A DNA stretch of 64,000 nucleotides from Salinigranum salinum (GTDB lineage: Archaea > Halobacteriota > Halobacteria > Halobacteriales > Haloferacaceae): the NCBI RefSeq assembly GCF_009176545.1, contig NZ_VTOJ01000001.1, positions 682,001 through 746,000 of the forward strand. The letters are read 5' to 3'. The position numbers and the translations under genes are program-made. Positions within the stretch are counted from its first letter, which is position 1, and each line of letters begins with the position of its first letter. Under the pieces are notes generated by a model. The model saw only the letters and a program-made list of their open reading frames with translations, had not been told where the DNA came from and did not search any database. Positions 1-64,000 of the stretch are shown here, piece by piece.

Positions 1-327
1 CTTTCGATGGGAACGCCAGCGATGCTCGAGACGATGCTTGAGCACGCCGACATCGGGGAGTTCATCAAGGACGCTATCAGTATCCACGAGATTCGAACCT
101 ACAAACCGGAGGCCGCAGTGTACCAGCACGCGGCGGCCCGGACCGGCACCCCAATCAACGAAATCGCTCATGTCGCCGGGCCATCGTTTGATGTCCGCGG
201 TGCGATGGCTGCCGGAATGCAGGGCATCTGGATCAACCGCACGAACGAGCCGTGGGATCCGTGGTTCCCGACTCCCGATCTGACGATCGACACGTTCGAC
301 GACCTCATTGCGGCGCTCGATATGTAA
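1..327 (+). CDS. HAD-family hydrolase, haloacid dehalogenase type II-like, C-terminal part
   Basis: The reading frame is open at the first base, so the N-terminal half lies outside the window. The visible part carries late HAD-superfamily motifs: a lysine in RTYKPE and an acidic loop around HVAGPSFDVRGAMAAGM, followed by GIWINR, the usual end of type II haloacid dehalogenases. These enzymes are cytosolic hydrolases that use an N-terminal Asp nucleophile, which cannot be checked here. Substrate is unknown. The gene runs toward the DUF4238 gene, so the two converge. The family is clear; the precise activity is inference. Confidence 0.85.
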   Translation, partial: LSMGTPAMLETMLEHADIGEFIKDAISIHEIRTYKPEAAVYQHAAARTGTPINEIAHVAGPSFDVRGAMAAGMQGIWINRTNEPWDPWFPTPDLTIDTFDDLIAALDM

Positions 328-350
328 CACTGGGAACCGGAGCGTTACCT

Positions 351-376
351 GACCGACTCGCGCCCTGTATTCAGCA
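351..376 (+). repeat. Imperfect direct repeat, left copy, flanking the DUF4238 gene
   Basis: This stretch matches 1721-1746 at 21 of 26 positions by eye, ending in the identical 12-mer CTGTATTCAGCA. The two copies lie 1,370 bases apart in the same orientation on either side of the DUF4238 gene. They could be attachment-site remnants or a duplication scar. Confidence 0.5.
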
Positions 377-460
377 GCGTCTACAACATCTCCTCAATTT
401 CTGCCAGTAGCGACGTGCGAGAGACAGAGGGAGGTATCATTGACTAATCGCAACGGGCCA

Positions 461-1615
461 TTAGAGGTTTAGCAATTGTTCAAGTTGCCTGACACACTGA
501 ATCAGTGCGATATCTGAGCCCCACCCAGCATTACTGAAGACGCTACGCACCAGATTCTGCCCCTCTTGAGCCCGCGTGGATGTCCGTTGTTGTACGTAGG
601 GGAGATGCGTCATCGTCGTACAATGGGGCAGGTTCGGAGACCGCTTGGGAACCTGATAGGGTGGCGTCTGATGGATATCGAACTCTTCCCCTTCTTCAGT
701 TTCAAGCGTAATCGTCCGCTCCTGACGACGGCGGTATTCATCCATCCGGTCATGCAGGTTCTGGATGTACTCCTCACTACTTGAGTGGAATACGACGACA
801 CTATCCGCGTTATGGAACTGGAGCAGATTTAGCTGGTCCACGACGTCAGGCGATTTGATTAGCACCTGTCGCTTAGAGTTACTGTTAAAGCTGTACACCA
901 GCGGGTCGTACAGGAGCATCATCCGATGCCGGTCTATAGGGCAGAAAATCTGGAGCCCGCGATTAGCGAGTCCCGCCGGGACCAGTCCATGCGATTGTTT
1001 GTACTGGGGAATGTCGTGAACCATGGGGGCATCCGAGATAATGAACTCTTGATCGGTGACGTTGCACAGTAACACCGCATGGAGGTCGCCAATTGCGAGG
1101 AACCCGAACAGGCCCTGTGCAATCAGAAAGTGATGATTCCCGAGGAGCGAAGCGTCCACGAGGACCTCTTCCTTCTCCTCTTCTGTGAGATTTGATTTCC
1201 AGTCAATCAACTCTTCGTATCGTCTTGCCTCTACGTCGTCTTGGAAGGCTTCCCGGAGTGTCTCCTCGCCGCTGTTGATATGATCTCTTGTGGATTTGGT
1301 CCTAGCTCGCTGGGTCGTGACGAAGGAGAGCAACAGCTGGCGGTGCTGGTCTGAGAGGTCCAGTAGGTCGGTTCCCCGGCGAAGATCACGGAGCGCCCGG
1401 GAATGATACTCGTCGACGTTCCCGAGTTCCATCTCAACGTTCGGTGGGTTGCCGTAGAGATACGTTCGAGAGCAAATTGAATCAATATTCTGTGGATGGG
1501 TCGACTCGCCAGCGATTGGGAGGACATTGGTTATTTTGTCGGTCGTCCAAGCTCTGAGGTAGTGTTGGGGGACGTAATGATGGTTCTTCGGATGGTCCTT
1601 TCGTTGCTGCCCCAT
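461..1615 (-). CDS. DUF4238 family protein
   Basis: A 384-residue protein starting at the ATG at 1615; a TTG 12 bases upstream is the alternative. The N-terminus has the HHYVPQHYLRAW signature typical of DUF4238, a family of unknown biochemistry found mostly in accessory and phage-related DNA. No membrane segments or signal peptide are visible. It lies downstream of the serine recombinase on the same strand, separated by about 200 bases with its own TATA-like element near 1640-1650, so it is probably a separate unit. Imperfect 26-base direct repeats bracket it (351-376 and 1721-1746), suggesting it moved as a cassette. Function is not known. Confidence 0.75.
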   Translation of the reverse strand: MGQQRKDHPKNHHYVPQHYLRAWTTDKITNVLPIAGESTHPQNIDSICSRTYLYGNPPNVEMELGNVDEYHSRALRDLRRGTDLLDLSDQHRQLLLSFVTTQRARTKSTRDHINSGEETLREAFQDDVEARRYEELIDWKSNLTEEEKEEVLVDASLLGNHHFLIAQGLFGFLAIGDLHAVLLCNVTDQEFIISDAPMVHDIPQYKQSHGLVPAGLANRGLQIFCPIDRHRMMLLYDPLVYSFNSNSKRQVLIKSPDVVDQLNLLQFHNADSVVVFHSSSEEYIQNLHDRMDEYRRRQERTITLETEEGEEFDIHQTPPYQVPKRSPNLPHCTTMTHLPYVQQRTSTRAQEGQNLVRSVFSNAGWGSDIALIQCVRQLEQLLNL

Positions 1616-1720
1616 CAGATAATTCAAGTAGGATGTTTGTGAATAATAGGTCTTGGGCCTGTGTGCTACTACTCAGGAAGGCTCTGTGAGCGAATACCGT
1701 GCACACCCCACGGACGGATT

Positions 1721-1746
1721 GGTCGATTCTCGCTCTGTATTCAGCA
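1721..1746 (+). repeat. Imperfect direct repeat, right copy, flanking the DUF4238 gene
   Basis: This is the partner of 351-376, sharing the 12-mer CTGTATTCAGCA at its right end. It lies about 67 bases beyond the stop codon of the serine recombinase, a common position for a recombinase attachment site. Confidence 0.5.
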
Positions 1747-1812
1747 CGGCCCAAAAACTATCAGCGCCAGATGATTTCAACAGAGCCGGAGGAGACACTA
1801 TATCGGTATCAA

Positions 1813-2769
1813 TTACACCTGGTTTCTGAGTTCGATCTTAGGCCCTCTACCCTCAACAAACAACTCGTACTGACCGACGACATGATCAATATGATTCGAT
1901 TTTCTTGAAGCTGACATATTTGTTCTCTCTGTATCACCGGACTTGAAGCGGTTTCTAGTCGCTGAAGCTTTAGAAAACGTTTCCTCGGAAACAATCCGGT
2001 AGTCTGAAATCTGCTTCGAGACGCCCGCTACTCTGTATTCTCCTGTGTAAATCACATTCCGAAGTACATCACCCACTGCCCGGGCACACCATTCGTTTGA
2101 TCGTTTCGTTTGTACCCCACGTTCGTTTAGCTGCTGTGCTACCTCTGACATTGACTTACGGTCAAGATACTCGTGGAATATTTGCTTCACCAATTGAGCT
2201 TCAGGCTCGTTCACGACCAACCGCCCGTCTTCTATGTCGTATCCCAGAGGAGGCGATTTATTCGGCCATCTGCCATCCATTGCCATCGCGTACAACCCCA
2301 TGCGTGAGCGGTCGCGAATCATATCTCGCTCAAATTCCGCGGCACTTGCGATATTTCTGAAGTTGAACCGACCAGCCGATGTGGTCGTGTCTATCTGTTC
2401 AGTCACGCTGTGAAGCGCGATGTCCCACTCTCGGAGTTGCCTCTCCAACTGAACTACGTGCAGGAGGCTCCGAGAGAATCGGTCGAGCTTCCAGAACACG
2501 ACGACATCAAACAGCCTGCGCTCTCCGTAATCCATCAATATTTGGAACTGCGGTCTGTCTACGTCCTTCCCGCTCTTTGCCTCGTCTTGGAACACGTACA
2601 GCGAAAGCCACTGCTGGAACTCACATCGCTCCAAGCATCGCCGCACCTGTTCCTTCAACGAGTACCCAAACTTTGGATTACTCTTGGACGTCCTCGCATA
2701 CACTGCCGCCCGTACCGTCTCCGGTTGTTCATCGGCTTCGGGTCTATCCCAAACGGACCCCTCAAACAT
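1813..2769 (-). CDS. Serine recombinase (resolvase/invertase plus recombinase domain)
   Basis: A 318-residue serine recombinase. The resolvase catalytic domain (about residues 19-165) has VYARTS with the predicted nucleophile Ser28, and KLDRFSRS with the catalytic arginines near 97 and 100. A recombinase domain follows (about 173-250, PPLGYD to YTGEYR). The C-terminus is short: there is no long zinc-ribbon/coiled-coil region as in 450-600-residue integrases. The ATG at 2769 lies inside the end of the TFB gene (8-base overlap), so it is very likely translationally coupled to TFB and the Cas4-like gene. It would catalyse site-specific strand exchange; whether integrase, invertase or excisionase is unknown. 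Confidence 0.9.
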   Translation of the reverse strand: MFEGSVWDRPEADEQPETVRAAVYARTSKSNPKFGYSLKEQVRRCLERCEFQQWLSLYVFQDEAKSGKDVDRPQFQILMDYGERRLFDVVVFWKLDRFSRSLLHVVQLERQLREWDIALHSVTEQIDTTTSAGRFNFRNIASAAEFERDMIRDRSRMGLYAMAMDGRWPNKSPPLGYDIEDGRLVVNEPEAQLVKQIFHEYLDRKSMSEVAQQLNERGVQTKRSNEWCARAVGDVLRNVIYTGEYRVAGVSKQISDYRIVSEETFSKASATRNRFKSGDTERTNMSASRKSNHIDHVVGQYELFVEGRGPKIELRNQV

Positions 2770-3559
2770 CGATAACCCCTCCTTGCCTGAACTCTTGTAG
2801 TCGAACCCGAATGGTTTCACGTGAAACCCCCGCTGCTTCCGCGATCTCACGTTGTGTTCGCTCCCCAGATTCCACAGCGTAGATTGCCGCGCTTGCCACT
2901 CCAACCGGATTCCGCCCGGCAACTAGTCCCTCAGATCTTGCCGACTGTACGAGTTCGCGGGCGCGTTCTACTGTCGTGGGCGTACACTCGAGCGACTTAC
3001 AGAGAGGTTCGATGTAACTCTCCGGCAAGCAGTCCGCATTTTCGAGATTCAGCTCTCTCTTCAGTCGTTTGGTGAGCCTGCCGATGTCACGAGAATCTCT
3101 ATTCATCCGGTGAGCGACAAGACTGATCGGAAGCGGTTCCCCTGCCTGTCGTGTGGCTATGCAGACCAGTGCGCCAACCACGTCCTCAGTATGCCGTCCA
3201 TCATTGAGTCTATCTCGTGCCACCTGACCGTACAGTGAAGCGACCTGTAGGCGCACATCGGAGGAAAGATCGAATTGGTTCCCAATCTGTTCCAGAATCT
3301 CCAGTGCAGTTGCGACACGCTGTTCAGTGCTGTTCCTGACTTTGAACACGTCAGTCCACTCTTCACTGTCCCTCGGATTGTCCGCACTCATCGCTTGACT
3401 CTCTCTGAGTTGACTCAATGCTTCCTCCACGCCCTCCTGCCGAATTACGAACCCACACGCAGTACAAACGCCTTCGACGAAGTCGAAGTCGCTCACGACC
3501 GATTCTCCACCACATGCGGGGCACACCGATGGCCCGTCACTGGGTGAACTGCTAATCAT
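2762..3559 (-). CDS. TFB (TFIIB-like) protein lacking the usual B-reader/linker stretch
   Basis: A 265-residue TFB homologue. It has an N-terminal zinc ribbon (Cys13, 16, 32, 35; CPAC and CTAC) that in TFBs docks on RNA polymerase, and two cyclin-like repeats ending in a helix-turn-helix (REIAEAAGVSRETIRVRL) that in TFBs reads the BRE. Between ribbon and first repeat there are only about 30 poorly conserved residues. The conserved B-reader and B-linker region of housekeeping haloarchaeal TFBs is not recognisable. Its ATG overlaps the Cas4-like stop (ATGA) and its end overlaps the recombinase start. It may redirect polymerase to island promoters or act as a blocker. Confidence 0.85.
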   Translation of the reverse strand: MISSSPSDGPSVCPACGGESVVSDFDFVEGVCTACGFVIRQEGVEEALSQLRESQAMSADNPRDSEEWTDVFKVRNSTEQRVATALEILEQIGNQFDLSSDVRLQVASLYGQVARDRLNDGRHTEDVVGALVCIATRQAGEPLPISLVAHRMNRDSRDIGRLTKRLKRELNLENADCLPESYIEPLCKSLECTPTTVERARELVQSARSEGLVAGRNPVGVASAAIYAVESGERTQREIAEAAGVSRETIRVRLQEFRQGGVIDV

Positions 3560-4671
3560 GTCGGGTCAACTCCCGGGCTGTCAGGGGTCAGCTGATGCTG
3601 CCTCTCCGGGTGTGGTTCAACCAACTCGGAAAGAGTACCCTCAGAGGCACACATCGGACAAACCGGATACGCGTTTGTGTCACCATCCCAGTCTACAGCG
3701 GCAACGTCGAAGCGATGAGATTCGACTTCGCAACACCAGTCGTAGACACAGTACTGATTTGCCAAATCAGGGTGCTGGATTGCAAGAGTCGGGGTCAGTC
3801 TGGCGTTGGAGTGTGACTGAACGTACGTCTCCACTTTCTTTCGAGGATACGTCACACCGGGAAGGAACCCGTTAGCTCCCTCGTCTTGGAAGCCAGCCTC
3901 CGCTTGTCCACATCGTTTTCTAAATGAACAGAAGTTGCACTCCCAATCGAAGACTGGCTCTGCCGGAGGCAGCTGTTCGTCGAGTCTGAACTCGGTGTGT
4001 GTGGTTGCCCACTCGAGAACGAGTTCGGACCATTGTTTCCTGTCGAATCGCACCTCAAACGCCTTGATGCTCAGAGTCGTTCGATCACCGTAGATTATCA
4101 GTCCGGTCCGGACCTCTGTCTCCCACTCTCGAGAGAGACCCTCCATGTAGGCCAGGAGCTGCGCGACATGGTGGGGATTCGGTGCCGTCGTATTCGCAAT
4201 GGAGTCCTTTGTCTTCACTTCCGTTGGGAGAATCGGTGTACTCTGAGCGTCGACGACAACTGGGTCTGTGCTTCCTCGAATCCGGATGTCACCTCCATTC
4301 GTCTCGACCGTGTAGTCCACCCACATCGAGTTCCGGACGTACGCTTTGTCGCCGACGACCGAACTCAGATATGGCATCAGGATTTCTTCTTCGAACCTCG
4401 TCCCTGTCCAGAAGATGCCGTCTGGGTCATCAACTTCTTCTGGCGCGTTGAGTTGCCGATAGAAGATTTTCCGGTGGCATTGATTGAGCTGGCTGGGTGA
4501 GTGCTGATTGGCTGGCTTTACTGGTGGTGGCGTGTTGAGATAGGGCTTCCCGGACTTGATGTTCTCAGCGAACTGCCGTTCCTCGTACCACGCGTCAAAG
4601 CCTGAGGGATCAATAGTCTCCAGAAGAGTCTGGATGAGGGTCGGGTGTTCCGGTGGTGCGGTCGATGGCAT
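3556..4671 (-). CDS. Cas4-like PD-(D/E)XK nuclease with predicted Fe-S cluster
   Basis: A 371-residue RecB/Cas4-type nuclease. The active-site order is visible: Glu94 region (GTRFEEE), Asp136 (GSTDPVV), Glu151-x-Lys153 (TEVKTK) and Gln171 (HHVAQLLAYM). Cys65 (NQCHRKIFYRQ) with Cys245, Cys248 and Cys254 (CNFCSFRKRC) fits the four-cysteine iron-sulphur cluster of Cas4 and AddB. A further cysteine set (308, 313, 314, 338, 341) forms a probable extra zinc module absent from ordinary Cas4. There is no cas1, cas2 or CRISPR array nearby, so this is not an adaptation-module Cas4. It is the first gene of a three-gene overlapping operon with TFB and recombinase. Confidence 0.85.
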   Translation of the reverse strand: MPSTAPPEHPTLIQTLLETIDPSGFDAWYEERQFAENIKSGKPYLNTPPPVKPANQHSPSQLNQCHRKIFYRQLNAPEEVDDPDGIFWTGTRFEEEILMPYLSSVVGDKAYVRNSMWVDYTVETNGGDIRIRGSTDPVVVDAQSTPILPTEVKTKDSIANTTAPNPHHVAQLLAYMEGLSREWETEVRTGLIIYGDRTTLSIKAFEVRFDRKQWSELVLEWATTHTEFRLDEQLPPAEPVFDWECNFCSFRKRCGQAEAGFQDEGANGFLPGVTYPRKKVETYVQSHSNARLTPTLAIQHPDLANQYCVYDWCCEVESHRFDVAAVDWDGDTNAYPVCPMCASEGTLSELVEPHPERQHQLTPDSPGVDPT

Positions 4672-4803
4672 TTGTGAAGGTACGATATGATGTCAGAGAA
4701 TATAGTTATAATGTGATTTACGTCTTAAAGAACACAGATAACATCATTTTGACCAAGAGCACCCCCATCCCTTTCTTTAGTCTAGGTCTGGAAGTCGTGC
4801 TGA
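4672..4803. promoter_or_regulatory. Divergent promoter region, Cas4-TFB-recombinase operon and winged-helix regulator
   Basis: A 132-base AT-rich gap between divergent starts. For the minus-strand operon a TATA-like stretch lies at about 4695-4708 (AATATAGTTATA on the plus strand). For the plus-strand gene a T-rich element lies at about 4773-4781. ATGATGT at 4687-4693 and its reverse complement ACATCAT at 4741-4747 form a widely spaced inverted pair that could be regulator half-sites. Assignments are by eye. Confidence 0.5.
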
Positions 4804-5061
4804 ATGCGGCCCCGTGCAGACTGGATGACTAAGGCTGACGATCACATCCTCGAGCTACTGAGCGAAGCGGGAATCGCCGCGAATCCTGCGACGATTGCGT
4901 TCAACATCGATTACGACGGTGGGTATGTCGCTCACCGGTGCCGCGAATTGGCGACCCACGACTTGATACATCGTGTGCATGAAACCAAAGCGATGTATCG
5001 AATAACCGAATTTGGAGAACAGTATCTCAGAGGTGACCTAACCACGGGGGATCTGGAGTGA
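4804..5061 (+). CDS. Small winged-helix regulator, phiH1-repressor-like
   Basis: An 85-residue winged-helix protein opening with RADWMTKADDHILELL and continuing with a helix-turn-helix (NPATIAFNIDYDGGYVAHRC) and a wing ending YRITEFGEQYL. This is the layout of the small haloarchaeal repressor-like proteins often annotated as phiH1 repressor or PadR/MarR-like, common in proviruses and plasmids. It is transcribed divergently from the Cas4-like operon across a 132-base promoter region and is the obvious candidate for its repressor. DNA-binding is well supported by family; the target is inference. Confidence 0.8.
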   Translation: MRPRADWMTKADDHILELLSEAGIAANPATIAFNIDYDGGYVAHRCRELATHDLIHRVHETKAMYRITEFGEQYLRGDLTTGDLE

Positions 5062-5211
5062 CCTTCGGACACAACTTACGTACCGGGTACAACGACGAAC
5101 CATAACTTCCTGCTTCGTCTGAGTCATCCGGTTGCAGTCGGAATACTCGAACCTATTGCAATCATTGGTCAGAGAGTTGTATGTGGTCGTCTGAATGTGT
5201 AGTACGTATCA

Positions 5212-5229
5212 TGTATATTTTCATATACA
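5212..5229. promoter_or_regulatory. Perfect inverted repeat, candidate operator
   Basis: TGTATAT and ATATACA surround a four-base TTTC, giving an 18-base palindrome about 70 bases before the ATG of the downstream gene at 5299. It lies in a 240-base intergenic region with no other gene. It could be an operator or part of a promoter. Confidence 0.35.
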
Positions 5230-5298
5230 AACTCGTTATTTCTGCGTTCCCGAAGTGCTAATGAACCTGCAGCATATATCAACAAGTTGCCACAGACG

Positions 5299-6006
5299 AT
5301 GAGGTGGAAAGTCCAATTGGAAGGGTATGAAAAAGGATTGAAACAGTTATCCGAATCATTCGACAATAACCCAAGAATATTCGAGGAAGAAGGAGCACAT
5401 TATATTTGGTCTTCTACATTTGAGCAGCTAGACCAATCAATTGAGGTTCAGGATGCAGGTGACAAAATTATCAGAATCATCCGTCGTCTTGGAGAGATTG
5501 ATTCGCTTCGTGTTAGAGAATTAGATGCTTCGACTGTGGTCGAGATTCAAGATGACGGGTCTGAACGCAAGGTTGTCCATGCTTCGGCTACAGCGACAGC
5601 AACAACCACGACGTCAGCACGGGTTTCAGTTGAGGGAGAAGAGCCAACTCCCAGAGCGGAGTCTACATATGAGTACACAAAATTGGCTCTGTCCGATGAT
5701 ACAGTACGGGAACTGATAGAACTGCGGGATAACGGGGATCATTGGGTGAATCTTTATCGAGTTTACGAATACATTCAAGACAATCTCGAGTCAGAAAATA
5801 ATATTGTTGAACAAGGATGGTGGACAGAGTCCGAGAAAGACCGATTTAAACAAACCGCGAATAGTTCAGAAGCTATCGGACACGAAGCACGACACGGAGA
5901 CACCAGAGTACCAGCACCATCAAACCCGATGGACCATGCGCAAGCCAAATCACTAATTGAAAACCTCATTAATAATTGGCTTAGACACAGACAAGAGAGT
6001 TCTTGA
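5299..6006 (+). CDS. Conserved protein of unknown function, probably transferred from bacteria
   Basis: A 235-residue protein from the ATG at 5299 (a TTG at 5287 is the alternative). Visible parts are an N-terminal domain starting MRWKVQLEG with a WSSTFEQL motif, a Thr/Ala-rich low-complexity joint near residues 95-110, and a helical C-terminal domain with WVNLYRVYEYI, FKQTANSSEAIGHEARHG and PMDHAQAKSLIENL. From memory this two-domain layout recurs in bacterial proteins of unknown function. Codon use is much more AT-rich than the core genes, supporting transfer. There are no known catalytic motifs, signal peptide or membrane segments. I assign no function. Confidence 0.75.
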   Translation: MRWKVQLEGYEKGLKQLSESFDNNPRIFEEEGAHYIWSSTFEQLDQSIEVQDAGDKIIRIIRRLGEIDSLRVRELDASTVVEIQDDGSERKVVHASATATATTTTSARVSVEGEEPTPRAESTYEYTKLALSDDTVRELIELRDNGDHWVNLYRVYEYIQDNLESENNIVEQGWWTESEKDRFKQTANSSEAIGHEARHGDTRVPAPSNPMDHAQAKSLIENLINNWLRHRQESS

Positions 6007-6223
6007 TTTATTTAAGCATCAAAAATGCCAGGTTCAATTGAGTACCAGCACGAACGATACACTTCTGGTTGGTAATATTCTACTGACTACATCCTCTACC
6101 TCTCATGAACCTATATTGACAGTTCATGTGTACTTTTGTGACTTACACTAGATACCTCAGTCAGAGAGATTGCACACAAAACAATAACTGACCCTGGATT
6201 TACTTTGATTGTAGGCTCCGATT

Positions 6224-7078
6224 ATGGACCTGCCTTACACCGTCGGCCAAAGGACGAAGAGGGCTAAAATTCACGAACGATTTGGAGGCAATCCTCAATC
6301 TGGAATCTCCAGCTCCGGACAGGTTGATGCAGTTTTCCTCTTCACTGACGACGAGGGCGATAATCCATATGAGGACAAATGGATTTCCGAAACTGAGTTC
6401 GAGTATTCTGGACAAGGACAACAAGATGACCAGAACTTCGACCGATCCAACCCAAATGGCCGAGCGAATGACGACCTGAAAAACCATGCTCAGTACGGTA
6501 AGGAGGTACATCTCTTCGAGAAATCAGTCGAAAATGACTCCATAGTCGTATACTTGGGCCAACTGGAATATGTTGACCATGATTTCAAACAGCGCAAGGA
6601 CGTGGACGGTAATCCTCGTCAAGAAATTCGCTTCGAACTTCAATTGGTGAAAAATGAATACACTGGTGATAGAGACGTTGTCTCGGACGAAGATACACTC
6701 AGGGAGTTAGCAAGGAACGCTTCCAGTAATGATTCGCCTTCGAGTAAACGGGGTGGAAAAAGTCACAAAACATCGAGGCTCGTTCGTGAATATGCCTTAG
6801 ACTGGGCAAACGGATACTGTCAAGGTTGTGACAATCCGGGCCCATTCAAGACTCCGAGTGGCGACCGCTATCTTGAAGTTCACCATGTTTTCCGCCGAGC
6901 TGATGGGGGTCCTGATCATCCAGACGCAGTGATTGCTCTTTGCCCCAACTGTCACAGTGAACGGCACTATGGGCGGAGAGGAGACCAATTCAATAGAAGA
7001 CTCATCGAAAGACTGCGGGAGCGAGCGATAGACCAAATTGGGGAGATTCCGCCGGTACTGAGAAAGAATCCTGAATAA
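6224..7078 (+). CDS. McrA-like SRA-HNH endonuclease, predicted modification-dependent restriction
   Basis: A 284-residue two-domain nuclease. The N-terminal half (about 5-145: GQRTKRAKIHERFGG, then HLFEKSVENDSIVVYLGQ) resembles the SRA-like domain of Streptomyces ScoMcrA, which recognises modified DNA. The C-terminus is a zinc-stabilised HNH nuclease with Cys199/Cys202, EVHH at 218-221 and CPNCH at 240-244. Family knowledge predicts cleavage of DNA carrying modified cytosine or phosphorothioate, a type IV restriction role that needs no methylase partner, and none is present. A TATA-like element at about 6196-6205 fits a leaderless start at 6224. It converges on the CARF-like gene. Confidence 0.8.
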   Translation: MDLPYTVGQRTKRAKIHERFGGNPQSGISSSGQVDAVFLFTDDEGDNPYEDKWISETEFEYSGQGQQDDQNFDRSNPNGRANDDLKNHAQYGKEVHLFEKSVENDSIVVYLGQLEYVDHDFKQRKDVDGNPRQEIRFELQLVKNEYTGDRDVVSDEDTLRELARNASSNDSPSSKRGGKSHKTSRLVREYALDWANGYCQGCDNPGPFKTPSGDRYLEVHHVFRRADGGPDHPDAVIALCPNCHSERHYGRRGDQFNRRLIERLRERAIDQIGEIPPVLRKNPE

Positions 7079-7299
7079 GGTTACACTCATGAAAATATCT
7101 CTGTCCATTACTCTTTAGCTTGGAGGAACATATTCCCCCGAATGTCGTATAATGCGCCGGGCTCCAGCCAGTCGTGGCAACTACTGATGATACACCTTCT
7201 CTATCCAGCACGTGACTGTTATCAGTTGCTGAGGATTTCAACTGAGCTTCCGATTGCCATCGGCGGTCGGTGGCGACATAGACGTTCACTTCACGGATC

Positions 7300-8043
7300 T
7301 CATTCTAACATATAACTGAACACTTTCAGCGTCTTCTTACCGTCCTCGGTCAACCAAATTCGCTTCTCTTGTCCTCGGCGCTGCTCTTCAATTAATCCCC
7401 TCTCTTGAAGCGGTTCTATGATTTCCTTGTCCACTGGATCATACAGGTTTTTCAGTTCTTGTCGGTCATACCGTGAAAGAAGTGGGAAATCCTCACCACG
7501 GACATACTCAACCAGTTCACCCTTCGCTACGTCTCCCTCCTCGTCGACGAACGCGAGAACTGCAAGATATTGTTTGTCCGGAAGTCCGATGGGGTACACG
7601 CTCAATGGAACAGTCTCCTTGACACCCTTCGAAATCGTCTCCCCATGATACCCCTTCGCCTTCACATAGTACGGACGAGCCTTCGTCGCCATGCATACGA
7701 TCATACCACTGATTGCCGTGATCTTACTTCCTGTCGCGAGGTTCACCAAAATTCGGTGTTCCGCGTATTCATCAGCTAATTCTGCGATGGCCCAGAGTGA
7801 AGAGTACAGATCAAAGAAGTCACACGATTTATCCTCGCACTCAATTCCTTTAGCATTCAATTCCGCTTCAACTGTTGCCTGACAATCCGCTCCTTTCTCG
7901 GTTTGATTCTCGTGAATCAGTAGAATGACGAAATCTGCATCGTTCTCGACAGCGGGAGCATAGACCCGCTCAGTCTCATATCCCATTGGCGCGATGTGAA
8001 CGTCCAAGGGACCTTTCAGACTCATGTGACATGTGTCTATCAT
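7300..8043 (-). CDS. HFX_2341-type transcriptional regulator, CARF-like domain plus winged helix
   Basis: A 247-residue protein. Residues about 13-125 form a Rossmann-like CARF-type fold with DVHIAPMGYETERV at the start and NLATGSKITA around residues 101-110, the position of the ligand-binding loop in CARF proteins. Residues about 150-247 form a winged-helix tail (PLQERGLIEEQRRGQEKRIWLTE written as two pieces in the protein). In CRISPR biology CARF-winged-helix proteins respond to nucleotide second messengers, but no type III CRISPR system is in this window. Start is ATG 8043; ATG 8025 is possible. Three TCTAGA palindromes lie 37-70 bases upstream. Confidence 0.75.
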   Translation of the reverse strand: MIDTCHMSLKGPLDVHIAPMGYETERVYAPAVENDADFVILLIHENQTEKGADCQATVEAELNAKGIECEDKSCDFFDLYSSLWAIAELADEYAEHRILVNLATGSKITAISGMIVCMATKARPYYVKAKGYHGETISKGVKETVPLSVYPIGLPDKQYLAVLAFVDEEGDVAKGELVEYVRGEDFPLLSRYDRQELKNLYDPVDKEIIEPLQERGLIEEQRRGQEKRIWLTEDGKKTLKVFSYMLE

Positions 8044-8079
8044 CCTGCAACAAAGTCCTTGCTAGCATGGCATATGACT

Positions 8080-8113
8080 TCTAGAAAGGTGTAGATGGTC
8101 TAGAACGTCTAGA
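8080..8113. promoter_or_regulatory. Cluster of three TCTAGA palindromes, candidate operator
   Basis: TCTAGA occurs at 8080-8085, 8099-8104 and 8108-8113, inside 34 bases just upstream of the expected promoter of the CARF-like regulator gene (start 8043). CTAG-containing sites are normally rare in haloarchaeal DNA, so three together are notable. Autoregulation by the encoded winged helix is the simplest reading. Confidence 0.45.
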
Positions 8114-8291
8114 GTGTCAGACAATTCAAGTAGCACTGACACCTACATCTCTATGTGCTCTAACCAATGAGCGACCGACGAATTCGAGGAACAGCAGACG
8201 CCTGCCCGCTGCAACGAGCAGGTACTTTCCCCCAAACGCCGACCGCCACTGTCACACGCGCTTCAAGTGACACATCGGACAACTATTACTT

Positions 8292-8307
8292 AGTTACTTC
8301 GGTAACT
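8292..8307. promoter_or_regulatory. Hairpin/palindrome AGTTAC-TTCG-GTAACT
   Basis: A perfect six-base inverted repeat around TTCG, 38 bases before the ATG at 8345. As RNA it would form a UUCG tetraloop hairpin; as DNA it could be an operator overlapping the promoter. Nothing else distinguishes the two. Confidence 0.35.
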
Positions 8308-8344
8308 TTGGGGCGAGATATGCCGCAAACACGTTCCAATCTGA

Positions 8345-8965
8345 ATGACTAAAGAGGAACTCGATCGATTCATCCGCTCTCAGAAGCGGAAGACGCACAG
8401 CGTAGACGAACAAGTTCTCATCGCCCTCTCGATGTACGAGCGGGGACTTGGCCCGCTCCACGACGGGGCGAAGCGGGGTGATCTTGAAGACGAACTCCGC
8501 CTCAAGCTTGACTATAACATCGGCACGTCTCTGAGCCATCTCGAAGAAATCGGAGTGGTAGAAAGCTTCCTACCGCCAGGTCCGACCGGCTACGCGATCA
8601 GTGAACGCTTGGACGATATCGTCAACGGCAAAGTTGACGAGATAGCAGAGACCGACATCGAAAACCTGATCCGCCATATCCAGGACGACGATCCTGCCTC
8701 AGGAGGAGACGCGCCAGCAGTAGCCGACGGGTCCGGAGTTACTGTCCGCCGAGTGGTGGCCAACACATTCGATCTCACACCCGAAGGAGTCGAAGACTAC
8801 CTCCGACACGGTGACCAGGTCAAGAAGTTGAACAAAGCCATCGACGCGATCGAAGACAGCCCAGAGGCCGACAAGCGCGACGATTACGGGCGTATCGTCT
8901 TCAGAAACACAGCATACCGCTACCGCCTCACCGAGAAGGCGGTGGAACTAGTTGAGGGCGAGTAG
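8345..8965 (+). CDS. Winged-helix-like protein of unknown function
   Basis: A 206-residue acidic protein. The first 85 residues (SVDEQVLIALSMYERGLG, then LSHLEEIGVVESF and GYAISERL) read as a winged-helix domain; a charged linker with DDDPASGGDAP follows, and the C-terminal part ends in another helical segment with YRYRLTEKAVELVEGE. No catalytic motif is visible. Its TAG stop is followed immediately, with no spacer, by the ATG of the GIY-YIG gene, so the two are cotranscribed and likely coupled. It may be a regulator or DNA-binding partner of the downstream nucleases. Function is not assigned. Confidence 0.7.
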   Translation: MTKEELDRFIRSQKRKTHSVDEQVLIALSMYERGLGPLHDGAKRGDLEDELRLKLDYNIGTSLSHLEEIGVVESFLPPGPTGYAISERLDDIVNGKVDEIAETDIENLIRHIQDDDPASGGDAPAVADGSGVTVRRVVANTFDLTPEGVEDYLRHGDQVKKLNKAIDAIEDSPEADKRDDYGRIVFRNTAYRYRLTEKAVELVEGE

Positions 8966-9265
8966 ATGCCGATTCAAAAGAAGTGGAGCCACGCGACGAA
9001 GGAACACGTCGTCAGCACGGTCCCTGAGAAGGGGGGTGTCTACGAGCTCAAATCGTTCGGTGAACTGGTCTACATCGGCAAAGCTAACAGCAATCTCCGT
9101 GACCGTCTCCTGGACCACGTTGAGAAGCGTAATCCGAGCCATTTCCGGTTCAAGACGGCTGGATTCTTCGGAAGTCCGACCCGAATGGAGCGTAAGCATC
9201 TGCTTGCATACGGAGATTCGGATTCGGAGACACCGCCCTGGAATAACCGGATTCCACGACCCTAG
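8966..9265 (+). CDS. Small GIY-YIG domain protein
   Basis: A 99-residue protein consisting almost only of a GIY-YIG fold: GVYELKSFGELVYIGKA supplies the GVY and YIG strands, the following LRDRLLDH has the conserved arginine, and RMERKHL may provide the metal-binding glutamate. GIY-YIG enzymes cut one DNA strand with a metal ion. A stand-alone domain this short usually needs a targeting partner, and the zero-gap gene upstream is the natural candidate. The MCM-nuclease fusion begins 64 bases downstream with its own TATA element. The fold is well supported; activity is inferred. Confidence 0.75.
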   Translation: MPIQKKWSHATKEHVVSTVPEKGGVYELKSFGELVYIGKANSNLRDRLLDHVEKRNPSHFRFKTAGFFGSPTRMERKHLLAYGDSDSETPPWNNRIPRP

Positions 9266-9297
9266 AAACTGAAATTTCTCGGACCAATCAGGGCCGA

Positions 9298-9310
9298 GGT
9301 TATTTTACTC
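9298..9310 (+). promoter_or_regulatory. TATA-like promoter element of the MCM-nuclease gene
   Basis: GTTATTTTACTC lies about 27 bases before the ATG at 9330, the distance expected for a leaderless haloarchaeal transcript. It supports choosing this ATG rather than the TTG at 9318. Confidence 0.5.
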
Positions 9311-9329
9311 TACCCCCTTGTCAAGAAAT

Positions 9330-10898
9330 ATGGCTCAACCATCTCAAGATAACGAATTCACTGAGTATCTCATTCAATTCTACCGTGAGAACTACGATGA
9401 TGAAATTGATTGCCTCACCAATCGATATCCACACGAACAACGGTCTCTGTACGTAGATTACGATGACCTACACGCATTTGATTCTGACCTTGCAGAGGAT
9501 TACCTCACCAAGCCGATCCAGATGCAGCGGTATGCGGAAAAAGCCCTCCGTCTCTATGACCTACCAGCGGATGTTTCACTCGATCAGGCTCATGTGCGAC
9601 TGACCAATGTCCCAGAGGAGAGTACTATTGAGCCTGGTAATGTCCGAGTCGATGATGACCTCCTTGGTAAACTCGTAACGGTTCGTGGATACGTGGACGC
9701 AGCCTCCGATGTGGATGCAAGTGTAACTGAGGCCGCTTTCGAGTGCCAAAGGTGTGGAACTATGACTTACCTCCCACAGCACCGTACTGGCTTCCAAGAA
9801 CCACATGAGTGTCAGGGTTGCGAGAGACAGGGGCCGTTCGACATCAACTATGATAAATCCGAGTTCATTGATCGTCAAACCGCCACCCTGGTTCCACTAC
9901 CAGAGGCAGACGTAAAGGCTAATGGTGAATTACAGGTTGTTTTAGAAGACGACATTGCTGGACAGGTGGCAACCGGAGACCGAGTTTCAGTAATCGGGGT
10001 ACTGCACATTGGGCAAGAGGAATCGAAAACGATGTACAACACATATTTGGACGGAGTCTCAATTTCCAAACTGGCAGCTGAAAACACCGGCCTCTACAGC
10101 GGCCCATATCTCGACACACCCAAAGGAGAAGTTGACAGCGAAGCACTTGAGAAATTCGTGCAACGCTCGGTTGCTGTGCTTCGAACACAGACACTTAACG
10201 AGATGGAGACTCAGAGCAAGGTAATCACTCCGTTCCTCCGACTGTTGGGCTGGAGCGTTTACCACCTTGAGTTTCGTTTCGAGTATTCTGATTCAGAAGT
10301 CGGCGGTGATAAGGTAGATTACGGACTACTTGATCAGGATGAAACACCTGTATTCGTCGTAGAAGCGAAGCAGGAGGGAAAGAATCTTGATCTCCATTTC
10401 AAACAGATCAAGAAGTATATGCGCCTCTTCCAAGTCCAGCTTGGTCTGCTTACAAACGGTGAACGGTACGTATTTTTTTCAAAGGATCCAGATGCCAGCT
10501 CCGCTAGTGAGTTAGTATTGCTTGATTGTAAGCTTCAAAATCTCCCCAATCATCGAGATGTACTTGCAGCCTATACCCAAGAATCGGTGGTTGGCGGTCA
10601 TACCTCATTGGACGAACTAGTGCAATCTGCGAAAGAACGAGAGAAATCAGAGGGTCAATTCGATGCTGATGCCTTCCGTCAAACATCTCCTGAAGATAGA
10701 GACACGCTCGATGCCGCAAAATCAATCATTTCAGATATTGACGCTGATTCAGATCTCGGTGCTCCGATTGAACGAGTGTTTCGGCAGTTTGAATCCGAGC
10801 TTGATCTTGACCGGGAAGAGGCCGAAGAGCTAATACATGATCTTAGGGTGAACGGAAAAATATATGAGCCACATCAGAATCATCTTCGTACGACATAG
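9330..10898 (+). CDS. MCM-like protein with the AAA+ motor replaced by a PD-(D/E)XK nuclease
   Basis: A 522-residue chimera. Residues 9-250 match the N-terminal part of haloarchaeal MCM helicase: helical domain with RYPHEQRSLYVDYDDL, OB fold, zinc finger Cys139/142/161/164 (FECQRCGTMTYLPQ; CQGCERQGPF). Residues 440-522 match the MCM C-terminal linker and winged helix, ending NGKIYEPHQNHLRTT. The whole ATPase region, with Walker A, Walker B and arginine finger, is absent. Instead residues about 272-420 form an HsdR_N-type nuclease: ETQSKVITPFLRLLGW, Asp330 (KVDYGLL), Glu345-x-Lys347 (VVEAKQ), QIKKY and LLTNGERY. It could join or block MCM rings and cut the DNA they hold. Partner and target are inference. 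Confidence 0.88.
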   Translation: MAQPSQDNEFTEYLIQFYRENYDDEIDCLTNRYPHEQRSLYVDYDDLHAFDSDLAEDYLTKPIQMQRYAEKALRLYDLPADVSLDQAHVRLTNVPEESTIEPGNVRVDDDLLGKLVTVRGYVDAASDVDASVTEAAFECQRCGTMTYLPQHRTGFQEPHECQGCERQGPFDINYDKSEFIDRQTATLVPLPEADVKANGELQVVLEDDIAGQVATGDRVSVIGVLHIGQEESKTMYNTYLDGVSISKLAAENTGLYSGPYLDTPKGEVDSEALEKFVQRSVAVLRTQTLNEMETQSKVITPFLRLLGWSVYHLEFRFEYSDSEVGGDKVDYGLLDQDETPVFVVEAKQEGKNLDLHFKQIKKYMRLFQVQLGLLTNGERYVFFSKDPDASSASELVLLDCKLQNLPNHRDVLAAYTQESVVGGHTSLDELVQSAKEREKSEGQFDADAFRQTSPEDRDTLDAAKSIISDIDADSDLGAPIERVFRQFESELDLDREEAEELIHDLRVNGKIYEPHQNHLRTT

Positions 10899-11177
10899 AC
10901 TCAGAGCGAGGTGATCTACTCCTGTTGGCAATACATAGCCCGACACCGTTCTGGTCACCGTGGGAACCCCTTTCTTCTAGTATCTGAAGCTGAGTAGCAT
11001 AATTCCACATCAAGCACTGAAGAACGACTAAGTACTCTGCACTCGTCTCAACTCTTGCAAACCGCGTGATAGCGACGACCCGCGTCACGTAGCCTGACGG
11101 ACTCTTCAGACGGAAGGGTGTCCTGTATATAAGCAGGTCGCCGTAGTCTGTTGATTCCGAACCGTCAGAGAAGATGA

Positions 11178-11249
11178 TGGACTCGCCGGGATTTGAACCC
11201 GGGGCCTCTTCCTTGCGAAGGAAGCGATCTGCCACTGATCTACGAGCCC
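11178..11249 (-). tRNA. tRNA-Ala (anticodon CGC)
   Basis: A 72-nucleotide cloverleaf on the minus strand. The acceptor GGGCTCG pairs with CGAGTCC, including the G3:U70 pair that identifies alanine tRNAs. The anticodon stem CTTCC/GGAAG frames loop TTCGCAA, giving CGC. The T arm has GGTTCAAATCC. CCA is not encoded. Its 3' end faces the accessory island, the orientation expected if the gene serves as an integration target. It lies 184 bases downstream of rpsJ and may be part of that transcript. Confidence 0.95.
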
Positions 11250-11433
11250 GCACTCCCACGCAGTCGGTGGGTCGACTTGTACCTTCTGTTTCCGTCGCCG
11301 TCGTCCCCGGGTCTGCAACCGAAGAGCGACAACCGGCGCGCCTTAGCGCCGCGCCTCTACGATACCGCCGTCCGTCCGCCCGACGCCGACCGCACCGTGT
11401 GGCCGGGCCGGGAGACGAGGACGGCCGACATCG

Positions 11434-11742
11434 TCAGTCCTCGAGGACGATCTCGATCGAGACGTCGTTCGGAACCTGGATGCGCATCAGCTGACGCAGT
11501 GCGCGTTCGTCGGCGTCGATGTCGATGAGCCGCTTGTGGACGCGCATCTCCCAGTGCTCCCAGGTCGCCGTCCCTTCCCCGTCGGGGGATTTGCGGGTCG
11601 GGACCTCCAGCGTCTTCGTCGGCAGCGGGATCGGTCCGCTGAGGTTGACACCTGTCTTGTTGGCGATCTCGCGGACGTCGCCGCAGATGCTGTCGAGGTC
11701 CTCGGGACTCGTGCCAGCGAGTCGGACGCGTGCTTGCTGCAT
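11434..11742 (-). CDS. rpsJ: 30S ribosomal protein S10 (uS10)
   Basis: 102 residues, full length for archaeal uS10: [15 protein letters not shown] at the start, [12 protein letters not shown] in the centre and [20 protein letters not shown] near the end. It binds 16S rRNA in the 30S head. It begins three bases after the aEF1A stop codon, the conserved tuf-rpsJ order of archaea and bacteria, so the two are cotranscribed. Confidence 0.97.
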
Positions 11743-11745
11743 CTG

Positions 11746-13011
11746 TTATCGCTCGTTGACCGAGAGGACCTTGCCGGCGGCGATGGTCTGCCCCATGTCG
11801 CGGATGGCGAAGCTCCCGAGTTCGGGGATGTCACCCGAAGGCTCGATCGAGAGCGGCTTCTGGGGACGGACCGTGACGACCGCGGCGTCACCGGACTTGA
11901 TGAAGTCGGGGTTCTCCTCGGCGACCTCGCCCGTCTTGGGGTTGATCTTCTGGTCGATCGACTCGATGGTACACGCGACCTGCGCAGTGTGCGCGTGGAA
12001 GACCGGCGTGTAGCCCGCGGTGATGACCGAGGGGTGCTGCATCACGACGATCTGGGCCTGGAACGTCTCGGCGACCGTCGGCGGGTCGTCGGCCGGGCCA
12101 CAGACGTCACCGCGGCGGATGTCGTCCTTGCCGACCCCGCGGACGTTGAACCCGACGTTGTCGCCGGGGCCGGCCTGCGGCACCTCCTCGTGGTGCATCT
12201 CGACCGTCTTCACTTCGCCGCCAACGTCCGACGGCTGGAACGAGACGTTGTCGCCGGGCTTCATGATCCCCGTCTCGATCCGGCCGACGGGGACGGTCCC
12301 GATGCCGGAGATGGTGTAGACGTCCTGGATGGGGAGTCGAAGCGGCGCGTCCGTCGGCGGCTCCGGCTTCGGCAGGTCGTTGAGAGCCTGCAGGAGCGTG
12401 GGACCGTCGTACCAGTCCATCGTGCCGGACTTCTCGGCGACGTTGTCGCCCTCGAACGCCGAGATGGGGACGAACGTGGCGTCGTCGGACTTGAAGCGGA
12501 CCTGTTTGAGGAGCTTCTGGACCTCCTCTTTGACCTGCTTGTACGTGTCCTCGCTGTAGTCGACGACGTCCATCTTGTTCACGCCGATGATGAGCTCGTT
12601 GATCCCCAGCGTGCGGGCGAGGAAGACGTGCTCGCGGGTCTGGGGTGCGACGCCGTCGTCTGCCGCGACGACGAGGACGGCGTTGTCGGCCTGCGAGGCA
12701 CCCGTGATCATGTTCTTCACGAAGTCACGGTGGCCCGGGCAGTCGACGATGGTGAAGTAGTACTCGTCCGTGTCGAACTCCTGGTGGGCGATGTCGATGG
12801 TGACACCACGCTCGCGCTCCTCGGCGAGGTTGTCCATCACGTAGGCGAACTCGAAGCCGCCCTTGCCCTTCTCCTCGGCTTCCTCTCGGTACTGCTCGAT
12901 GACGTGCTCCGGGACGGAGCCGGTCTCGAACAGGAGGCGGCCGACCAGTGTGCTCTTTCCGTGGTCAACGTGGCCGATGATGGCCAGGTTCTGATGCGGT
13001 TTGTCACTCAT
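11746..13011 (-). CDS. tuf: Translation elongation factor aEF1A
   Basis: 421 residues from the ATG at 13011, which gives the usual [18 protein letters not shown] start; a GTG 12 bases upstream is less likely. GTPase motifs are intact: GHVDHGKST at 13-21, DCPGH and NKMD, followed by domains 2 and 3. It delivers aminoacyl-tRNA to the ribosome. A TATA-like element (GTAAAACG on the plus strand, about 13062-13071) fits a promoter for tuf-rpsJ. Confidence 0.97.
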
Positions 13012-13314
13012 GGATGAAGTCACGCGCTAAGGCGCTCTGTAGGGCACTTTTGCCTGTAAGGGGTAAAACGATTTCGATACGCTACACGGCCGATTCCGGC
13101 GCTGTCGGGCGGTTTGTGACCCATCCGCACACGTCACGGGGTGCGACCACTCGGTCCGCTCTGCCGTGTCGACTGGTCGGACGGGGTCCGGTGCTCGCTC
13201 ACAACGCGTCTCCTCCTGTCGATTCGCCCGTACGCGTGCTCCTCGGCGAGACGTTCGCGTCCACGGACGCAGGAGGGTCCCTGCTCGGTCGCGCCCGGTC
13301 GCGGTCGGCTCGTT
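13012..13314. promoter_or_regulatory. tuf promoter region
   Basis: About 300 bases between hom and tuf. The minus-strand TATA-like element at about 13062-13071 would serve tuf. I see no gene in the rest. Confidence 0.45.
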
Positions 13315-14277
13315 TTATCGATCCAGCCGTCCGACGTCCGCCAGGACGGCCGTAGCCGTCTCGGGACCACCGGCACCGCGCCCGCTGACGTTCAGCTGGC
13401 CGGCGTGTTCGGTCTCCAGCTGGACGATGTTCTGCGTCCCCGTCACGGCGAGTGCGCCGTGTTGCGGAACCAGTCGCGGACCGACCCGGACCCGCTCGGG
13501 TGTCGCCTCTCCGATGAGCCGGATCGTCCGGCCGTCCTCCGTGGCGAGTTCGAGCGCGCTCCCCGGAATCTCCTTGATCCCCTCGACGTCCGCGTCTTCG
13601 AGTGAGAACTCCCGTCCGTCGCGGGCGTCGCTCAGCACGTTCGCGAGGATGACGCACTTCAGCGCCGCGTCGGTCCCCTCGACGTCGAAGGACGGATCCG
13701 CCTCGGCGACGCCGAGATCCTGTGCCTCGGCGAGGACGTGTTCGTAGCCCAGTCCCTCGGCGGCCATCCGCGAGAGGACGAAGTTCGCCGTCCCGTTCAA
13801 CACGCCGCGCGCCGCGGAGATGTGTGCGGGGCCGTAGTCGTCGATGGTCGACAGCACCGGCATCGCCCCACCGACGGTCGCCTCGAACAACACGCGACCC
13901 TCGCTGTCGGCTTCCAGCGCCCGGAGGTCGCGGTACCGTTCCGCGACCGGTCCCTTGTTCGCCAGCACCACGTGCCGGTCGCGTTCGAGCGCGCTCCGGC
14001 AGTGTGAGAAGCCGGGGTCGGCGTCGCCGAGCGTCGTCGGCGTCGCCTCCACGAGCACGTCGTAGTCGGCTGCGAGGACGTCGGCGGGGTCGGCGTCGCC
14101 GACGACTCCCTCCCGCTCTTTCCGGTCGAGTGCCGCGTCGCCGTCGATCCCCTCGCCGTCGACGACCGCCGACGAGGAGTCCGCGAATGCGACCACCCGG
14201 TGTCCATACTCGGCGGCGAGGTCGACGACGTTCCCGCCGACGGCGCCAGCGCCGAGCACCGCGAGTCGCAGGCTCAC
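13315..14277 (-). CDS. hom: Homoserine dehydrogenase
   Basis: 320 residues from a GTG at 14277 that overlaps the ACT-gene stop (GTGA). The N-terminal Rossmann fold has LAVLGAGAVGGNVVDLA, and the catalytic part has ANKGPVA, FEATVGGAMPVL, VLNGTANFVLSRM and the conserved acid/lysine region EGTDAALKCVILAN. It reduces aspartate semialdehyde to homoserine in threonine and methionine synthesis. It lacks a fused regulatory ACT domain; the separate ACT protein encoded just upstream probably fills that role. Confidence 0.93.
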   Translation of the reverse strand: MSLRLAVLGAGAVGGNVVDLAAEYGHRVVAFADSSSAVVDGEGIDGDAALDRKEREGVVGDADPADVLAADYDVLVEATPTTLGDADPGFSHCRSALERDRHVVLANKGPVAERYRDLRALEADSEGRVLFEATVGGAMPVLSTIDDYGPAHISAARGVLNGTANFVLSRMAAEGLGYEHVLAEAQDLGVAEADPSFDVEGTDAALKCVILANVLSDARDGREFSLEDADVEGIKEIPGSALELATEDGRTIRLIGEATPERVRVGPRLVPQHGALAVTGTQNIVQLETEHAGQLNVSGRGAGGPETATAVLADVGRLDR

Positions 14278-14894
14278 TGTGCACCCTCCGTCAGCGGTTC
14301 GACGAGGTGGAGGTCCTTCTCGGCAGCGATCTCGCGGACCGTCGCGAGCGCCCTCTCGGTCTTCCCCGCTCGGGTCGCCAGTCGGAGTCGTGCGCTCGAG
14401 GGTTGGTCCGTCCCCTCGGGTGCCGACAGCGACAGGTCCGACAGCGACGCCTCGGTCGACTCCTCGATACGGTGGAGCGTGTCGGAGAGATCGGTGTCGA
14501 CGAGGTGGCCGACGAGCAGGATGGTCAGCTCCTCGCCGTATCGCTCCGCACCCGCCTGAATGACGTTGATCCCCTCCTGTCTGAGTGCCTCGACGATCCC
14601 CTCGAACCGATCGGGTGGACACTCGAGGTCGACCTCGACGGGGATCCGTCCGCGGGGCGTGATGTTCCCCCGTTCGTGGAAGATCGAGAGGAGGTTGCCC
14701 CCGTTGTCGGAGATCGGTCTGAGCGCGGCGAGCAACTGGCCCGGCTCGTCGACGAGTTCCAGCCGAACCGTATGCGCCTGAGGCCGTTCCCCGCCGTCGG
14801 TCTCCGTCTCCCGGGAGCCGTCCGGCTCGCTCTCGGACGTCGCGCCACCCGCAGCCCCCTCGTGGGTCGCGTCGGCCTCGACGGGCTCGGTCAT
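14274..14894 (-). CDS. ACT-domain amino-acid-binding regulator
   Basis: 206 residues from the ATG at 14894, preceded by a GGGGGTGA Shine-Dalgarno-like stretch. An acidic disordered N-terminus (about 1-40) precedes an ACT domain (VRLELVDEPGQLLAALRPI, then GGNLLSIFHERG) and a second, more divergent ACT-like half (ELTILLVGHLVDTDLSDTL, then RLRLATRAGKTERALATV). ACT domains bind amino acids, and the four-base overlap with hom points to feedback control of homoserine dehydrogenase. This pairing is familiar from other haloarchaea. Confidence 0.85.
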   Translation of the reverse strand: MTEPVEADATHEGAAGGATSESEPDGSRETETDGGERPQAHTVRLELVDEPGQLLAALRPISDNGGNLLSIFHERGNITPRGRIPVEVDLECPPDRFEGIVEALRQEGINVIQAGAERYGEELTILLVGHLVDTDLSDTLHRIEESTEASLSDLSLSAPEGTDQPSSARLRLATRAGKTERALATVREIAAEKDLHLVEPLTEGAQ

Positions 14895-15469
14895 CGGCTC
14901 ACCCCCTCGAGACGCGTGACGGGACAGCTTCCCCCTGTTGTCCCCGGCAGGGAGCCAAGGAGTCGTCGCTCCGTGCCGATGCGTCTCGGGGGATGCGTAC
15001 CCGTTCGCATGGTAGCGGTGTGTTCTCCGTCGCGGTATAAGCTTCCGTCGGTTGCGGACCGCGAGCGGACGGTCGGTTTCCCGTGCCCGCGCGGTCGTCG
15101 GCTCACTCCGTCGGAGCCCAGGCGTCACGTGACGTGCTGACTCGGGCCGATCGGTCACGCGCGAGTTCGTCTGCCCGTTCTGTGGTTCCGTCGTCGAACC
15201 CGTGTCCGTCGTCGAACCCCGCCGAGCCCCGGACCGATCCGCGTGCACGCGCCGCCTCTCTCGGGCCGGTCGAAGTCGCCGTTCGCTCCGCAGCCGTGAC
15301 TCCGGGGGTGTCGCTACCGACAGAACGTCTGTCCGGGGCCGTCGCGAGAGGATGGGGCGTCGTGACCGTGATCGCACCCACGACGGACGCGGGCCGACGC
15401 CGCTGGCGAGTGCGTCCGCGGCGTCGCGGAACTGACCGATCCGGGCCGACTCGGACTGTGCGTCCCGGC
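14895..15469. other. Intergenic stretch with one weak ORF
   Basis: 575 bases between the ACT gene and fusA. The only candidate is a GTG-start minus-strand ORF at 15103-15381 (92 residues), acidic and low complexity (for example GFDDGHGFDDG), with no recognisable domain and only moderate GC bias at third positions. I do not call it as a gene. I see no terminator or RNA gene. Confidence 0.4.
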
Positions 15470-17656
15470 TCAGATGTAGTCGACCGACGGCGGCAGTTCG
15501 AGCTTCATCCCCTTCCGCTCGCGGATCTCCGTGATCTTCTCGGTCTGGAGGTTGTCCGCGAGGACGCGGAAACCGGCGTTCTCGGTGTTCCAGGAGGCAC
15601 GTCCCTCGGTCGCCGAACGGATGTCGCTCGAGAAGCCGATCATCTCTTCGACGGGGGCGATGCCCTCGATGACCATGAGGTCGCCCTCCTGGTACATGTC
15701 GTCGACGCGGCCACGGCGACCCTGGATCTCACCGGAGGCGGAACCCATGTACTCCGAGGGAACGTCGATGCGGACGTCCTGGATCGGTTCGAGGAGGCGG
15801 ACTTCGGCGTCGATGAGCGCGCGGTGGACGGCCTCACGAACCGCCGGAATGACCTGCGCCGGTCCCCGGTGGATGGTGTCCTCGTGGAGTCGCGCGTCGT
15901 GCAGGCGGAGCAGGGCACCCTGGACGGGCTCGCCCGCGAGCGGGCCGTCCTCGAGCGCCTCCTCCATCCCCTCGATGACGAGCTCCATCGTCTCGTTCAG
16001 GTGCTGAATCCCCTTCGTGTCGTCGATGAGGATGTTCGTCCCGAACATGTGTTCGACCTCCTGGGAGGTGTCCTTGTCCATGCCCAGCTCCTGCAGCGCC
16101 TCGCGGCGCTCCAGTTCGGGCATGTCCATCGCCACGTCGCCGAGCTTGATCGCCTCGACGATCTCCTCGGCGAGGGGCTCGACGGTGATGTAGAACTTGT
16201 TGTGGCGGTTCGGCGAGACGCCCTCGACCTCTCGGGACTCCTGGGTTGGCGCCTCGCGGTAGACGACGATCGGTTCGCCGGTGTTGACCGGGATGCCCTG
16301 GTTCTTCTGGATGCGCTGGGTGATGACCTCGAGGTGGAGCTCACCCTGTCCGGAGATGAGGTGCTCGCCGGTGTCCTCGTTGATCTCGACCCTGATGGTG
16401 GGGTCCTCCTTGGCGACCTGCTGGAGCGTCTGGATCAGTTTCGGCAGGTCGTCCATCCGGGTCGCCTCCACGCTCTTCGTGATCACCGGCTCGGAGATGT
16501 GTTCGATCGACTCGAACGGTGTCATCTCCACGCTCGACACCGTCGAGCCGGCGATCGCGTCACGCAGACCGGTGACGGCCGCGATGTTCCCCGCGGGAAC
16601 GCCGCGGTCGAGCTCCTCGCGCTCGCCACCCATGAACACGCCGACGCTCTGTACGCGGTTCTTGCCCGCCGTGCCGGAGACGTACAGCTCCTGGCCCTTG
16701 CGGATGGTGCCGGAGAACACCCGTCCAGTAGCGATCTCGCCCGCGTGGGGGTCCATCGAGATGTCCGTCGCCATGAAGACGACGTCGCCGTCGTCGTCGA
16801 CCTCGCGCATCTGCCGAGCGAGCTCGGACTCGTCGTCACCGCGCCAGATGGTCGGGATACGGCGGGGCTGCGCCTCCAGGGGGTTCGGGAAGTGCTCGGC
16901 GACCATGTCGAGCACGACGTCCGAGAGCGGCGACTGTTCGTGGAGTTCCTGCCGCTGGTCGTTGCGCTCCATCTCGATGACCTCCGAGAAGCCGACGCCG
17001 GTCTCGGCCATCGACGGCGCGGAGACGCCCCACTTGTAGAGGGCGGAACCGAACGCGACGGTGCCGTCCTCGACGGACACCGTCCAGTCGCGGTCCTCGT
17101 AGTCCTGGGTCATCCCGCGGATGAGCTCGTTGACGTCGGAGATGACGTCGAGGAGCCGCTCCTGCATCTCCTGGGGCCCCTCCTGGAGCTCGTTGATGAG
17201 GCGGTCTACCTTGTTGATGAACAGCGCCGGCTTGACGCCCTCGCGGAGCGCCTGCCGGACGACGGTCTCGGTCTGCGGCATCGCGCCCTCGACCGCGTCG
17301 ACGACGACCAGCGCGCCGTCGACGGCGCGCATCGCCCGCGTCACGTCGCCGCCGAAGTCGACGTGGCCCGGCGTGTCGATGAGGTTGATGAGGTGGTTCT
17401 GGTCGTTCCACTCGTGGGTCATCGAGACGTTCGCCGCGTCGATGGTGATCCCGCGTTCCTGCTCGTCCTCTTTCGTGTCCATCGCGAGCTGCTGACCGGC
17501 CGTCTCGTCGGAGATCATGCCGGCGCCCGCGAGGAGGTTGTCCGAGAGTGTCGTTTTCCCGTGGTCGACGTGCGCAGCGATGGCGATGTTCCGGATCTGC
17601 TCCGGTTTGTCCATCAGTTTCTCGCACTCTTGTACGATCTTCTTTCGTCGGCCCAT
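15470..17656 (-). CDS. fusA: Translation elongation factor aEF2
   Basis: 728 residues from the ATG at 17656 ([15 protein letters not shown]), the normal archaeal EF-2 length; longer in-frame extensions upstream are not coding. The G domain shows [40 protein letters not shown] and NKVDRL. Domains II-V follow, ending LPPSVDYI. It drives ribosome translocation and is the substrate for diphthamide modification. A TATA-like element about 25-30 bases upstream fits a near-leaderless transcript. Confidence 0.97.
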
Positions 17657-18035
17657 TACAGGTGCATACCGACAGGAGGGACAAAAGGGTAGTGTTTTGC
17701 CGGAGCCGAAATTCGGGGTTTCGACCACTCTCAGCGTCGTATGTCGGTGTTTGACACGGAACAGTGTGCCCATCGGAGGCGAGTCGCTGTCGGCAGCACG
17801 TCGCCACCGAAAGCGGGCAGTCACGGAGTCTGTCGTAATTGGTTATCGGGGTTTCTGCATCGTTCGGCCGCAACAGTGGCACTGCCTTACGACAGATCCT
17901 CTCGGCCTGTGGCGAAGCCAGCGACTGATATCCGACCTCCACCGTGGCCGGTCCCGACGGTCGACCGCCTGTTTGGTCTCGCGAACTATCGGGAGGGGAA
18001 GAATCATACGCCCCCAGACCTTGGTACCGATACGC
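17657..18035. promoter_or_regulatory. Divergent promoter region, fusA and DUF5781 gene
   Basis: 379 bases between divergent starts. ACAAAAGGG at about 17681-17689 is the likely fusA TATA element on the minus strand, and GAATCATAC at about 18001-18009 sits 27 bases before the plus-strand ATG at 18036. Nothing else is visible. Confidence 0.45.
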
Positions 18036-18788
18036 ATGGATATCCGAGTGCTCGGGTCCGGCCCACCGGACCCGTTTCTGAGCGCAGCCGACCTGTTCGA
18101 GACGGAGTTCTCCCTCGACCTGCCCGTCAGAGTCCAGATCCGCGACGACCCCGACGAGCGTACCTGGGCGGGCCACTACCCCGACCACCACGTGCTCAAC
18201 ATCTCCCGACAGGCCGCCACGAGCGCGATGGCGCGCGAACTCGCGCTGCACGAACTCGCCCACATGGCGCGCTACGAGGAGTCCCACCCGTCTCACGTCC
18301 AGCAGACCGAGGAGGCGCTCTTTTTAGCGCTCGCCGGCCGTTCCGTCGAACGGCGCAAACTCGCCCACTGTTACCAGATCGCCAACCACATGAAGGACAT
18401 CTACGCCGACGACCTCACCCTCTCGGTCGCCCCCGCCGAGAAACTCGTTCTCTTCTTCGAGTCGCAGTTGGCGGCGGCGCTCTCGGATCGCCCGGTCGCC
18501 CCCCGTCCCGACTCCCGGCGCATCTCCCCTGCGGCGGATCCCGAGATCACTGCCGTGAACGCGGCGTTCGCGCTCGCGCTCTGTGAACGCCACGACCTCC
18601 TCGACCCCGACCACCGCCTCTACGACCTCGCTCACGCCGCCGCCGACGACGCGCCCGAGGTGGGGCTCGACCGGTTCAAATCTCACTTCGCCTCGCTCGC
18701 CGACGACCCCACCGAGAGCGACTACCGCAAGGCGCTGGTCGATGTGACGCGGGAGTACTGCATCCCGAGCCAGCAGGCGGCGGACTGA
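18036..18788 (+). CDS. DUF5781-type protein with an HExxH motif
   Basis: 250 residues from the ATG at 18036. Residues about 65-85 contain ALHELAHMARYEESH, an HExxH zinc-metalloprotease signature with nearby acidic and histidine residues that could complete a metal site. There is no signal peptide or membrane segment, so it would be cytosolic. From memory it matches a conserved haloarchaeal family of unknown function (DUF5781). It lies on the opposite strand to the surrounding translation genes. Proteolytic activity is possible but unproven. Confidence 0.75.
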   Translation: MDIRVLGSGPPDPFLSAADLFETEFSLDLPVRVQIRDDPDERTWAGHYPDHHVLNISRQAATSAMARELALHELAHMARYEESHPSHVQQTEEALFLALAGRSVERRKLAHCYQIANHMKDIYADDLTLSVAPAEKLVLFFESQLAAALSDRPVAPRPDSRRISPAADPEITAVNAAFALALCERHDLLDPDHRLYDLAHAAADDAPEVGLDRFKSHFASLADDPTESDYRKALVDVTREYCIPSQQAAD

Positions 18789-19017
18789 TCTGTGACGATC
18801 AGCCGGACGACTGGACGGACCGACGGTCGGCCGATGAGTGTCTCTCTCTCTTCGGGACACGGGTGCCGTGAGAGTCGACGCTGCTGGGCGTCCAAACCCG
18901 TCTACTGACACCTGTTCACGAGCCGAGTAGGGCCATACAGACCCGGGAGGGATCGTCAACTCTGTGAGCGATACCCGGCACACTGGCTCTTTGTCGTGTG
19001 GTCGCGTAATCGGTCGT

Positions 19018-20028
19018 ATGGGTTCGGTGAGTACACCCGATACCAGGGGGGAATCGAGTTTCTGGACGTCGGTCTTCCGGCACGTCGGTCACCGTGATAG
19101 TATGGGGTCCGTGTGGCTCCGGAACCGACTCCCGGTATTCGACCACGAGTTCGAGGTCTTCGTCGAGGACGTCCGGCGGACCGACCCGAATAGGGAACTG
19201 TTCTGGGCCGACGAGTGTGACGAGCTACTGGCTGCGGCACGGACTGCGCTCGAGGAGGGCCGGATCGGAGCCGGCTGGCGGCTCCTCCACGCTGCAGAGC
19301 GGGTCAGCTACCGGGGTCTCGACGTGTTCGACCGGACAACTCCCGAGGGGACCGTCGTAAATCCACGTATCGAGACGCAGTCCCGACTCCTCCTAGAACA
19401 GGCGCGTGAGGATCTGGTGGGGTGGCGTCTTCGCTCGGTCGAAGCGTTGTTGACCGTCGACGATGACGCCGACCGGAGGGTACCGAACGTGGACGCGCTC
19501 GCCGAGGCCCACCGTCTCATCCACGAGCGACACGAGGACGTCCACCTGTTGCGTCGCTCCCTCCTGACGCAGTTCGAGCAGTTGATGTTCCTCGGACTCG
19601 GGTCGGGGGTGGCGTTCTTGGTTCTGGCTGCCCTCGCGGAGGCGGGTGTCGACGGACTGGTCTCACCGTTCGCGGCCACTTCCAACGACGTACGCTCGGT
19701 GGGGTTCGCGGTCTTCGTCGTTCTCGCGGGCGTCGTTGGTGCGTCGATCTTCGGGATGCGGTCGCTCCGCACCCAGCCACTCTCGACGCAGCTCTCTCGG
19801 ATGATCGAACGGATACACATCACTGCTGCCCGGGGCGTTGTCGGCGGCATCGCAGCCGGGCTGTTCTACTTTCTCCTGGGGATAGAGCTCCTCGCGCAGG
19901 CGACTCCCCTCCCCGCGGTGTACATCGCCGTCGGGTTCGCTGCGGGCTACTCCGAGCGTATGGTGCCGGCTGCCGTCGATCAAATCACGGCCATCACGGG
20001 AGCGGGGTCGTCAGAGACGGACTCCTGA
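19018..20028 (+). CDS. Membrane protein of unknown function
   Basis: About 336 residues if the ATG at 19018 is used; GTG 18964 and ATG 19102 are alternatives. The N-terminal 190 residues are soluble and helical (FWADECDELLAAARTALEEG and a charged region to about 185). At least three hydrophobic segments follow (MFLGLGSGVAFLVLAALAEA, SVGFAVFVVLAGVVGASIFG, GVVGGIAAGLFYFLLGIELL), then PAVYIAVGFAAGYSERMVP. The soluble helical part and late membrane cluster recall membrane-anchored regulatory proteins, but I do not recognise the family. It precedes the convergent rpsG end. Confidence 0.65.
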   Translation: MGSVSTPDTRGESSFWTSVFRHVGHRDSMGSVWLRNRLPVFDHEFEVFVEDVRRTDPNRELFWADECDELLAAARTALEEGRIGAGWRLLHAAERVSYRGLDVFDRTTPEGTVVNPRIETQSRLLLEQAREDLVGWRLRSVEALLTVDDDADRRVPNVDALAEAHRLIHERHEDVHLLRRSLLTQFEQLMFLGLGSGVAFLVLAALAEAGVDGLVSPFAATSNDVRSVGFAVFVVLAGVVGASIFGMRSLRTQPLSTQLSRMIERIHITAARGVVGGIAAGLFYFLLGIELLAQATPLPAVYIAVGFAAGYSERMVPAAVDQITAITGAGSSETDS

Positions 20029-20106
20029 GCGGGATCGGTCCCTTTCGCCCCTTCGGGATACACTCGTCGCTCTCCGGATGCGAGAAACCGAAAGACAGAG
20101 ACTGAA

Positions 20107-20721
20107 TCAGCGAGCCGCGGCGGCGACGCGCTCGCGCTCTTCCTTCTGGCTGATGGCGTACGACTGCATGTCGTAGTTGGCCGCGCCGATGAGGACGTTC
20201 GCGAGCGCCTCGGCGGCGCTCTGCTTCGACTTGTACGACCCACGCCGGGTTCCCTGGGCGATGAACTTCAGCGCCTGGTCGACTCTCCGTTGCGGGGCGA
20301 CGTCGACGGCCTGCGGGACGGAGATACCGCCGTACTTCAGCCGGACGGTCTCCTCGCGGGGCGCGGCGTTCTGGACCGCGGTGACGAGCACCTGTGCGGG
20401 GTTCTCCTCGGTGCGTTCGTGGACGATCTCGAACGCCTCGCGGACGATGTTCGTCGTCTTCTGCTTGTGGCCCGTGTTCTCCTCGGTCTGCATCAGCCGG
20501 TTGATCAGCCGCTCGACGATGCTGATCTCCGACTTCTTGAACTGCTTGGAGGCGTGCCGTCCCATCGTGTGGGCGATGGGCGTCACCGTGATGTACCGCT
20601 TCGTGCTCGGGTCGGTGTACTCGATCTCCGAGACGTCCCACACGCCGAAGAGGAGTGCGTTCGAACGCGCCTCCTCGCTGTCGGCGGGGGCGTCCGGTTC
20701 GGGGGACTCCGACTCGCTCAT
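20107..20721 (-). CDS. rpsG: 30S ribosomal protein S7 (uS7)
   Basis: 204 residues from the ATG at 20721, which overlaps the rpsL stop by four bases (ATGA). An acidic N-terminal tail typical of halophiles precedes the conserved body: [38 protein letters not shown], and C-terminal [15 protein letters not shown]. It nucleates assembly of the 30S head. Confidence 0.97.
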
Positions 20722-21146
20722 CTGACGGGCTTCTCCGCGTTTCCTCGGACGAGTTCGATCATCGACACGCCGTTGACCTTCTCGACCTTGTAGTTCACGC
20801 CCGAGAGGTCGCCCATCGCACGGCCCTTCGCGCCGCCGATCCCCGCGATGGTGACCTCGTCGTGCTCGTCGATGAACGAGATGGCACCGTCGCCGGGACA
20901 GAAGGCGGTGACCTGCTTGCCGTTCTTTATCAGCTGAACTCGGACGCACTTCCGGATGGCCGAGTTGGGCTGTTTCGCTTCGATACCGACCTTCTCGAGG
21001 ACGATGCCGCGCGCCTGCGGCGCCCCCTCCAGCGGGTCGGACTTCTTCCGGAGACCGCGTTCGCGCCGCGCGTACTTCGAGTCGGACCACCGTCGCTGCT
21101 GGCGGTCCTGCTTGAGTTTGCGCGCGGCGTACTTGCCGTTCGCCAT
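20718..21146 (-). CDS. rpsL: 30S ribosomal protein S12 (uS12)
   Basis: 142 residues, normal archaeal length. Hallmarks are [19 protein letters not shown], the [15 protein letters not shown] decoding-centre loop and [16 protein letters not shown] minus-strand TATA-like element (CTTAAGCC on the plus strand, about 21172-21179) lies about 27 bases before the start, so rpsL-rpsG probably has its own promoter rather than relying on the RNA polymerase operon. Confidence 0.97.
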
Positions 21147-21337
21147 AGTACCCCTGAGTTCCCGACGGAGCTACTTAAGCCTCCTCTTTTGCATCCGGCG
21201 AGACGCCCGCAGCGCCCCGTAGAACCACTCGAGGAGGGATCTGAGGCTGTTTTGTCCGCTGTCGTTACGCGCTCTGTGCGACGCGCAGACGACGAACGGT
21301 CCCGAGAACTCGTCTCGTCTCGTGACAGGGGTCGGTC

Positions 21338-22228
21338 TCAGCCTCCCACCGTCCCGTCGCGGGGGTCCACGTCGACGCCGAGATCACCCGAGAGTTCGTG
21401 GGTCGACGGTGGCCCCAAGGTGAGGCCCGCCTCGTCGAACCGGCGTTTCACCCGACGGCGGAAGTCCGAGCGGACTTCGACGAGGTTGACGTCCATCGGG
21501 TCCGACACCCAGTACTCGGCCTGGAGGGTGGGTGCCGTCCCCCCGAACGCCACGATACGGGAGTTCGGTGCCGGATCGTCGAGCACCCGGTCGTCCTCGC
21601 GGGCGGTCTCGACGAGCGTCATCAGCGCGTGTTCGACGTCGTCCGCGTAGGAGACCTCGAGCTGTTCGGTGACCCGATACCGGTCCCGTCCGTACGGACG
21701 CGTGAGTGTGTTCGTCGTCAGCTCCGTGTTCGGGACGGCGATGGTCTCGTTGTTCACCGTCCGCACGCGGGTGACGCGGAAGTCGACGGCCTCGACGATT
21801 CCTTCGCCGCCGGGCCAGGCGATCCAGTCGCCGACGTTGAAGTCCGGATCCGCAACCAGGAAGAGCCCCGAGACGAGCGAGCCGATGACGTCCTGACTCG
21901 CCGCGCCAACGACGAGCGAGACGGCCGCGATGACGATGGACGCGTCGGTCAACACGTCACCGAACCCGGCGGCGACGATCCCGGCCACGATGGCCACGCC
22001 GACGACGACCAGGCGCGTGTACGTCTCGGCTGCCGTCTCGATCGTCGGGTTGTTCCGGTTCCGCGACCGGACCAGTCGGGTCACCGTGGGGACGACGAGC
22101 AGTCGCCCGACGACGTACACCACGAGCACCGCGGCGAAGAAGCCGAGGATGCGGAGCGCGAGGTCCTCGATCCCCGTGAAATCGGTCGGTATCCCCTGCG
22201 GGAGCTGTGCAGGGAGAGTCGGTGTCAT
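21338..22228 (-). CDS. MscS-family mechanosensitive channel
   Basis: 296 residues. Three hydrophobic segments lie in the first 160 residues (ILGFFAAVLVVYVVGRLLVV; VVVGVAIVAGIVAAGFGDVL; IVIAAVSLVVGAASQDVIGS), the last being the pore helix. The MscS beta domain follows (FNVGDWIAWPGGEGIVEAV, NTLTRPYGRDRYRV) and a C-terminal alpha/beta domain. It would release osmolytes on hypo-osmotic shock. It sits between nusA and rpsL with its own strong leaderless promoter (GGTAAAAAAGTG on the plus strand, about 22245-22256). Confidence 0.92.
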   Translation of the reverse strand: MTPTLPAQLPQGIPTDFTGIEDLALRILGFFAAVLVVYVVGRLLVVPTVTRLVRSRNRNNPTIETAAETYTRLVVVGVAIVAGIVAAGFGDVLTDASIVIAAVSLVVGAASQDVIGSLVSGLFLVADPDFNVGDWIAWPGGEGIVEAVDFRVTRVRTVNNETIAVPNTELTTNTLTRPYGRDRYRVTEQLEVSYADDVEHALMTLVETAREDDRVLDDPAPNSRIVAFGGTAPTLQAEYWVSDPMDVNLVEVRSDFRRRVKRRFDEAGLTLGPPSTHELSGDLGVDVDPRDGTVGG

Positions 22229-22330
22229 AATTCCCCTGCGATTCGAGACGGTAAAAAAGTGTCAATCCGACACCTCCTCCGTGGTCGGCGGGATGATCGG
22301 GTCGGCGTTCGAGCCCCTCGTTCGCGCCGA

Positions 22331-22765
22331 CTACGTCAACTGGACGTCGTCGAGTTCCCAGTGTCGCCGGGCGAGCTCGCGGGCGGTTCGGATGTTTCGC
22401 CCGTCAACGCCGATGGCGACGCCTCTGTCGGCCGAATCGACCTCGACGTACGCCACGCGGTCGTTCTGTTCGGAGACCGTGACGTGTCTCACGACCGCGG
22501 GTGCGAGCGCGTTCGCGACGAACGCCTCCGGCGTGTCGGCGTCCTCGACGAGCGTGATCTCCCGGCCGAGCTTCTCCTCGAGCCGCTGGACACGCCGCCC
22601 ACCCGGTCCGATGGCCTGTCCCATCTCGCCCGCCGCGACGAGGAACGTCACCCGTTCGCTCTCCCCCTCGTCGCCGTGGACGAGACAGTCGCGGGCGGTC
22701 GCGCCCGTCACGTCCTCGAAGAGGGCGATGTACCGGCGGGCCGTGTCCGAGAGGGTGACGCGCAT
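22331..22765 (-). CDS. nusA: NusA-like KH-domain transcription factor
   Basis: 144 residues: the two KH domains of archaeal NusA without the bacterial polymerase-binding and S1 parts. GEMGQAIGPGGRRVQRLEEK and VGIDGRNIRTARELARRHWE style GxxG loops are visible (GPGG and GVDG). It starts 18 bases after rpoA2 and is the last gene of the RNA polymerase operon, the usual archaeal place. It probably binds nascent RNA to modulate termination. Confidence 0.93.
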   Translation of the reverse strand: MRVTLSDTARRYIALFEDVTGATARDCLVHGDEGESERVTFLVAAGEMGQAIGPGGRRVQRLEEKLGREITLVEDADTPEAFVANALAPAVVRHVTVSEQNDRVAYVEVDSADRGVAIGVDGRNIRTARELARRHWELDDVQLT

Positions 22766-22783
22766 GCTGAGTCTTCGTCCCTG

Positions 22784-24094
22784 TCAGTCGTCGGACGCCT
22801 CGGGTTCCGCACCGAGCACGTCGGGCTCGACGCCGGCGTCCGACGCGTCGATCGACCCCATCCGCAGGTCGACGTCGCCGGTGCCGATGGCGACCGGCTT
22901 GCCGACGATAACGTTCTCGATGACGCCGTCGAGGTCGTCCATCTCGCCGTGGATCGCCGCGTCCAGCAGGTGGTTGACCGTCACCTCGAACGCGGCGCGG
23001 GCGAGCACGGAGTCCTTCGACCCCGAGATGCCGTGGCGACCGATCGACTCGATGGTGCCGCGGTTGGTCATGATGTCCGCGACGAGCATCAGGTGTCGGA
23101 CGTTCACGTCGTCGAGCCCCTGCTCTTCGAGGGTCTCCATCGTCTCGTTGATGATCGCCTCGCGGGCGGCTTCGACGCCGAGCTGGCGGTACACCTCGTG
23201 GATGTTGTTCGATGTCGTGCGGGTGCCGTCGACGCCCTCGATGGTGAGGACGTCGCCGAACGCCGACCCCTCCGTGTAGAGGACGAACTCCTCGCCGTCG
23301 GGGTCGTCCGTCTTCTCGCGACGGATCACCACACGGGACACCTCCTCGATGCCCTTGAAGACGATGTCGCGCAGCTCTTCGACGAGCTGGAGGAGCTGGC
23401 GGTACGACGGCTGGTTCGGGCCGAACTCGATGACCGTTCCCACGCGCGAGGTCTCGACGCCCAGCGCGTCCTCGATCTCGTCGGCGATCTCCTCCGCGAC
23501 CGTCTCGACGTCGTCGGCAGTGGGCCACCGCTCGCGCAGCGTGTCCTCGTTGAGGTCGATGTTGACGAGCATGTCGGCGACGTTCGTCGAGACGTCACCC
23601 AGCGCGAGGATCCGCGTCGACTCGATCTGCCAGACGACCTCGTGTGCCACGTCGCGCTCCGAGTAGTCCGGGTCGTCGACCTCCTCGATGCGCTGCTCGA
23701 TGTGATCCGGATCGAGGTAGACCGTCATCATCGGCGTGTCCGGCGTCTTCCGCGCGTCCACCAGCTCGATCAGGCGCGGCAGCCCCTGTGTCACGTCGAT
23801 CTCGGCGACGCCGGCGTAGTGGAACGTGTTCATCGTCATCTGCGTCCCCGGCTCGCCGATCGACTGCGCCGAGACGGTGCCGACGGGGTCGAGCGGGTCG
23901 ACGCGCGTGTCGAGGTACTGCGTCTCCGCGGCACGGGCGATCTCGTCGGCCTGCTCGACGGTCACGCCCTCGCGGCGTTCGATGACCTCGTACACCTGCG
24001 TCTTCAGTCGGCGCGGGAGCTCCGTGTCCTCGACGACGACCTCGATGTCCTCGGTGACGTACTCGTACTCGCCGGCAGGGTCGTGGTCAGTCAT
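22784..24094 (-). CDS. rpoA2: DNA-directed RNA polymerase subunit A''
   Basis: 436 residues, the C-terminal part of the split largest subunit. Visible landmarks are [20 protein letters not shown] with the following [20 protein letters not shown] of the trigger loop, and the cleft and jaw regions; the end is an acidic tail. Its start overlaps rpoA1 by eight bases. It joins subunit A' to build the active centre. Confidence 0.97.
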
Positions 24095-27026
24095 CCGACT
24101 CCACCCCCAGCCCCTGTGCCTTGTCGAGTCCCGGTCCCGCGTACTCCGAGAGGTTCGTCGGCGGCTCCGACTCGCCGAGGAAGCGTGCCTTCTCCTCCTC
24201 GGAGGCGAATTCGGCCTCGATGACGCGGTCGGCGATGTTCTCGACGTCGATGCTGTGTTCTTCCTTCGAGGAGACCTTCACTGGCGAGGTGCCGTCCTCG
24301 CCGAACTCGAACTGGACCACGGTTCCGGAGGTGTCCCGGACGGAGCCGTCGTACTGCGCCTCCAGTTCGGAGAGGGCGTTGATGAGTCGCCGCTGCAGGT
24401 AGCCGGATTTGGAGGTCCGGACGGCGGTGTCGACCAGCCCCTCGCGGCCACCCATCGCGTGGAAGAAGAACTCCCGCGGGGTGAGCCCCGCACGGTAGGA
24501 GTTCTCGACGAAGCCGTGGGCGTCGGCGGAGAGGTCGTCCTGCTGGTAGTGACTCAGTGTCCGGTTCTCGTAACCGCGGTTGATCCGCTCGCCCCGAACG
24601 GCCTGTTGGCCGACGCAGCCGGCCATCTGCGTGAGGTTCAACATCGACCCACGCGCGCCCGACCGTGCCATGATCACGGCGGGGTTGTCGTCGGTGAAGT
24701 GGTCCTCGGCGATCTCGCCGGCGGAGTCGCGGGCCTTCCCGAGCCGCTGCATGATCTTCATCTCCAGCGTCTCGTCGACCGTTCTTCCGGGCAGGGACTC
24801 GAGTTCGCCCTGCTCGTACACCTCGATGAGCTCCTGGATCTGCTCGTACGCCGACGCGATAGCCTCGTCGACCTGCTGGTTCGCCGGCTCCGGGATGGAC
24901 TCGTCGTCGATCCCGATCGAGAAGCCGAAGTGCATGATCGCCCGCATCGCCAGCGCGGCCACCTCGTTGATGAACACGCGGGCGCGCGTCTTCGAGTACA
25001 CCTTGGTGATCGTGTCGACGACCTCGCCGCCGAAGGCACCGACGGCGTCCTCGTCGATGGTGCCCTCGACGAGCTGTCCGTCCGCGATGACGACCGTGTC
25101 GCCCGCCGACGAGGTGAACTCGAGGTTCAGATCGTCGGGCAGGAGCTCCGAGAAGAGCTGTCGACCCGTCCAGTACGGTCCGGTCTCGTTCTCACCCTCC
25201 GCCGGGGGCAGTTCGTCGATGCTCGTCGCCCGCAGGAGGTCGAGCGCCTGCGTCTCCGAGAACTGCGGGTTCTCGTGGGTCAGCAGGTACGTGCCGGAGA
25301 TGTGGTCCTGGATCGCGCCGATGATGTTCTCGCCGAACCGGGGGGAGAGGATCTGTTCTTGGACGCGCATCAACACCCGCGCCTCCGCACGCGCCTCCTC
25401 GTTCTGCAGCGCGTGCATGTTCATCTCGTCGCCGTCGAAGTCGGCGTTGTACGGCGGACACACAGTCGTGTTCAGCCGGAAGGTCTTGTACGGCATCACG
25501 ACCACCTCGTGGGCCATGATCGACATCCGGTGCAGCGACGGCTGTCGGTTGAAGATCACGATGTCGCCGTCGATCAGATGTCTGTTGACCTCCCAGCCGA
25601 GTTCGACCTTCTCGGCGAGCTCCTCGCAGTTCTTCTCGGTCACCTTCAGTCGGCGGCCGTCGGGCCGTCGAACGTAGTTCGCGCCGGGGTGGCCCTCGGG
25701 GCCGTTGCGGACGAACTGCCGCGCGTTGTCGATGTTCCGCTCGGTGACGTTCATCGTCTGGGTCATCTCACGGGCGACACGTTCGGGGACGCCGACCTCG
25801 TTCAGCGAGAGGGTCGGGTCCGGCGAGATGACCGTCCGGGCAGAGAAGTTCACGCGCTTCCCCGAGAGGGAGCCGCGGAAGCGACCTTCCTTGCCCTTCA
25901 GTCGCTGAGAGAGCGTCTTGAGGGGTCGACCGGAGCGGTGGCGTGCCGGCGGCGTCCCCGAGATTTCGTTGTCGATGAACGTGGTGACGTGGTACTGCAG
26001 CAGCTCCCAGAGGTCCTCGATGATGAGCTGCGGCGCGCCGGCCTCGCGGTTCTCCATGAACCGCTGGTTGATGCGGATGATGTCGACCAGCTTGTGGGTG
26101 AGGTCGTCCTCGGAGCGCTGGCCGTTGTCCAGCGTGATCGACGGTCGTGCGGTGACCGGCGGGACCGGCAGCACGGTCAGAATCATCCACTCCGGCCGGG
26201 CACGTTCGGCGTCCACTCCCAGGACCGCGATGTCCTCGTCGGGGATGTCCTCGAACCAGTCGCGGATGTCGGAGGGCATCAGCTTGTTCATGTCCTCCTC
26301 GGTGAGGTCGATCCCGAGCGCCTTCTCCAGCTTCTTGCGGGTGTCGGACTTCGGTCTGAACGTCCCCGAGAGGATCTCGTTGACCCGATCGAGCGGGAGG
26401 CCCGTCTCCTCGGCGAGTTCCTGCGGGGCGACGCCGCGGTCGTCCTCGTCGTCCGGGTCGGGCTGCATCGCCTGTGCGATGCGCTCGGAGTAGTTCGCGG
26501 CGAGGACGTCCTGGACCTCGTAGTACGTCGTGGGTTTCTCGTGTTTGATGTCGTGCTGGGGGGCGCTACAGTCCGGGTGCGGACAGACGCTCGCCTTGCG
26601 TGCCTGCCGAACCGCCGCCTTCAGCGCGTCGTTGGGGTCCTCGCCCAGTTCCCTCGCCCGTTCGAGCTGCGAGCGGTACTCGTCGCGCTCCTGCTCGGTG
26701 AGCGCGAGTCGCCCGCACTCCCGACAGGTCGACCGGAGCAGCCGCCGGATGAGCTTCGTGAAGCCGACGTGGATCACCGGCGCGGCGAGTTCGATGTGGC
26801 CGAAGTGGCCGTTGCACGACCCCGAGTGCTGGCCGCAGGTCCGACACTGCAAGCCGGGGTCGATCACGCCCAGTCGCGGGTCCATCAGCCCCATGTCGAT
26901 GGGGTAGCCGTCGTCGTCGTACGTGTCCGCCGTGATCACTTTCGTGGCGGACATGTCGCGGTACGTCTCGGGGTCCATCAGCCCGAAGTGGATCCCGCCG
27001 AGTTCCTTGGGTGTCTGCATTGACAT
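24087..27026 (-). CDS. rpoA1: DNA-directed RNA polymerase subunit A'
   Basis: 979 residues. The N-terminal zinc site [17 protein letters not shown], the absolutely conserved [10 protein letters not shown] motif that binds catalytic magnesium, and the [19 protein letters not shown] region are all present. It is longer than many non-halophile A' subunits because of an acidic insertion around residues 200-260. ATG 27026 and ATG 27020 are both possible starts. Confidence 0.97.
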
Positions 27027-27062
27027 GTGTTGTGTAGTGTTGTGGGGGTGCGTGGAGCGGAG

Positions 27063-28910
27063 CTAGACTGCGTCTTCGAGTTCGAGCCGCGGACGGATGC
27101 CGAGCGCGACCATCTCGTCGAGGAGGAGCTTGAACGCGTAGCTCACCTCGATCTCGTGGATGTTGTCCTCGTCGCCGGTGATGGGGTCGTAGATGCGGCG
27201 CTGGTCGACGTCCTCGACGGCGACCATGCCGGTGTCGGCGGAGATGTAGACGTCCTCTCTGTCGGAGGAGTCGAGGAGGCGCTCCTTGAGCGCCATCGCG
27301 GCACCGTGGCCGATGAGCACCTCGCGCTCCATCTCGCCGACGCGGAGCCCACCCTCGCGGGCACGGCCCTCCGTGGGTTGGCGGGTGAGCACCTGCACCG
27401 GCCCGCGCGAACGGGCGTGCAGTTTGTTCGACACCATGTGGTAGAGCTTGTGGTAGAAGATGGTGCCGACGAAGATCTCGGCCTCGATCTTCTCGCCGGT
27501 GACGCCGGAGTACATGACCTCCTTGCCCGACGACTTGAAGCCGTGTTCCTCGAGCGCGTTGCGGAGCTCCGACTCGTCCTCGCCCTGGAAGGCGGTGCCG
27601 TCGACGCGACGGCCCTCGAGCGCGCCGACCTTCCCGCCGAGCATCTCGAGTACGTGGCCGACCGTCATCCGCGAGGGAAGCGCGTGCGGGTTCAAAACGA
27701 GGTCGGGGACGACCCCGTCCTCCGTGAACGGCATGTCCTCCTGTGGGGCGAGGTGGCCGATGACGCCCTTCTGCCCGTGTCGGGAGGCGAACTTGTCGCC
27801 GAGTTCGGGGATGCGCTGGTCCCTGACCGAGACCTTCGCCAGCTTGGAGCCGTCCTCGCCCTCCATCAGGGTCACGGTGTCGACGACGCCGGACTCGCCC
27901 GAACGCATCGTCACCGACGTCTCGCGGCGCTTCTGTGGGGAGAGCCCGCCCATGTCGTCCGGCTCTTCGAGGAACCGCGGAGGGCTGGTCTTGCCGAGCA
28001 GGACGGAGTTTTCGTCGACGACCGTCTCGGGGTTGACGAGGCCGTCCTCGTCGAGGTGGGTGTAGGCGTCCTCGCCACGAGCCCCACGGACGTCCTGGGA
28101 GGGGATCTCGAAGCGGTCCTCCTGCCCGCCCGGATACCGCCGCTCTTCACCCTCGTACGTGCGGAAGAAGTGCGAGCGGGCGAGTCCGCGCTCGACGGAG
28201 CCCTTGTTCATCACGAGCGCGTCCTCGATGTTGAACCCCTCGTACGACATGACTGCGACACAGAAGTTCTGTGCGGCGGGTCGTTCGTCGAAGCCGATCT
28301 GCTCGGTCGTCTGGGTCTTGACCATCGCCAGCTGCGGGTAGTGCAGGAGGTGCTGGCGGGTGTCGGGCCGGATCCGATAATTGGCGGCCGGGAGCCCGAG
28401 CGACTGCTTCATCATCCCCGCACCCATCGTGATGCGGGGCGAGGCGTTGTGTTCGGGGTAGGGGATCATCCCGGCGCCGATACCGAAGATGAGCTGTGGG
28501 TCGATCTCGAGGTGGGTCGTGTCCTGTTTGTCCGAGTCGGGGTAGTACTCGATGTCCTCCTCGTCGACGGCGACGAGGATGTCCTCCTCTTCCTCGGCGT
28601 CGATGAACTCGATGAGGCCGCGGTTGACGAGGTCCTCGAACCGGAGTTCGCCGTTCTCGACCGCCTCGACGTGCTCGTCGTCGAGCATGGGTTCGCCCTG
28701 TTCGACGACGATGAGCGGTCGGCGGGCCCGTCCCGCGTCGGCGTTGATGATGACCTCGCGGGTCCGATCCTTGACGGAGACGTTCACCATCTGGGAGACG
28801 TCGCCCCGTCGGCGTGCCTCGCGGATGTCCGCTGCGAGCTGGTCCGGGTCCGGATGGGTTCCGATCAGACTACCGTTGACGTATACCTTCGCTTCTCGTG
28901 CTTGAGCCAT
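27063..28910 (-). CDS. rpoB1: DNA-directed RNA polymerase subunit B'
   Basis: 615 residues, the C-terminal half of the split second subunit. Landmarks are [37 protein letters not shown] and the C-terminal clamp segment [20 protein letters not shown]. It starts after a nine-base gap downstream of rpoB2. The split of B into B'' and B' is usual in halophilic archaea. Confidence 0.97.
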
Positions 28911-28919
28911 GTGATGTGT

Positions 28920-30485
28920 TCAGTCGTCCGCGGGTGTCGTCTCGATGCCCTCGAGTCCGGGCATGCCCTCCACACCCATGTGGGCCAGTTCTCGTTTGAG
29001 CGCCTTCTCGTCCTCGACGTTCTGCGACAGCTCCATCGCCTGCGCGAAGTTCTTCACCAGGCCACAGTTCGGCCCCTCGGGGGTCTCGGAGGGGCAGATA
29101 CGACCCCACTGGGTCGCGTGCAGGTCGCGCGCCTCGAAGTGCGGCTGTGACCGTGAGAGCGGCGACCGGAGCCTCCGGAGGTGTGACAACACACCCATGT
29201 AGTCCGTCCGGTCGACCAGCTGCGAGACGCCCGAGCGTCCACCGACCCAGTTGCCCGTGGCGATCGGGTGTTCGAGCCGTTCGGTCAGCACGTCCGACCG
29301 TACGACCGTGTTCACCGTGAGATTCCGGTTGCGCATGTTCGCCCGCTCGAGCTGGTACTTCACGTCGCGTGCGAGCTTGTTCAGCGCGGTTCTGAAGAGG
29401 TCGCGCATCAGGTCTCCGGAGACCTTCAGGCGCTTGTTCGCGTAGTGGTCCTTGTCGTCCGAATCCCGGCGACCGAGCGCGAGCTCGAAACACGCCTCGG
29501 CCATCCGGCAGAGGTAGAAGGACTTGTTGATCCGAACCTCCTCCTCCTCGACTCCCTCCTCGTGCAGGTGGGGGAGGAGGTAGCGGTCGATGACGTAGTT
29601 GGCACGCTTGAGCTGGTAGTTCTTGCCCTGGCCGCCGGCGACGCGCTTGCCGAGTTCCTCGATGGCCTCCTCTTCGGTCTGGACCGGAGCTTCCTCCAGG
29701 TTCTCCAGCATGAACTTCACGATCTCGGGGTCGTCCGAGACGCGGTGGACGATCTCCTCGTCGGACTCGAGCCCGAGCGCGCGGACGAGCGTGACGAAGT
29801 TCACCGATCCCGACACCGACGGGAACGACACTTCGAGCAGCCCCTCGCGGTTGCGCTCACAGAGGACGAGCGCTCTGTACCCGCGACGCTGGCTGAAGGT
29901 CTTCGCCACCTGGATCTCGTCGCCGTACTTGGTGTCGTACTCGGCGAGGATCTTGTTCGGCGCGAGGTCCTCCGAGGTCATGAGGACGCGCTCGGAGCCG
30001 TTGACGATGAAGTAGCCGCCGGGGTCGACGGGGTCCTCGCCGATCTCGACGAGGTCCTCGTCCGACAGCTGGGAGATGTTGCACTTGCGGGAGCCGACCA
30101 TGATCGGCATCCGACCCACCTTGGTCTCGGTGGCGTCGAGGACGACCTCCTCTTCCTCCTCGCCGCCGCGGACGATGGACATCTCCATGAACACCGGGGC
30201 GGCGTAGGTGATGTTGCGCAGGCGGGCTTCTTGCGGGAACAGCAACTCCTCGGAGCCGTCGGCCTCTCGCACCCGCGGCGTCTCGACGCGGATGTCGCCA
30301 AGTTCGACCCAGACGGGCTCTTCGCCCTCCTTGTCGCCGATGTCCGTGTCGATCGTCTCCTTCTCGTCGACGACCTCCTGCATGCCGCGGTCGAGGAAAT
30401 TGTTGAACGAGCGGAAGTGGTGTTCTGCGAGCCGTTCCTGTGAGAAGTACTCTCTGGAGATTGTGCGTCGTGACTGTCGATTCAT
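28920..30485 (-). CDS. rpoB2: DNA-directed RNA polymerase subunit B''
   Basis: 521 residues, the N-terminal half of the split second subunit, containing the protrusion and lobe domains ([33 protein letters not shown], and [19 protein letters not shown] near the end). Its ATG overlaps the rpoH stop by four bases. Confidence 0.97.
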
Positions 30486-30709
30486 TCGATCACCAGTCGG
30501 TAGACGACCGCCGTGTCTGTCGTTCGCGAGTCGCGGACGATCCTGATGACGTCGCCGACCTCGGCCTCGTCGGGGAGCGCCGGATCCGACGTGCGGATCT
30601 TCGGCAAGTTCACCCGTTCGACGTCGTACTCGGCCAGCACGTCCTCGACTTCGGGCTCGTCGAGGATCGTGTGGTCCGGAACCAGTGTGTGTTCGCTTAC
30701 GTTGACCAT
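30482..30709 (-). CDS. rpoH: DNA-directed RNA polymerase subunit H
   Basis: 75 residues, the archaeal counterpart of eukaryotic Rpb5 C-terminal domain: [13 protein letters not shown], then [13 protein letters not shown] and [13 protein letters not shown]. It is the first gene of the RNA polymerase operon rpoH-rpoB2-rpoB1-rpoA1-rpoA2-nusA. A TATA-like element (CATTTAACC on the plus strand, about 30771-30780) lies about 65 bases before the start, giving a short leader. Confidence 0.96.
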
Positions 30710-30765
30710 GGATGTCGGGGTGGATGGGGAGAAGCTCTCACGAGATACTACAGTGCGTTATTGGG

Positions 30766-30782
30766 TCTACCCATTTAACCCT
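30766..30782 (-). promoter_or_regulatory. TATA-like promoter of the RNA polymerase operon
   Basis: On the minus strand GGTTAAATGGG reads as a TATA box with purine-rich BRE-like bases upstream (AAGGG). It would start transcription about 40 bases before rpoH. Confidence 0.5.
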
Positions 30783-30911
30783 TGTCAAGCAGTCCGGGTA
30801 GCGCCGCTCACTGACCGCACGCGGCCTGATACCATGACAGACGGAAACGGGGGATAAATGCCTTGCGGAGCGGCCGACGGTACCGCCTCACACGGCGTGG
30901 TGAGATGGTAA

Positions 30912-30924
30912 GTCTTATTTAGGC
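30912..30924 (+). promoter_or_regulatory. TATA-like promoter of tRNA-Asp
   Basis: GTCTTATTTAGG lies 27-38 bases before the tRNA 5' end, suitable for a short precursor. Confidence 0.5.
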
Positions 30925-30950
30925 AACCGGGTTACGGTTGAGTGCGCTCT

Positions 30951-31023
30951 GCCCGGATGGTGTAGTGGCCCATCATACGACCCTGTCACGGTCGTGACGC
31001 GGGTTCAAATCCCGCTCCGGGCG
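30951..31023 (+). tRNA. tRNA-Asp (anticodon GTC)
   Basis: A 73-nucleotide cloverleaf: acceptor GCCCGGA pairs with TCCGGGC plus discriminator G, anticodon stem CGACC/GGTCG frames loop CTGTCAC with GTC, and the T arm is GCGGGTTCAAATCCCGC. CCA is not encoded. Two decayed copies of the 3' end follow within 300 bases. Confidence 0.97.
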
Positions 31024-31330
31024 TCTTTCTGCGGCGAACCACACGGCGAGCACCGCGGAGCGTGTGCTCGCCACCGGTGAGCCGCGAAGACGGTTACGAG
31101 CGGGATTCGAATCAGGGAGTGGAGCGAACGGCAGTGAGCGGAACGACTGGGGTTCAAATCCCGCTCCGGGCGCTCCTGTTGCGAACTACCCGGCGAGCGA
31201 CCGCGTCGCGTGTCGCTCGCCATCCTGTGAGCGGCTGGACGACCTCGAAGGGATTTGAACCACGCGAACGCGAGCGTTCGCAATCGGGTTCACAATCCCG
31301 CTCCGGCCGGCCTTCTGCGGCGAATTTCAC
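31024..31330 (+). repeat. Tandem decayed copies of the tRNA-Asp 3' end and its flank
   Basis: The T arm and acceptor end of tRNA-Asp recur at about 31151-31173 (GGGTTCAAATCCCGCTCC then GGGCG) and, more decayed, at about 31288-31309 (GGGTTCACAATCCCGCTCC). Each copy is followed by a related segment beginning CTTCTGCGGCGAA-like and carrying a GGCGAGC...GCTCGCC hairpin. Inverted T-arm fragments (GAGCGGGATTCGAA at about 31099-31112 and GGGATTTGAACC at about 31250) lie between. The spacing is about 140-150 bases. This looks like stacked attachment-site remnants. No gene lies in 31024-31483. Confidence 0.7.
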
Positions 31331-31483
31331 GGCGAGTGACTGCCGTGTCGCTCGTGTTCCCGTCGACAGGACCGAGCCCTGGAGCGAACACTCCATCGAG
31401 GCGGTGCCCGGTGCGCAGGGAAACCTCTCCCTCACGTCGGTCGGCCCACACACTCTTTGTTCACGTCCGCCGAAGCCCGTCCA

Positions 31484-31891
31484 ATGTCTCCACCTCCCCC
31501 CGAGGAAGGTGCCGTCCACGTCGTCGAGCGCACGTTCACCGCCGACGAGGTCCGGACGTTCGCCGACCTCTCGCACGACACGCAGGCGATCCACACCGAG
31601 CGCGATCCGCCGCTGGTCCACGGCCTGCTGACCGCGACGCTTCCGACCGAGGTCGGTGGCGCGCTCGACGTCCTCGCACACACGATGGAGTTCGAGTTCT
31701 GCACGCCCGTCTACGCCGGCGACACGGTTCGGTGCGAGTGGACGACCGAGCGGGTCGATACCCGCCCCGATCGGTACGAACTGGCTGCGACGGTCGACTG
31801 CCGACGGACGACGAGCGCGCGGGCTGACGCCGACGAAGGCCCGGTGCTTCGCGGTCGGGTCGAGGGACTGGTGTGGCGGACCGACAGCTGA
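31484..31891 (+). CDS. MaoC-like hot-dog dehydratase
   Basis: 135 residues from the ATG at 31484. It has the single hot-dog fold of MaoC/(R)-hydratase proteins: an N-terminal RTFTADEVRTFADLSHDTQ, then the hydratase-2 type motif IHTERDPPLVHGLL with the expected Asp and His positions only partly kept, and a C-terminal AGDTVRCEWTTERV strand. It may hydrate enoyl-CoA or act in a polyketide-like or lipid pathway; the substrate is unknown. It converges on the histidine kinase gene with a six-base gap. Confidence 0.75.
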   Translation: MSPPPPEEGAVHVVERTFTADEVRTFADLSHDTQAIHTERDPPLVHGLLTATLPTEVGGALDVLAHTMEFEFCTPVYAGDTVRCEWTTERVDTRPDRYELAATVDCRRTTSARADADEGPVLRGRVEGLVWRTDS

Positions 31892-31897
31892 TCCTGC

Positions 31898-34210
31898 CTA
31901 CTCGAGTGCGCCGTGTGCTCGAGTGTCGACCCCGGATATCTCGAACCGGGCCCCGCCGGTGCCGCTCGCCGCCACGCGGATCGTCCACCCGTGAGCCTCG
32001 ACGATCTCGCCCACGATGGAGAGACCGAACCCCGTCCCGCTGTCGCTCGTCGAGTAGCCGCGCTCCAGCACCGTCTCGCGCTCGGTCTCGGGGACGCCGG
32101 TGCCGTCGTCCTCGACGAAGAAGCCGTCGTCCGCCGCGCCGACCCGGACGTGGACCGTCCCGTCGTCACCCGCTCCGTGCTCGACGCAGTTCCGGAAGAG
32201 GTTCTCGAAGAGCGTCCCGAGTCGTTCCTCGTCCGCCTGGAGCCTCCGGTCCTCGACGACGTCGAGGGTCGCAGATCCAGTGTCGACCGCGTCCCAGGCA
32301 CGCCTCGCGGCCGAGCCGATGCCCATCTCGTGGGTCGCTCCGACCGCCTCTCCCTGCCGCGCCAGTTCGAGGAGATCGGTGACGAGACGGTTCATCCGCT
32401 CGTGGGCGCGCTCGACGCGCTCGAAGTGCGGGCTCGGATCCTCGTCGCCGTCACAGGCGTCGCGGGCGAGGTCGAGGTACCCGCGCGCCACCGACAGTGG
32501 GTTCCGGATGTCGTGGCTCACGACGGAGGCGAACGCGTCGAGCCGTTCGTTCTGCCTGGCGAGTTCGGCCTCACGATCGCGGAGGACGTGGATCCGTGCC
32601 GCCCGCGACAGGGCCACCCCGACGTTCGCGGCGAGGATCTGCGCCAGTCGCCGGTCGGAGTCGTCGAACTGCTCCGCCGCCGGCGAGCCGAGCGTCAGGA
32701 GCCCCTGGTCGCCGAGCGGGAGATACATCGCACGCTCGATACTGACGTCGGTGATGCCGTGGGCAGAGAGGTCGTCGACGACGAGCGGTGTCCGGGTCTC
32801 GAACGCCCCCCACGCCAGGTCGACCTCCGGGCCGTCGGCGGGACGTTCGCCCAGCACCGCCGCGGTGTCCGCCGACACGGCCACCAGACGAAGCGCCTCC
32901 GACTCGGGGTCGTACAGTCGGACCGTGGTGACCGGGTAGCCGAGGATGTCGGTCACCGCTTGGACGGTGATCTCGGCGATCTCGTCCGCGGTCTCCGCCC
33001 TGACGAGGGTCCGCGTCGTCTCGTGGAGTCGTCCCAGCGTCCGCTCGATGCGTTTCCGATCCGTGATGTCCGTGAAGACGGCGTACCCCCGCCTGCGCTC
33101 TCGCTCGTCGAACGGAACCGAACGGTAGAGGAAGTCGCGGACGCCGCCGGCCGTCGACAGACGAACCTCGCGCTCGGACGGCTCGTCGTCGAGACCGTGT
33201 CCGAGTGCGGCGTCCCCGACCGGCACGTCCGTCGACACGACGATCTCGTCGAGGTCCCTGCCGACGACGCCCTCCCTCGCGAAGCCGAAGACGCGCTCGA
33301 ACGACTCGTTCACGTCGCGAACGATCGGCTCCCCGTCGACCGCCTCGACGTCGACGATGGCGTCGCTGGTGTTCTCGAACAGCGAGATGAGCCGGTCGCG
33401 CTCCTCACGGAGCCGCGCCTCCCGTCTCACCCGATCGAACGCTGCCTCGGTCGTCGCCGCGACCGTCTCCAGGAGGTCGAACTCGACCGCGGGAACGCCG
33501 CGTCCGTCGATCAGGAGATGCAGCCGGTCGCCGACGGGAACCACGGCGACGACGCCGTCGTCGCTGGCGTCCTCCACGGAGGTCCGCTCTCCGCTTCCCG
33601 TCGCCATCGCGGCCGTGACGGTGGGATCTGCGAGCAGTTCGGCGTCGAACCCGGCCGTCGCAGCGACGACGTGCGTGTCGTGGCCCCCGTCGTCGGAGGC
33701 CACCGCTTCGACGACGCCGACCTCGACGCCGAGGACGTCTCCGACGACCTCGACCACCGCGGCCGCGACGGCCGCGTCGTCCTCGCAGCGAAGCAGCTCC
33801 TGTCCGGAGTCGTGCGACAGCGCGAGTCGGGTCTCGTGCCGCCTCGATTCGGCCGTCGTCACCCGCTCGACCGCCTCGGCCAGCCGCCACCACGGCGCTC
33901 GTTCGTCCGCGACGCGCCGGCGGACGTACGTCGTCGCGCCCAGTTCGTCGAGTCGCGACGCCATCGACTCGTGGCTCCCGGTGCCGAACAGGACGACCGG
34001 ACCGGCGTACCCTGCCGTCCGAAGGGCCGTGGCCACGGACACGCCGTCGGCGGTCGCGTCCGGTGTCGTGACGACACAGTCGACACTCGGCGGAGTCGTC
34101 GCCGCGTCGGGGGACGCTCCGCACACGGTGAGATGTGGTGCGGCGTGGCTCAGACCGTCGACGACGCCTCCGTCGTCTCGCTCCCGGCCGAGATACAGCA
34201 CCTTCGTCAT
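31898..34210 (-). CDS. Multi-sensor histidine kinase (receiver-like, GAF, PAS, GAF, HisKA, HATPase)
   Basis: 770 residues, no membrane segments. An N-terminal receiver-like fold (about 1-110; VLYLGRE and VVLFGTGSHESMASRL) lacks a clear phosphoacceptor aspartate. A GAF-like domain (about 130-260), a PAS domain (about 270-390; NTSDAIVDVEAVDG) and a second GAF (about 395-545) follow. The HisKA box SHDIRNPLSVARGYLDLA places the phosphorylated His near 565. ATPase boxes are intact: LFENLFRNCVEHG, VEDDGTGVPE and GTGFGLSIVGEIVEAHGW. It is a soluble sensor, perhaps of redox or light, with no adjacent response regulator. Confidence 0.9.
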   Translation of the reverse strand: MTKVLYLGRERDDGGVVDGLSHAAPHLTVCGASPDAATTPPSVDCVVTTPDATADGVSVATALRTAGYAGPVVLFGTGSHESMASRLDELGATTYVRRRVADERAPWWRLAEAVERVTTAESRRHETRLALSHDSGQELLRCEDDAAVAAAVVEVVGDVLGVEVGVVEAVASDDGGHDTHVVAATAGFDAELLADPTVTAAMATGSGERTSVEDASDDGVVAVVPVGDRLHLLIDGRGVPAVEFDLLETVAATTEAAFDRVRREARLREERDRLISLFENTSDAIVDVEAVDGEPIVRDVNESFERVFGFAREGVVGRDLDEIVVSTDVPVGDAALGHGLDDEPSEREVRLSTAGGVRDFLYRSVPFDERERRRGYAVFTDITDRKRIERTLGRLHETTRTLVRAETADEIAEITVQAVTDILGYPVTTVRLYDPESEALRLVAVSADTAAVLGERPADGPEVDLAWGAFETRTPLVVDDLSAHGITDVSIERAMYLPLGDQGLLTLGSPAAEQFDDSDRRLAQILAANVGVALSRAARIHVLRDREAELARQNERLDAFASVVSHDIRNPLSVARGYLDLARDACDGDEDPSPHFERVERAHERMNRLVTDLLELARQGEAVGATHEMGIGSAARRAWDAVDTGSATLDVVEDRRLQADEERLGTLFENLFRNCVEHGAGDDGTVHVRVGAADDGFFVEDDGTGVPETERETVLERGYSTSDSGTGFGLSIVGEIVEAHGWTIRVAASGTGGARFEISGVDTRAHGALE

Positions 34211-34298
34211 CGCTCGCTCTCTATCGCCCGCAACACGGGCGGGGGGTATAATGTCTACCTTTCACACTGCTGATACGGGGTGCCCCCTGCTGCCGTGC

Positions 34299-34658
34299 TC
34301 AGACGAGGCCGTGGACGAGCAGTTCGCCGATCCCGACCCCCACGAGCGCCGCGACGAGCATCAGCGTCGCGTACCGGGCCGCCGCGATCAGCTCGTCCCC
34401 CTGTGCTCGTTCTACGACGCTGACCGCGAACGACGAGAACGTGGTGAACGCGCCGCAGAACCCGGCACCGAGGACGAGCAGGACGCCCCCGTCCAGCGGT
34501 GCCGCGACCAGCGCACCGAGCACGACGCTCCCGAGGACGTTCACGACGAACACGCCGCGCGTCCCCAGCCAGCTGTCGACGCCGAACCGCGCGAGCGCGC
34601 CGAGCGTCCCGCCGATCCCCACGAGCAGTCCCGGCCACAGCGACGCGACGGCGGTCAT
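34299..34658 (-). CDS. crcB: Fluoride channel CrcB/Fluc, second subunit gene
   Basis: 119 residues with four hydrophobic helices. GGTLGALARFGVDSWLGTRG near the start and GFCGAFTTFSSFAVSVVE carry the conserved Gly-x-x-Gly-Ala-x-x-Arg and the Phe/Thr/Ser fluoride-track residues. Fluc proteins export fluoride as dual-topology dimers; paired genes encode heterodimers. It overlaps the upstream crcB paralogue by four bases. Confidence 0.93.
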   Translation of the reverse strand: MTAVASLWPGLLVGIGGTLGALARFGVDSWLGTRGVFVVNVLGSVVLGALVAAPLDGGVLLVLGAGFCGAFTTFSSFAVSVVERAQGDELIAAARYATLMLVAALVGVGIGELLVHGLV

Positions 34659-34990
34659 CGCCGCGCCCCCACGACGATGCCGGCACCGGCCGCCGCGAAG
34701 CCCAGCGCGTAGTTCGCGCCGACGTTCACGGCCCCCATCGTGACGCCGAGTGCCGCCGTCTCGACGGCGAAGGTGCTGTAGGTCGTGAACGACGAGAGCA
34801 GGCCGGTTCCGACGAAGATCCGGGTACGGTGGTCAGTAACGAGCGTGACCAGCAGTCCGAGCACGAAGCTCCCGACGATGTTTACCACCAGGGTGCCCGC
34901 CGCGCCCGGAACGGCCACGCCGACACTCCAGCGAAGAACCGCACCGAGAAAGCCGCCACTTGCCACGTACACCGGGTCGAGACGCTTCAC
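34655..34990 (-). CDS. crcB: Fluoride channel CrcB/Fluc, first subunit gene
   Basis: 111 residues, four predicted helices: YVASGGFLGAVLRWSVGVAV, ANIVGSFVLGLLVT-type segment, then LLSSFTTYSTFAVETAALG with the fluoride-pathway Phe and Thr. It pairs with the following gene by a four-base overlap. I looked upstream for a fluoride riboswitch and saw no recognisable one. Confidence 0.93.
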   Translation of the reverse strand: MKRLDPVYVASGGFLGAVLRWSVGVAVPGAAGTLVVNIVGSFVLGLLVTLVTDHRTRIFVGTGLLSSFTTYSTFAVETAALGVTMGAVNVGANYALGFAAAGAGIVVGARR

Positions 34991-35104
34991 GTCACGGGGC
35001 TAGCGAAGCGGTTACTCGTGGGTTTCGGTTCGAGTTCCGCCGGGGTGAACCGACACACGGGCCCGTCGACCGGGCCGAGGCCGGACCTACCGACGACTCG
35101 AGAC

Positions 35105-36856
35105 CTAGGTCGGGGGCGCGGGACAGTCCCCGTAGTTGTTGTTGTCCGGCGGGCTGACGAGATACGAGAACGTGTCCGTTTCGCTGCCCACCTGGTACCG
35201 AATCGAGAGGACGAAGAAGTCACTCGGCCCCGAATCCTTGTCCTCGAAATCCAGCGCGATTCGGCTCTGTGCGTCCGCGTCCGAACTGACGTCGCCGAGA
35301 CCCTGGATGTCGACGAAGGGACCCGGGAGTGGCTGAGGCGACAGGCCTGACACGTCGGTGAACGCGACAGTCGTCGGTGCGTTGGATCCCGACGTGAAGT
35401 AGAACGAGATCCGTCCCTCGAGGAACGTGTACGTCTCACCCGTCGGATTGTACATACAGACGTCGAAGTCTCCTCCACTGGTGCTCTGTGCGATCCCCGT
35501 GTATATCGGCACTCCCGACTCCGGATTCAGCTCGGAGACGCCGTCCTCGGCACCGCCGTCACCGTCTCCCGGGCTGCCGATCGTCACGATGGCCCCGGTC
35601 GTCGCCCTGATCTCGAACGTAGCCGTGTCGGAGGGCCCGCTGCCGCCGACGATGTCGGCAGTGACGTCGACCTCGCACTGCTCGGGACCCATGTCGATGT
35701 CGACGGTGGCCTCACCGTCCTCACCAGTGGTCGCTCGGGTGACGTCCGGCGGGCTCGAATCGAAGGAGCCGCAGGTGGCGTCGTCGCTCCTGAATTCGAC
35801 TTCGACCCCGGAGACGGGGTTGTTGTATCGGTCACGGACCACGGCGGTCAGCTCGTTGCGGGTCTCGTTCGCGAAGATCTTGGTCGAATCGCCCTTCGTG
35901 GTGATGTAGGCGGCCCGCTCGTCGGGGAGGGCCGATCCGACACCGACCGCGGCCATTCGGAGGTTGTACGTCTCGTCCCGTTCCAGTCTGATGACGACCT
36001 CACCGTCCGAGACGGTGACGCTCTCGACGTGTTTGTCGGGGTCGCTGTCGCCACCGCTGTCTATCTCGTTCTTCAGCGCCTCGTCCCACACCGCCTGACT
36101 GCTCTCGGTCGGCAGCCTGATGACGATGTCTCCGTCGGTCCGGTTCCGCAGTTTGACGCCGGTACTCGGCGCGCTCACGCCCTCGATGGGGACGGTCACG
36201 GTCCCGGCTCTCGTGTCCTGCAGACGCCCGTCGACGAGTACGAGGTTCACGTTGGTTCCGTTCACGACGGGGATGGTCCTCGTCGGTCGCTCCACCCCGC
36301 TGGGATGCGTCTCGACGAGCAGTCCGTACTCGTAGGTGATCGCGGGGTCGTTCCGGTACTCGTTGTACGACGCGTCGTAGCGGATCGTCCGGGTCTGGAA
36401 CGACTCCGAGCCGTCGTTCCAGTAGTTGTCGACGCCGCTGATCTCGCTGTTGTTGATGTACAGCGTCCCCGGTTCGCTCGTCTCCAGCCGTCCGGTCGCC
36501 GGCGGCGGGTTGAACAGGAACGGTCGCGTCGGATACCGCATTCCGACCTCGACGGTCGCCGAACGGTCGCCGCCGTCTCCTGCGACGTCGCTCATGATCT
36601 GCCCCAGTCGCTGGAAGTCCCCGTCGACCCGCTGGCTGTGTTCGAACTCCAGCGCCTGATTCCAGCTCGGGACGGCCGCCACCTGGATCAGGACGACCAG
36701 CGCGACGACGAGTCCGAACAGCAGGATTCCGCCGAGGAGTTCCGTCTGGCCTCGGTCCGTGCGCTCGAACCGTCGGCGCGGTGTATCACGACGGGGGCGG
36801 CGTGCCGTCCGTCGGTCGGTACGCGTTCGGCCGATCGGTGTCTCTGTCTGGTCCAT
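35105..36856 (-). CDS. Large pilin-like surface protein with an Ig-like domain
   Basis: 583 residues from the ATG at 36856; a GTG at 36862 overlapping the previous stop is possible. A basic N-terminus (about 1-37) precedes RGQTELLGGILLFGLVVALV, the hydrophobic stretch of archaeal type IV pilin-like and related surface proteins, then a long acidic exoplasmic part. An Ig-like repeat (about 330-430; VVRDRYNNPVSGVEVEFRSD) resembles the Big-1/invasin type. The C-terminus has no membrane anchor. It is the third gene of a pilus operon with the ATPase and platform genes, so it is probably a filament subunit or tip/adhesin. Confidence 0.75.
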   Translation of the reverse strand: MDQTETPIGRTRTDRRTARRPRRDTPRRRFERTDRGQTELLGGILLFGLVVALVVLIQVAAVPSWNQALEFEHSQRVDGDFQRLGQIMSDVAGDGGDRSATVEVGMRYPTRPFLFNPPPATGRLETSEPGTLYINNSEISGVDNYWNDGSESFQTRTIRYDASYNEYRNDPAITYEYGLLVETHPSGVERPTRTIPVVNGTNVNLVLVDGRLQDTRAGTVTVPIEGVSAPSTGVKLRNRTDGDIVIRLPTESSQAVWDEALKNEIDSGGDSDPDKHVESVTVSDGEVVIRLERDETYNLRMAAVGVGSALPDERAAYITTKGDSTKIFANETRNELTAVVRDRYNNPVSGVEVEFRSDDATCGSFDSSPPDVTRATTGEDGEATVDIDMGPEQCEVDVTADIVGGSGPSDTATFEIRATTGAIVTIGSPGDGDGGAEDGVSELNPESGVPIYTGIAQSTSGGDFDVCMYNPTGETYTFLEGRISFYFTSGSNAPTTVAFTDVSGLSPQPLPGPFVDIQGLGDVSSDADAQSRIALDFEDKDSGPSDFFVLSIRYQVGSETDTFSYLVSPPDNNNYGDCPAPPT

Positions 36857-36858
36857 GA

Positions 36859-38907
36859 TCACACCAACTGGAAGGCGAACAGCGAGAGTAACACGAGGAG
36901 GATGCTGTACTTGAGGCCGTTGTAGATGTCGTTGCTCGCCAGCTCACCGGTCAGGAGACCGCTCCCGATGCCCTGGATGAGCACGGAGTGGAAGAAGATC
37001 ATCCGGTACGTCGACACGGGGACGCCCTGGAACGAGGTCGGGAGATCGGGATCGATCGGCGTTCCGGCGGTCCGCGCGTTCAGCTCCGCGATCGGCGTCA
37101 GGAAGCTGACGTCGAGCATCAGAATGACCAGGAGGTAGACGAGGTAGCCGATGACGACGACGCCGACGTACGACCCCATCGCGGCCTGTCGTTTCTGGAG
37201 CAGGCGATACCGGTTCCGGGTGTCTTCCGCTGCGACGCTCAGTACCTTCGAGAGGTCGCGCGTCGAGCCGACGGCCTCGGCGATGAGTTTGACCGTCTGT
37301 GACACCTGTGGCACTTCCATTCGGTTCGCGAACCGCAGCAGCGAGCGCCGGAGATCGCTCGTCCACGCCACGTCGTTACGGAGCGTCCGGAGTTCGTCGG
37401 CGAACCGCCCGCCCGACCACCGGGCGACGATGCCGAGCGCGTCCGCCAGCGGGACGCCCATGTTGTTCGCGCTCGAGAGGATGTTCAGGGTGTCGGGGAA
37501 CCGCTTCGCGATGTCCTCTTCGTATCCACGTTTGAGCTCGTGGAAGAACGACAGCGGAACCGCGACGACGAGAAACGGAACGACGAACAGGAGCGTCGTC
37601 ACCCGGACCGGCGTCGCGGTGAGCGCCGCGAACGACGGCGTCACGGCACCGGTGAACACGGTGCCCAGTGCGAACGCGACTGCAGCCGGGACGGTCACGG
37701 CGAGCGAGACGATCGGTCGGCGACGGACCACGGCCAGCGGGTCGCGAAGGGAGCCGATGAGTCGAGCGCGTCGCTTGTGGGTCTGGAACGAGTCGTGCAG
37801 GGGGTTCTCTCTCGCGGCCGTGGCGTCGTACGTCGCGCTGGGGGCGTCGTCGAACTCCAGGTGTGTCTCGGGGAAGACGTACGGCTCCGAGAGTGTCGAG
37901 AGCAACACGAGGAAGCCGGCCATGCTGAGCGGAACGACGACGTAGACAATGAGGATCAACTGGAGGAGCTGGCTCCCGCCCAGGACGTTGATGACGAGCA
38001 GGATCACCACGAGGAACAGCGGTGCGGCGACGAATCCGACGATGAACACCTCGCTCAACACGCCGAGCGTCTCGAGGAACTGTTCCTGTTCTTCCTGTGC
38101 CTCCCGCAGATACGTCTTCGACTGTTCCTGGAAGAACTCGGTGACGTCACCGCCGGACTCGACGACGTTGACCAGGTCGTCGAGGAACTGTTCGAGGACG
38201 ACGCTCGGAGTGACGTTCCGCGCGTTGCGCATCGCCGTGTACAGGTCGGTCCCGAACAGGTTCATGTCGCGGGCGATCACGTCGAACTCGTTGGCGACTT
38301 CGCCGTAGGCGTCGCCCGCGTCGGCGATCTCTCCGACGACCTCCGGGAGCGACATCCCCCCCCGCGACAGTGCGTACATCATGACGATCGCGTTCGGGAG
38401 CATGAACGCGATGTTCTGTCTCCGGCTGTCGACGACCACACGTGGGTAGTAGTAGCGCGCGAGCCACGTCGCGCCGCCCGTGATCGCGGCGACGACGGGG
38501 ACGACCTGTGCGGCGAGGAACAGCGTCTTGTTCGCCCGGTACCACGCGGCCATACTGTCCGACACGGGGATCTCGACGAGCGGCTCGGCGAACACACCGA
38601 AACCCAGGGCGGACGCGATGAGGGCCACCAGTCCGCCCAGGAGGACGCTCCCGATCGCCACGCCGACGCTGTAGTAGACGCTCCGCGTGAGATACTGGTC
38701 GGCCATCTGATCGTTGCGAGACTGATTGAGCCACAGCTGGAGTGTTCGGTGTTTCTCCGCCCGCACCCGGAAGTAGGTCCGGACGTAGCCGTACTCCTCG
38801 CGGAGACGCGCGCGATCCTCCGTGTCGAGTTCCCTCTCGGAGACGTAGTACTGGCCCACCTCGTACGTCGAGAGGGTCGCTCCCGCGGTGGTGTTGGCGT
38901 CGGTCAT
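36859..38907 (-). CDS. Archaeal pilus platform protein PilC (TadC/GspF-like)
   Basis: 682 residues with two T2SF (GspF) halves. Helices include TRSVYYSVGVAIGSVLLGGL, SLAVTVPAAVAFALGTVFTG and a C-terminal LLVLLSLFAFQLV. Cytosolic segments contain the GspF signatures GGMSLPEVVGEIADAGDAYG and NNMGVPLADALGIVARWSG. It is the inner-membrane base on which the ATPase acts. It overlaps both neighbours by about four bases, so the three genes are one operon. Confidence 0.88.
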   Translation of the reverse strand: MTDANTTAGATLSTYEVGQYYVSERELDTEDRARLREEYGYVRTYFRVRAEKHRTLQLWLNQSRNDQMADQYLTRSVYYSVGVAIGSVLLGGLVALIASALGFGVFAEPLVEIPVSDSMAAWYRANKTLFLAAQVVPVVAAITGGATWLARYYYPRVVVDSRRQNIAFMLPNAIVMMYALSRGGMSLPEVVGEIADAGDAYGEVANEFDVIARDMNLFGTDLYTAMRNARNVTPSVVLEQFLDDLVNVVESGGDVTEFFQEQSKTYLREAQEEQEQFLETLGVLSEVFIVGFVAAPLFLVVILLVINVLGGSQLLQLILIVYVVVPLSMAGFLVLLSTLSEPYVFPETHLEFDDAPSATYDATAARENPLHDSFQTHKRRARLIGSLRDPLAVVRRRPIVSLAVTVPAAVAFALGTVFTGAVTPSFAALTATPVRVTTLLFVVPFLVVAVPLSFFHELKRGYEEDIAKRFPDTLNILSSANNMGVPLADALGIVARWSGGRFADELRTLRNDVAWTSDLRRSLLRFANRMEVPQVSQTVKLIAEAVGSTRDLSKVLSVAAEDTRNRYRLLQKRQAAMGSYVGVVVIGYLVYLLVILMLDVSFLTPIAELNARTAGTPIDPDLPTSFQGVPVSTYRMIFFHSVLIQGIGSGLLTGELASNDIYNGLKYSILLVLLSLFAFQLV

Positions 38908-40940
38908 CGAGTCACCACCGCTGTCACGTCGGTGTCGTCGGAGCGGACGAGCTCGAGGACCTCTTCGGGAGCGCGCGAGTACATCTCGATGATCGTGGTC
39001 ACGTCTTCGAACGCCGTGACGTCCTCGTCGACGAGGTAGCTGAGGACCTCACATCGGTTGTCGTACTCCGTCTGCAGTTCGTCCTCGGTCCACCCCTGCT
39101 GGTAGGCGATCCGTTCGAGGACGGTCGAGTCGGCCACCGCTCGGTGTTCGTCGGCGTTCGGGGACCGTTCGAACACCGTCTTCGTCTCGAGACCGGCGCT
39201 GTCGTCGTTCGGGACGAGTTCCGTGATCGCCTCGTTCCGACGGAGCCGCTCTCTACCCCGGCTCACCTGTCGCTGCACGGAGACGATGTCGAGGTTCCGG
39301 AGCATCTGTGCCGGGACCGACAGCGGCGGGTTCTGCAGGCGTGCGAGCGCCGCTTCGACGGAGTCCGCGTGGAACGTCGAGTACGCGGTGTGTCCCGTCC
39401 CGATCGCCTGGAAGAACGTCAACGCGACGCGCTGTTCGGTCCTGATCTCGCCGACGAGGATGTACTCGGGACGCTGTCGGAGCGCCGCTTGGAGGAGGTT
39501 GTGGGTCGTGATGTCACCCTCGCCACGGGCCGTCGCGGACTCGCGCGTGGTCGACTGCACCCAGTTCTCGTGAGGCAGGACGAGTTCCCGCGTGTCCTCG
39601 ATGCTCACCACCTTGCTGTCCGGCGGGATGAACAGCGAGACGGCGTTCATCGACGTCGTCTTGCCCGACCCTGTTCCGCCGGCGAACACCAGCGACATGT
39701 TGTTCTCGATGGCGAGCCAGAAGTACGCCATCTGGTCGACCGAGAATGTGTTCCACTTGATGAGGTCGACGGGCGTGTGCGGCACCTCGGAGAACTTCCG
39801 GATGGTGAAGTTCGACCCCCGCGTCGACACGTCGGTCCCGAGCGTCAGCTGGATACGCGACCCCTCGGGAAGCGAGGCGTCGACGAGCGGGTTCGAGACC
39901 GAGATGTGTTTGCCCGCACGCTGAGCGAGCCTGACCACCGCCGAGTTGAGATGGCTGTTGTCGAACCGGACGTTGGTGCGGAGGTCACGGTACTCGCGGT
40001 GGTAGATGTACACCGGGATCTCCTCGCCATCGCAGGAGATGTCTTCGATACCCGGATCACGCATCAGTGGGTCGATGCGACCGTAGCCGAGGAAGTCGCG
40101 CGTGTAGTAGTAGGTGAGCTTGGCGACGGTCCCCTCGGGGAGCGCTGCTGCGTGTTCTCGTAAGACCTCGTGCATCATCTCGGTGAACGTGGCGTTTCGG
40201 TCCTGTCCGCCGGAGAGGTCCCGGTACATCAGACTGTTGCGGAGCGTCGTCGTCAGGTCGTCCCGGACGTACTGCTCGAACTCGGAGAGCCGTGGTTCGG
40301 TCACGTGATAGCGGTAGACGTGCTCCTCGGGCTGGTACAGGATCGAAACGTACGCGTACGGGTACGTGACCCACCGGTAGCCGATCTGCTGATACTCGTC
40401 GAGGTAGCTGAAGTCGAACCACCGTTCGCGAACGAACGACTCGTCGGGTGTCGGGCTCAACGGTTCCACCGACCCGTCGCTCCCCACGTACCGACGGAGG
40501 CGGTCGGAGACGCGCTCTACGCCGGTGAGTGACGCCCTCTCGGCCTCCGCCTCCTCGGCCAACTCCCGCTTCTGCTGGGCGCGCTCCTCGAAGAACGCCC
40601 ACACGTCGGCAAGCACGTCCGCGCGCACGTCGGACTTCGGATGGATCTGGTCGGGCGCTGGCGGTACGCGTGCTCCACCGGACGAGTCGACTGGCTGCGG
40701 GGGGGAGTCGGTTCCCGCGGTCAAGTGCGTCTCGTGGTCCCCGTTCGAGGCGGTTCGTTCTCCGCTCGTCCACTCCGTCGACCACTGATCGGTCCCGTTG
40801 TCGACCGTCCCTCCCCCGTCGGTCACTCTTTCCGTCGTCGGCTCGCAGCCGTCTTCGATGCCCGCGTGCGCCGTTCCGTCCGCATCGTCGAGACGGGCGC
40901 GCTCGTCTGTCGCTCCCCGGATCGAATCATCGTCTGTCAT
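38904..40940 (-). CDS. Type II/IV secretion-family ATPase PilB (pilus assembly motor)
   Basis: 678 residues from the ATG at 40940. An acidic, disordered N-terminus (about 1-110) precedes the conserved N-domain, then the motor: FAGGTGSGKTTSMNAV (Walker A, about residue 420), SIEDTRELVLPHENW (Asp box), RQRPEYILVGEIRTEQ (Walker B) and TGHTAYSTFHADSVEAAL (His box). It powers pilus assembly with the downstream platform protein. It is the first gene of the operon, behind a very AT-rich promoter region (40985-41056). Confidence 0.9.
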   Translation of the reverse strand: MTDDDSIRGATDERARLDDADGTAHAGIEDGCEPTTERVTDGGGTVDNGTDQWSTEWTSGERTASNGDHETHLTAGTDSPPQPVDSSGGARVPPAPDQIHPKSDVRADVLADVWAFFEERAQQKRELAEEAEAERASLTGVERVSDRLRRYVGSDGSVEPLSPTPDESFVRERWFDFSYLDEYQQIGYRWVTYPYAYVSILYQPEEHVYRYHVTEPRLSEFEQYVRDDLTTTLRNSLMYRDLSGGQDRNATFTEMMHEVLREHAAALPEGTVAKLTYYYTRDFLGYGRIDPLMRDPGIEDISCDGEEIPVYIYHREYRDLRTNVRFDNSHLNSAVVRLAQRAGKHISVSNPLVDASLPEGSRIQLTLGTDVSTRGSNFTIRKFSEVPHTPVDLIKWNTFSVDQMAYFWLAIENNMSLVFAGGTGSGKTTSMNAVSLFIPPDSKVVSIEDTRELVLPHENWVQSTTRESATARGEGDITTHNLLQAALRQRPEYILVGEIRTEQRVALTFFQAIGTGHTAYSTFHADSVEAALARLQNPPLSVPAQMLRNLDIVSVQRQVSRGRERLRRNEAITELVPNDDSAGLETKTVFERSPNADEHRAVADSTVLERIAYQQGWTEDELQTEYDNRCEVLSYLVDEDVTAFEDVTTIIEMYSRAPEEVLELVRSDDTDVTAVVTR

Positions 40941-40984
40941 GCGTATCTCCAAACTGCCCCTTCCCCCGTGCGTTCCAGAGCTTA

Positions 40985-41056
40985 CACTGTATTGACTAGT
41001 ATGAAATTAATACTTTACGTATATTATTACATTCATAACATAGGATATTTTCCACC
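40985..41056 (-). promoter_or_regulatory. AT-rich promoter region of the pilus operon
   Basis: A roughly 70-base block, far more AT-rich than its surroundings, lies upstream of pilB. A TATA-like element on the minus strand (TATTAATTTC, about 41003-41012) would give a leader of about 40 bases. No gene fits here. Confidence 0.45.
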
Positions 41057-41126
41057 TTTCCCTCCCCGCACACGTTCTCGAGACGCCACTGCACCGGCTC
41101 CGACGACGCCCGTACTGCAGTGGTGG

Positions 41127-42206
41127 TCAGTCCGTCGTCGCCCGTTCACGGACGGCGCTCGCCCGTGGACTCGCCCCCTCGTGTGGCGTCTCGCGCTCGC
41201 GGACGCGAACGACGTGGACCGACTCGGTATGGTCGTCGACGACGAGCGCCTCGCCGCAGGCCGTCGGGAGTCGGTCACGGAGGCGTCCTGCGACGTACGT
41301 CGCCTCACACGCCGCGAGCGCCGCCACGTCCGCCTCGGCGGTCAGCCGATGTGCCACGAGGAGGTCCGTCTGTGAGGCGACGACTGGTGGGAGCGCGCCC
41401 GGTCGCTGCGTCGCACAGACGAGGCTCACTCCGGGCGCACGACCACGGGTGAGAAGCGTCGTCAGCGCCGCGGCGGCGACGCCGTCGAATGCGACGTGGG
41501 CTTCGTCGACGAACAGCCACGGGAGGGTGTCGACTGCGTCCGACTCCGACAGACGCGCCTCGTACAGCCCGCGAGCGACCGCGTGAACGACGGCCGAGCG
41601 CGCACCCGGCGACTGGCCCGCGCAGTCGAGCACGGTCAGATCGCTCGCGACGAGCTCCCGCGCGTCGAGACCGTCGGGGGCGAACGCTCCCCACGACGCC
41701 GCGAGTCGGAGGTGGTTGGCCGCCGTCCGGCTGATCCCTTCGTCCCCGTCGACGTCCGCGACGTGGTCGCACATCCCGGCGAGCGTCCCGGCGGCCGCTG
41801 CGGCCTGCCAGACGAGCGCCCCGGCCGTGGAGTCGGGATCGAGTCCGACGAGTTCGGGCCACGCTCGCGGTGGGACCGCGTCGGCCCGGACCGTCGGCTC
41901 CCGGACGACCCGTCCCCACGAGCCGAGGCCGCAGAGCGCCCCGATGGGGTCGACGACGACCGGCGTGACGCCCGACGCCTTCGCACACTCCTCGGCGAGC
42001 ACGCCGAGTGTGTACGACTTGCCGTACCCCCGTTTCCCGACGACGAGCGCCGCGTGCGGGCGGTCGAGATCGACGCCGACCACCGCGCCCGCGCTCCCGT
42101 CGCGGGCGCGGTACCGTCCCAGTCGGGCGGTCGGTCGCTCCGACCCCGTCCCGTCCTCCCCGCTGCGTCCGCGTCCACGTTCGTCGTCCCGTCCGAGTAC
42201 GTGCAT
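41127..42206 (-). CDS. HerA/FtsK-like P-loop ATPase
   Basis: 359 residues from the ATG at 42206; longer upstream readings are not coding. Walker A is VVGKRGYGKSYTLGVLAEEC at about residues 50-65, and Walker B is LPWLFVDEAHVAF, followed by LLTRGRAPGVSLVCATQRPG, a motif III-like segment of DUF87/HerA proteins. HerA ATPases are hexameric DNA translocases, usually paired with NurA; no nurA is nearby. It could also be a conjugation-type coupling ATPase. It lies between the pilus operon and a divergent membrane-anchored gene. Confidence 0.8.
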   Translation of the reverse strand: MHVLGRDDERGRGRSGEDGTGSERPTARLGRYRARDGSAGAVVGVDLDRPHAALVVGKRGYGKSYTLGVLAEECAKASGVTPVVVDPIGALCGLGSWGRVVREPTVRADAVPPRAWPELVGLDPDSTAGALVWQAAAAAGTLAGMCDHVADVDGDEGISRTAANHLRLAASWGAFAPDGLDARELVASDLTVLDCAGQSPGARSAVVHAVARGLYEARLSESDAVDTLPWLFVDEAHVAFDGVAAAALTTLLTRGRAPGVSLVCATQRPGALPPVVASQTDLLVAHRLTAEADVAALAACEATYVAGRLRDRLPTACGEALVVDDHTESVHVVRVRERETPHEGASPRASAVRERATTD

Positions 42207-42282
42207 GCTCCGGGGTGGCTCCGGCTTCCCCGATAAACGCTCGCCCGAGGATTCAAATACGAACCCGAGGCCACCGGGCGGC

Positions 42283-42774
42283 ATGGTCGACTCAGACCGC
42301 TTCCGACTCCCGTGTTCGCCTCCCGGCCTCGCTCTGGCCCGGTTCCGCCGCGACGACCGCGCCATCGAGGGCCTCCCCGTCCGACTCGTCGTCGCGCTCG
42401 TCGTCGGCGTGGCGAGCCTCGGCGTGATGCTGAACATGCTCACCGGCGTGGAGGGACTCGCAGTCACCGAACTTGACGTCCGCCCGGAACCGGACGTGGT
42501 CGCCCCCGGCGAGCAGGCGATCGATCTCGTCGTCGTCGATCCCGACGGCGACCCCGTCCCCGGCGCGACGGTCGTGGTGAAGAGCGGCGGTGCGTCACTC
42601 GACGGTGTCGTGACGGCCGAGACCGACGATCGCGGCGTCGCCTCCGTGACCGTCGCGCCGTCGCTCCTCCCCCACCAGGAGGAGGGCACGCTCGTCGTGA
42701 GCGTCAAACCGCCCGCGGGGAGTCAGTACGTCGACCGCCGCGGCAACACGGAGATCCTGGTCGTTCGGTCCTGA
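42283..42774 (+). CDS. Membrane-anchored protein with a carboxypeptidase-regulatory-like domain
   Basis: 163 residues from the ATG at 42283. One hydrophobic helix (GLPVRLVVALVVGVASLGVM, about 30-50) follows a basic cytoplasmic start; the outside part has a beta-sandwich (VVDPDGDPVPGATVVVKSGG, then TDDRGVASVTVAPS) of the carboxypeptidase-regulatory/Ig type. The layout resembles haloarchaeal pilin-like surface proteins (a DUF7382-type family from memory). It is transcribed divergently from the HerA-like gene with 76 bases between them. Confidence 0.7.
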   Translation: MVDSDRFRLPCSPPGLALARFRRDDRAIEGLPVRLVVALVVGVASLGVMLNMLTGVEGLAVTELDVRPEPDVVAPGEQAIDLVVVDPDGDPVPGATVVVKSGGASLDGVVTAETDDRGVASVTVAPSLLPHQEEGTLVVSVKPPAGSQYVDRRGNTEILVVRS

Positions 42775-42862
42775 CGCGGCGGCCGTGGTCTCGTCGGTCG
42801 ACGAGCGTATCGTCGGTGCCGTGGTGCCGTCGTGCCGTGATGTCGTCTCTCCGTAGTGTCGT

Positions 42863-42962
42863 CAGTGACGCGTTGTCGTAGTGTCGCCAGTGACGCGTTG
42901 TCGTGGTATCGCCAGTGACGCGTTGTCGTGGTATCGCCAGTGACGCGTTGTCGTGGTCTCGT
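42863..42962 (+). repeat. Four tandem copies of a 25-base repeat
   Basis: Copies begin at 42863, 42888, 42913 and 42938; each starts CAGTGACGCGTTGTCGT and continues with GGTATCGC or a near match. There are no unique spacers, so it is not a CRISPR array. It fills most of the gap between the carboxypeptidase-regulatory-like gene and the isoaspartyl methyltransferase-like gene, and may be a simple slippage repeat. Confidence 0.85.
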
Positions 42963-43011
42963 CGGCGTCGTCTCGCCGTGGTGTCGTCGGTGGTCCACGA
43001 CTCCCGCGCGT

Positions 43012-43749
43012 TCAGAGGTGTTCGTCCCAGTCGATCCACTCCTGCTCCCAGCCCGTGGGGGCGAAGTACCCTTGCCGTGCGAACTCGGCGTCCTCGCGTT
43101 CGGTCCGGTTGCGCCGGGCGCTCCGTTCGCCGTCGACCAGCAGCGGACGGAACGCGACCGACCCGAACTCCGCGACGACCTTGCCCTCGCCCGCGTCGTG
43201 CTCGACGGCGACGAGCGTCTGCTCCGCTCCACCGCCGCCGAGGGGCATGACGAGCCGCCCCTCCGGCGCGAGCTGTCGGAGGAGCCGTCGTGGCGGGCGG
43301 ACCGCGGCCGCCTCGACGAGGATCCGGTCGTACGGCGCGTACTCCGGCAGCCCGTCGGCGCCGTCGCGACAGTCGACGAGGACGCCGTCGTACCCCGCCT
43401 GTGCGAGGTTCTGCCGGGCGTCGTACACCACGGATCGGACGATGTCGACCGCGTGTACGCGGTGCGCCCCGACGAGCTCCGCGAGGACGGCAGCCGTGTA
43501 CCCGACGCCCGCCCCGACCACGAGCACCGCCTCGTCGCCGTCGACCGCAAGCGCGTCGAGGAGACGAGCCGCGAGGCCGGGGGCGAGCACCCGCGTCCCC
43601 TCGTGTTCAGACGAGCGGTTGTCGTACGGACGGTCGTCGACGAACTCGTGGCGTGGGACCGTCCGCATGGCCTGGGCGACGCTCGCGTCGAGCGTCATGC
43701 CGTGCTCGACCCCGTCGACCATGTCGTCCCGTACCGCCGCGATGTCCAT
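43012..43749 (-). CDS. Divergent protein-L-isoaspartate methyltransferase-like protein
   Basis: 245 residues from the ATG at 43749. The SAM fold is clear (VLVVGAGVGYTAAVLAELVG; VHAVDIVRSVVYDARQNL; APYDRILVEAAAV). VPRHEFVDD aligns with the other PCMT nearby, but the PCMT hallmark IGxGQTIS, seen in the paralogue at 44800-45444, is replaced by SSEHEGTRVLAPG. The C-terminal 60 residues are an extra tail ending WEQEWIDWDEHL. It probably methylates something other than ordinary isoaspartyl peptides. It is the last of three same-strand methyltransferase genes. Confidence 0.8.
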   Translation of the reverse strand: MDIAAVRDDMVDGVEHGMTLDASVAQAMRTVPRHEFVDDRPYDNRSSEHEGTRVLAPGLAARLLDALAVDGDEAVLVVGAGVGYTAAVLAELVGAHRVHAVDIVRSVVYDARQNLAQAGYDGVLVDCRDGADGLPEYAPYDRILVEAAAVRPPRRLLRQLAPEGRLVMPLGGGGAEQTLVAVEHDAGEGKVVAEFGSVAFRPLLVDGERSARRNRTEREDAEFARQGYFAPTGWEQEWIDWDEHL

Positions 43750-43771
43750 GTCCTCGTCTCGGCCCCCGATC

Positions 43772-44734
43772 CTAATCAACGCCACGCTCGCGGCGGCCCA
43801 CGACCGCCTGCACCGTCGTCCCCGGCACGTCGCGCGTCTCGTGGTCGACGAACCCCGCGTCGCCCAGCCACGCCTCGACCTCGTCGCTCGTGTAGGCGTC
43901 GCCCCGGCCGACCGCCAGCCGTTCGACGGCGACGCGGCGTGCGGCGGGCGACCGGTCCCGGAGCGGTTCGAGTACGACGACCGCGCCACCGGGGACGAGC
44001 GCGTCGTGGACCGACTGGAGGAGCCGCCGATCGGCCGCTGGCGGGTGACGCTGAACGACGTCGGCGAGCACCGCCAGATCCGCGTCGACGACCGGCACCG
44101 CGGTCGGCTCGTCGGTCTCGACAGTGTCGACGCCCTGCCCGGCGAGCATCGGCTCCACCACGTCAAGCACGTCCCTCGACTCGACGAGCGTCGTCGCGCG
44201 ACCCCGCCGGACGAACTCGGTCGCGTAGACGCCCGATCCGCCGTAGACGTCGACGACCCGGTCGGCGTCGGGCGCGGCGTGAACCGCCGCAGTGACCCCC
44301 GCTCGAACCGTCGCTCGCGGCGTCGCGGTGTGGGCCCCCAGTCGGTGGCGAAGCCGTCGCTCGTCGGCGTCGGGCCGCTCCGCGTCGCGCGTCCACCCCT
44401 CGTCGCCCGCGCGGTCGGGACCGATCTCGGCCATGGCATCGAGGAGGTCGAGCGCCCGCGGCGTCGCGCCGATCGAGCGGACGTCGCGCGTCGCGAGGAA
44501 GCCGAGCGCGCGGTTCGTCACCTCGTACTCGCCGCCGACACGACGGAGATACCCGTCGTCGGCCAGTGCCCGGACGAACCGCGCGCTCGTCTCGCGGTCG
44601 AGACCGGTCTCGTCGGCGACGTCGTCGGCCGTCCCGGCCGTCGTGGTGAGCGCGTCGAGCACGCCCGTTCGGCGTGCGCTCCACAGCAACAGCAACTCCT
44701 CGTGGTCGGGTCCAGTTCCGTCTCGCGTCGGCAT
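43772..44734 (-). CDS. SAM-dependent O-methyltransferase-like protein with winged helix
   Basis: 320 residues from the ATG at 44734. An N-terminal winged-helix dimerisation domain (LLLLWSARRTGVLDALTTTA) as in plant-type/HIOMT methyltransferases is followed by a class I SAM domain (DRVVDVYGGSGVYATEFVRR; DLAVLADVVQRHPPAADRRLL). The Gly-rich motif I is changed to VYGGSG. The small-molecule substrate is unknown. It lies between the two PCMT-like genes with short gaps. Confidence 0.75.
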   Translation of the reverse strand: MPTRDGTGPDHEELLLLWSARRTGVLDALTTTAGTADDVADETGLDRETSARFVRALADDGYLRRVGGEYEVTNRALGFLATRDVRSIGATPRALDLLDAMAEIGPDRAGDEGWTRDAERPDADERRLRHRLGAHTATPRATVRAGVTAAVHAAPDADRVVDVYGGSGVYATEFVRRGRATTLVESRDVLDVVEPMLAGQGVDTVETDEPTAVPVVDADLAVLADVVQRHPPAADRRLLQSVHDALVPGGAVVVLEPLRDRSPAARRVAVERLAVGRGDAYTSDEVEAWLGDAGFVDHETRDVPGTTVQAVVGRRERGVD

Positions 44735-44799
44735 ACGACCGCTGCGTGCGCACCGGTGAAAAACGGGCGCATCGTCCACGGGAGCGTCGACGCCCCGTG

Positions 44800-45444
44800 T
44801 TACCCCGAGCGCATCGGGACGAACCGCACCCGACCGTGCGTCTCCCGCTCGATCCCGCTCCCCGTCGGTCGGAGGACGACGAGCGTCTGGACGCGCTCTC
44901 CCTCGGGGGCGACCACTCTGCCACCCGTCCGGACCTGCTCGACGACCGTCTCGGGGACCGTTTGCGGCGCACAGGTGAGGTACGCGCCGTCGTAGGGAGC
45001 GTGTTCCGGCCATCCCTCGTGGCCGTCTCCCCGCCGGACGTGGACGTCGTACCCGAGTCGTGCGAGTCGTTCCCGGCTCTCGCGTGCGAGATCGGCGTGG
45101 TACTCGACGCTGTAGACGTTGCCCGGCCCGACGATCTCGCTCACGACGGCGGCGTGGTAGCCACAGCCCGTCCCGATCTCGAGCAGCCGGTCGCCGGCGT
45201 CGGGCGCGAGGAGGTCGGTCATGATGGCGACCATGTGCGGTGCGCTGATCGTCTGGCCGGTCCCGATCGGGAGCGGGGTGTCCTCGTACGCCCGCCGTCT
45301 GCTCCCGTCGGGAACGAACTCGTGGCGGGGAACCGCCCGGAGCGCTCGTTCTGTCGAGTCGCGTTCGACGTAGCCCCGCTCGACGAGACGGTCGACCAGT
45401 CGCTGACGGGCAGCGTCGAGGTCCGATTCGGTATCGCGCCCCAT
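44800..45444 (-). CDS. pcm: Protein-L-isoaspartate O-methyltransferase
   Basis: 214 residues, canonical PCMT length. Motifs in order: VPRHEFVPDGSRRRAYEDTP, LPIGTGQTISAPHMVAIM (substrate loop), RLLEIGTGCGYHAAVVSE (SAM motif I), VYSVEYHADLARESRERL and GGRVVAPEG. It methylates isoaspartyl residues to start their repair. First of the three-methyltransferase cluster. Confidence 0.94.
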   Translation of the reverse strand: MGRDTESDLDAARQRLVDRLVERGYVERDSTERALRAVPRHEFVPDGSRRRAYEDTPLPIGTGQTISAPHMVAIMTDLLAPDAGDRLLEIGTGCGYHAAVVSEIVGPGNVYSVEYHADLARESRERLARLGYDVHVRRGDGHEGWPEHAPYDGAYLTCAPQTVPETVVEQVRTGGRVVAPEGERVQTLVVLRPTGSGIERETHGRVRFVPMRSG

Positions 45445-45532
45445 ACCGGATGGAAGAACGCCGAGCGTGTTACGTGTTGTCGTGATCGACCGACGAGGTG
45501 CCGCGGCGGCCGGGGGATCGAGCGAGCGACGG

Positions 45533-46192
45533 TTACCAGGCGGACCAGGCGGCCGTCGTGGTGTCCCGGCCGTAGACGCGTTTGACGTCCTTCGCGAACA
45601 CCACGTCGCCGTCGTGGTCGAACTTGTCGAAGCGGTAGCCGTCTGCGTCCGCCCGGACGTGGATCCCGTCGACCTCGAACTCCTCGCCCGCGACGGATTC
45701 GACCGCGCCTACGGTGAACTCGTAGTCGCCGGGAACCTGCATCTTCAGGCTGCGCGACTCGTCCCGGCGACCGTCGTTCGGGTGGACGGTGACGTTCACG
45801 GTGACGTTGTCGACGACGCGCGTCCAGACCGTCTCGACGTCGTCCATCCGGGCCTCGTCCACCCGCCGTTCCGGGCCGACCTCGATCGCGGTGATCCGGA
45901 CCTGCATCAGCGCCTCGGGCGTGTCGACGATGAACTCGTCGCCCACTTCGACGCGCTCCTCGGCGGGGGCGTCGACCGTCGTCGACAGCGACTCGCCGTC
46001 CTGCGAGACGACCACGTCGACCGCGATCTCGCGGGGCTTCTCGACCCGCTCCTTGCGGACGTGGCCGCACTCCGTACAGCGGACCGTCGACTGGCCGCCC
46101 GGCTTGACGATCTCGTGGACCGTGGGCTCCCCGGGCGAACAGGACGGACAGGCGAGCGGGAGTCGCTCACCGGTGTCGGGGGTCGTACTCAT
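45533..46192 (-). CDS. HVO_0476-type zinc finger protein
   Basis: 219 residues from the ATG at 46192. An N-terminal zinc ribbon (Cys15, 18, 39, 42; CPSC and CTECG) is followed by three beta-rich segments (KPREIAVDVVVSQDGESL, VGDEFIVDTPEALMQVRI, VNVTVNVTVHPNDGRRDE). From memory this is the haloarchaeal HVO_0476 family, function unknown. Its 5' half and upstream region recur as a pseudogene at 48440-48773. No partner gene is obvious. Confidence 0.82.
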   Translation of the reverse strand: MSTTPDTGERLPLACPSCSPGEPTVHEIVKPGGQSTVRCTECGHVRKERVEKPREIAVDVVVSQDGESLSTTVDAPAEERVEVGDEFIVDTPEALMQVRITAIEVGPERRVDEARMDDVETVWTRVVDNVTVNVTVHPNDGRRDESRSLKMQVPGDYEFTVGAVESVAGEEFEVDGIHVRADADGYRFDKFDHDGDVVFAKDVKRVYGRDTTTAAWSAW

Positions 46193-47161
46193 ACGGCCTC
46201 GTACTCCGCCCACGCGTGAAAAGGGCACGGAATCGCCCGCTACATCCTGAACTCCCGTAAACGACGCCGCCACGCGATCCGTCACGACGGCGCTCTCCGA
46301 CGTCGCGGCACGGACCGACGCCCCCGATCCGACGCGTTCGGACCTCCCGATCTGGCTCCCTCCGTCGACGACCGAGCGGATCACCGTTCTCGCCTCGGCG
46401 AGCGGATGTGTGACCCAGCAGCGGTAGATGGTTCCCGACGAACGGTTTCGTATCGCAGTATCGGGTTTACGTCCGGCGCTGACGCGACCGCCACGACGCG
46501 CGACGCCGGCGACTGACTCGGCGACTCGTTCGAGGCGGGACCGGAGACTCGTCCGACACCACGCCGCCGCAGTGGGGCGGTTCTCACGGGACCGCTCCGC
46601 CTGACCGTCGAGTGCGAGGGGTCACAGCCGCCGAACTGGTCGCGACCGCGGCTCGGACGATCCGTTCGCCGTTCGTCGTGCCCTCGGCTCCTGCCGGCCG
46701 ACCGCTCCCGATCGTCGCCCGCCGCTCGTTGCCGATGGCGACGATCCCAGCCCGGCGACAGTGACGGGTCACGACAAGCGGTGTCGTCGAAGCTCGAGGG
46801 GTTCGGTCGTGATCGACGCGGATGCGAGAGTGCCGCTCCCTCCCGACGACGAGACGGAGTGTCGGTCGTCGAAGAAATCCATGGCGTCCTGGGCGACTTC
46901 GACGGTGCAGGTACCGAGCGGGGAATGGCCGTGTCCACCGGATCCGGCGTCGGTCCGGACGACGACGCCGAACCAGGACGTCTCGACCACGATTGCCTCC
47001 GAACCGTCGATAGACGGCCTTTCGGCCACGAACAGTGGCTCGGAACGGATGCACGACGAGACGCCTCATAAACCGGTTACGGCGATATCGAATCCGACGT
47101 GGCACGCCCGCGTGGTCGTCGGTCAAGGGGTTGAAATACTCGGCCTCCGGAGTCGGAGCCG
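46193..47161. other. Long gene-poor region
   Basis: About 970 bases between the HVO_0476-type gene and the PQQ lipoprotein gene. The only credible ORF is the minus-strand 46769-47029. The other frames are high-GC shadows rich in Arg and Ser. It is a candidate for decayed genes. Confidence 0.5.
46769..47029 (-). CDS. Possible small protein of unknown function
   Basis: 86 residues. Third codon positions are largely G or C, and a TATA-like element (CATAAACC on the plus strand, about 47067-47074) lies about 40 bases upstream. The sequence has VVETSWFGVVVRTDAGSGG and GHSPLGTCTVEVAQDAMDFF but matches no family I know. It may be an intact small protein or the remnant of a larger gene. Confidence 0.3.
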   Translation of the reverse strand: MAERPSIDGSEAIVVETSWFGVVVRTDAGSGGHGHSPLGTCTVEVAQDAMDFFDDRHSVSSSGGSGTLASASITTEPLELRRHRLS

Positions 47162-48439
47162 ATGCCCTCCCGCCGCTCGATGTTCGCGGCACTCGGCTCC
47201 GCGGGCGTCGCCGCCACTGCCGGCTGTGTCACCGTCGAGCGCCCTCCCCGAACCGGTTCGTGGCCGCGACCGGGATACACGGACGGCCGGACGAACCGGA
47301 CCGACGTCGACGGTCCGACCGGCTTCCTCTACCCGGCGTGGGTGGCCGACACGGCCGGAGGTTATCCGCCCACCACACCGGTCGTCGCCGACGACACGGT
47401 GTTCGTCCTCCAGTCGAACTACGCCGACGACCCACGCCGGGCGACCGTGGTCGCGTACGACGGGGCGACCGGCGACCGGCGCTGGGAGACGACGCTGTTG
47501 CGCCGGTCCACGTCGCTCTTGGACGTCCACTTCGACTCGCTCTGTCTCGACAGCGGGACACTCTACGCGCAGACCGTCGACGGCGTCCACGCCCTCACAC
47601 CGACCGACGGGACGCGGCTGTGGACCGTCCCCGTCCCGACGGCGGCACAGCCGTGGCCGCGGGCGGGGGCACCCGTCGTCCACGACGGGACGCTCGTTGC
47701 CGGGACGTACGGCGACCGAGACGCGGGTCCGGAGCTACGCGGCTTCGATCCCGCGACAGGGGAGCAACGGTGGCGGCGACGTCTCCCCTCGTTCGCGGAC
47801 CTGTGGACGCTCGCGGCCGCCGCCGGCACGGTGTACGCGCCGTTCCTCGGCGACGGTGCGTCGAGTCGTGGCGTCGTCGCCCTCGATGCGGCGACCGGTG
47901 AGGTCGCCTGGGAGTCGTCGCTTCCGGTCGACGGTCCACTGACCGTCGCCGACGACCGACTCGTCGTCCCGCTCGGCGGCGGCGACCGGGAGTCCGTCGC
48001 CGTCGTCGACCGAGTCGACCGGACGATTCAGTGGCGCGAACCCGCCAGGAGACGGACCGACGCCGGCTTCGCGGTCGCTGGGGGACGCCTCTTCTACGCG
48101 GCCGATGACGTCCTCGCCGCCCGCCGTCTCGACACTGGCGAGCAGGTGTGGTCGTTCGGTAACGACCGCCGTGTCGTCGACCTGAGCTGGACACCGATCG
48201 TCGCCGGCGACGTCGTCTACGCCATGGCCGCAGAGCCGACCGAACCAGGGTCGCCGTCTTCGCTCTTCGCCCTCGGGACCGACGATGGTGCGATCTACGG
48301 CTCGGGACGGGTGGAGGTCGGATCGACACGCTCCTCGCTCGCCGTCGTCGAGGGTGCGGCGTACATCGCAGACGGGAACGAGGTCCGGTGTTACGAGTCG
48401 TGCGTCCGGTCGGCGTTCGACCGGTGCGTGCTCGGGTGA
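47162..48439 (+). CDS. PQQ-repeat beta-propeller lipoprotein, Tat-type signal
   Basis: 425 residues. The N-terminus has a twin arginine (MPSRRSMFAALGSAGVAATA) and a lipobox Cys at position 22, the haloarchaeal pattern for a folded lipoprotein exported by Tat and anchored outside the membrane. The rest is a PQQ/WD-like propeller: VAYDGATGDRRWETT, LYAQTVDGVHALTPTDGTRL, GFDPATGEQRWRRRL, LDAATGEVAWESSLP, RRLDTGEQVWSFG. No PQQ ligand site is confirmed. Its last codons and stop sit at the edge of the duplicated HVO_0476 fragment, so the C-terminus may have been cut by that event. Confidence 0.85.
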   Translation: MPSRRSMFAALGSAGVAATAGCVTVERPPRTGSWPRPGYTDGRTNRTDVDGPTGFLYPAWVADTAGGYPPTTPVVADDTVFVLQSNYADDPRRATVVAYDGATGDRRWETTLLRRSTSLLDVHFDSLCLDSGTLYAQTVDGVHALTPTDGTRLWTVPVPTAAQPWPRAGAPVVHDGTLVAGTYGDRDAGPELRGFDPATGEQRWRRRLPSFADLWTLAAAAGTVYAPFLGDGASSRGVVALDAATGEVAWESSLPVDGPLTVADDRLVVPLGGGDRESVAVVDRVDRTIQWREPARRRTDAGFAVAGGRLFYAADDVLAARRLDTGEQVWSFGNDRRVVDLSWTPIVAGDVVYAMAAEPTEPGSPSSLFALGTDDGAIYGSGRVEVGSTRSSLAVVEGAAYIADGNEVRCYESCVRSAFDRCVLG

Positions 48440-48738
48440 TCCGGACCTGCATCAGCGCCTCGGGCGTGTCGATGATGAACTCGTCGCCCCACTTCGACGC
48501 GCTCCTCGGCGGGGGCGTCGACCGTCGTCGACAGCGACTCGCCGTCCTGCGAGACGACCACGTCGACCGCAATCTCGCGGGGTTGCTCGACTCACTCCTT
48601 GCGGACGTGGCCGCACTCCGTACAGCGGACCGTCGACTGGCCACCCGGCTTGACGACCTCGTGAACCGTGGGGTCTCCGGGCGAATAGGACGGACAGGCG
48701 AGCGGGACCCACTCGCCGGCGTCGGGGATGGTACTCAT
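48440..48738 (-). pseudogene. Truncated, frameshifted copy of the HVO_0476-type zinc finger gene
   Basis: Base by base this matches the 5' end of the gene at 45533-46192 and continues to 48773 in its upstream region. The copy starts MSTIPDAGEWVPLACPSYSP: the second zinc Cys is Tyr. After HVRKE comes TGA where the parent has CGG, and a one-base insertion (CCCC for CCC) adds a frameshift near 48487. The rest of the parent is missing. It is a dead duplicate; its right limit includes the parent's start region. Confidence 0.9.
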
Positions 48739-48944
48739 GCCTCGAGGTACTCCGTCCACCCGTGAAAGGGCACATTTCGCCGGTTCCATGCGTGGTCGTG
48801 ACAGGGCCCGGGGTCACGGACCGGCGTGTTCCGCGAGCCCGGCCGACAGCCTCCGGCACGACGTCACCCGTCCCAGCACCGACGCTCCTGTCGACCGTCG
48901 CTCACCACGTATGTAAGAACTACCAACTGAAATTAGAAACGATT

Positions 48945-48960
48945 ACGTTATTAATTATGG
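48945..48960 (+). promoter_or_regulatory. AT-rich promoter of the glycosyltransferase-deacetylase operon
   Basis: ACGTTATTAATTATGG is part of an AT-rich block (about 48911-48968) just before the ATG at 48974. The TATA-like core at 48947-48956 is about 23 bases upstream, suggesting a leaderless start. Confidence 0.45.
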
Positions 48961-48973
48961 ATTTTGTAGTGTC

Positions 48974-49762
48974 ATGACTATGAGGGAGCACCTGTCCGGA
49001 GACGGAGCCGAAGCCCGGTCAGAGACGGACCACGCACGGTCACCGTCGGTACCGACGTCACCGACGGTCCTCGTCGGGATTCCCGCGTACAACGAGGCCG
49101 ACGTCATCGGCGTGGTGGTTCGTGACGCGCTGGCCGTCGCGGACTCGGTGGTTGTCGTCGACGACGGAAGCGACGACGACACGGCCCGCCACGCTCGCGA
49201 CGCGGGGGCGACTGTGGTCGAACACAGCTGCAACCGTGGCTACGGGGCGGCGATCGTTACGATTTTACAGGAGGCGGTCCACCGGTCCCCCGACCACCTC
49301 GTCGTCGTCGACGGTGACGGTCAGCACGACCCAGCCGACGTGCCGAGGCTCGTCGAACACCAGCGGCAGTCCGGTGCCGGGGTAGTGATCGGTAGCCGGT
49401 TCGTCGCCGGTGGCTCGATGGACGCCCCACGGTATCGTCGCCTCGGCCTCCACGTCGTCAACTGGCTCGTGAACCTGAGCCTCGGTCGACTCTCTCCCGG
49501 GTCGTGGATAGCCGACACCCAGAGCGGGTTCCGGGCGTACGACCCACGGGCCGTCAGGACGCTCGCGACCAAGTCGCAGATCGGCGCCTCCATGGGTGCC
49601 AGCGTCGACATCCTCCACGCGGTGGCGACCGACGAATTGGTCGTCGAGGAGGTTCCGGTCGAGATCCGCTACGACGTCCCGGCCGCGAGTACCGAACACC
49701 CCCTCTCCCACGGCGTCTCGCTCGTCAGCAACGTCCTTCGCCACACGTTCCGGACGCGATGA
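48974..49762 (+). CDS. Family 2 glycosyltransferase, DPM1-like
   Basis: 262 residues, soluble. The GT2 fold has LVGIPAYNEADVIGVVVRDA, SVVVVDDGSDDDTARHARDA, LVVVDGDGQHDPADVPRLVE (DxD-type metal site) and WIADTQSGFRAYDPRAVRTL. It resembles dolichol-phosphate mannosyl/glucosyltransferases without a membrane tail and would charge a lipid carrier or act in cell-surface glycan synthesis. ATG 48980 is an alternative start. It overlaps the deacetylase gene by four bases. Confidence 0.9.
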   Translation: MTMREHLSGDGAEARSETDHARSPSVPTSPTVLVGIPAYNEADVIGVVVRDALAVADSVVVVDDGSDDDTARHARDAGATVVEHSCNRGYGAAIVTILQEAVHRSPDHLVVVDGDGQHDPADVPRLVEHQRQSGAGVVIGSRFVAGGSMDAPRYRRLGLHVVNWLVNLSLGRLSPGSWIADTQSGFRAYDPRAVRTLATKSQIGASMGASVDILHAVATDELVVEEVPVEIRYDVPAASTEHPLSHGVSLVSNVLRHTFRTR

Positions 49763-50610
49763 CGACAGGTGACGATCAGCCCGACCAGCTGTTCGACTGG
49801 CCCGGTGAGCGACGCTTCTACCTGACGCTCGACCTCGAGTGTGACTACGGCACTGCGCTCGGACCGAACCGGTACGAGGCGCTCGAGCGCGTCGAAGACC
49901 TGGTCTCGACCGTCGAGTCCCACGCCGTGCCGCTGACGGTGTTCGTCCAGACGGAGGTCCTCGACGAGCGACCCGACGCCGTCGACTCGCTCAGAAACGC
50001 CGACGTAGCCGTCGAGTTCCACACGCACGGGCACTCGCACGCACCGCGTTCCGAGACGTCCGTTCCCGAGGAGGTGTCCCGCAGCACGGCCCGGTTCACC
50101 AACTTCTTCGAGACGGAGCCGAAGGGGTACCGCTTCCCGAACGGAAACGTGCGGCGGGACGACTACGTCCTGCTGGCCGAGGCGGGCTACGAGTTCGACG
50201 CCAGCTGTTTCCCCTCGTGGCGTCCCGGTCACTTCGACAACAGGAACGAACCGACGGTTCCGAGCCGGCGGACCGGCGGCGTCTACGAGGTGCCGTTCAC
50301 CGTCCTCTCCGACCGTCTCCGAATCCCGACGTCACTCTCGTACTGTCGGCTGTTCGGACGGCCGCTTTTGGCGGCACTCACGCGGTTCGCTCCCTCCTCG
50401 GTCGTGTTCAACGTCCACATGCACGACCTGTTCAACCCCGACTCCGCCGCGGACCTCCCGCCGCTGTACCGCGGCGTCTACGCGCGCAACGCCGACGGGT
50501 TCGGGATGCTCGATCGTGTTCTCGGCAGGTTCGCGACGGTGGGTTACTCGTTCGAGCGGTTCGAGCGTCTCGTCGACGAACTCTCCCGGTCCACCCCCCG
50601 TCCCGCCTGA
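49759..50610 (+). CDS. Polysaccharide deacetylase (NodB/CE4-like)
   Basis: 283 residues from the ATG at 49759, overlapping the glycosyltransferase stop (ATGA). The CE4 barrel is present: FYLTLDLECDYG (catalytic/metal Asp region), VEFHTHGHSHAPRSE (His triad of the metal site), GYRFPNGNVRRDDYVLLAEA and a C-terminal FNVHMHDLFNPDS. It would remove acetyl groups from N-acetyl sugars of a surface polysaccharide or lipid-linked glycan made by its partner. Cytosolic by sequence: no signal peptide. Confidence 0.88.
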   Translation: MTTGDDQPDQLFDWPGERRFYLTLDLECDYGTALGPNRYEALERVEDLVSTVESHAVPLTVFVQTEVLDERPDAVDSLRNADVAVEFHTHGHSHAPRSETSVPEEVSRSTARFTNFFETEPKGYRFPNGNVRRDDYVLLAEAGYEFDASCFPSWRPGHFDNRNEPTVPSRRTGGVYEVPFTVLSDRLRIPTSLSYCRLFGRPLLAALTRFAPSSVVFNVHMHDLFNPDSAADLPPLYRGVYARNADGFGMLDRVLGRFATVGYSFERFERLVDELSRSTPRPA

Positions 50611-51026
50611 GCCGGCCGACGGGACGGAACACCGCTCGCCCGACTTGTCGGTGCAAGCGGCGCAGTCATTGGAACCGACTGCCCACCCTCGCTGGGACCC
50701 GCCGCAACGCTCTCCCTCGCTGGACGATCCCCTTCGGCGAGGGTGGGACGGTCGTCCGACTGATGCGTTCCCGAGGTCGTTCGTCCGCCACGAACAAGCC
50801 CTCGGTGGTGACGATACCCGTTCGAGTCGTCGGGTTTTCGCGTTCTCCCCGGTGACGATGGAGACGCGACCTCCGGTCTCCGGCGACCGTCCCTCGGGTC
50901 ACGGTGAAGGGTCCCGGTTTCGTCTCTTCTCCTCGTGTACCACCGGTAGGGAGCGCCGACTGTCCCCTGCTCACGGCTCCGCCGCTCGCTACCGCGGACG
51001 CTCCACTTCCGCGCCGTCTCGCGGCG
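50611..51026. other. Intergenic region, nothing assigned
   Basis: 416 bases between the convergent deacetylase and aminopeptidase genes. No ORF matches a family, and I see no RNA gene or repeat. Confidence 0.5.
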
Positions 51027-51986
51027 TCACCGCTCGACTGTCGGGAGGTCTACGACCGCCCCATCCGCCCACACGGTCGGCTCCCTGACGATGCCGTCGA
51101 GGTGGAGCGGTGCCTCGGTGTCGCCGCCGATCGAGGCGTCGTCGCCGATGGCGATGTGGACCGTCCCGGCGGCCTTCTCGTCGAGCAACACCGAGCCCAC
51201 GAGGTCGGCGACGCCGACGTTCGTCCCGATGCCGAGTTCGGCGAGGTTGTACGCGTCTCTCCCCACCGATTCGGCACCTTCCTCGACCTGTTCGCGCACG
51301 GCGTCGTCGGAGATGTGGGTCACGTAGCCGTCTTCGACCTCGAACCGGAGTTCGTGTTCGAGGAGACCGTGCGGCATCATCGTCCCGTCGACGACGTACG
51401 TGCCGTCGGCGGTCTCGGGCGAGACGAACACCTCGCCCGCCGGGAGGTTCGAGAACGCGCCGGGGTCGTGGACGAGCCCTGTATCCGACTGCCACGCCCG
51501 GTCGCCCGGTTCGAACGTGATGTCGGTGCCCGCCTCGGTCGTCACCCGGACCTCGCTGGCGTCGGCGACCTGTTCGTACACCTCGCGACAGTGTGCCGCG
51601 ATCGCGTCGTAGTCGGCGTCGAGCCCCGTGACCATCACCTCCTCCGTGATGCCCGGCATCGTCGCCCCGCGCGCCCCGTTCTCGCAGGCGGCCGACCGCG
51701 CGCGGGTGTGGCTCAGGCTCTTGGTCGTCGGCGCGACGAAGACGTCGGCGTCGCGCATCGCCGCCGCGACGGCGTCCGGCGGCTCCGCGCCGTGTTGCGG
51801 CCCCGGCGGATACTGCACGATGACCACGTCGTCGGTCGCGTCGCGGCCCGCCGCGTACAGGTGTTCGCCGATCCGGTGGCGCTCGTCGTCGGTCACGACG
51901 ACGAACGCTTCCCCCGAGGCGACGGCGAGACACTGTGTCACCGCCGTCTCGGCGGCCTCGTCGAGCGCGGTGTCTGACACGTCCAT
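51027..51986 (-). CDS. M29-type aminopeptidase-like metalloprotease
   Basis: 319 residues. It resembles the M29 (AmpS/leucyl aminopeptidase) group: ITFEPGDRAWQSDTGLVHDP, NLPAGEVFVSPETADGTYVV, LAELGIGTNVGVADLVGSVL with the metal-binding region, and a C-terminal GTVHIAIGDDASIGGDTEAP followed by HLDGIVREPTVW. The family removes N-terminal residues from peptides using a cobalt/zinc pair. It starts 187 bases from the divergent GAPDH gene, across an AT-rich promoter region. Confidence 0.87.
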   Translation of the reverse strand: MDVSDTALDEAAETAVTQCLAVASGEAFVVVTDDERHRIGEHLYAAGRDATDDVVIVQYPPGPQHGAEPPDAVAAAMRDADVFVAPTTKSLSHTRARSAACENGARGATMPGITEEVMVTGLDADYDAIAAHCREVYEQVADASEVRVTTEAGTDITFEPGDRAWQSDTGLVHDPGAFSNLPAGEVFVSPETADGTYVVDGTMMPHGLLEHELRFEVEDGYVTHISDDAVREQVEEGAESVGRDAYNLAELGIGTNVGVADLVGSVLLDEKAAGTVHIAIGDDASIGGDTEAPLHLDGIVREPTVWADGAVVDLPTVER

Positions 51987-52103
51987 ACCGCCGCGGAGGC
52001 CGCGCGGTCGGTTAGGTCTTCCCCTCGCGCGGTTCGCGGGTTTACTCCGGTGTTCTCGACGCGAATCTTATCGACGAGATACTGAAAACATCGGAGCCGT
52101 TAC

Positions 52104-52152
52104 TCGGGTAGGAATTAATTTCTGAAGTTTATGATACGAAATAACTAATTAC
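52104..52152 (+). promoter_or_regulatory. AT-rich promoter region of type II GAPDH
   Basis: About 50 AT-rich bases (GGTAGGAATTAATTTCTGAA, then GTTTATGATACG and ATAACTAATTACC) end 22 bases before the ATG at 52174. A TATA-like element, AGTTTATGA, is near 52124. Several A/T palindromic bits could be regulator sites; none is diagnostic. Confidence 0.4.
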
Positions 52153-52173
52153 CGCCCTCGTCGATAGGTGGAT

Positions 52174-53238
52174 ATGTTGAAGGTCGGTATCAACGGCTAC
52201 GGCACGATCGGGAAACGCGTCGCGGACGCGGTCGCTGCCCAGCCCGACATGACCGTCGTCGGAGTCGCGAAGACCCAGCCGAACTACGAGGCGCATACGG
52301 CGGTCCAGCGCGGCTACCCGATGTACGCGGCGATCCCCGAACGTGCTCCCCTGTTCGCCGAGGCCGGCATCGAGATCGCCGGCGCGGTGGACGAACTCGT
52401 CGCCGAGGCCGACGTCGTCGTCGACGCCACGCCCTCCGGCATCGGGGCCGAGAACCGCGAACTCTACGAAGCACACGACACACCGGCGCTCTTCCAGGGC
52501 GGCGAGTCGGCCGACGTGGTCGACGTGAGTTTCAACGCGCGGGCCAACTTCGACGCCGCCGGTGACGCCGACCACGTCCGCGTCGTCTCCTGTAACACCA
52601 CCGGGCTGTCCCGGGTGATCGCCCCGCTCCAGGAGGAGTACGGGGTGGAGAAGGTCCGCGCGACCCTGGTCCGGCGGGGCGGCGACCCCGGACAGAACAC
52701 CCGCGGCCCGATCAACGACATTCTCCCGAACCCGATCTCGGTCCCCTCCCACCACGGCCCCGACGTCCAGACCATCTTCGCCGACCTCGACATCGATACG
52801 ATGGGGCTGAAGGTGCCCGCGACGCTGATGCACGTCCACGCCCTGAACGTCACCCTCGACGAGCGCGTCACCGCCGCCCACGTCCAGGCCCTCCTCGAGG
52901 AGGAGAACCGCCTCTACGTCATCCCCGCGGGGATGGGGATCGACGGTGTCGGCAAGCTCAAGAACTTCGCGCTCGACGCGGGTCGGCCGCGCGGCGACCT
53001 CTGGGAGAACTGTATCTGGGGCGAGTCGATCGCCGTTCGCGGCAGGGATCTGTACCTCTTCCAGGCCATCCACCAGGAGTCCGATGTCGTCCCCGAGAAC
53101 GTCGACGCCATCCGCGCCGTGACGGGGCTGGAACCGCAGGACGCGTCGATGCGGCTCACCGACGACCGCCTCGGCGTCGGCATCAGCGGTGACCCGGCGG
53201 GGTTTAGCGACCAGCGCGTCAGCCACGCCGACGACTGA
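52174..53238 (+). CDS. Type II (archaeal) glyceraldehyde-3-phosphate dehydrogenase
   Basis: 354 residues from the ATG at 52174 (a GTG six bases upstream is possible). Rossmann motif [17 protein letters not shown], catalytic Cys near residue 140 in [11 protein letters not shown], and the archaeal-type [17 protein letters not shown]. Family knowledge: in Haloferax volcanii the type II enzyme (GapII) works mainly in gluconeogenesis and the type I enzyme in glycolysis. Both types occur here within 5 kb, with phosphoglycerate kinase between them. Confidence 0.95.
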
Positions 53239-53314
53239 GTCGTTCGCCGCCGTCGACCGCCGACCCCGGTCCCAGCCCAGTCTCGATTTCGGACCTCGTT
53301 GCCGCCCGCGGGAG

Positions 53315-53494
53315 CTACCGGTTCTCGATCACGGTTCCGCCGGTCTCGACGGCGACCGCGGGATCCGCGCGGACGACCGCCTCCAGGTTCGCGCCGGTCG
53401 GCGTCGGCTCCTGCGACCAGCCCCCCTCCGAGAGCCGGAACACGGCGCCGCCGCCACCGACGGTCAGCCGTGCGTGGATCCCGTCGGCGGTCAC
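53315..53494 (-). CDS. Small conserved-looking protein
   Basis: A 59-residue reading frame from GTG at 53494, converging with the GAPDH gene and downstream of pgk on the same strand. It has clear GC3 bias, a short beta-type sequence (HARLTVGGGGAVFRLSEGGW) and EAVVRADPAVAVETGGTVIE near the end. It is short and lacks a known domain, but the codon pattern and position between two glycolytic genes make it credible. Confidence 0.5.
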   Translation of the reverse strand: MTADGIHARLTVGGGGAVFRLSEGGWSQEPTPTGANLEAVVRADPAVAVETGGTVIENR

Positions 53495-53557
53495 GGACGT
53501 TCGCTCCGTCCGGGGTAATCGGCGTCCAGCGTAAGTGCCTTGTGACGCCCGCGACCC

Positions 53558-54763
53558 TCACTCCGTCTTCAACAGCTCCACCGCGACGAGTGGATCGCCA
53601 GTGAGTGCCCGGATGTACGCCCCGCCGGCGATGGAGACGTGCGAGAAGTCCTGCTCGCTCAGCCCGTACAGCTCGATGGCGCGGGAGGTGTCGCCGCCGC
53701 CCACTACCGAAAAGCAGTCGGTGTCGGCGATGGCCTCGAGCACGCCAACCGTTCCCGTCGCGAAGCGCTCGTCCTCGAACAGCCCCAGCGCGCCCTTGAC
53801 GAAGACGGCCTCGGAGTCGTGGATGATGGGCTCGTACTGTGCGACCGTCTCGGAGCCGACGTCGAGATACGGGCGGTCCTTCTCGGTGATCGCGGCGACC
53901 TCGATCTCCCCGCGTTCGTCGTTCTCGTCCTCGTACGCGAGGTCGACGGCGAGTTCGATCCCGTCGCCACGCTCGTCGAGGAGCGATTCGATGGTCTCGT
54001 GGTTCTTCTCCCACTGGTCGTCGAAGAGGTCCATGTCGCCGACGTCCTCGCCCACCGGGTGGCCGGCCGCGCGGAGGAACAGCTCGCCCGCGATGCCGCC
54101 CAGACAGAACGTGTCGACCTTGTCCCCGATGGCGTTCATCACCGAGATGACGTCCGTCGCCTTCGTCCCGCCGACCACCATCGTCACGTTCCCGTCGAAC
54201 TCCCGGGTGGCGATGGCGGAGTTGGCCTCGTACTCCGCGACCATCACGCGGCCGGCGTACGCCGGGAGCACGAGGGGAAAGCCGACGAGCGAGGCGTGGG
54301 CGCGGTGGGCCGCCGAGTACGCGTCGTTGACGTACGCGTCGAACTCCGGCGCCAGCGTCCGGACGAACTCGCTGTCGGCGTGTGCCTCGGGCTCCTTCTC
54401 GGGGAGCTCGTCGTCGGTCATTCGGGTGTTCTCCAGGAGGAGGACGTCGCCCGACTCGAGGCCGCGGATCGCCTCCAGCGCGGGAGAACCGAACGTCGAG
54501 TCGACGAAGTCGACGTCGACACCCGCGTGGTCGGCGAGGACGTCGGCGTGCTGTTCGAGAGAGACGAAGTCGTCGTCGCCCGGGCGACCCTGGTGGGCCA
54601 TCAGTGCGACCCGGTGGCCCGCGTCGGCGAGGTCACGAACCGTTTCGGCGTGCCGTTCGAACCGGCGGTTGTCCTGGACGACGCCGTCCTCGACGGGGGA
54701 GTTCAGGTCGAGGCGGACGAGCACGCGCTGGTCGGGGTCGAGATCGTCGAGTGTCCTGAACAT
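53558..54763 (-). CDS. pgk: Phosphoglycerate kinase
   Basis: 401 residues, normal length. RVLVRLDLNSPVEDGVVQDN and MAHQGRPGDDDFVSLEQHAD lie at the start, GGTKATDVISVMNAIGDKVD in the hinge region, and VVGGGDTSRAIELYGLSEQD at the nucleotide site. It makes ATP from 1,3-bisphosphoglycerate, or the reverse in gluconeogenesis. A TATA-like element (GTACTTAGTC on the plus strand, about 54788-54797) lies 25-30 bases upstream. Confidence 0.97.
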   Translation of the reverse strand: MFRTLDDLDPDQRVLVRLDLNSPVEDGVVQDNRRFERHAETVRDLADAGHRVALMAHQGRPGDDDFVSLEQHADVLADHAGVDVDFVDSTFGSPALEAIRGLESGDVLLLENTRMTDDELPEKEPEAHADSEFVRTLAPEFDAYVNDAYSAAHRAHASLVGFPLVLPAYAGRVMVAEYEANSAIATREFDGNVTMVVGGTKATDVISVMNAIGDKVDTFCLGGIAGELFLRAAGHPVGEDVGDMDLFDDQWEKNHETIESLLDERGDGIELAVDLAYEDENDERGEIEVAAITEKDRPYLDVGSETVAQYEPIIHDSEAVFVKGALGLFEDERFATGTVGVLEAIADTDCFSVVGGGDTSRAIELYGLSEQDFSHVSIAGGAYIRALTGDPLVAVELLKTE

Positions 54764-55072
54764 GTAGGTCGGTAGATGCGTGACGGGTACTTAGTCGTGT
54801 ACGGATCGGCCGCACCGACCGAACCGCACCGTCGAGCGTGACCCGGCAGGTCGCCGACGCTCGACTCGCGACTCGGGACGCTCGACACTTGCCGCTCGGC
54901 TCATAGGGATTAGCAGAGCAATCCATAGTTTTCCAGCAGAACTGCTTTGGGGCTGTCAGAAAGGGCGTGTGAGATACACCGCGCGTATCTCGCACAGAAC
55001 ATCTGCCGATTCAGTCAAATCGGTCAGCTGGACTGCCGCATTTATCAGTGCAGGCTGTGTATTATCTCTCGT
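54764..55072. promoter_or_regulatory. Divergent promoter region, pgk and amphi-Trp gene
   Basis: 309 bases between divergent starts. The pgk TATA-like element is near 54788-54797; for the plus strand, CATTTATCAG at about 55039-55048 sits 27-33 bases before the ATG at 55073. Nothing else stands out. Confidence 0.45.
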
Positions 55073-55360
55073 ATGCCTGAAGAAGTCCTGTTCAAATCAG
55101 AAAGCGACCAGAGTCGAGAAGAAATTGCAGCGTACCTTCGAAAAGTCGCGGATAATCTTGAAAATGGTGATGCGATTACCCTGAAAGCAGGCTCCGAGTC
55201 TGTAACGCTGAATCCCCCTGCCCGACCGACATTTGAAGTCAAAGCTGAACGCGAAGGCCCAGCTGGCAACATGACTGAGCGAAGTATCGAATTCGAGCTG
55301 GAATGGGACGAGAACGACGGTGAGAAGGGTGGCGGAGGTGGTAAGCTAGAAATTGAGTAG
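55073..55360 (+). CDS. Amphi-Trp domain-containing protein
   Basis: 95 residues, acidic, starting MPEEVLFKSESDQSREEIAA. The central strand-loop pattern (LKAGSESVTLNPPARPTFEV then ERSIEFELEWDEND) and a Gly-rich linker before the acidic end match the amphi-Trp domain, a haloarchaeal and bacterial family of unknown function whose conserved tryptophan lies in an amphipathic strand. A leaderless promoter is visible. Codon use is more AT-rich than neighbouring metabolic genes. Confidence 0.8.
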   Translation: MPEEVLFKSESDQSREEIAAYLRKVADNLENGDAITLKAGSESVTLNPPARPTFEVKAEREGPAGNMTERSIEFELEWDENDGEKGGGGGKLEIE

Positions 55361-55515
55361 TTACTCCCGACACACGCTCAGAACTATATTCAAAAGCATT
55401 TAGCTAAGACAAACGAAACCGATGTGCTGAACTCACCCTCTCTATCTTGCACGTCCTTTTCAATCAATATGTAATCTGTCACGTGAGAAGGTATGGACTC
55501 TTACGCCGATCCCTA

Positions 55516-55877
55516 TCAGGACTCGCCGAGGTCGACCGTCACCGTCGACTTCGCTGCGCGCCCGCCAGCTCGAGCCGCGCGTCGACGGTCAGCGACGTCG
55601 CGCCCGCGAGCAGGAAGTCCAGCGTGAGCGTGCTCCGCTCCTGCTCGCCGAGGTCGGGGATCGAGAGCGTCGTGTCCGACCCGTCGTTCGTCCGGCCGAA
55701 CTCGATGGACGGGAACGGGGCCCCCGTGGGCCGACGCAGGGACACCTCCGGCGGGACGCCACGTGGGGTCTCGTCGGTCGTGAACCACAGACGCACGGCG
55801 TCGAGTCGAGTGCCGGTGGCGTGGGGGACGCTCACACCGAACGGGCGGGCGTGCGGTCGGGACGAGCGCGACGCCAC
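55516..55877 (-). pseudogene. Frameshifted or degraded gene, family not recognised
   Basis: One minus-strand frame encodes ARPFGVSVPHATGTRLDAVR through LDFLLAGATSLTVDARLELA; a natural-looking C-terminus, RAAKSTVTVDLGES, continues in another frame after about 55565. Joining them would need a frameshift, so this is either a dead gene or a sequencing error. The beta-rich sequence resembles no family I can name. No upstream partner is clear. Confidence 0.4.
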
Positions 55878-56049
55878 GCGGAGGCGGCGTCGACGCTGGT
55901 AGACTGTCGGTCTCGGCGTCGGTCGGGCGTGCGAGCGAGACCGTCCGCTCGGGCGGACGGGAGAGACGAAAACGAACCTGGTGGTGACGGTGCCGGCTCG
56001 ATCGACGCGTCGGCGACGACGCGACCGGGAGCGGTCGACTCCCTCGTCT

Positions 56050-57099
56050 TCAGTAGTCGTAGACGTAGGCGGCGACGTCGAGCATCCGGTTGGAGAACCC
56101 GTACTCGTTGTCGTACCACGTCAGGATCTTCGCCTGCTTCCCGTCGGCGACGACGTTCGTCGACTGGAGGTCGACGTACGACGAGTGCGGGTTGCCGAGG
56201 ATGTCGCGGGAGACGATCTGGTCGTCGGTGACGCCGAGGACGCCCGCCATCTCGCCGGCCGCGTAGTCCATGAACGCGTCGTTGATCTCCTCGGCGCTCG
56301 GCTCGCTCTCGAGGTTGACGACCAGCTCCGTGATCGAGCCGTTCACGGTGGGGACGCGGATCGCCATCCCGTCGAGTTTCCCCTCGAGCTGCGGCAGGAT
56401 CTCGGTCGTCGCCTGCGCGGCGCCCGTGGAGGTCGGCACCATGTTCTCGGCCGCGGCACGGCCACGCCGCCGTTTCGACTGCGGCGCGTCGATGATGCTC
56501 TGGCTCCCCGTGTACGAGTGGACCGTCGTGAGCTGGCCGGCGACGATGCCGAACTCGTCGTCGAGCACCTTCGCGACGGGCGTGACGGAGTTCGTCGTAC
56601 AGGAGGCGTTGGAGACGACGTCCTCACCCTCGTACTCGTCGTGGTTGACGCCGTAGACGATCTGCTTGACCGGCGTCTCGCCCTTCGGCGGCGCGCTGAT
56701 GACGACTGTGTCCGCGCCCGCGTCGACGTGTGCGCCGGCGTCCTCGTACGTGCGGAAGATGCCCGTACACTCGAGCGCGACGTCGACGTCGAGGTCGTCC
56801 CACGGGAGCTCCGCGGGCGACTGGACGTTGAACAGGTCGACCGACGTCCCGCCGATCGTGAGCTGGTCGTCCTCGAGTTCGACGCCGTCGAGACGCGGCA
56901 TGACGGAGTCGTACTTCGCGAGGTACGCCATGTCGTCGAACGCCATCACGTCGTTGATGCCGACGAGGGCGACGCGCGGGCTCTCCAACACCGCGCGGAA
57001 GATGTTGCGACCGATGCGCCCGAAGCCGTTGAGTCCCACCCTGACGACCTCCTCCGCGGGGACGTCGTCACCGGCACTCAGGTACGATTTTTCACTCAT
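56050..57099 (-). CDS. gap: Type I glyceraldehyde-3-phosphate dehydrogenase
   Basis: 349 residues, about 17 longer at the N-terminus than bacterial enzymes. VGLNGFGRIGRNIFRAVLES binds NAD(P); NASCTTNSVTPVAKVL has the catalytic Cys; the C-terminus has ILTWYDNEYGFSNRMLDV. It oxidises glyceraldehyde 3-phosphate. Family knowledge places the type I enzyme in haloarchaeal glycolysis and the type II enzyme in gluconeogenesis. Its promoter lies in the 190-base gap shared with hsp20. Confidence 0.96.
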   Translation of the reverse strand: MSEKSYLSAGDDVPAEEVVRVGLNGFGRIGRNIFRAVLESPRVALVGINDVMAFDDMAYLAKYDSVMPRLDGVELEDDQLTIGGTSVDLFNVQSPAELPWDDLDVDVALECTGIFRTYEDAGAHVDAGADTVVISAPPKGETPVKQIVYGVNHDEYEGEDVVSNASCTTNSVTPVAKVLDDEFGIVAGQLTTVHSYTGSQSIIDAPQSKRRRGRAAAENMVPTSTGAAQATTEILPQLEGKLDGMAIRVPTVNGSITELVVNLESEPSAEEINDAFMDYAAGEMAGVLGVTDDQIVSRDILGNPHSSYVDLQSTNVVADGKQAKILTWYDNEYGFSNRMLDVAAYVYDY

Positions 57100-57290
57100 A
57101 ATCGAGTTAGTTACGGTAGTGTATGCACGACCGTGGACTAAATCTGTTTCGGAACCTCGATTACTCTTTGGGTGTTCTGTCGCTCGACTGCCGGAACGTC
57201 CGCGGCCGCTCGGTTTCGTCCGCCTGGGTTGTTCTCGCAGATGATTCGTGTTACAGAAGGCTTTTGGTACGAAAAACCATACCTCCGTCC

Positions 57291-57656
57291 ATGCGAAGAG
57301 ATGACCGTGACGATCCGTTCGACTCCATCTTCGGCGAGATCGAGCGGATGATGAGCGAAATGACTGGCGGCGACACCACCGGGTTCGCCTCCGAGACCCA
57401 CGTCGACGTCTTCGACGAGGGCGACACGATCCGCCTCGTGGCGGATCTCCCCGGTGTCGAGAAGGACGCGATCGATCTCAAATGTGACGGCGAGACGCTC
57501 ACGGTCTCTGCGGCCTCGAACCGACGCGAGTACGACGAACGCATCCGTCTCCCCGCGCGCGTCGACGAGCACTCCGCCGCCGCGTCGTTCAACAACGGCG
57601 TCCTCCAGGTGACGCTCGAGAAGGTCGAGGACTCCGCGGCGATCGACGTCGAGTAA
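57291..57656 (+). CDS. Hsp20/alpha-crystallin small heat-shock protein
   Basis: 121 residues from the ATG at 57291. The alpha-crystallin domain runs from SETHVDVFDEGDTIRLVADL through LPGVEKDAIDLKCDGETL to FNNGVLQVTLEKVED; the usual IxI-type C-terminal tail is shortened to AAIDVE. It holds unfolding proteins. A TATA-like element (CTTTTGG, about 57261-57268) lies about 27 bases upstream. Confidence 0.92.
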   Translation: MRRDDRDDPFDSIFGEIERMMSEMTGGDTTGFASETHVDVFDEGDTIRLVADLPGVEKDAIDLKCDGETLTVSAASNRREYDERIRLPARVDEHSAAASFNNGVLQVTLEKVEDSAAIDVE

Positions 57657-57675
57657 CTCCCCCACTCGCCCGCTC

Positions 57676-58554
57676 TTATTCGGCCGCTCGCGACTCCACG
57701 AGCCCCGCCAGCGTGTCGTAGAAACCGTCGTCGTACTTCGCGGCGTCGTCGATGGTCGGCCGCGCGTTGGTCTCACCGACGACGACCCGTTCGCCCGAGA
57801 CGAGCAGATCCACGCCGAGGTAACCGATGCCGAGCGCTTCGGCCACCGACTCGGCGAGGCGCCTGTGTTCGGGTGAGAGATCGACCCGTTCGGCCTCGGC
57901 GCCCCGGTGGACGTTGTGTTTCCACCGGCCGCGCTCCCGCGCGTCGGGCGGGAGGCGTCGTTCGACGCCGCCGTAGCAGTCGCCGTCGACGACCATCACC
58001 CGGTAGTCGCGCGCGTCGGGGAGGAACTCCTGGACGAGGTAGGACTTGTCGCCCGTCGCGCGGTAGTCGTGGACGAGGTCGAGGTAGTCGGCGACGCCGA
58101 GGAGCGAGTCCTCGTCCTCGACCCTCGTGACGCCGACGCCGCGGGTCGCGGAGTTCGGCTTCACGACCAGCGGATACGCCATACCCGAGACCGCGTCGAC
58201 GAGGTCGGCCTCGGACAGAGGGTTCGAGAGCATGACGGTCTCCGGCACCGGGAACCCCGCCCGCGAGAGTTCGGCGACGACGCCGGCCTTGTTCCGCGAG
58301 GTCAACACGGCCTCGCGGTCGTTCACCCACGGCACGCCGAGGAGCGCGTCCAGCGCGCCGCCCTCCATGGTCCGCGAGGGGTAGACGAACCCGACGTCGA
58401 CGTCGGGAACCACGTCGCCGGCGGGATCGTCGGCGGTGAGCCGGATGGATCGCTCTTTCGACTGGACGCCGACGACCTCGATCCCCCGATCGGCGAGCGG
58501 GTCGCGCATCCGCTCGAACGTCTCCTCCTGCGTGGTGACCGCCAGTCGGAGCAT
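57676..58554 (-). CDS. RimK-type ATP-grasp ligase
   Basis: 292 residues. The ATP-grasp fold has AYPLVVKPNSATRGVGVTRV (phosphate loop), SYLVQEFLPDARDYRVMVVD and LGIGYLGVDLLVSGERVVVG followed by ETNARPTIDDAAKY (metal ligands). RimK-like enzymes add amino acids, often glutamate, to proteins or cofactors. It converges on hsp20 with a 19-base gap. Substrate unknown. Confidence 0.85.
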   Translation of the reverse strand: MLRLAVTTQEETFERMRDPLADRGIEVVGVQSKERSIRLTADDPAGDVVPDVDVGFVYPSRTMEGGALDALLGVPWVNDREAVLTSRNKAGVVAELSRAGFPVPETVMLSNPLSEADLVDAVSGMAYPLVVKPNSATRGVGVTRVEDEDSLLGVADYLDLVHDYRATGDKSYLVQEFLPDARDYRVMVVDGDCYGGVERRLPPDARERGRWKHNVHRGAEAERVDLSPEHRRLAESVAEALGIGYLGVDLLVSGERVVVGETNARPTIDDAAKYDDGFYDTLAGLVESRAAE

Positions 58555-58627
58555 GCCCTACCCGAGGGACGACGGGAGAAAAACGGTTCGACGGCGGCCG
58601 TACGTGCGTCTCGTCCGCGACGGAGGC

Positions 58628-59158
58628 TCAGGCGACGAGCAGCTCTTCGCCCTTCTCGACCACGACGCGACACGGCGGCGACATCTTGTTGTACGAGCGC
58701 CGGAGCGCGTCCTTGGCGATCTCGGCGTGTTCGGGCTGGCAGTAGATGCTGAAGACGATCTCGCCGTTCTGGACGCGTGCGGCGGTGCCGACGGGCTTGC
58801 CGAACGCCTGGCGCATCCCGTCGGAGACGCGGTCCGCACCCGCGCCCGTCGCCTGTTTGTTCTCGCGGATGACGTGGTGGGGGTGTTTGTGGAGGATCAT
58901 CTTGTAGTTCTCCTGCCCCACCTGCTTCAGCATGCGGCGGTTCGCCGACAGGCGCGCCGACTCGAGCGAGCCGTGGCGGATCTGGCACTCCTCCTCCACG
59001 CGGAGGCTGATGTGGACCGGGTAGTCGTCGGGGCCGGTCTGGAGGTTGCCCATGTTGAACTGTGCGATCTTCGAACCGGGGACGCCCGTGATGTACTCCC
59101 GTCGGGTGTACGCCGACGTGTCGATCTCCCGGTACATCGAGGCCGGTTTGTCTGCCAT
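58628..59158 (-). CDS. rpl10e: 50S ribosomal protein L10e (uL16 family)
   Basis: 176 residues, normal archaeal length: [31 protein letters not shown], then [20 protein letters not shown] and [20 protein letters not shown]. It binds the 50S near the peptidyl-transferase centre. Confidence 0.96.
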
Positions 59159-59405
59159 GGTTACTTGCGTTGGCGAACGTCCACGCGGGCTAAAAGGGCT
59201 TCGAAGCGTCTCCTCCGCCGTGTGGCTGTTTCGGCGGCCGACTCCGAGCGAATCGGGATCTCCTCGAAGACGACCGGTGGCTCGACGCAGCGCACGATCG
59301 TCGCGTTCCGTCGTGGCACCTCGGTTTCGCGTCCGTCCGGCTCACGGTCTCCGGGGACGTGTCACTGCGCCGATCCTGTCCCCTCCCTCTCTCCCCCGAC
59401 CCCGC

Positions 59406-59564
59406 TCAGAGGACGAAGACGCCGAACTCGTGGCCGCAGTCACGACAGACGAGGTCGCGTCCGCGGAGCCGCTCGCCACCGCCGTCCGGGAGGATCGCGT
59501 CGAGATCGGTTCGGACGGGCTCCCCACACGACGGACACGAGAGTTCGAGCTGTTCGTACGACAT
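59406..59564 (-). CDS. 52-residue zinc-ribbon protein
   Basis: A short gene on the minus strand from ATG 59564 to TGA 59406. It has two zinc knuckles, Cys10/Cys13 (LSCPSCGEP) and Cys40/Cys43 (LVCRDCGHEFGVF), in a protein rich in acidic residues. Such small haloarchaeal zinc ribbons are frequent and mostly uncharacterised; they often have RNA- or protein-binding roles. It lies about 250 bases upstream of rpl10e on the same strand. Confidence 0.75.
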   Translation of the reverse strand: MSYEQLELSCPSCGEPVRTDLDAILPDGGGERLRGRDLVCRDCGHEFGVFVL

Positions 59565-59772
59565 ACCAGACACTCACGCGCTTATGAAAGTTAGCTATGA
59601 CACGACTAATCGTGTTAATCACATCCAAACACCACGCTCCCCGTGTCCGGTGACGCGCCCTCGCCGCGACGTCGCGACCGACTCGAGCCCCGACGGTGCT
59701 CGAACGTTTCCTCGCGCGACCGGGAACCGAACGTGATTTCTCCGTCGGCACGCCTCCTGTCGTCGAGAACCG

Positions 59773-60414
59773 ATGTTCCTCGTCTGCGACACCGAGGTCG
59801 ACCACGACGTGTACGGTTACCTTCCGCGCGCGCTCCGTGGACTCCTGCCCGACCACGAGCAGTACCACGTCCCGACACGGGATGAGACGCCGCCGCTCGA
59901 CGGCGTCGACGCGGTCGTCGTCACCGGCAGCACGGCCGGGGTGTACGAGGCCGACGACCGCCCGTGGATCCACCGGGCGGCCGCGTTCGTCCGGCAGGTC
60001 GTCGACCGGGAGATCCCGACGCTCGGCGTCTGCTTCGGTCACCAGCTCGTCAACGACGCGCTCGGGGGTCGCGTCGGACACCGAGGGCTGACGGCGCGAC
60101 TCGTCGAGGCCGACCTCGCCGACGACCCGCTCTTCAGGGGGGTCTCGCCGACGCTTCCGATGGTCCACGGCGACCACGTCACGCACACGGGAGACGGGAT
60201 GGAGCCCATCGCCAGCGCGGGGTACTACCCGTACCTGGCGACGCGCCACGTCGACGCACCCGTCTGGACGACCCAGTACCACCCGGAGTTCACCGCCGAC
60301 CTCCTCCCACGGATCGAGCGCGACTTCGGCTGGGAGGGGACGCGCGACTTCGCCGACGTCACGACCGAGCGGACGGTGGCGAACTTCTGTCGGCTCGCCG
60401 GTGTCGATTCGTGA
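59773..60414 (+). CDS. Class I glutamine amidotransferase
   Basis: 213 residues. GVDAVVVTGSTAGVYEAD, PTLGVCFGHQLVNDALGG (nucleophile Cys) and TTQYHPEFTADLLPRI (catalytic His and Glu) make a full Cys-His-Glu triad. It resembles GuaA-type amidotransferase domains of unknown partner. No synthetase gene follows, so its acceptor is unknown. Confidence 0.88.
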   Translation: MFLVCDTEVDHDVYGYLPRALRGLLPDHEQYHVPTRDETPPLDGVDAVVVTGSTAGVYEADDRPWIHRAAAFVRQVVDREIPTLGVCFGHQLVNDALGGRVGHRGLTARLVEADLADDPLFRGVSPTLPMVHGDHVTHTGDGMEPIASAGYYPYLATRHVDAPVWTTQYHPEFTADLLPRIERDFGWEGTRDFADVTTERTVANFCRLAGVDS

Positions 60415-60482
60415 GGTGACGGTCGACCAGTCCTCCCTCTCGGGCTCGTCGGTGACGGAACGATTATCCCGAATCGAGTTGT

Positions 60483-60872
60483 ATGATAACATACACCATG
60501 GAATTCGCGTGGCAATCCTTCGTCGAACCCGACCCGGAATCCGAACTCCAGGGAGTCGTCGGGTATCTGCAGCCTTCGCGGTACCGGACAGTGCCGAGAG
60601 TGCTCTGGCATACCCGCGAGATAGAAGCACAGCTCGCAGAGTCGGGCGGGCTGGTCGGCTACGCCCTGCGCGCCAAACTACCCCAGAAGAAGTTCTGGGC
60701 AGTCGCTGCCTGGGAGAGCGACGAGTCGCTCCAGCGCTTCGTGGAGAGCGATCCGCACGCCGAGATCAGAACGACGCTCGAACGAGCGATGAAAGAGAGT
60801 TGGTTCCAGAGGTTCGACGTGAGTGGCGAGGAGGTCCCGCTGAACGTTGACGAGGCTCTCGAGCGGGTCTGA
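60483..60872 (+). CDS. Small protein, likely dimeric alpha/beta-barrel (DUF3291-like)
   Basis: 129 residues (ATG 60501 is an alternative start). The sequence GYALRAKLPQKKFWAVAAW and ESDESLQRFVESDPHAEI follow the ferredoxin-like fold of antibiotic-biosynthesis-monooxygenase and DUF3291 proteins. No cofactor site is visible. It is transcribed just downstream of the amidotransferase gene with a 68-base gap. Confidence 0.65.
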   Translation: MITYTMEFAWQSFVEPDPESELQGVVGYLQPSRYRTVPRVLWHTREIEAQLAESGGLVGYALRAKLPQKKFWAVAAWESDESLQRFVESDPHAEIRTTLERAMKESWFQRFDVSGEEVPLNVDEALERV

Positions 60873-60979
60873 TTCGCAGAGGACACTCCGCTCGGACCAC
60901 TGTAACCGGAGAGATCGAACTGCCGAACACGTGCGGTGTACTCGGCAGGCCGTCTCCACCCACTCGTCGAGTGAGCGGT

Positions 60980-61735
60980 TCACCGACCGTCGCCGTCCTC
61001 ACTCGCCTCGTCGTCTTCTCCCTCGTCCGGCTCCAGCGCCACGAAGCCGAACCCCCGTTCGTCGAGCAGCGCCGCGGCCCGGTCGGTGACCGAGGGGGCG
61101 ACGAGCACCCCGCGGACGCCGACCGCGTCGTCCTCGCGGCTCACGGCGTCGACGTATCCCTGCAGTTGGCGGACTGCCGACGGCCCGACCCGCCGGCGTT
61201 TCAACTCGACGACGACGGGATGTCCCTCGGCGTCGCAGCCGAACACGTCGACCGGGCCGGCGGTCGTCTCCCGCTCTGTGTCGAGCGGTTCGAAGCCCGC
61301 CTCGACCAGCGACGGCTCCGCGAGCACTCGCTCTCTGAGGTCCTCCTCGCTCCCCACGAGCGAGAGATCGGCGCGCTCCGCGACCGAAAAGGCCGACAGT
61401 TGGTCGACGCGCTCGAACCGGACGTCGAGCACCTCCTCGGGCGTCGACCGGCGCGACTGCACCCGGAGGCGGCCGTCGCGGACGCTCGCGCGGTGTTCAC
61501 TCCCCGGTGGCTGCCAGTTGACCGGCGTTCGCTTCTCGTCGGTGTGGACCAGCGCCGAGCCGTCGGGTTTCAGGAGCACGAGTCGGTCGCCCGGCCCGAG
61601 CGAACTCGACGCACGACCGTCGTACTCGACGCTGCAGCGGCCGAAGACGACGACGAGGTCGCCCCGCTCGAACGCCCCCTCCAGCGCGACGAGGGCGTCG
61701 CGGTGGGTGGGCCGGTGGAGAGTCTCGACGCTCAC
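60980..61735 (-). CDS. nucS: Endonuclease NucS (mismatch/branched-DNA nuclease)
   Basis: 251 residues, complete. An N-terminal beta domain (about 1-125; GRCSVEYDGRASSSLGPGDR) is followed by the RecB-like nuclease with GPVDVFGCDAEGHPVVVELK and RRRVGPSAVRQLQGYVDAV. It gives post-replicative mismatch repair in organisms without MutS/MutL and acts with PCNA. The C-terminus is acidic. No conventional mutS is visible in the window. Confidence 0.93.
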   Translation of the reverse strand: MSVETLHRPTHRDALVALEGAFERGDLVVVFGRCSVEYDGRASSSLGPGDRLVLLKPDGSALVHTDEKRTPVNWQPPGSEHRASVRDGRLRVQSRRSTPEEVLDVRFERVDQLSAFSVAERADLSLVGSEEDLRERVLAEPSLVEAGFEPLDTERETTAGPVDVFGCDAEGHPVVVELKRRRVGPSAVRQLQGYVDAVSREDDAVGVRGVLVAPSVTDRAAALLDERGFGFVALEPDEGEDDEASEDGDGR

Positions 61736-61854
61736 ACCGGCGGTTGGCAGTCGGCGGGCAAAAACCGCGCGACCTCACAGCGGTTTCTGGAGCCGTGCGT
61801 CCCCGCCGCACGACTACGTGTCGGTTTAGGTTCGATCTCCCCTCGGTTCGAGCG

Positions 61855-63111
61855 ATGACGGACCACGTTGCCGCCGACACGGGGCTCGGAGAGCGCTTCG
61901 CGGTGACGACGAAGTGGCGGGCGCTGTTCGTGCTCTCGATCGCCGAACTGTTCGCCATGGCGCTGTGGTTCTCTGCGTCGGCGGTCGCCCCCGAACTCGC
62001 CGTCGCGTGGAACCTCACCCCGGCGCAGACCGGCTTCCTCACGAGCGCCGTCCAGATCGGTTTCGTCGTCGGTGCGCTCCTCTCGGCCGTGCTGACGCTC
62101 TCGGACACGATCCCGCCGCGCTACCTCTTCGCGGGATCGGCGCTCGCGGGTGCCGCGATCACCGCACTCCTCGCGAGCGTGGTCGAGAGCGCCCTCCCGG
62201 CCGTCTTCCTCCGCTTTCTCACCGGTGTCGCGCTCGCCGGCGTCTACCCGCCGGGAATGAAGGTCATGGCCGGCTGGTTCGAGCGGGGTCGTGGCCTCGC
62301 TATCGGGGCGCTCATCGGCGCACTCACGGTCGGCTCGGCCCTCCCACACCTCATCCGTGGGGTTGGCGGGATCGGTCGGCCGGACGTCGTCCTCTTCGTC
62401 GCTGCCGGCCTCGCGGCCCTCGGCGGCGTGCTCGTGCTCCTCGTCCGCCCCGGCCCACACCAGGCACCGGCCGCCCCGTTCGACCCCCGCGCCGTGCGAC
62501 GCATTCTCTCCGACAGGGGCACCCTCCTCGCCAACCTGGGGTACTTCGGACACATGTGGGAGCTGTACGCCGTCTGGACGTGGATCCCGGCGTTCCTGGC
62601 CGCGTCGTTCGCGGTCACCGGCGATCCGCTCGCCACTCCACAGGTCGCGGCGTTCGTCGCGTTCGCCACGATCGCCGTCGGCGGCCTCGGCGCGCTCGTC
62701 GCCGGCGTCGGCGCGGACCGGCTCGGTCGCACCACGGTCACGAGCGCGTCGATGATCACGAGCGGAGCCGCCTCACTGCTCGCCGGCGTCGTCTTCGGCG
62801 CGCCGCTCGTCGTGCTCGTCCCGTTCGTCCTCGTGTGGGGCTTTACCATCGTCGCCGACTCGGCGCAGTTCTCCGCCGCCGTCACCGAACTCGCCGAGGG
62901 GAGCTACGTCGGGAGCGCGCTCACGCTCCAGACCGCGCTCGGCTTCCTCCTGACCATCGTCTCCATCCAGCTCGTCCCTCGCCTGGTCGAGCTGGTCGGC
63001 TGGCAGTGGGCGTTCGCCCCCCTTGCAGTCGGCCCCGCGCTCGGGACGCTCGCGATGCTCCGCCTCCGGACGCTCCCCGAGGCGCGTCGACTCGCCGGTG
63101 GCCGCGGGTGA
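61855..63111 (+). CDS. Major facilitator superfamily transporter
   Basis: 418 residues from the ATG at 61855. About twelve hydrophobic segments are present (LFVLSIAELFAMALWFSASA; GFVVGALLSAVLTLSDTIPP; FTIVADSAQFSAAVTELAEG near the end). The MFS signature between helices 2 and 3 is weak; a charged DRLGRTT loop lies in the second half. The family includes nitrate/nitrite, sugar and cyanate porters; the substrate is not predictable. Confidence 0.88.
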   Translation: MTDHVAADTGLGERFAVTTKWRALFVLSIAELFAMALWFSASAVAPELAVAWNLTPAQTGFLTSAVQIGFVVGALLSAVLTLSDTIPPRYLFAGSALAGAAITALLASVVESALPAVFLRFLTGVALAGVYPPGMKVMAGWFERGRGLAIGALIGALTVGSALPHLIRGVGGIGRPDVVLFVAAGLAALGGVLVLLVRPGPHQAPAAPFDPRAVRRILSDRGTLLANLGYFGHMWELYAVWTWIPAFLAASFAVTGDPLATPQVAAFVAFATIAVGGLGALVAGVGADRLGRTTVTSASMITSGAASLLAGVVFGAPLVVLVPFVLVWGFTIVADSAQFSAAVTELAEGSYVGSALTLQTALGFLLTIVSIQLVPRLVELVGWQWAFAPLAVGPALGTLAMLRLRTLPEARRLAGGRG

Positions 63112-63157
63112 GTGCGACACTGGCGTAGACGCCACGAACGGAGCTCTCCGAAAGGAC

Positions 63158-64000
63158 TCAGCTCCAAGCGCGTGCGAGCCAATGAAACGTGTACTCCGAA
63201 AGGAGCAGGGCAGCCCCACTGAGGGTCGCTGTGATCAGTACGACAGCCAGGCTCAATAGATAGATCCACCCTAATTCCGAGAACATCAATGTGTTGACTG
63301 CGAACGCTCGGCTCTCGTCCAGACTAACGGCGAGTCCAATCGTCCCGCCGGTTCCAAGTCCGATCTCGAGAGAGGACTTCAGCGTCTCCGATTCGTAGAT
63401 CTTCGAACCACGGAGGTTGAAGATCGAGAGCCCTGTCAGGAGAAAGGCCCCCACGAGGCTCCCAGTGAACAGTGCCGCGATGCCGAACGACCGGAAGAGG
63501 TTGACGAGGCTGTCCCTGTCTTGATCTGGTGGAGAGGGAGTAGTGGTGCCCGGAGACGGCGTCACGGTTGACGGTGTGAGGGTCGGCCCCCCCTCGGTCC
63601 GGTCTGCTCCCCCGTGGACGACTTCTCTTCTGACGAGCCGTTTGTGATCCGTGTCACCAACAGTCACGTATCCTCTCATGTCATAGGCGGTATCGGGATC
63701 GACCTCGGTGCTGTTGAATCGAACGAGACAGGTGTCGTAACTGTTCGGCTCCAGTGTGACGTTTCTCACGAGTACGTCAGTGTCTGTCGGCAGATCGGTT
63801 TCGACCGAGCAGTTGGCGGGCAGACGCGAGTCGTTGTAGTTGATGATGGTGAACTCGACCACCACCGATTCGTTGGTCCCGATCCGTGTCGGTGGTTCGA
63901 CCTCCATGAAGACGTCCTGCTCCGGTAACTCTTCGTCTGGTGGTGGAGGTGAATAGTCCATCGAGGGAGAACCCATCAGGAGAGAGCCCGTCAGGAGGAG
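63158..64000 (-). CDS. Secreted-domain membrane protein, N-terminus cut by the window end
   Basis: The frame stays open to the last base and reads as a hydrophobic signal sequence (LLLTGSLLMGSP...), so the start is outside. An exoplasmic beta domain (about 20-110; ESVVVEFTIINYNDSRLPAN) is followed by a Thr/Pro/Ser-rich linker (PTLTPSTVTPSPGTTTPSPP), then helices FGIAALFTGSLVGAFLLTGL, a charged stretch and LLSLAVVLITATLSGAALLL. Family not recognised; it looks like a surface-anchored protein. Confidence 0.75.
   Translation of the reverse strand, partial: LLLTGSLLMGSPSMDYSPPPPDEELPEQDVFMEVEPPTRIGTNESVVVEFTIINYNDSRLPANCSVETDLPTDTDVLVRNVTLEPNSYDTCLVRFNSTEVDPDTAYDMRGYVTVGDTDHKRLVRREVVHGGADRTEGGPTLTPSTVTPSPGTTTPSPPDQDRDSLVNLFRSFGIAALFTGSLVGAFLLTGLSIFNLRGSKIYESETLKSSLEIGLGTGGTIGLAVSLDESRAFAVNTLMFSELGWIYLLSLAVVLITATLSGAALLLSEYTFHWLARAWS

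Follow-up and report, generated by a model that had tools for sequence, protein, structure and literature searches.

A possible recombination operon of haloarchaeal integrative islands combining a TFB-like protein, a short serine recombinase and a Cas4-like nuclease

In the haloarchaeon Salinigranum salinum, a Cas4-like nuclease, a homologue of the basal transcription factor TFB and a short serine recombinase (RecS) are encoded by three overlapping genes, which raises the question of what a transcription factor homologue does in such company. The genes lie near the left end of the window, i.e., the whole stretch of 64,000 nucleotides that was analyzed, and belong to an island that extends beyond it (Table 1). 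An ATGA overlap (3556-3559) joins the nuclease and TFB genes, as the sequence-only reading of this DNA had stated. The TFB-like gene and recS share 8 nt (2762-2769, ATGTTTGA); the earlier figure of eight bases was correct, but it had been given as a spacing between genes that in fact overlap. An alternative TTG start codon of recS at 2922 would lead to a protein of 369 aa, but the homologues align to the ATG start.

Table 1. Features of the operon and its island. Positions refer to the window; negative values lie to its left, in locus L054, whose coordinates equal the window position plus 19900.
Feature	Position	Strand	Remarks
Tyrosine recombinase near att	-14182..-13115		left of window, L054
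Tyrosine recombinase	-4523..-3327		left of window, L054
recL, long serine recombinase	-3346..-1967		left of window, L054
In-window part of the island	1..11177		whole island about -15087..11177, ~26 kb
DUF4238 protein	461..1627	-	between recS and recL; family scan
recS, short serine recombinase	1813..2769	-	318 aa from ATG at 2769, stop at 1813
TFB-like gene, without B-reader/B-linker	2762..3559	-	265 aa
Cas4-like PD-(D/E)XK nuclease gene	3556..4671	-	371 aa
wHTH/nuclease intergenic region	4672..4803		presumed divergent promoters
Divergent small winged-helix (wHTH) regulator gene	4804..5061	+	
HNH protein, weak SRA match, type IV restriction-like	6224..7078	+	family scan
CARF (HFX_2341-like) protein	7300..8043	-	family scan
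MCM N-terminal/OB + HSDR_N nuclease domain protein	9318..10898	+	family scan
tRNA-Ala(CGC), island integration target	11178..11249	-	

A family-wide search with recS gave 16 loci in 14 of 170 genomes and an order-wide search identified recS in 28 of 392 genomes (24 genera, eight families), each set containing one genome per species; one copy, in Haloarcula marina, is plasmid-borne. In the pooled sample of 37 loci, in which each gene was scored with its own profile, a TFB-like gene adjoined recS in all cases, with an overlap or a gap of at most 7 nt at 36 loci; the exception, G354, is broken. Because of this constant neighborhood, the gene set is not due to chance. Haloarchaea have many TFBs, and eight further TFB matches were present in the genome of the window, so that a housekeeping TFB might have come to lie here fortuitously; co-occurrence at all 37 loci and the distinct character of these TFBs described below refute this view, which we regard as having practically no probability. 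The nuclease gene accompanied recS at 28 of the 37 loci; at two of the nine loci that lack it, the contig stops within the locus. The genes occurred in either of two orders, nuclease-TFB-recS or nuclease-recS-TFB. A gene for a longer serine recombinase, recL, was found near recS at every locus, downstream and convergent at 35, and many loci hold tyrosine recombinase genes in addition to recS and recL. The three-gene set proposed from the window is thus real, conserved and operonic in other haloarchaea, but incomplete as the core of an element, which includes recL (37/37) and often tyrosine recombinases too. Separate occurrence, which had been named as an argument against the set, applies to the nuclease (51 of 392 genomes compared to 28 for recS) and not to recS, which had a TFB-like neighbor throughout.

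The distance matrices of RecS, TFB and RecL were correlated with Mantel r values of 0.79-0.85 (none of 2000 permutations was as high), and those of the nuclease tracked the other three less well (r 0.52-0.66), with shared host ancestry still included in all of these values. A 4.3 kb unit nuc-recS-TFB-recL is shared at 87-92% across three genera between unrelated flanks, which could alternatively reflect just conserved genes amid shuffled cargo. At L038 and L040, two ParB-like genes (named by eye) replace the nuclease gene upstream of TFB/recS. Two adjacent tyrosine recombinase genes, with products of about 300 and 350-390 aa, are found repeatedly close to the module at L176, L184, L185, and L187 (G368, G387, G275, and G354), and the same kind of pair is present in nuclease-only islands (L224, L228, L229, and L232).

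The operon is part of a mobile element, as the sequence-only reading had suspected: its island, with a GC content of 48.6% versus 67-68% outside, lies at a tRNA-Ala gene and is missing in the congener G165, where the flanks adjoin with the junction placed near -14920. The 3′ end of the tRNA-Ala gene recurs at the far end of the island (-15087..-15065), and incomplete copies are present at -14934 and -14244. Judged from the sequences compared, the tRNA-Ala site is an integration hot spot. Precise empty sites were also found in G031 for the island of G037 (28.8 kb, tRNA-Arg) and in G024 for the island of G032 (27 kb), so that boundaries could be mapped from strains with and without the element and from the tRNA-end repeats, as had been suggested. 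At eight of the nine loci with a co-oriented upstream tRNA gene, an exact copy of 12-40 nt of the tRNA 3′ end was present downstream, and the repeat-bounded islands span about 22-51 kb. The far repeat is located about 1.1 kb from a tyrosine recombinase gene in G032, G117, G106, and G150, and in the island of the window such a gene lies about 0.9 kb inward of this repeat; this arrangement was not present in G013, G037, and G073. Recombinase genes of some islands may have escaped detection because the stretch compared came to an end. In G079, G046, G057, and G045, no upstream tRNA gene or tyrosine recombinase was present within the stretch examined. The G079 module lies in a replacement of about 20 kb beside a truncated pilus-ATPase gene, and clean island boundaries had to be rejected here, as the left edge abuts the truncated gene without a clean repeat. 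In G071 (L198, L199), an insertion of about 22 kb splits the same pilus-type ATPase gene. Neither for recS nor for recL did the loci compared reveal a recombination site, which speaks against the reading preferred below, as do the loci without an upstream tRNA gene or tyrosine recombinase. In the congeners G166 and G167 (L048, L049, L052, and L053), the tRNA-Ala site is followed by other, unrelated DNA.

These locations bear on the idea that the genes maintain a replicon, with RecS and RecL resolving multimers of plasmids or circular islands and with TFB and nuclease as accessory proteins. It would fit the plasmid-borne copy of H. marina, the ParB-like pair at two loci (recognized by eye, not by family scan) and the occurrence of the nuclease near Cdc6 on megaplasmids. 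However, large contigs carry the majority of the copies examined, a tRNA gene precedes nine of them, with its 3′ end repeated at eight, and no replication gene was seen among the part of the island genes that was scanned, which makes this explanation improbable.

RecS matched the Resolvase (2e-33) and Recombinase (3e-16) families and has both the catalytic and the Recombinase domain of large serine integrases. The catalytic residues Y24-A-R-T-S28, R72, D96-R97, and R100-S101 were invariant in 17 of 17 aligned copies. The protein stops at about 310-320 aa, without CxxC pairs and without a C-terminal zinc-ribbon/coiled-coil region; C-terminal CxxC motifs are present in RecL. A hydrophobic N-terminal stretch (maximal 19-residue hydropathy of at least 1.6), possibly for membrane anchoring, was found in 14 of the 30 RecL proteins measured, e.g., those encoded at L054:16554-17930 and L039:11214-12782. 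Left of the window, recL and a tyrosine recombinase gene overlap each other and both point toward the operon. A viral origin of recS was rejected, as virus and phage collections gave no more than generic serine recombinase matches, of up to 44% across part of the length.

The divergent wHTH protein matched phrog_2440, a transcriptional regulator (3e-28), and such a gene was located within 400 bp of the first gene of the operon at 25 loci. Control of the operon by this protein, as proposed earlier, is in line with the conservation of the gene, but the promoter region between wHTH and nuclease in the window contained no significant inverted repeat. A palindromic operator, strong at a few loci and absent from the window copy, was discarded as a candidate, and so was an internal attachment site at the 3′ end of the wHTH gene, whose sole duplication (G117) resembles a fragment of an additional wHTH gene.

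The nuclease matched PDDEXK_1 (2e-6) and the Cas4 model TIGR00372 (4e-12), the latter with 46.5 bits and below the equivalog cut-off of 65. Residues D136, E151, K153, and Q171 of the PD-(D/E)XK motif and four cysteines of the FeS type (C65, C245, C248, and C254) were invariant in 14 relatives, and the nearest fold to its model, which is of moderate confidence (pLDDT 72), was Cas4 SSO0001 (4ic1, E 8e-10). PHROG profiles matched the protein; a comparison with phage records gave no match. Among the neighbor proteins scanned, which represent part of the island genes, no match was obtained for cas1 or cas2 and, in general family scans, for a Cas1 casposase or PolB.

The more frequent occurrence of the nuclease allowed a comparison with genomes in which recS had no match, from which 20 nuclease loci were inspected. 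At roughly half of these loci, genes for a protein of about 190 aa, a protein of about 180 aa and a tyrosine recombinase come after the nuclease gene. Weak HTH-type matches of the ~180 aa protein and an N-terminal part that looks ribbon-helix-helix-like by eye hint at a DNA-binding protein. At other nuclease-only loci and on several megaplasmids, a Cdc6-like gene precedes the nuclease gene and a DDE transposase gene follows it. One Cas4-like nuclease thus keeps company with serine recombinases, tyrosine recombinases and DDE transposases, and the gene order suggests that the position beside it takes varied recombination enzymes, each with its own companion. This is our main argument for regarding the TFB-like protein as the putative partner of the recombinase.

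The TFB-like protein matched the TFIIB family (1e-19) and keeps the Zn ribbon and two cyclin folds, with an HTH in the second. The folds nearest to its AF2 model (pLDDT 87.6) were archaeal TFB (core 1d3u) and TFIIB. Its PRK00423 score of 142.7 bits was under the cut-off of 384. The B-reader motif was absent from all 37 element TFBs and present in all seven ordinary TFBs of the window genome. The spacer between ribbon and core comprised 25-35 aa in the 34 measurable element TFBs and 67-71 aa in four of the seven ordinary TFBs, the other three being misread or missed by the pattern; in an alignment, the B-reader/B-linker loop was visible in every one of the seven. The B-reader and the B-linker of ordinary TFBs lie in this spacer, and the B-linker enters the polymerase and stabilizes the template strand (PMC7289017). 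Since both are missing, an ordinary role of the element TFB in transcription initiation is unlikely, and the proposal that the element uses its own TFB to be transcribed in the ordinary way becomes doubtful on this point. By their sequences, the element TFBs are a distinct subfamily and not a housekeeping paralogue, as which the gene might have been dismissed.

The TFB-like protein might nevertheless be an element-specific transcription factor, which with host TBP would mark element promoters, recruit RNA polymerase alone or together with canonical TFB, as Sulfolobus TFB3 does, and switch on recS and the cargo. Given the retained ribbon and second-cyclin HTH, it may still recruit polymerase; both cyclin folds are kept as well, the fold agrees with that of TFB bound to TBP and BRE (1d3u), and TFB paralogues working with canonical TFB are known (PMC7289017). 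But B-reader and B-linker are absent from all 37 proteins, the gene is linked to the recombinase gene instead of the cargo, and a TFB is absent from other versions of the module. We therefore consider this explanation unlikely, though deserving attention.

In the reading we prefer, to which we give an even chance, the three genes form the recombination operon in a family of integrative islands of haloarchaea, the mapped members of which are mostly at tRNA genes, and the TFB-like protein controls or targets RecS. More tentatively, and with somewhat less than even confidence, we propose that a TFIIB-family protein without initiation loops has become a dedicated partner of a serine recombinase for targeting or directionality, with the Cas4-like nuclease as third component. 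The recombination of the island and the role of TFB in it, as we infer them, would proceed as follows. A tyrosine integrase encoded near the far repeat would insert the island at the tRNA gene, and RecS together with RecL would perform a further site-specific reaction, which may be excision, circle processing or cargo exchange. Either by itself or together with host TBP, the TFB-like protein would bind DNA adjacent to the recombination site and control or target RecS instead of starting transcription. The nuclease might trim DNA ends or intermediates, and the wHTH protein would repress the operon.

The Ccr recombinases of the staphylococcal cassette chromosome are paired and move defense cargo, as seen in the present islands. 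RecS is likewise a serine recombinase, with CcrB as best NCBIfam match (8e-33), but with 318 aa and 113.8 bits it stays below the CcrA/B/C equivalog cut-off of 900; moreover, the present islands have a tRNA target and TFB and Cas4-like partners. XisF of the cyanobacterial fdxN element is a serine recombinase that requires two accessory proteins for excision (PMC4874684), and XisI is counted among the recombination directionality factors (PMC5311408). The XisF/XisH/XisI set may resemble the operon in this composition; RecS scored 88.9 bits, under the XisF equivalog cut-off of 375, and no TFB is reported for the fdxN element. According to passages of PMC8371274 and PMC11078007, the latter on Halorubrum ezzemoulense, haloarchaeal tRNA islands and SNJ2-type integrases share with our islands a target at the tRNA 3′ end, the use of short att repeats (13 bp are reported in a SNJ2-type virus), a low GC content, the presence of tyrosine recombinases and restriction-gene cargo. 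The present islands differ by recL and by the operon of nuclease, TFB and serine recombinase, neither of which is mentioned in these passages, and the review of this pair notes archaeal serine recombinases in transposons as never fully investigated. Solo Cas4 proteins associated with mobile elements are similar in fold, FeS-type cysteines and carriage (PMC5704561); the present nuclease differs by extra C-terminal Cys pairs and its recombinase context, and a term search of that paper gave no haloarchaeal or serine recombinase context. Sulfolobus TFB3 and eukaryotic Brf1 (TFIIIB) are also TFB/TFIIB paralogues diverged from canonical TFB, but the element TFB belongs to a recombinase operon. Brf1 aligns with it over nearly the full length (12-259), and structure 7q5b represents tRNA-gene targeting by Ty3-TFIIIB, an analogy that we take as a lead only.

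A search of open-licence papers, which is weak evidence for novelty, found neither the gene set nor a TFB recruited to DNA movement. If our reading is correct, a family of mobile elements across eight haloarchaeal families has two serine recombinases as well as tyrosine recombinases, along with defense cargo, a basal transcription factor has been re-used for recombination in the form of a TFB paralogue serving DNA mobility, and a testable role emerges for one class among the numerous TFB paralogues of haloarchaea.

Besides the proteins listed in Table 1, the cargo included type I restriction genes (L028, L030) and PbeA/PbeC and pAgo (L037, L039), and several of the cargoes scanned are predicted defense genes. 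The operon itself could then be a defense system riding on the island, and the match of the nuclease to Cas4 models would agree with this. No PADLOC model, however, matched TFB or RecS, and the operon set stays constant across islands while the cargo varies, so that we consider this very unlikely. The protein encoded at 9318-10898 also contains a winged-helix domain and gave no AAA+ match. The G073 island (L035/L077/L078) contains genes resembling a 7-deazaguanine DNA-modification set, named by eye, and an additional TFB-like protein of 301 aa encoded near recL. Beyond the tRNA gene, an EF-1alpha-like gene (11746-13023) has a second, 88% identical copy on another contig (G000:C2:1885004-1886259), and similar second copies are present in congeners.

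What the first reader, a model, noticed from the sequence alone, without database searches (positions are those of the whole stretch)
9330..10898. MCM helicase ends wrapped around a restriction-type nuclease in place of the motor
The N-terminal part (residues about 9-250, zinc Cys139/142/161/164) and the C-terminal winged helix (about 440-522) follow haloarchaeal MCM almost collinearly, yet Walker A, Walker B and arginine finger are all absent. In their place residues 272-420 carry an HsdR_N-like PD-(D/E)XK core (Asp330, Glu345, Lys347). A protein that keeps the MCM ring and DNA-binding parts but swaps motor for nuclease could enter MCM hexamers, bind MCM-bound forks or recognise invading replicons. 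Collinearity and motifs are seen; the mechanism is inference.
Basis: partly seen in the sequence, partly recalled or inferred. Interest (0 to 1): 0.92.

Follow-up and report, generated by a model that had tools for sequence, protein, structure and literature searches.

The report
Host-helicase fragment fused to DNA-cutting enzyme
On mobile DNA of salt-loving archaea, one lineage of DNA-cutting enzyme has joined itself, at least nine separate times, to a motor-less piece of its own host's replication helicase, which suggests that it is aimed at replication machinery, perhaps as a defence against viruses and plasmids.

Summary
ORF 9330-10898 (522 aa) is an MCM N-tier (Zn, OB) plus an HsdR_N-type PD-(D/E)XK nuclease plus an MCM winged helix, with no AAA+ motor. 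About 516 halobacterial genomes and two plasmid records gave nine lineages of this architecture. A tenth (G080) joins the same nuclease lineage to a dead MCM motor plus winged helix. The two halves have conflicting histories. All the nucleases fall on one 100/100 branch, apart from 35-70 free-standing relatives. Each MCM piece whose origin can be resolved is instead closest to the mcm of its own host: 8 of 8 N-tiers in a tree, plus G080 by similarity. One fusion clade for the N-tier is rejected (p 3e-96). The fusions keep the zinc cysteines and the hexamer-interface phenylalanine. They have repeatedly lost the ssDNA-binding lysine/arginine and the loop that talks to the motor. The loci are plasmids, islands and defence operons; the window copy ends a 26-kb element in tRNA-Ala. 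Best reading: a nuclease that docks on the host's MCM machinery, probably an anti-element effector. Docking, target and activity are inferred, and the nuclease fold was not modelled. I found no earlier description in the literature searched.

The parts
9330..10898 (+). MCM-nuclease chimera, 522 aa
   Evidence: open frame; Pfam; nine lineages of relatives
9351..9551 (+). MCM_N (A-subdomain), residues 8-74
   Evidence: Pfam PF14551 6e-8
9651..10010 (+). MCM_OB with zinc finger, residues 108-227; groups with the MCM of the own genus
   Evidence: Pfam PF17207 1.1e-19; tree support 99-100/98-99
9744..9821 (+). zinc-binding Cys139, 142, 161, 164
   Evidence: invariant in all ten N-type fusions
10137..10604 (+). 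HsdR_N-type PD-(D/E)XK nuclease, about residues 270-425, in the place of the AAA+ motor
   Evidence: HSDR_N_2 4e-8, HSDR_N 7e-7; D330 (10317-10319), E345 (10362-10364), K347 (10368-10370) conserved
10722..10889 (+). MCM winged helix, residues 465-520; best match is the own host's MCM C-terminus
   Evidence: PF21120 2.7e-4; 79.7 bits to the host MCM
9301..9309 (+). possible TATA box (ttattttac) about 25 bases before the ATG, as in a leaderless gene; suggests its own promoter
   Evidence: sequence reading only, inference
11178..11249 (-). tRNA-Ala (CGC), right end of the 26-kb element; 23-nt repeat of its 3' end (11177-11199) recurs at window position -15087
8966..9265 (+). GIY-YIG / DUF7508 protein, upstream neighbour, not shared with other fusion loci
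   Evidence: cross-locus comparison
6224..7078 (+). SRA-like plus HNH modification-dependent restriction enzyme (type IV), defence context

Best explanation
It is a chimeric nuclease. One lineage of HsdR_N-type PD-(D/E)XK nuclease carries, in each host lineage, a motor-less or motor-dead piece of that host's own MCM helicase. Shown: the architecture, the conflicting histories of the two halves, the kept zinc and interface residues, the lost ssDNA-binding and motor-coupling residues, and the mobile, often defence-rich location. Inferred: the MCM piece is an assembly handle that docks on the host's MCM ring, or on what binds it (loader, double-hexamer partner), so that the nuclease sits at replication driven by the host's MCM. 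As cargo of plasmids, islands and defence operons it most likely cuts or blocks replication of invading elements that recruit the host MCM, or aborts replication on infection. How it spares the chromosome is unknown.
For: In an N-tier tree (58 rows) the fusions are scattered, each beside its own host's chromosomal MCM; one fusion clade is rejected, dlnL 292, p 3e-96. Adding the chromosomal MCM of the Haloglomus-type genome afterwards placed that fusion beside it too, 100/99: 8 of 8. The G080 winged helix is 56% identical to its own host MCM (112 bits; genus-mate 104; others at most 67). All nucleases form one 100/100 side against 35-70 free-standing relatives. In all 8 fusions the zinc cysteines and F179 (the Pfu hexamer-interface residue, PMC4627082) are kept. 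The ssDNA-binding pair (Pfu R124/R186, PMC3970758) is lost: K124 in 7 of 8, to D/E in 6; R186 in 6 of 8. The motor-coupling loop is degenerate in 8 of 8. Context: within a DUF499/MTase/PLD-helicase operon, beside GmrSD and SRAP or ApeA, type IV SRA-HNH and CARF. No neighbour is shared by all loci, which fits a lone effector that uses host factors.
Against: No experiment or complex model shows binding to MCM. The nuclease fold was not modelled with confidence. G129 lacks the catalytic lysine, and G218 keeps both ssDNA-binding residues. The Haloplanus/G240 N-tier is so divergent (22%) that a match to the host MCM cannot be shown. Defence neighbours are common on haloarchaeal islands in general, and no enrichment test against random genes was made. 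G080 sits beside orc1/cdc6 and parA, which also fits a plasmid function.
Confidence: 0.5

Rival explanations
1. The host match is a by-product. The chimeric gene travels between hosts, and homologous recombination with the resident mcm gene replaces its MCM half; the match itself has no function, and the nuclease is aimed otherwise.
For: MCM genes of archaeal mobile elements are often recruited from hosts (Krupovic 2010, cited in PMC6563490). The N-tiers are 46-79% identical to the host's, which fits old exchanges.
Against: In the same tree, viral MCMs form their own clade and only one of the plasmid MCMs sits inside a host lineage, so host matching is not automatic. G080 has the nuclease on the other side of a different MCM piece, which simple conversion does not explain. 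Zinc and interface residues are kept.
Confidence: 0.2
2. It is a weapon of the mobile element: it blocks or cuts replicons driven by the host MCM (the chromosome or rival plasmids), for instance as an exclusion or addiction factor, while elements with their own MCM escape.
For: Copies lie on plasmids and in an integrated element, one next to orc1/cdc6 and parA; many elements carry their own, different MCM.
Against: No antitoxin-like partner is shared by the loci; two copies lie inside an operon of a host-protecting type.
Confidence: 0.18
3. A fork-repair nuclease that uses MCM parts to reach stalled forks.
For: One copy is followed by an SRAP gene 41 bases downstream on the same strand.
Against: Very rare (11 of about 516 genomes) and patchy, on mobile DNA; nothing like a core repair gene.
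Confidence: 0.07
4. A dominant-negative MCM subunit in which the nuclease no longer matters.
For: The MCM interface is kept, the motor is absent or dead.
Against: D330 and E345 are invariant in ten proteins of nine lineages; dN/dS 0.19 in the nuclease of a close pair.
Confidence: 0.05

Closest known systems
Haloarchaeal replicative MCM helicase
   Same: N-tier with zinc finger and OB fold; winged helix in some; closest relative is the own host's protein
   Different: no AAA+ motor (dead in G080); ssDNA-binding motif and allosteric loop lost; nuclease added
HsdR_N / HSDR_N_2 PD-(D/E)XK nucleases (type I restriction R subunit N-terminus, free-standing archaeal relatives of about 370 aa)
   Same: nuclease motif D-ExK and LGW signature
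   Different: no SF2 motor, no HsdM/HsdS beside it; forms its own branch, all of whose clear members are joined to MCM
DUF499-centred BREX-related (Hma-like) systems with auxiliary PD-(D/E)XK effectors (PMC12839542)
   Same: Haloplanus/G240 copies lie between the methyltransferase and the PLD-helicase of such an operon
   Different: an orthologous operon in G080 lacks the gene there; no such operon near the window copy; the passages read from that paper mention MCM only for BrxL
BrxL of type 1/4 BREX (MCM-family AAA+ protein in defence)
   Same: MCM-related protein in a defence setting (PMC12839542)
   Different: BrxL keeps the AAA+ motor; the fusion keeps the opposite half
MCM helicases of haloviruses and plasmids
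   Same: MCM genes on mobile elements
   Different: complete helicases that mostly form lineages of their own

Membership tests
MCM replicative helicase | N-terminal A/Zn/OB domains | tested here: met
MCM replicative helicase | AAA+ motor with Walker A/B and arginine finger | tested here: not met
   absent in the window protein; dead in G080
MCM replicative helicase | MSSB ssDNA-binding residues (Pfu R124, R186) | tested here: not met
   A124 and T186 in the window protein (PMC3970758)
Type I restriction R subunit (HsdR) | HsdR_N nuclease followed by SF2 motor, with HsdM/HsdS genes | tested here: not met
   only the nuclease is present
PD-(D/E)XK nuclease superfamily | catalytic D and (D/E)xK in an HsdR_N-like core | tested here: met
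   motifs and Pfam
PD-(D/E)XK nuclease superfamily | three-dimensional fold | tested here: inconclusive
   nuclease part modelled with low confidence
PD-(D/E)XK nuclease superfamily | nuclease activity | not testable with these tools
   needs an in vitro assay
DUF499 BREX-related (Hma-like) system | DUF499 ATPase, DUF1156 methyltransferase and helicase in one operon | tested here: not met
   met around the Haloplanus/G240 copies, absent around the window copy

The most novel reading that the evidence does not exclude
A nuclease lineage that is aimed at replication by wearing its host's own MCM: a ring-docking immune (or selfish) effector that must be re-tailored by capturing a new MCM piece whenever it enters a new host, a decoy-type recognition system built from the replicative helicase.
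Probability: 0.45. Interest if true: 0.95.

Novelty: categorically new. Interest (0 to 1): 0.86.

Why it matters
At least nine host-matched captures of a motor-less MCM piece by one nuclease lineage look like repeated natural experiments in targeting the replicative helicase. If the docking idea holds, it is a new way to mark replicons by the helicase they use. It would also make testable how archaeal cells tell their own replication from that of viruses and plasmids, and would give a tool for cutting at MCM in living cells.

Tried and rejected
Chance or misassembly: rejected, because the architecture recurs in nine lineages with conserved sites. Single old fusion passed on: rejected for the N-tier. 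Fusion nucleases as one clade without G080: rejected (p 0.013-0.021), because G080 lies inside; G080, first taken for free-standing, proved to be fused to a dead MCM motor. Two further rows inside the fusion side of the first tree (L166, L169) were short HsdR-like pieces on long branches; leaving them out did not change the picture. The GIY-YIG and 206-aa genes just upstream are not shared by other fusion loci, and relatives of the 206-aa gene occur on plasmids in whose records no full-length relative of the fusion was found, so I do not count them as parts. A collection scan by degenerate patterns found only one fusion and a viral scan with the nuclease none. The winged-helix origin is clear for G080, suggestive for the window, and unresolved for G341, G129 and Haloglomus. 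Bacterial promoter scans are not informative here.

Full report
What is there. The ORF at 9330-10898 (+) encodes 522 aa. Pfam gives MCM_N, MCM_OB, HSDR_N_2/HSDR_N and a weak MCM_WH_arc in that order, and no AAA+ domain. Solved structures agree by sequence: MCM N-tiers for residues 11-242 and, with a profile, a type I R subunit for the nuclease. AlphaFold models the MCM part well and the nuclease badly, because only two of the twelve aligned sequences covered it. The nuclease fold therefore rests on profiles and motifs.

How common. Searches of 392 genomes of the class, extended to the families of several members (handles G000-G515, about 516 genomes), and the plasmid records gave ten proteins of nine lineages with MCM N-tier plus this nuclease. 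One further genome (G492) has a hit of the Haloplanus type. The count is a lower bound, since the later searches used strict cut-offs. A draw of 393 genomes of the phylum gave no hit of fusion strength outside the class. In the ten aligned proteins the four zinc cysteines, D330, E345, E291, P301 and LGW306-308 are invariant; K347 is kept in nine. The winged helix is present in the window, G341, Haloglomus and G129 proteins only.

A tenth lineage with another architecture. The G080 protein (638 aa) looked free-standing but carries the same nuclease at its N-terminus, followed by an MCM motor whose Walker A (VHDSGTLT for GDPGTGKS) and arginine finger (SQFD for SRFD) are destroyed, and a winged helix. 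Its winged helix matches its own host MCM at 56% (112 bits), its genus-mate at 104 bits and all others at 67 bits or less.

Two halves, two histories. In a tree of 58 N-tiers each fusion sits beside the chromosomal MCM of its own host or genus: G002 100/97, G129 98/86, G218 100/92, G341 100/92, G105 99/99, G169 100/99 (together with a Haloarcula plasmid MCM), window 99/99. Holding the fusions together costs 292 log-likelihood units (p 3e-96); holding only the five closest together still gives p 2e-10. The Haloglomus fusion had no host sequence in that tree. When the MCM of the genome carrying that type of fusion (G429) was fetched and added, it became the fusion's sister at 100/99, which serves as an unplanned test. 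In that smaller tree the G105 pair has somewhat lower support (94/99). The Haloplanus/G240 N-tier is too divergent to place. The nuclease domains behave the opposite way: all ten plus G080 lie on one side of a 100/100 branch, with 35 free-standing haloarchaeal relatives on the other in a thinned tree and 70 in the full one. So one nuclease lineage has acquired its MCM piece anew, or had it replaced, in each host lineage.

What the MCM piece has kept and lost. Of 90 columns invariant in 26 chromosomal MCMs, fusions keep 73% on average. All eight keep the zinc cysteines and the phenylalanine equivalent to Pfu F179; loss of either the zinc domain or F179 makes Pfu N-tiers monomeric (PMC4627082). 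The columns lost most often include K124 (E, E, E, A, D, D, K, E) and R186 (Q, T, V, T, T, R, R, T), which correspond to the two ssDNA-binding arginines of Pfu MCM (PMC3970758; alignment). The conserved loop QESPEGLRGG that follows, identified with the allosteric communication loop of that paper, is degenerate in all eight. Since the captures are independent, these are parallel losses: the DNA grip and the motor contact go, the assembly features stay. This is evidence about the role of the piece, not proof of ring entry.

Surroundings. The window copy is the last gene before tRNA-Ala(CGC). A 23-nt repeat of the tRNA end lies 26.3 kb to the left, where GC also changes, and a tyrosine-integrase-like gene (named from its sequence, not scanned) is inside. 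In genus-mate G323 the same repeat lies 17.5 kb from its tRNA, so the site is used by another insertion there. Neighbours in the window are a type IV SRA-HNH enzyme, a CARF protein, a GIY-YIG protein, a Cas4-like nuclease, a serine recombinase and a TFB. The Haloplanus and G240 copies lie between the methyltransferase and the PLD-helicase of a DUF499 operon (HmaC 1e-90, HmaB 4e-58). The orthologous G080 operon has no gene at that place, so the nuclease is an insert there, as auxiliary nucleases of such systems often are (PMC12839542). G002 has SRAP and GmrSD, G169 has ApeA. G080 has its copy next to orc1/cdc6 and parA. No gene besides the fusion is shared by all loci.

Most likely working. The parsimonious reading is a nuclease that uses its host's MCM N-tier as a handle to join or dock on host MCM or its partners, and acts on replication that uses that MCM. 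Defence against invading replicons fits the surroundings best; use by mobile elements against host or rivals is the main alternative in function, and recombination without functional need is the main alternative for the host match. Viral MCMs in the same tree mostly stand apart from host lineages, which speaks against host matching being automatic for MCM genes on mobile elements.

Limits. Function, docking and activity are untested. Defence-gene enrichment was judged by eye. The number of independent captures rests on trees with long fusion branches, although host pairing in 8 of 8 is not what long-branch attraction would give. The literature search covered open papers only; the fusion was not found there.

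Noticed in passing
window -15087 to 11199: 26-kb low-GC integrated element in tRNA-Ala(CGC) with 23-nt direct repeats and a tyrosine-integrase-like gene; genus-mate G323 has the same repeat 17.5 kb from its tRNA-Ala
   Followed up: partly
window 1813-3559 and L137:9159-10874: Serine recombinase and TFB module shared (55% and 33%) between the window element and the G218 locus, both of which carry MCM-nuclease fusions
   Followed up: partly
L137:12-992, L167:7320-8273, L168:7683-8444, L045:6031-6432: Short proteins with an MCM N-tier and no motor or nuclease (one with a winged-helix-like tail), a further set of motor-less MCM derivatives
   Followed up: no
L194:15025 to L202:6140 and L044:2806-15297: DUF499-DUF7680-DUF1156-PLD helicase operon, 55-65% identical between G080 and Haloplanus, with a short conserved leading gene (70-75 aa)
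   Followed up: partly
L086:8563-11829 and L194:1004-4435: Large (about 1100 aa) DUF5817-containing proteins of unknown function near two fusion loci, 23% identical
   Followed up: no
window 8345-8965: 206-aa protein (one relative is annotated as winged helix-turn-helix) with relatives on at least eight haloarchaeal plasmids
   Followed up: partly
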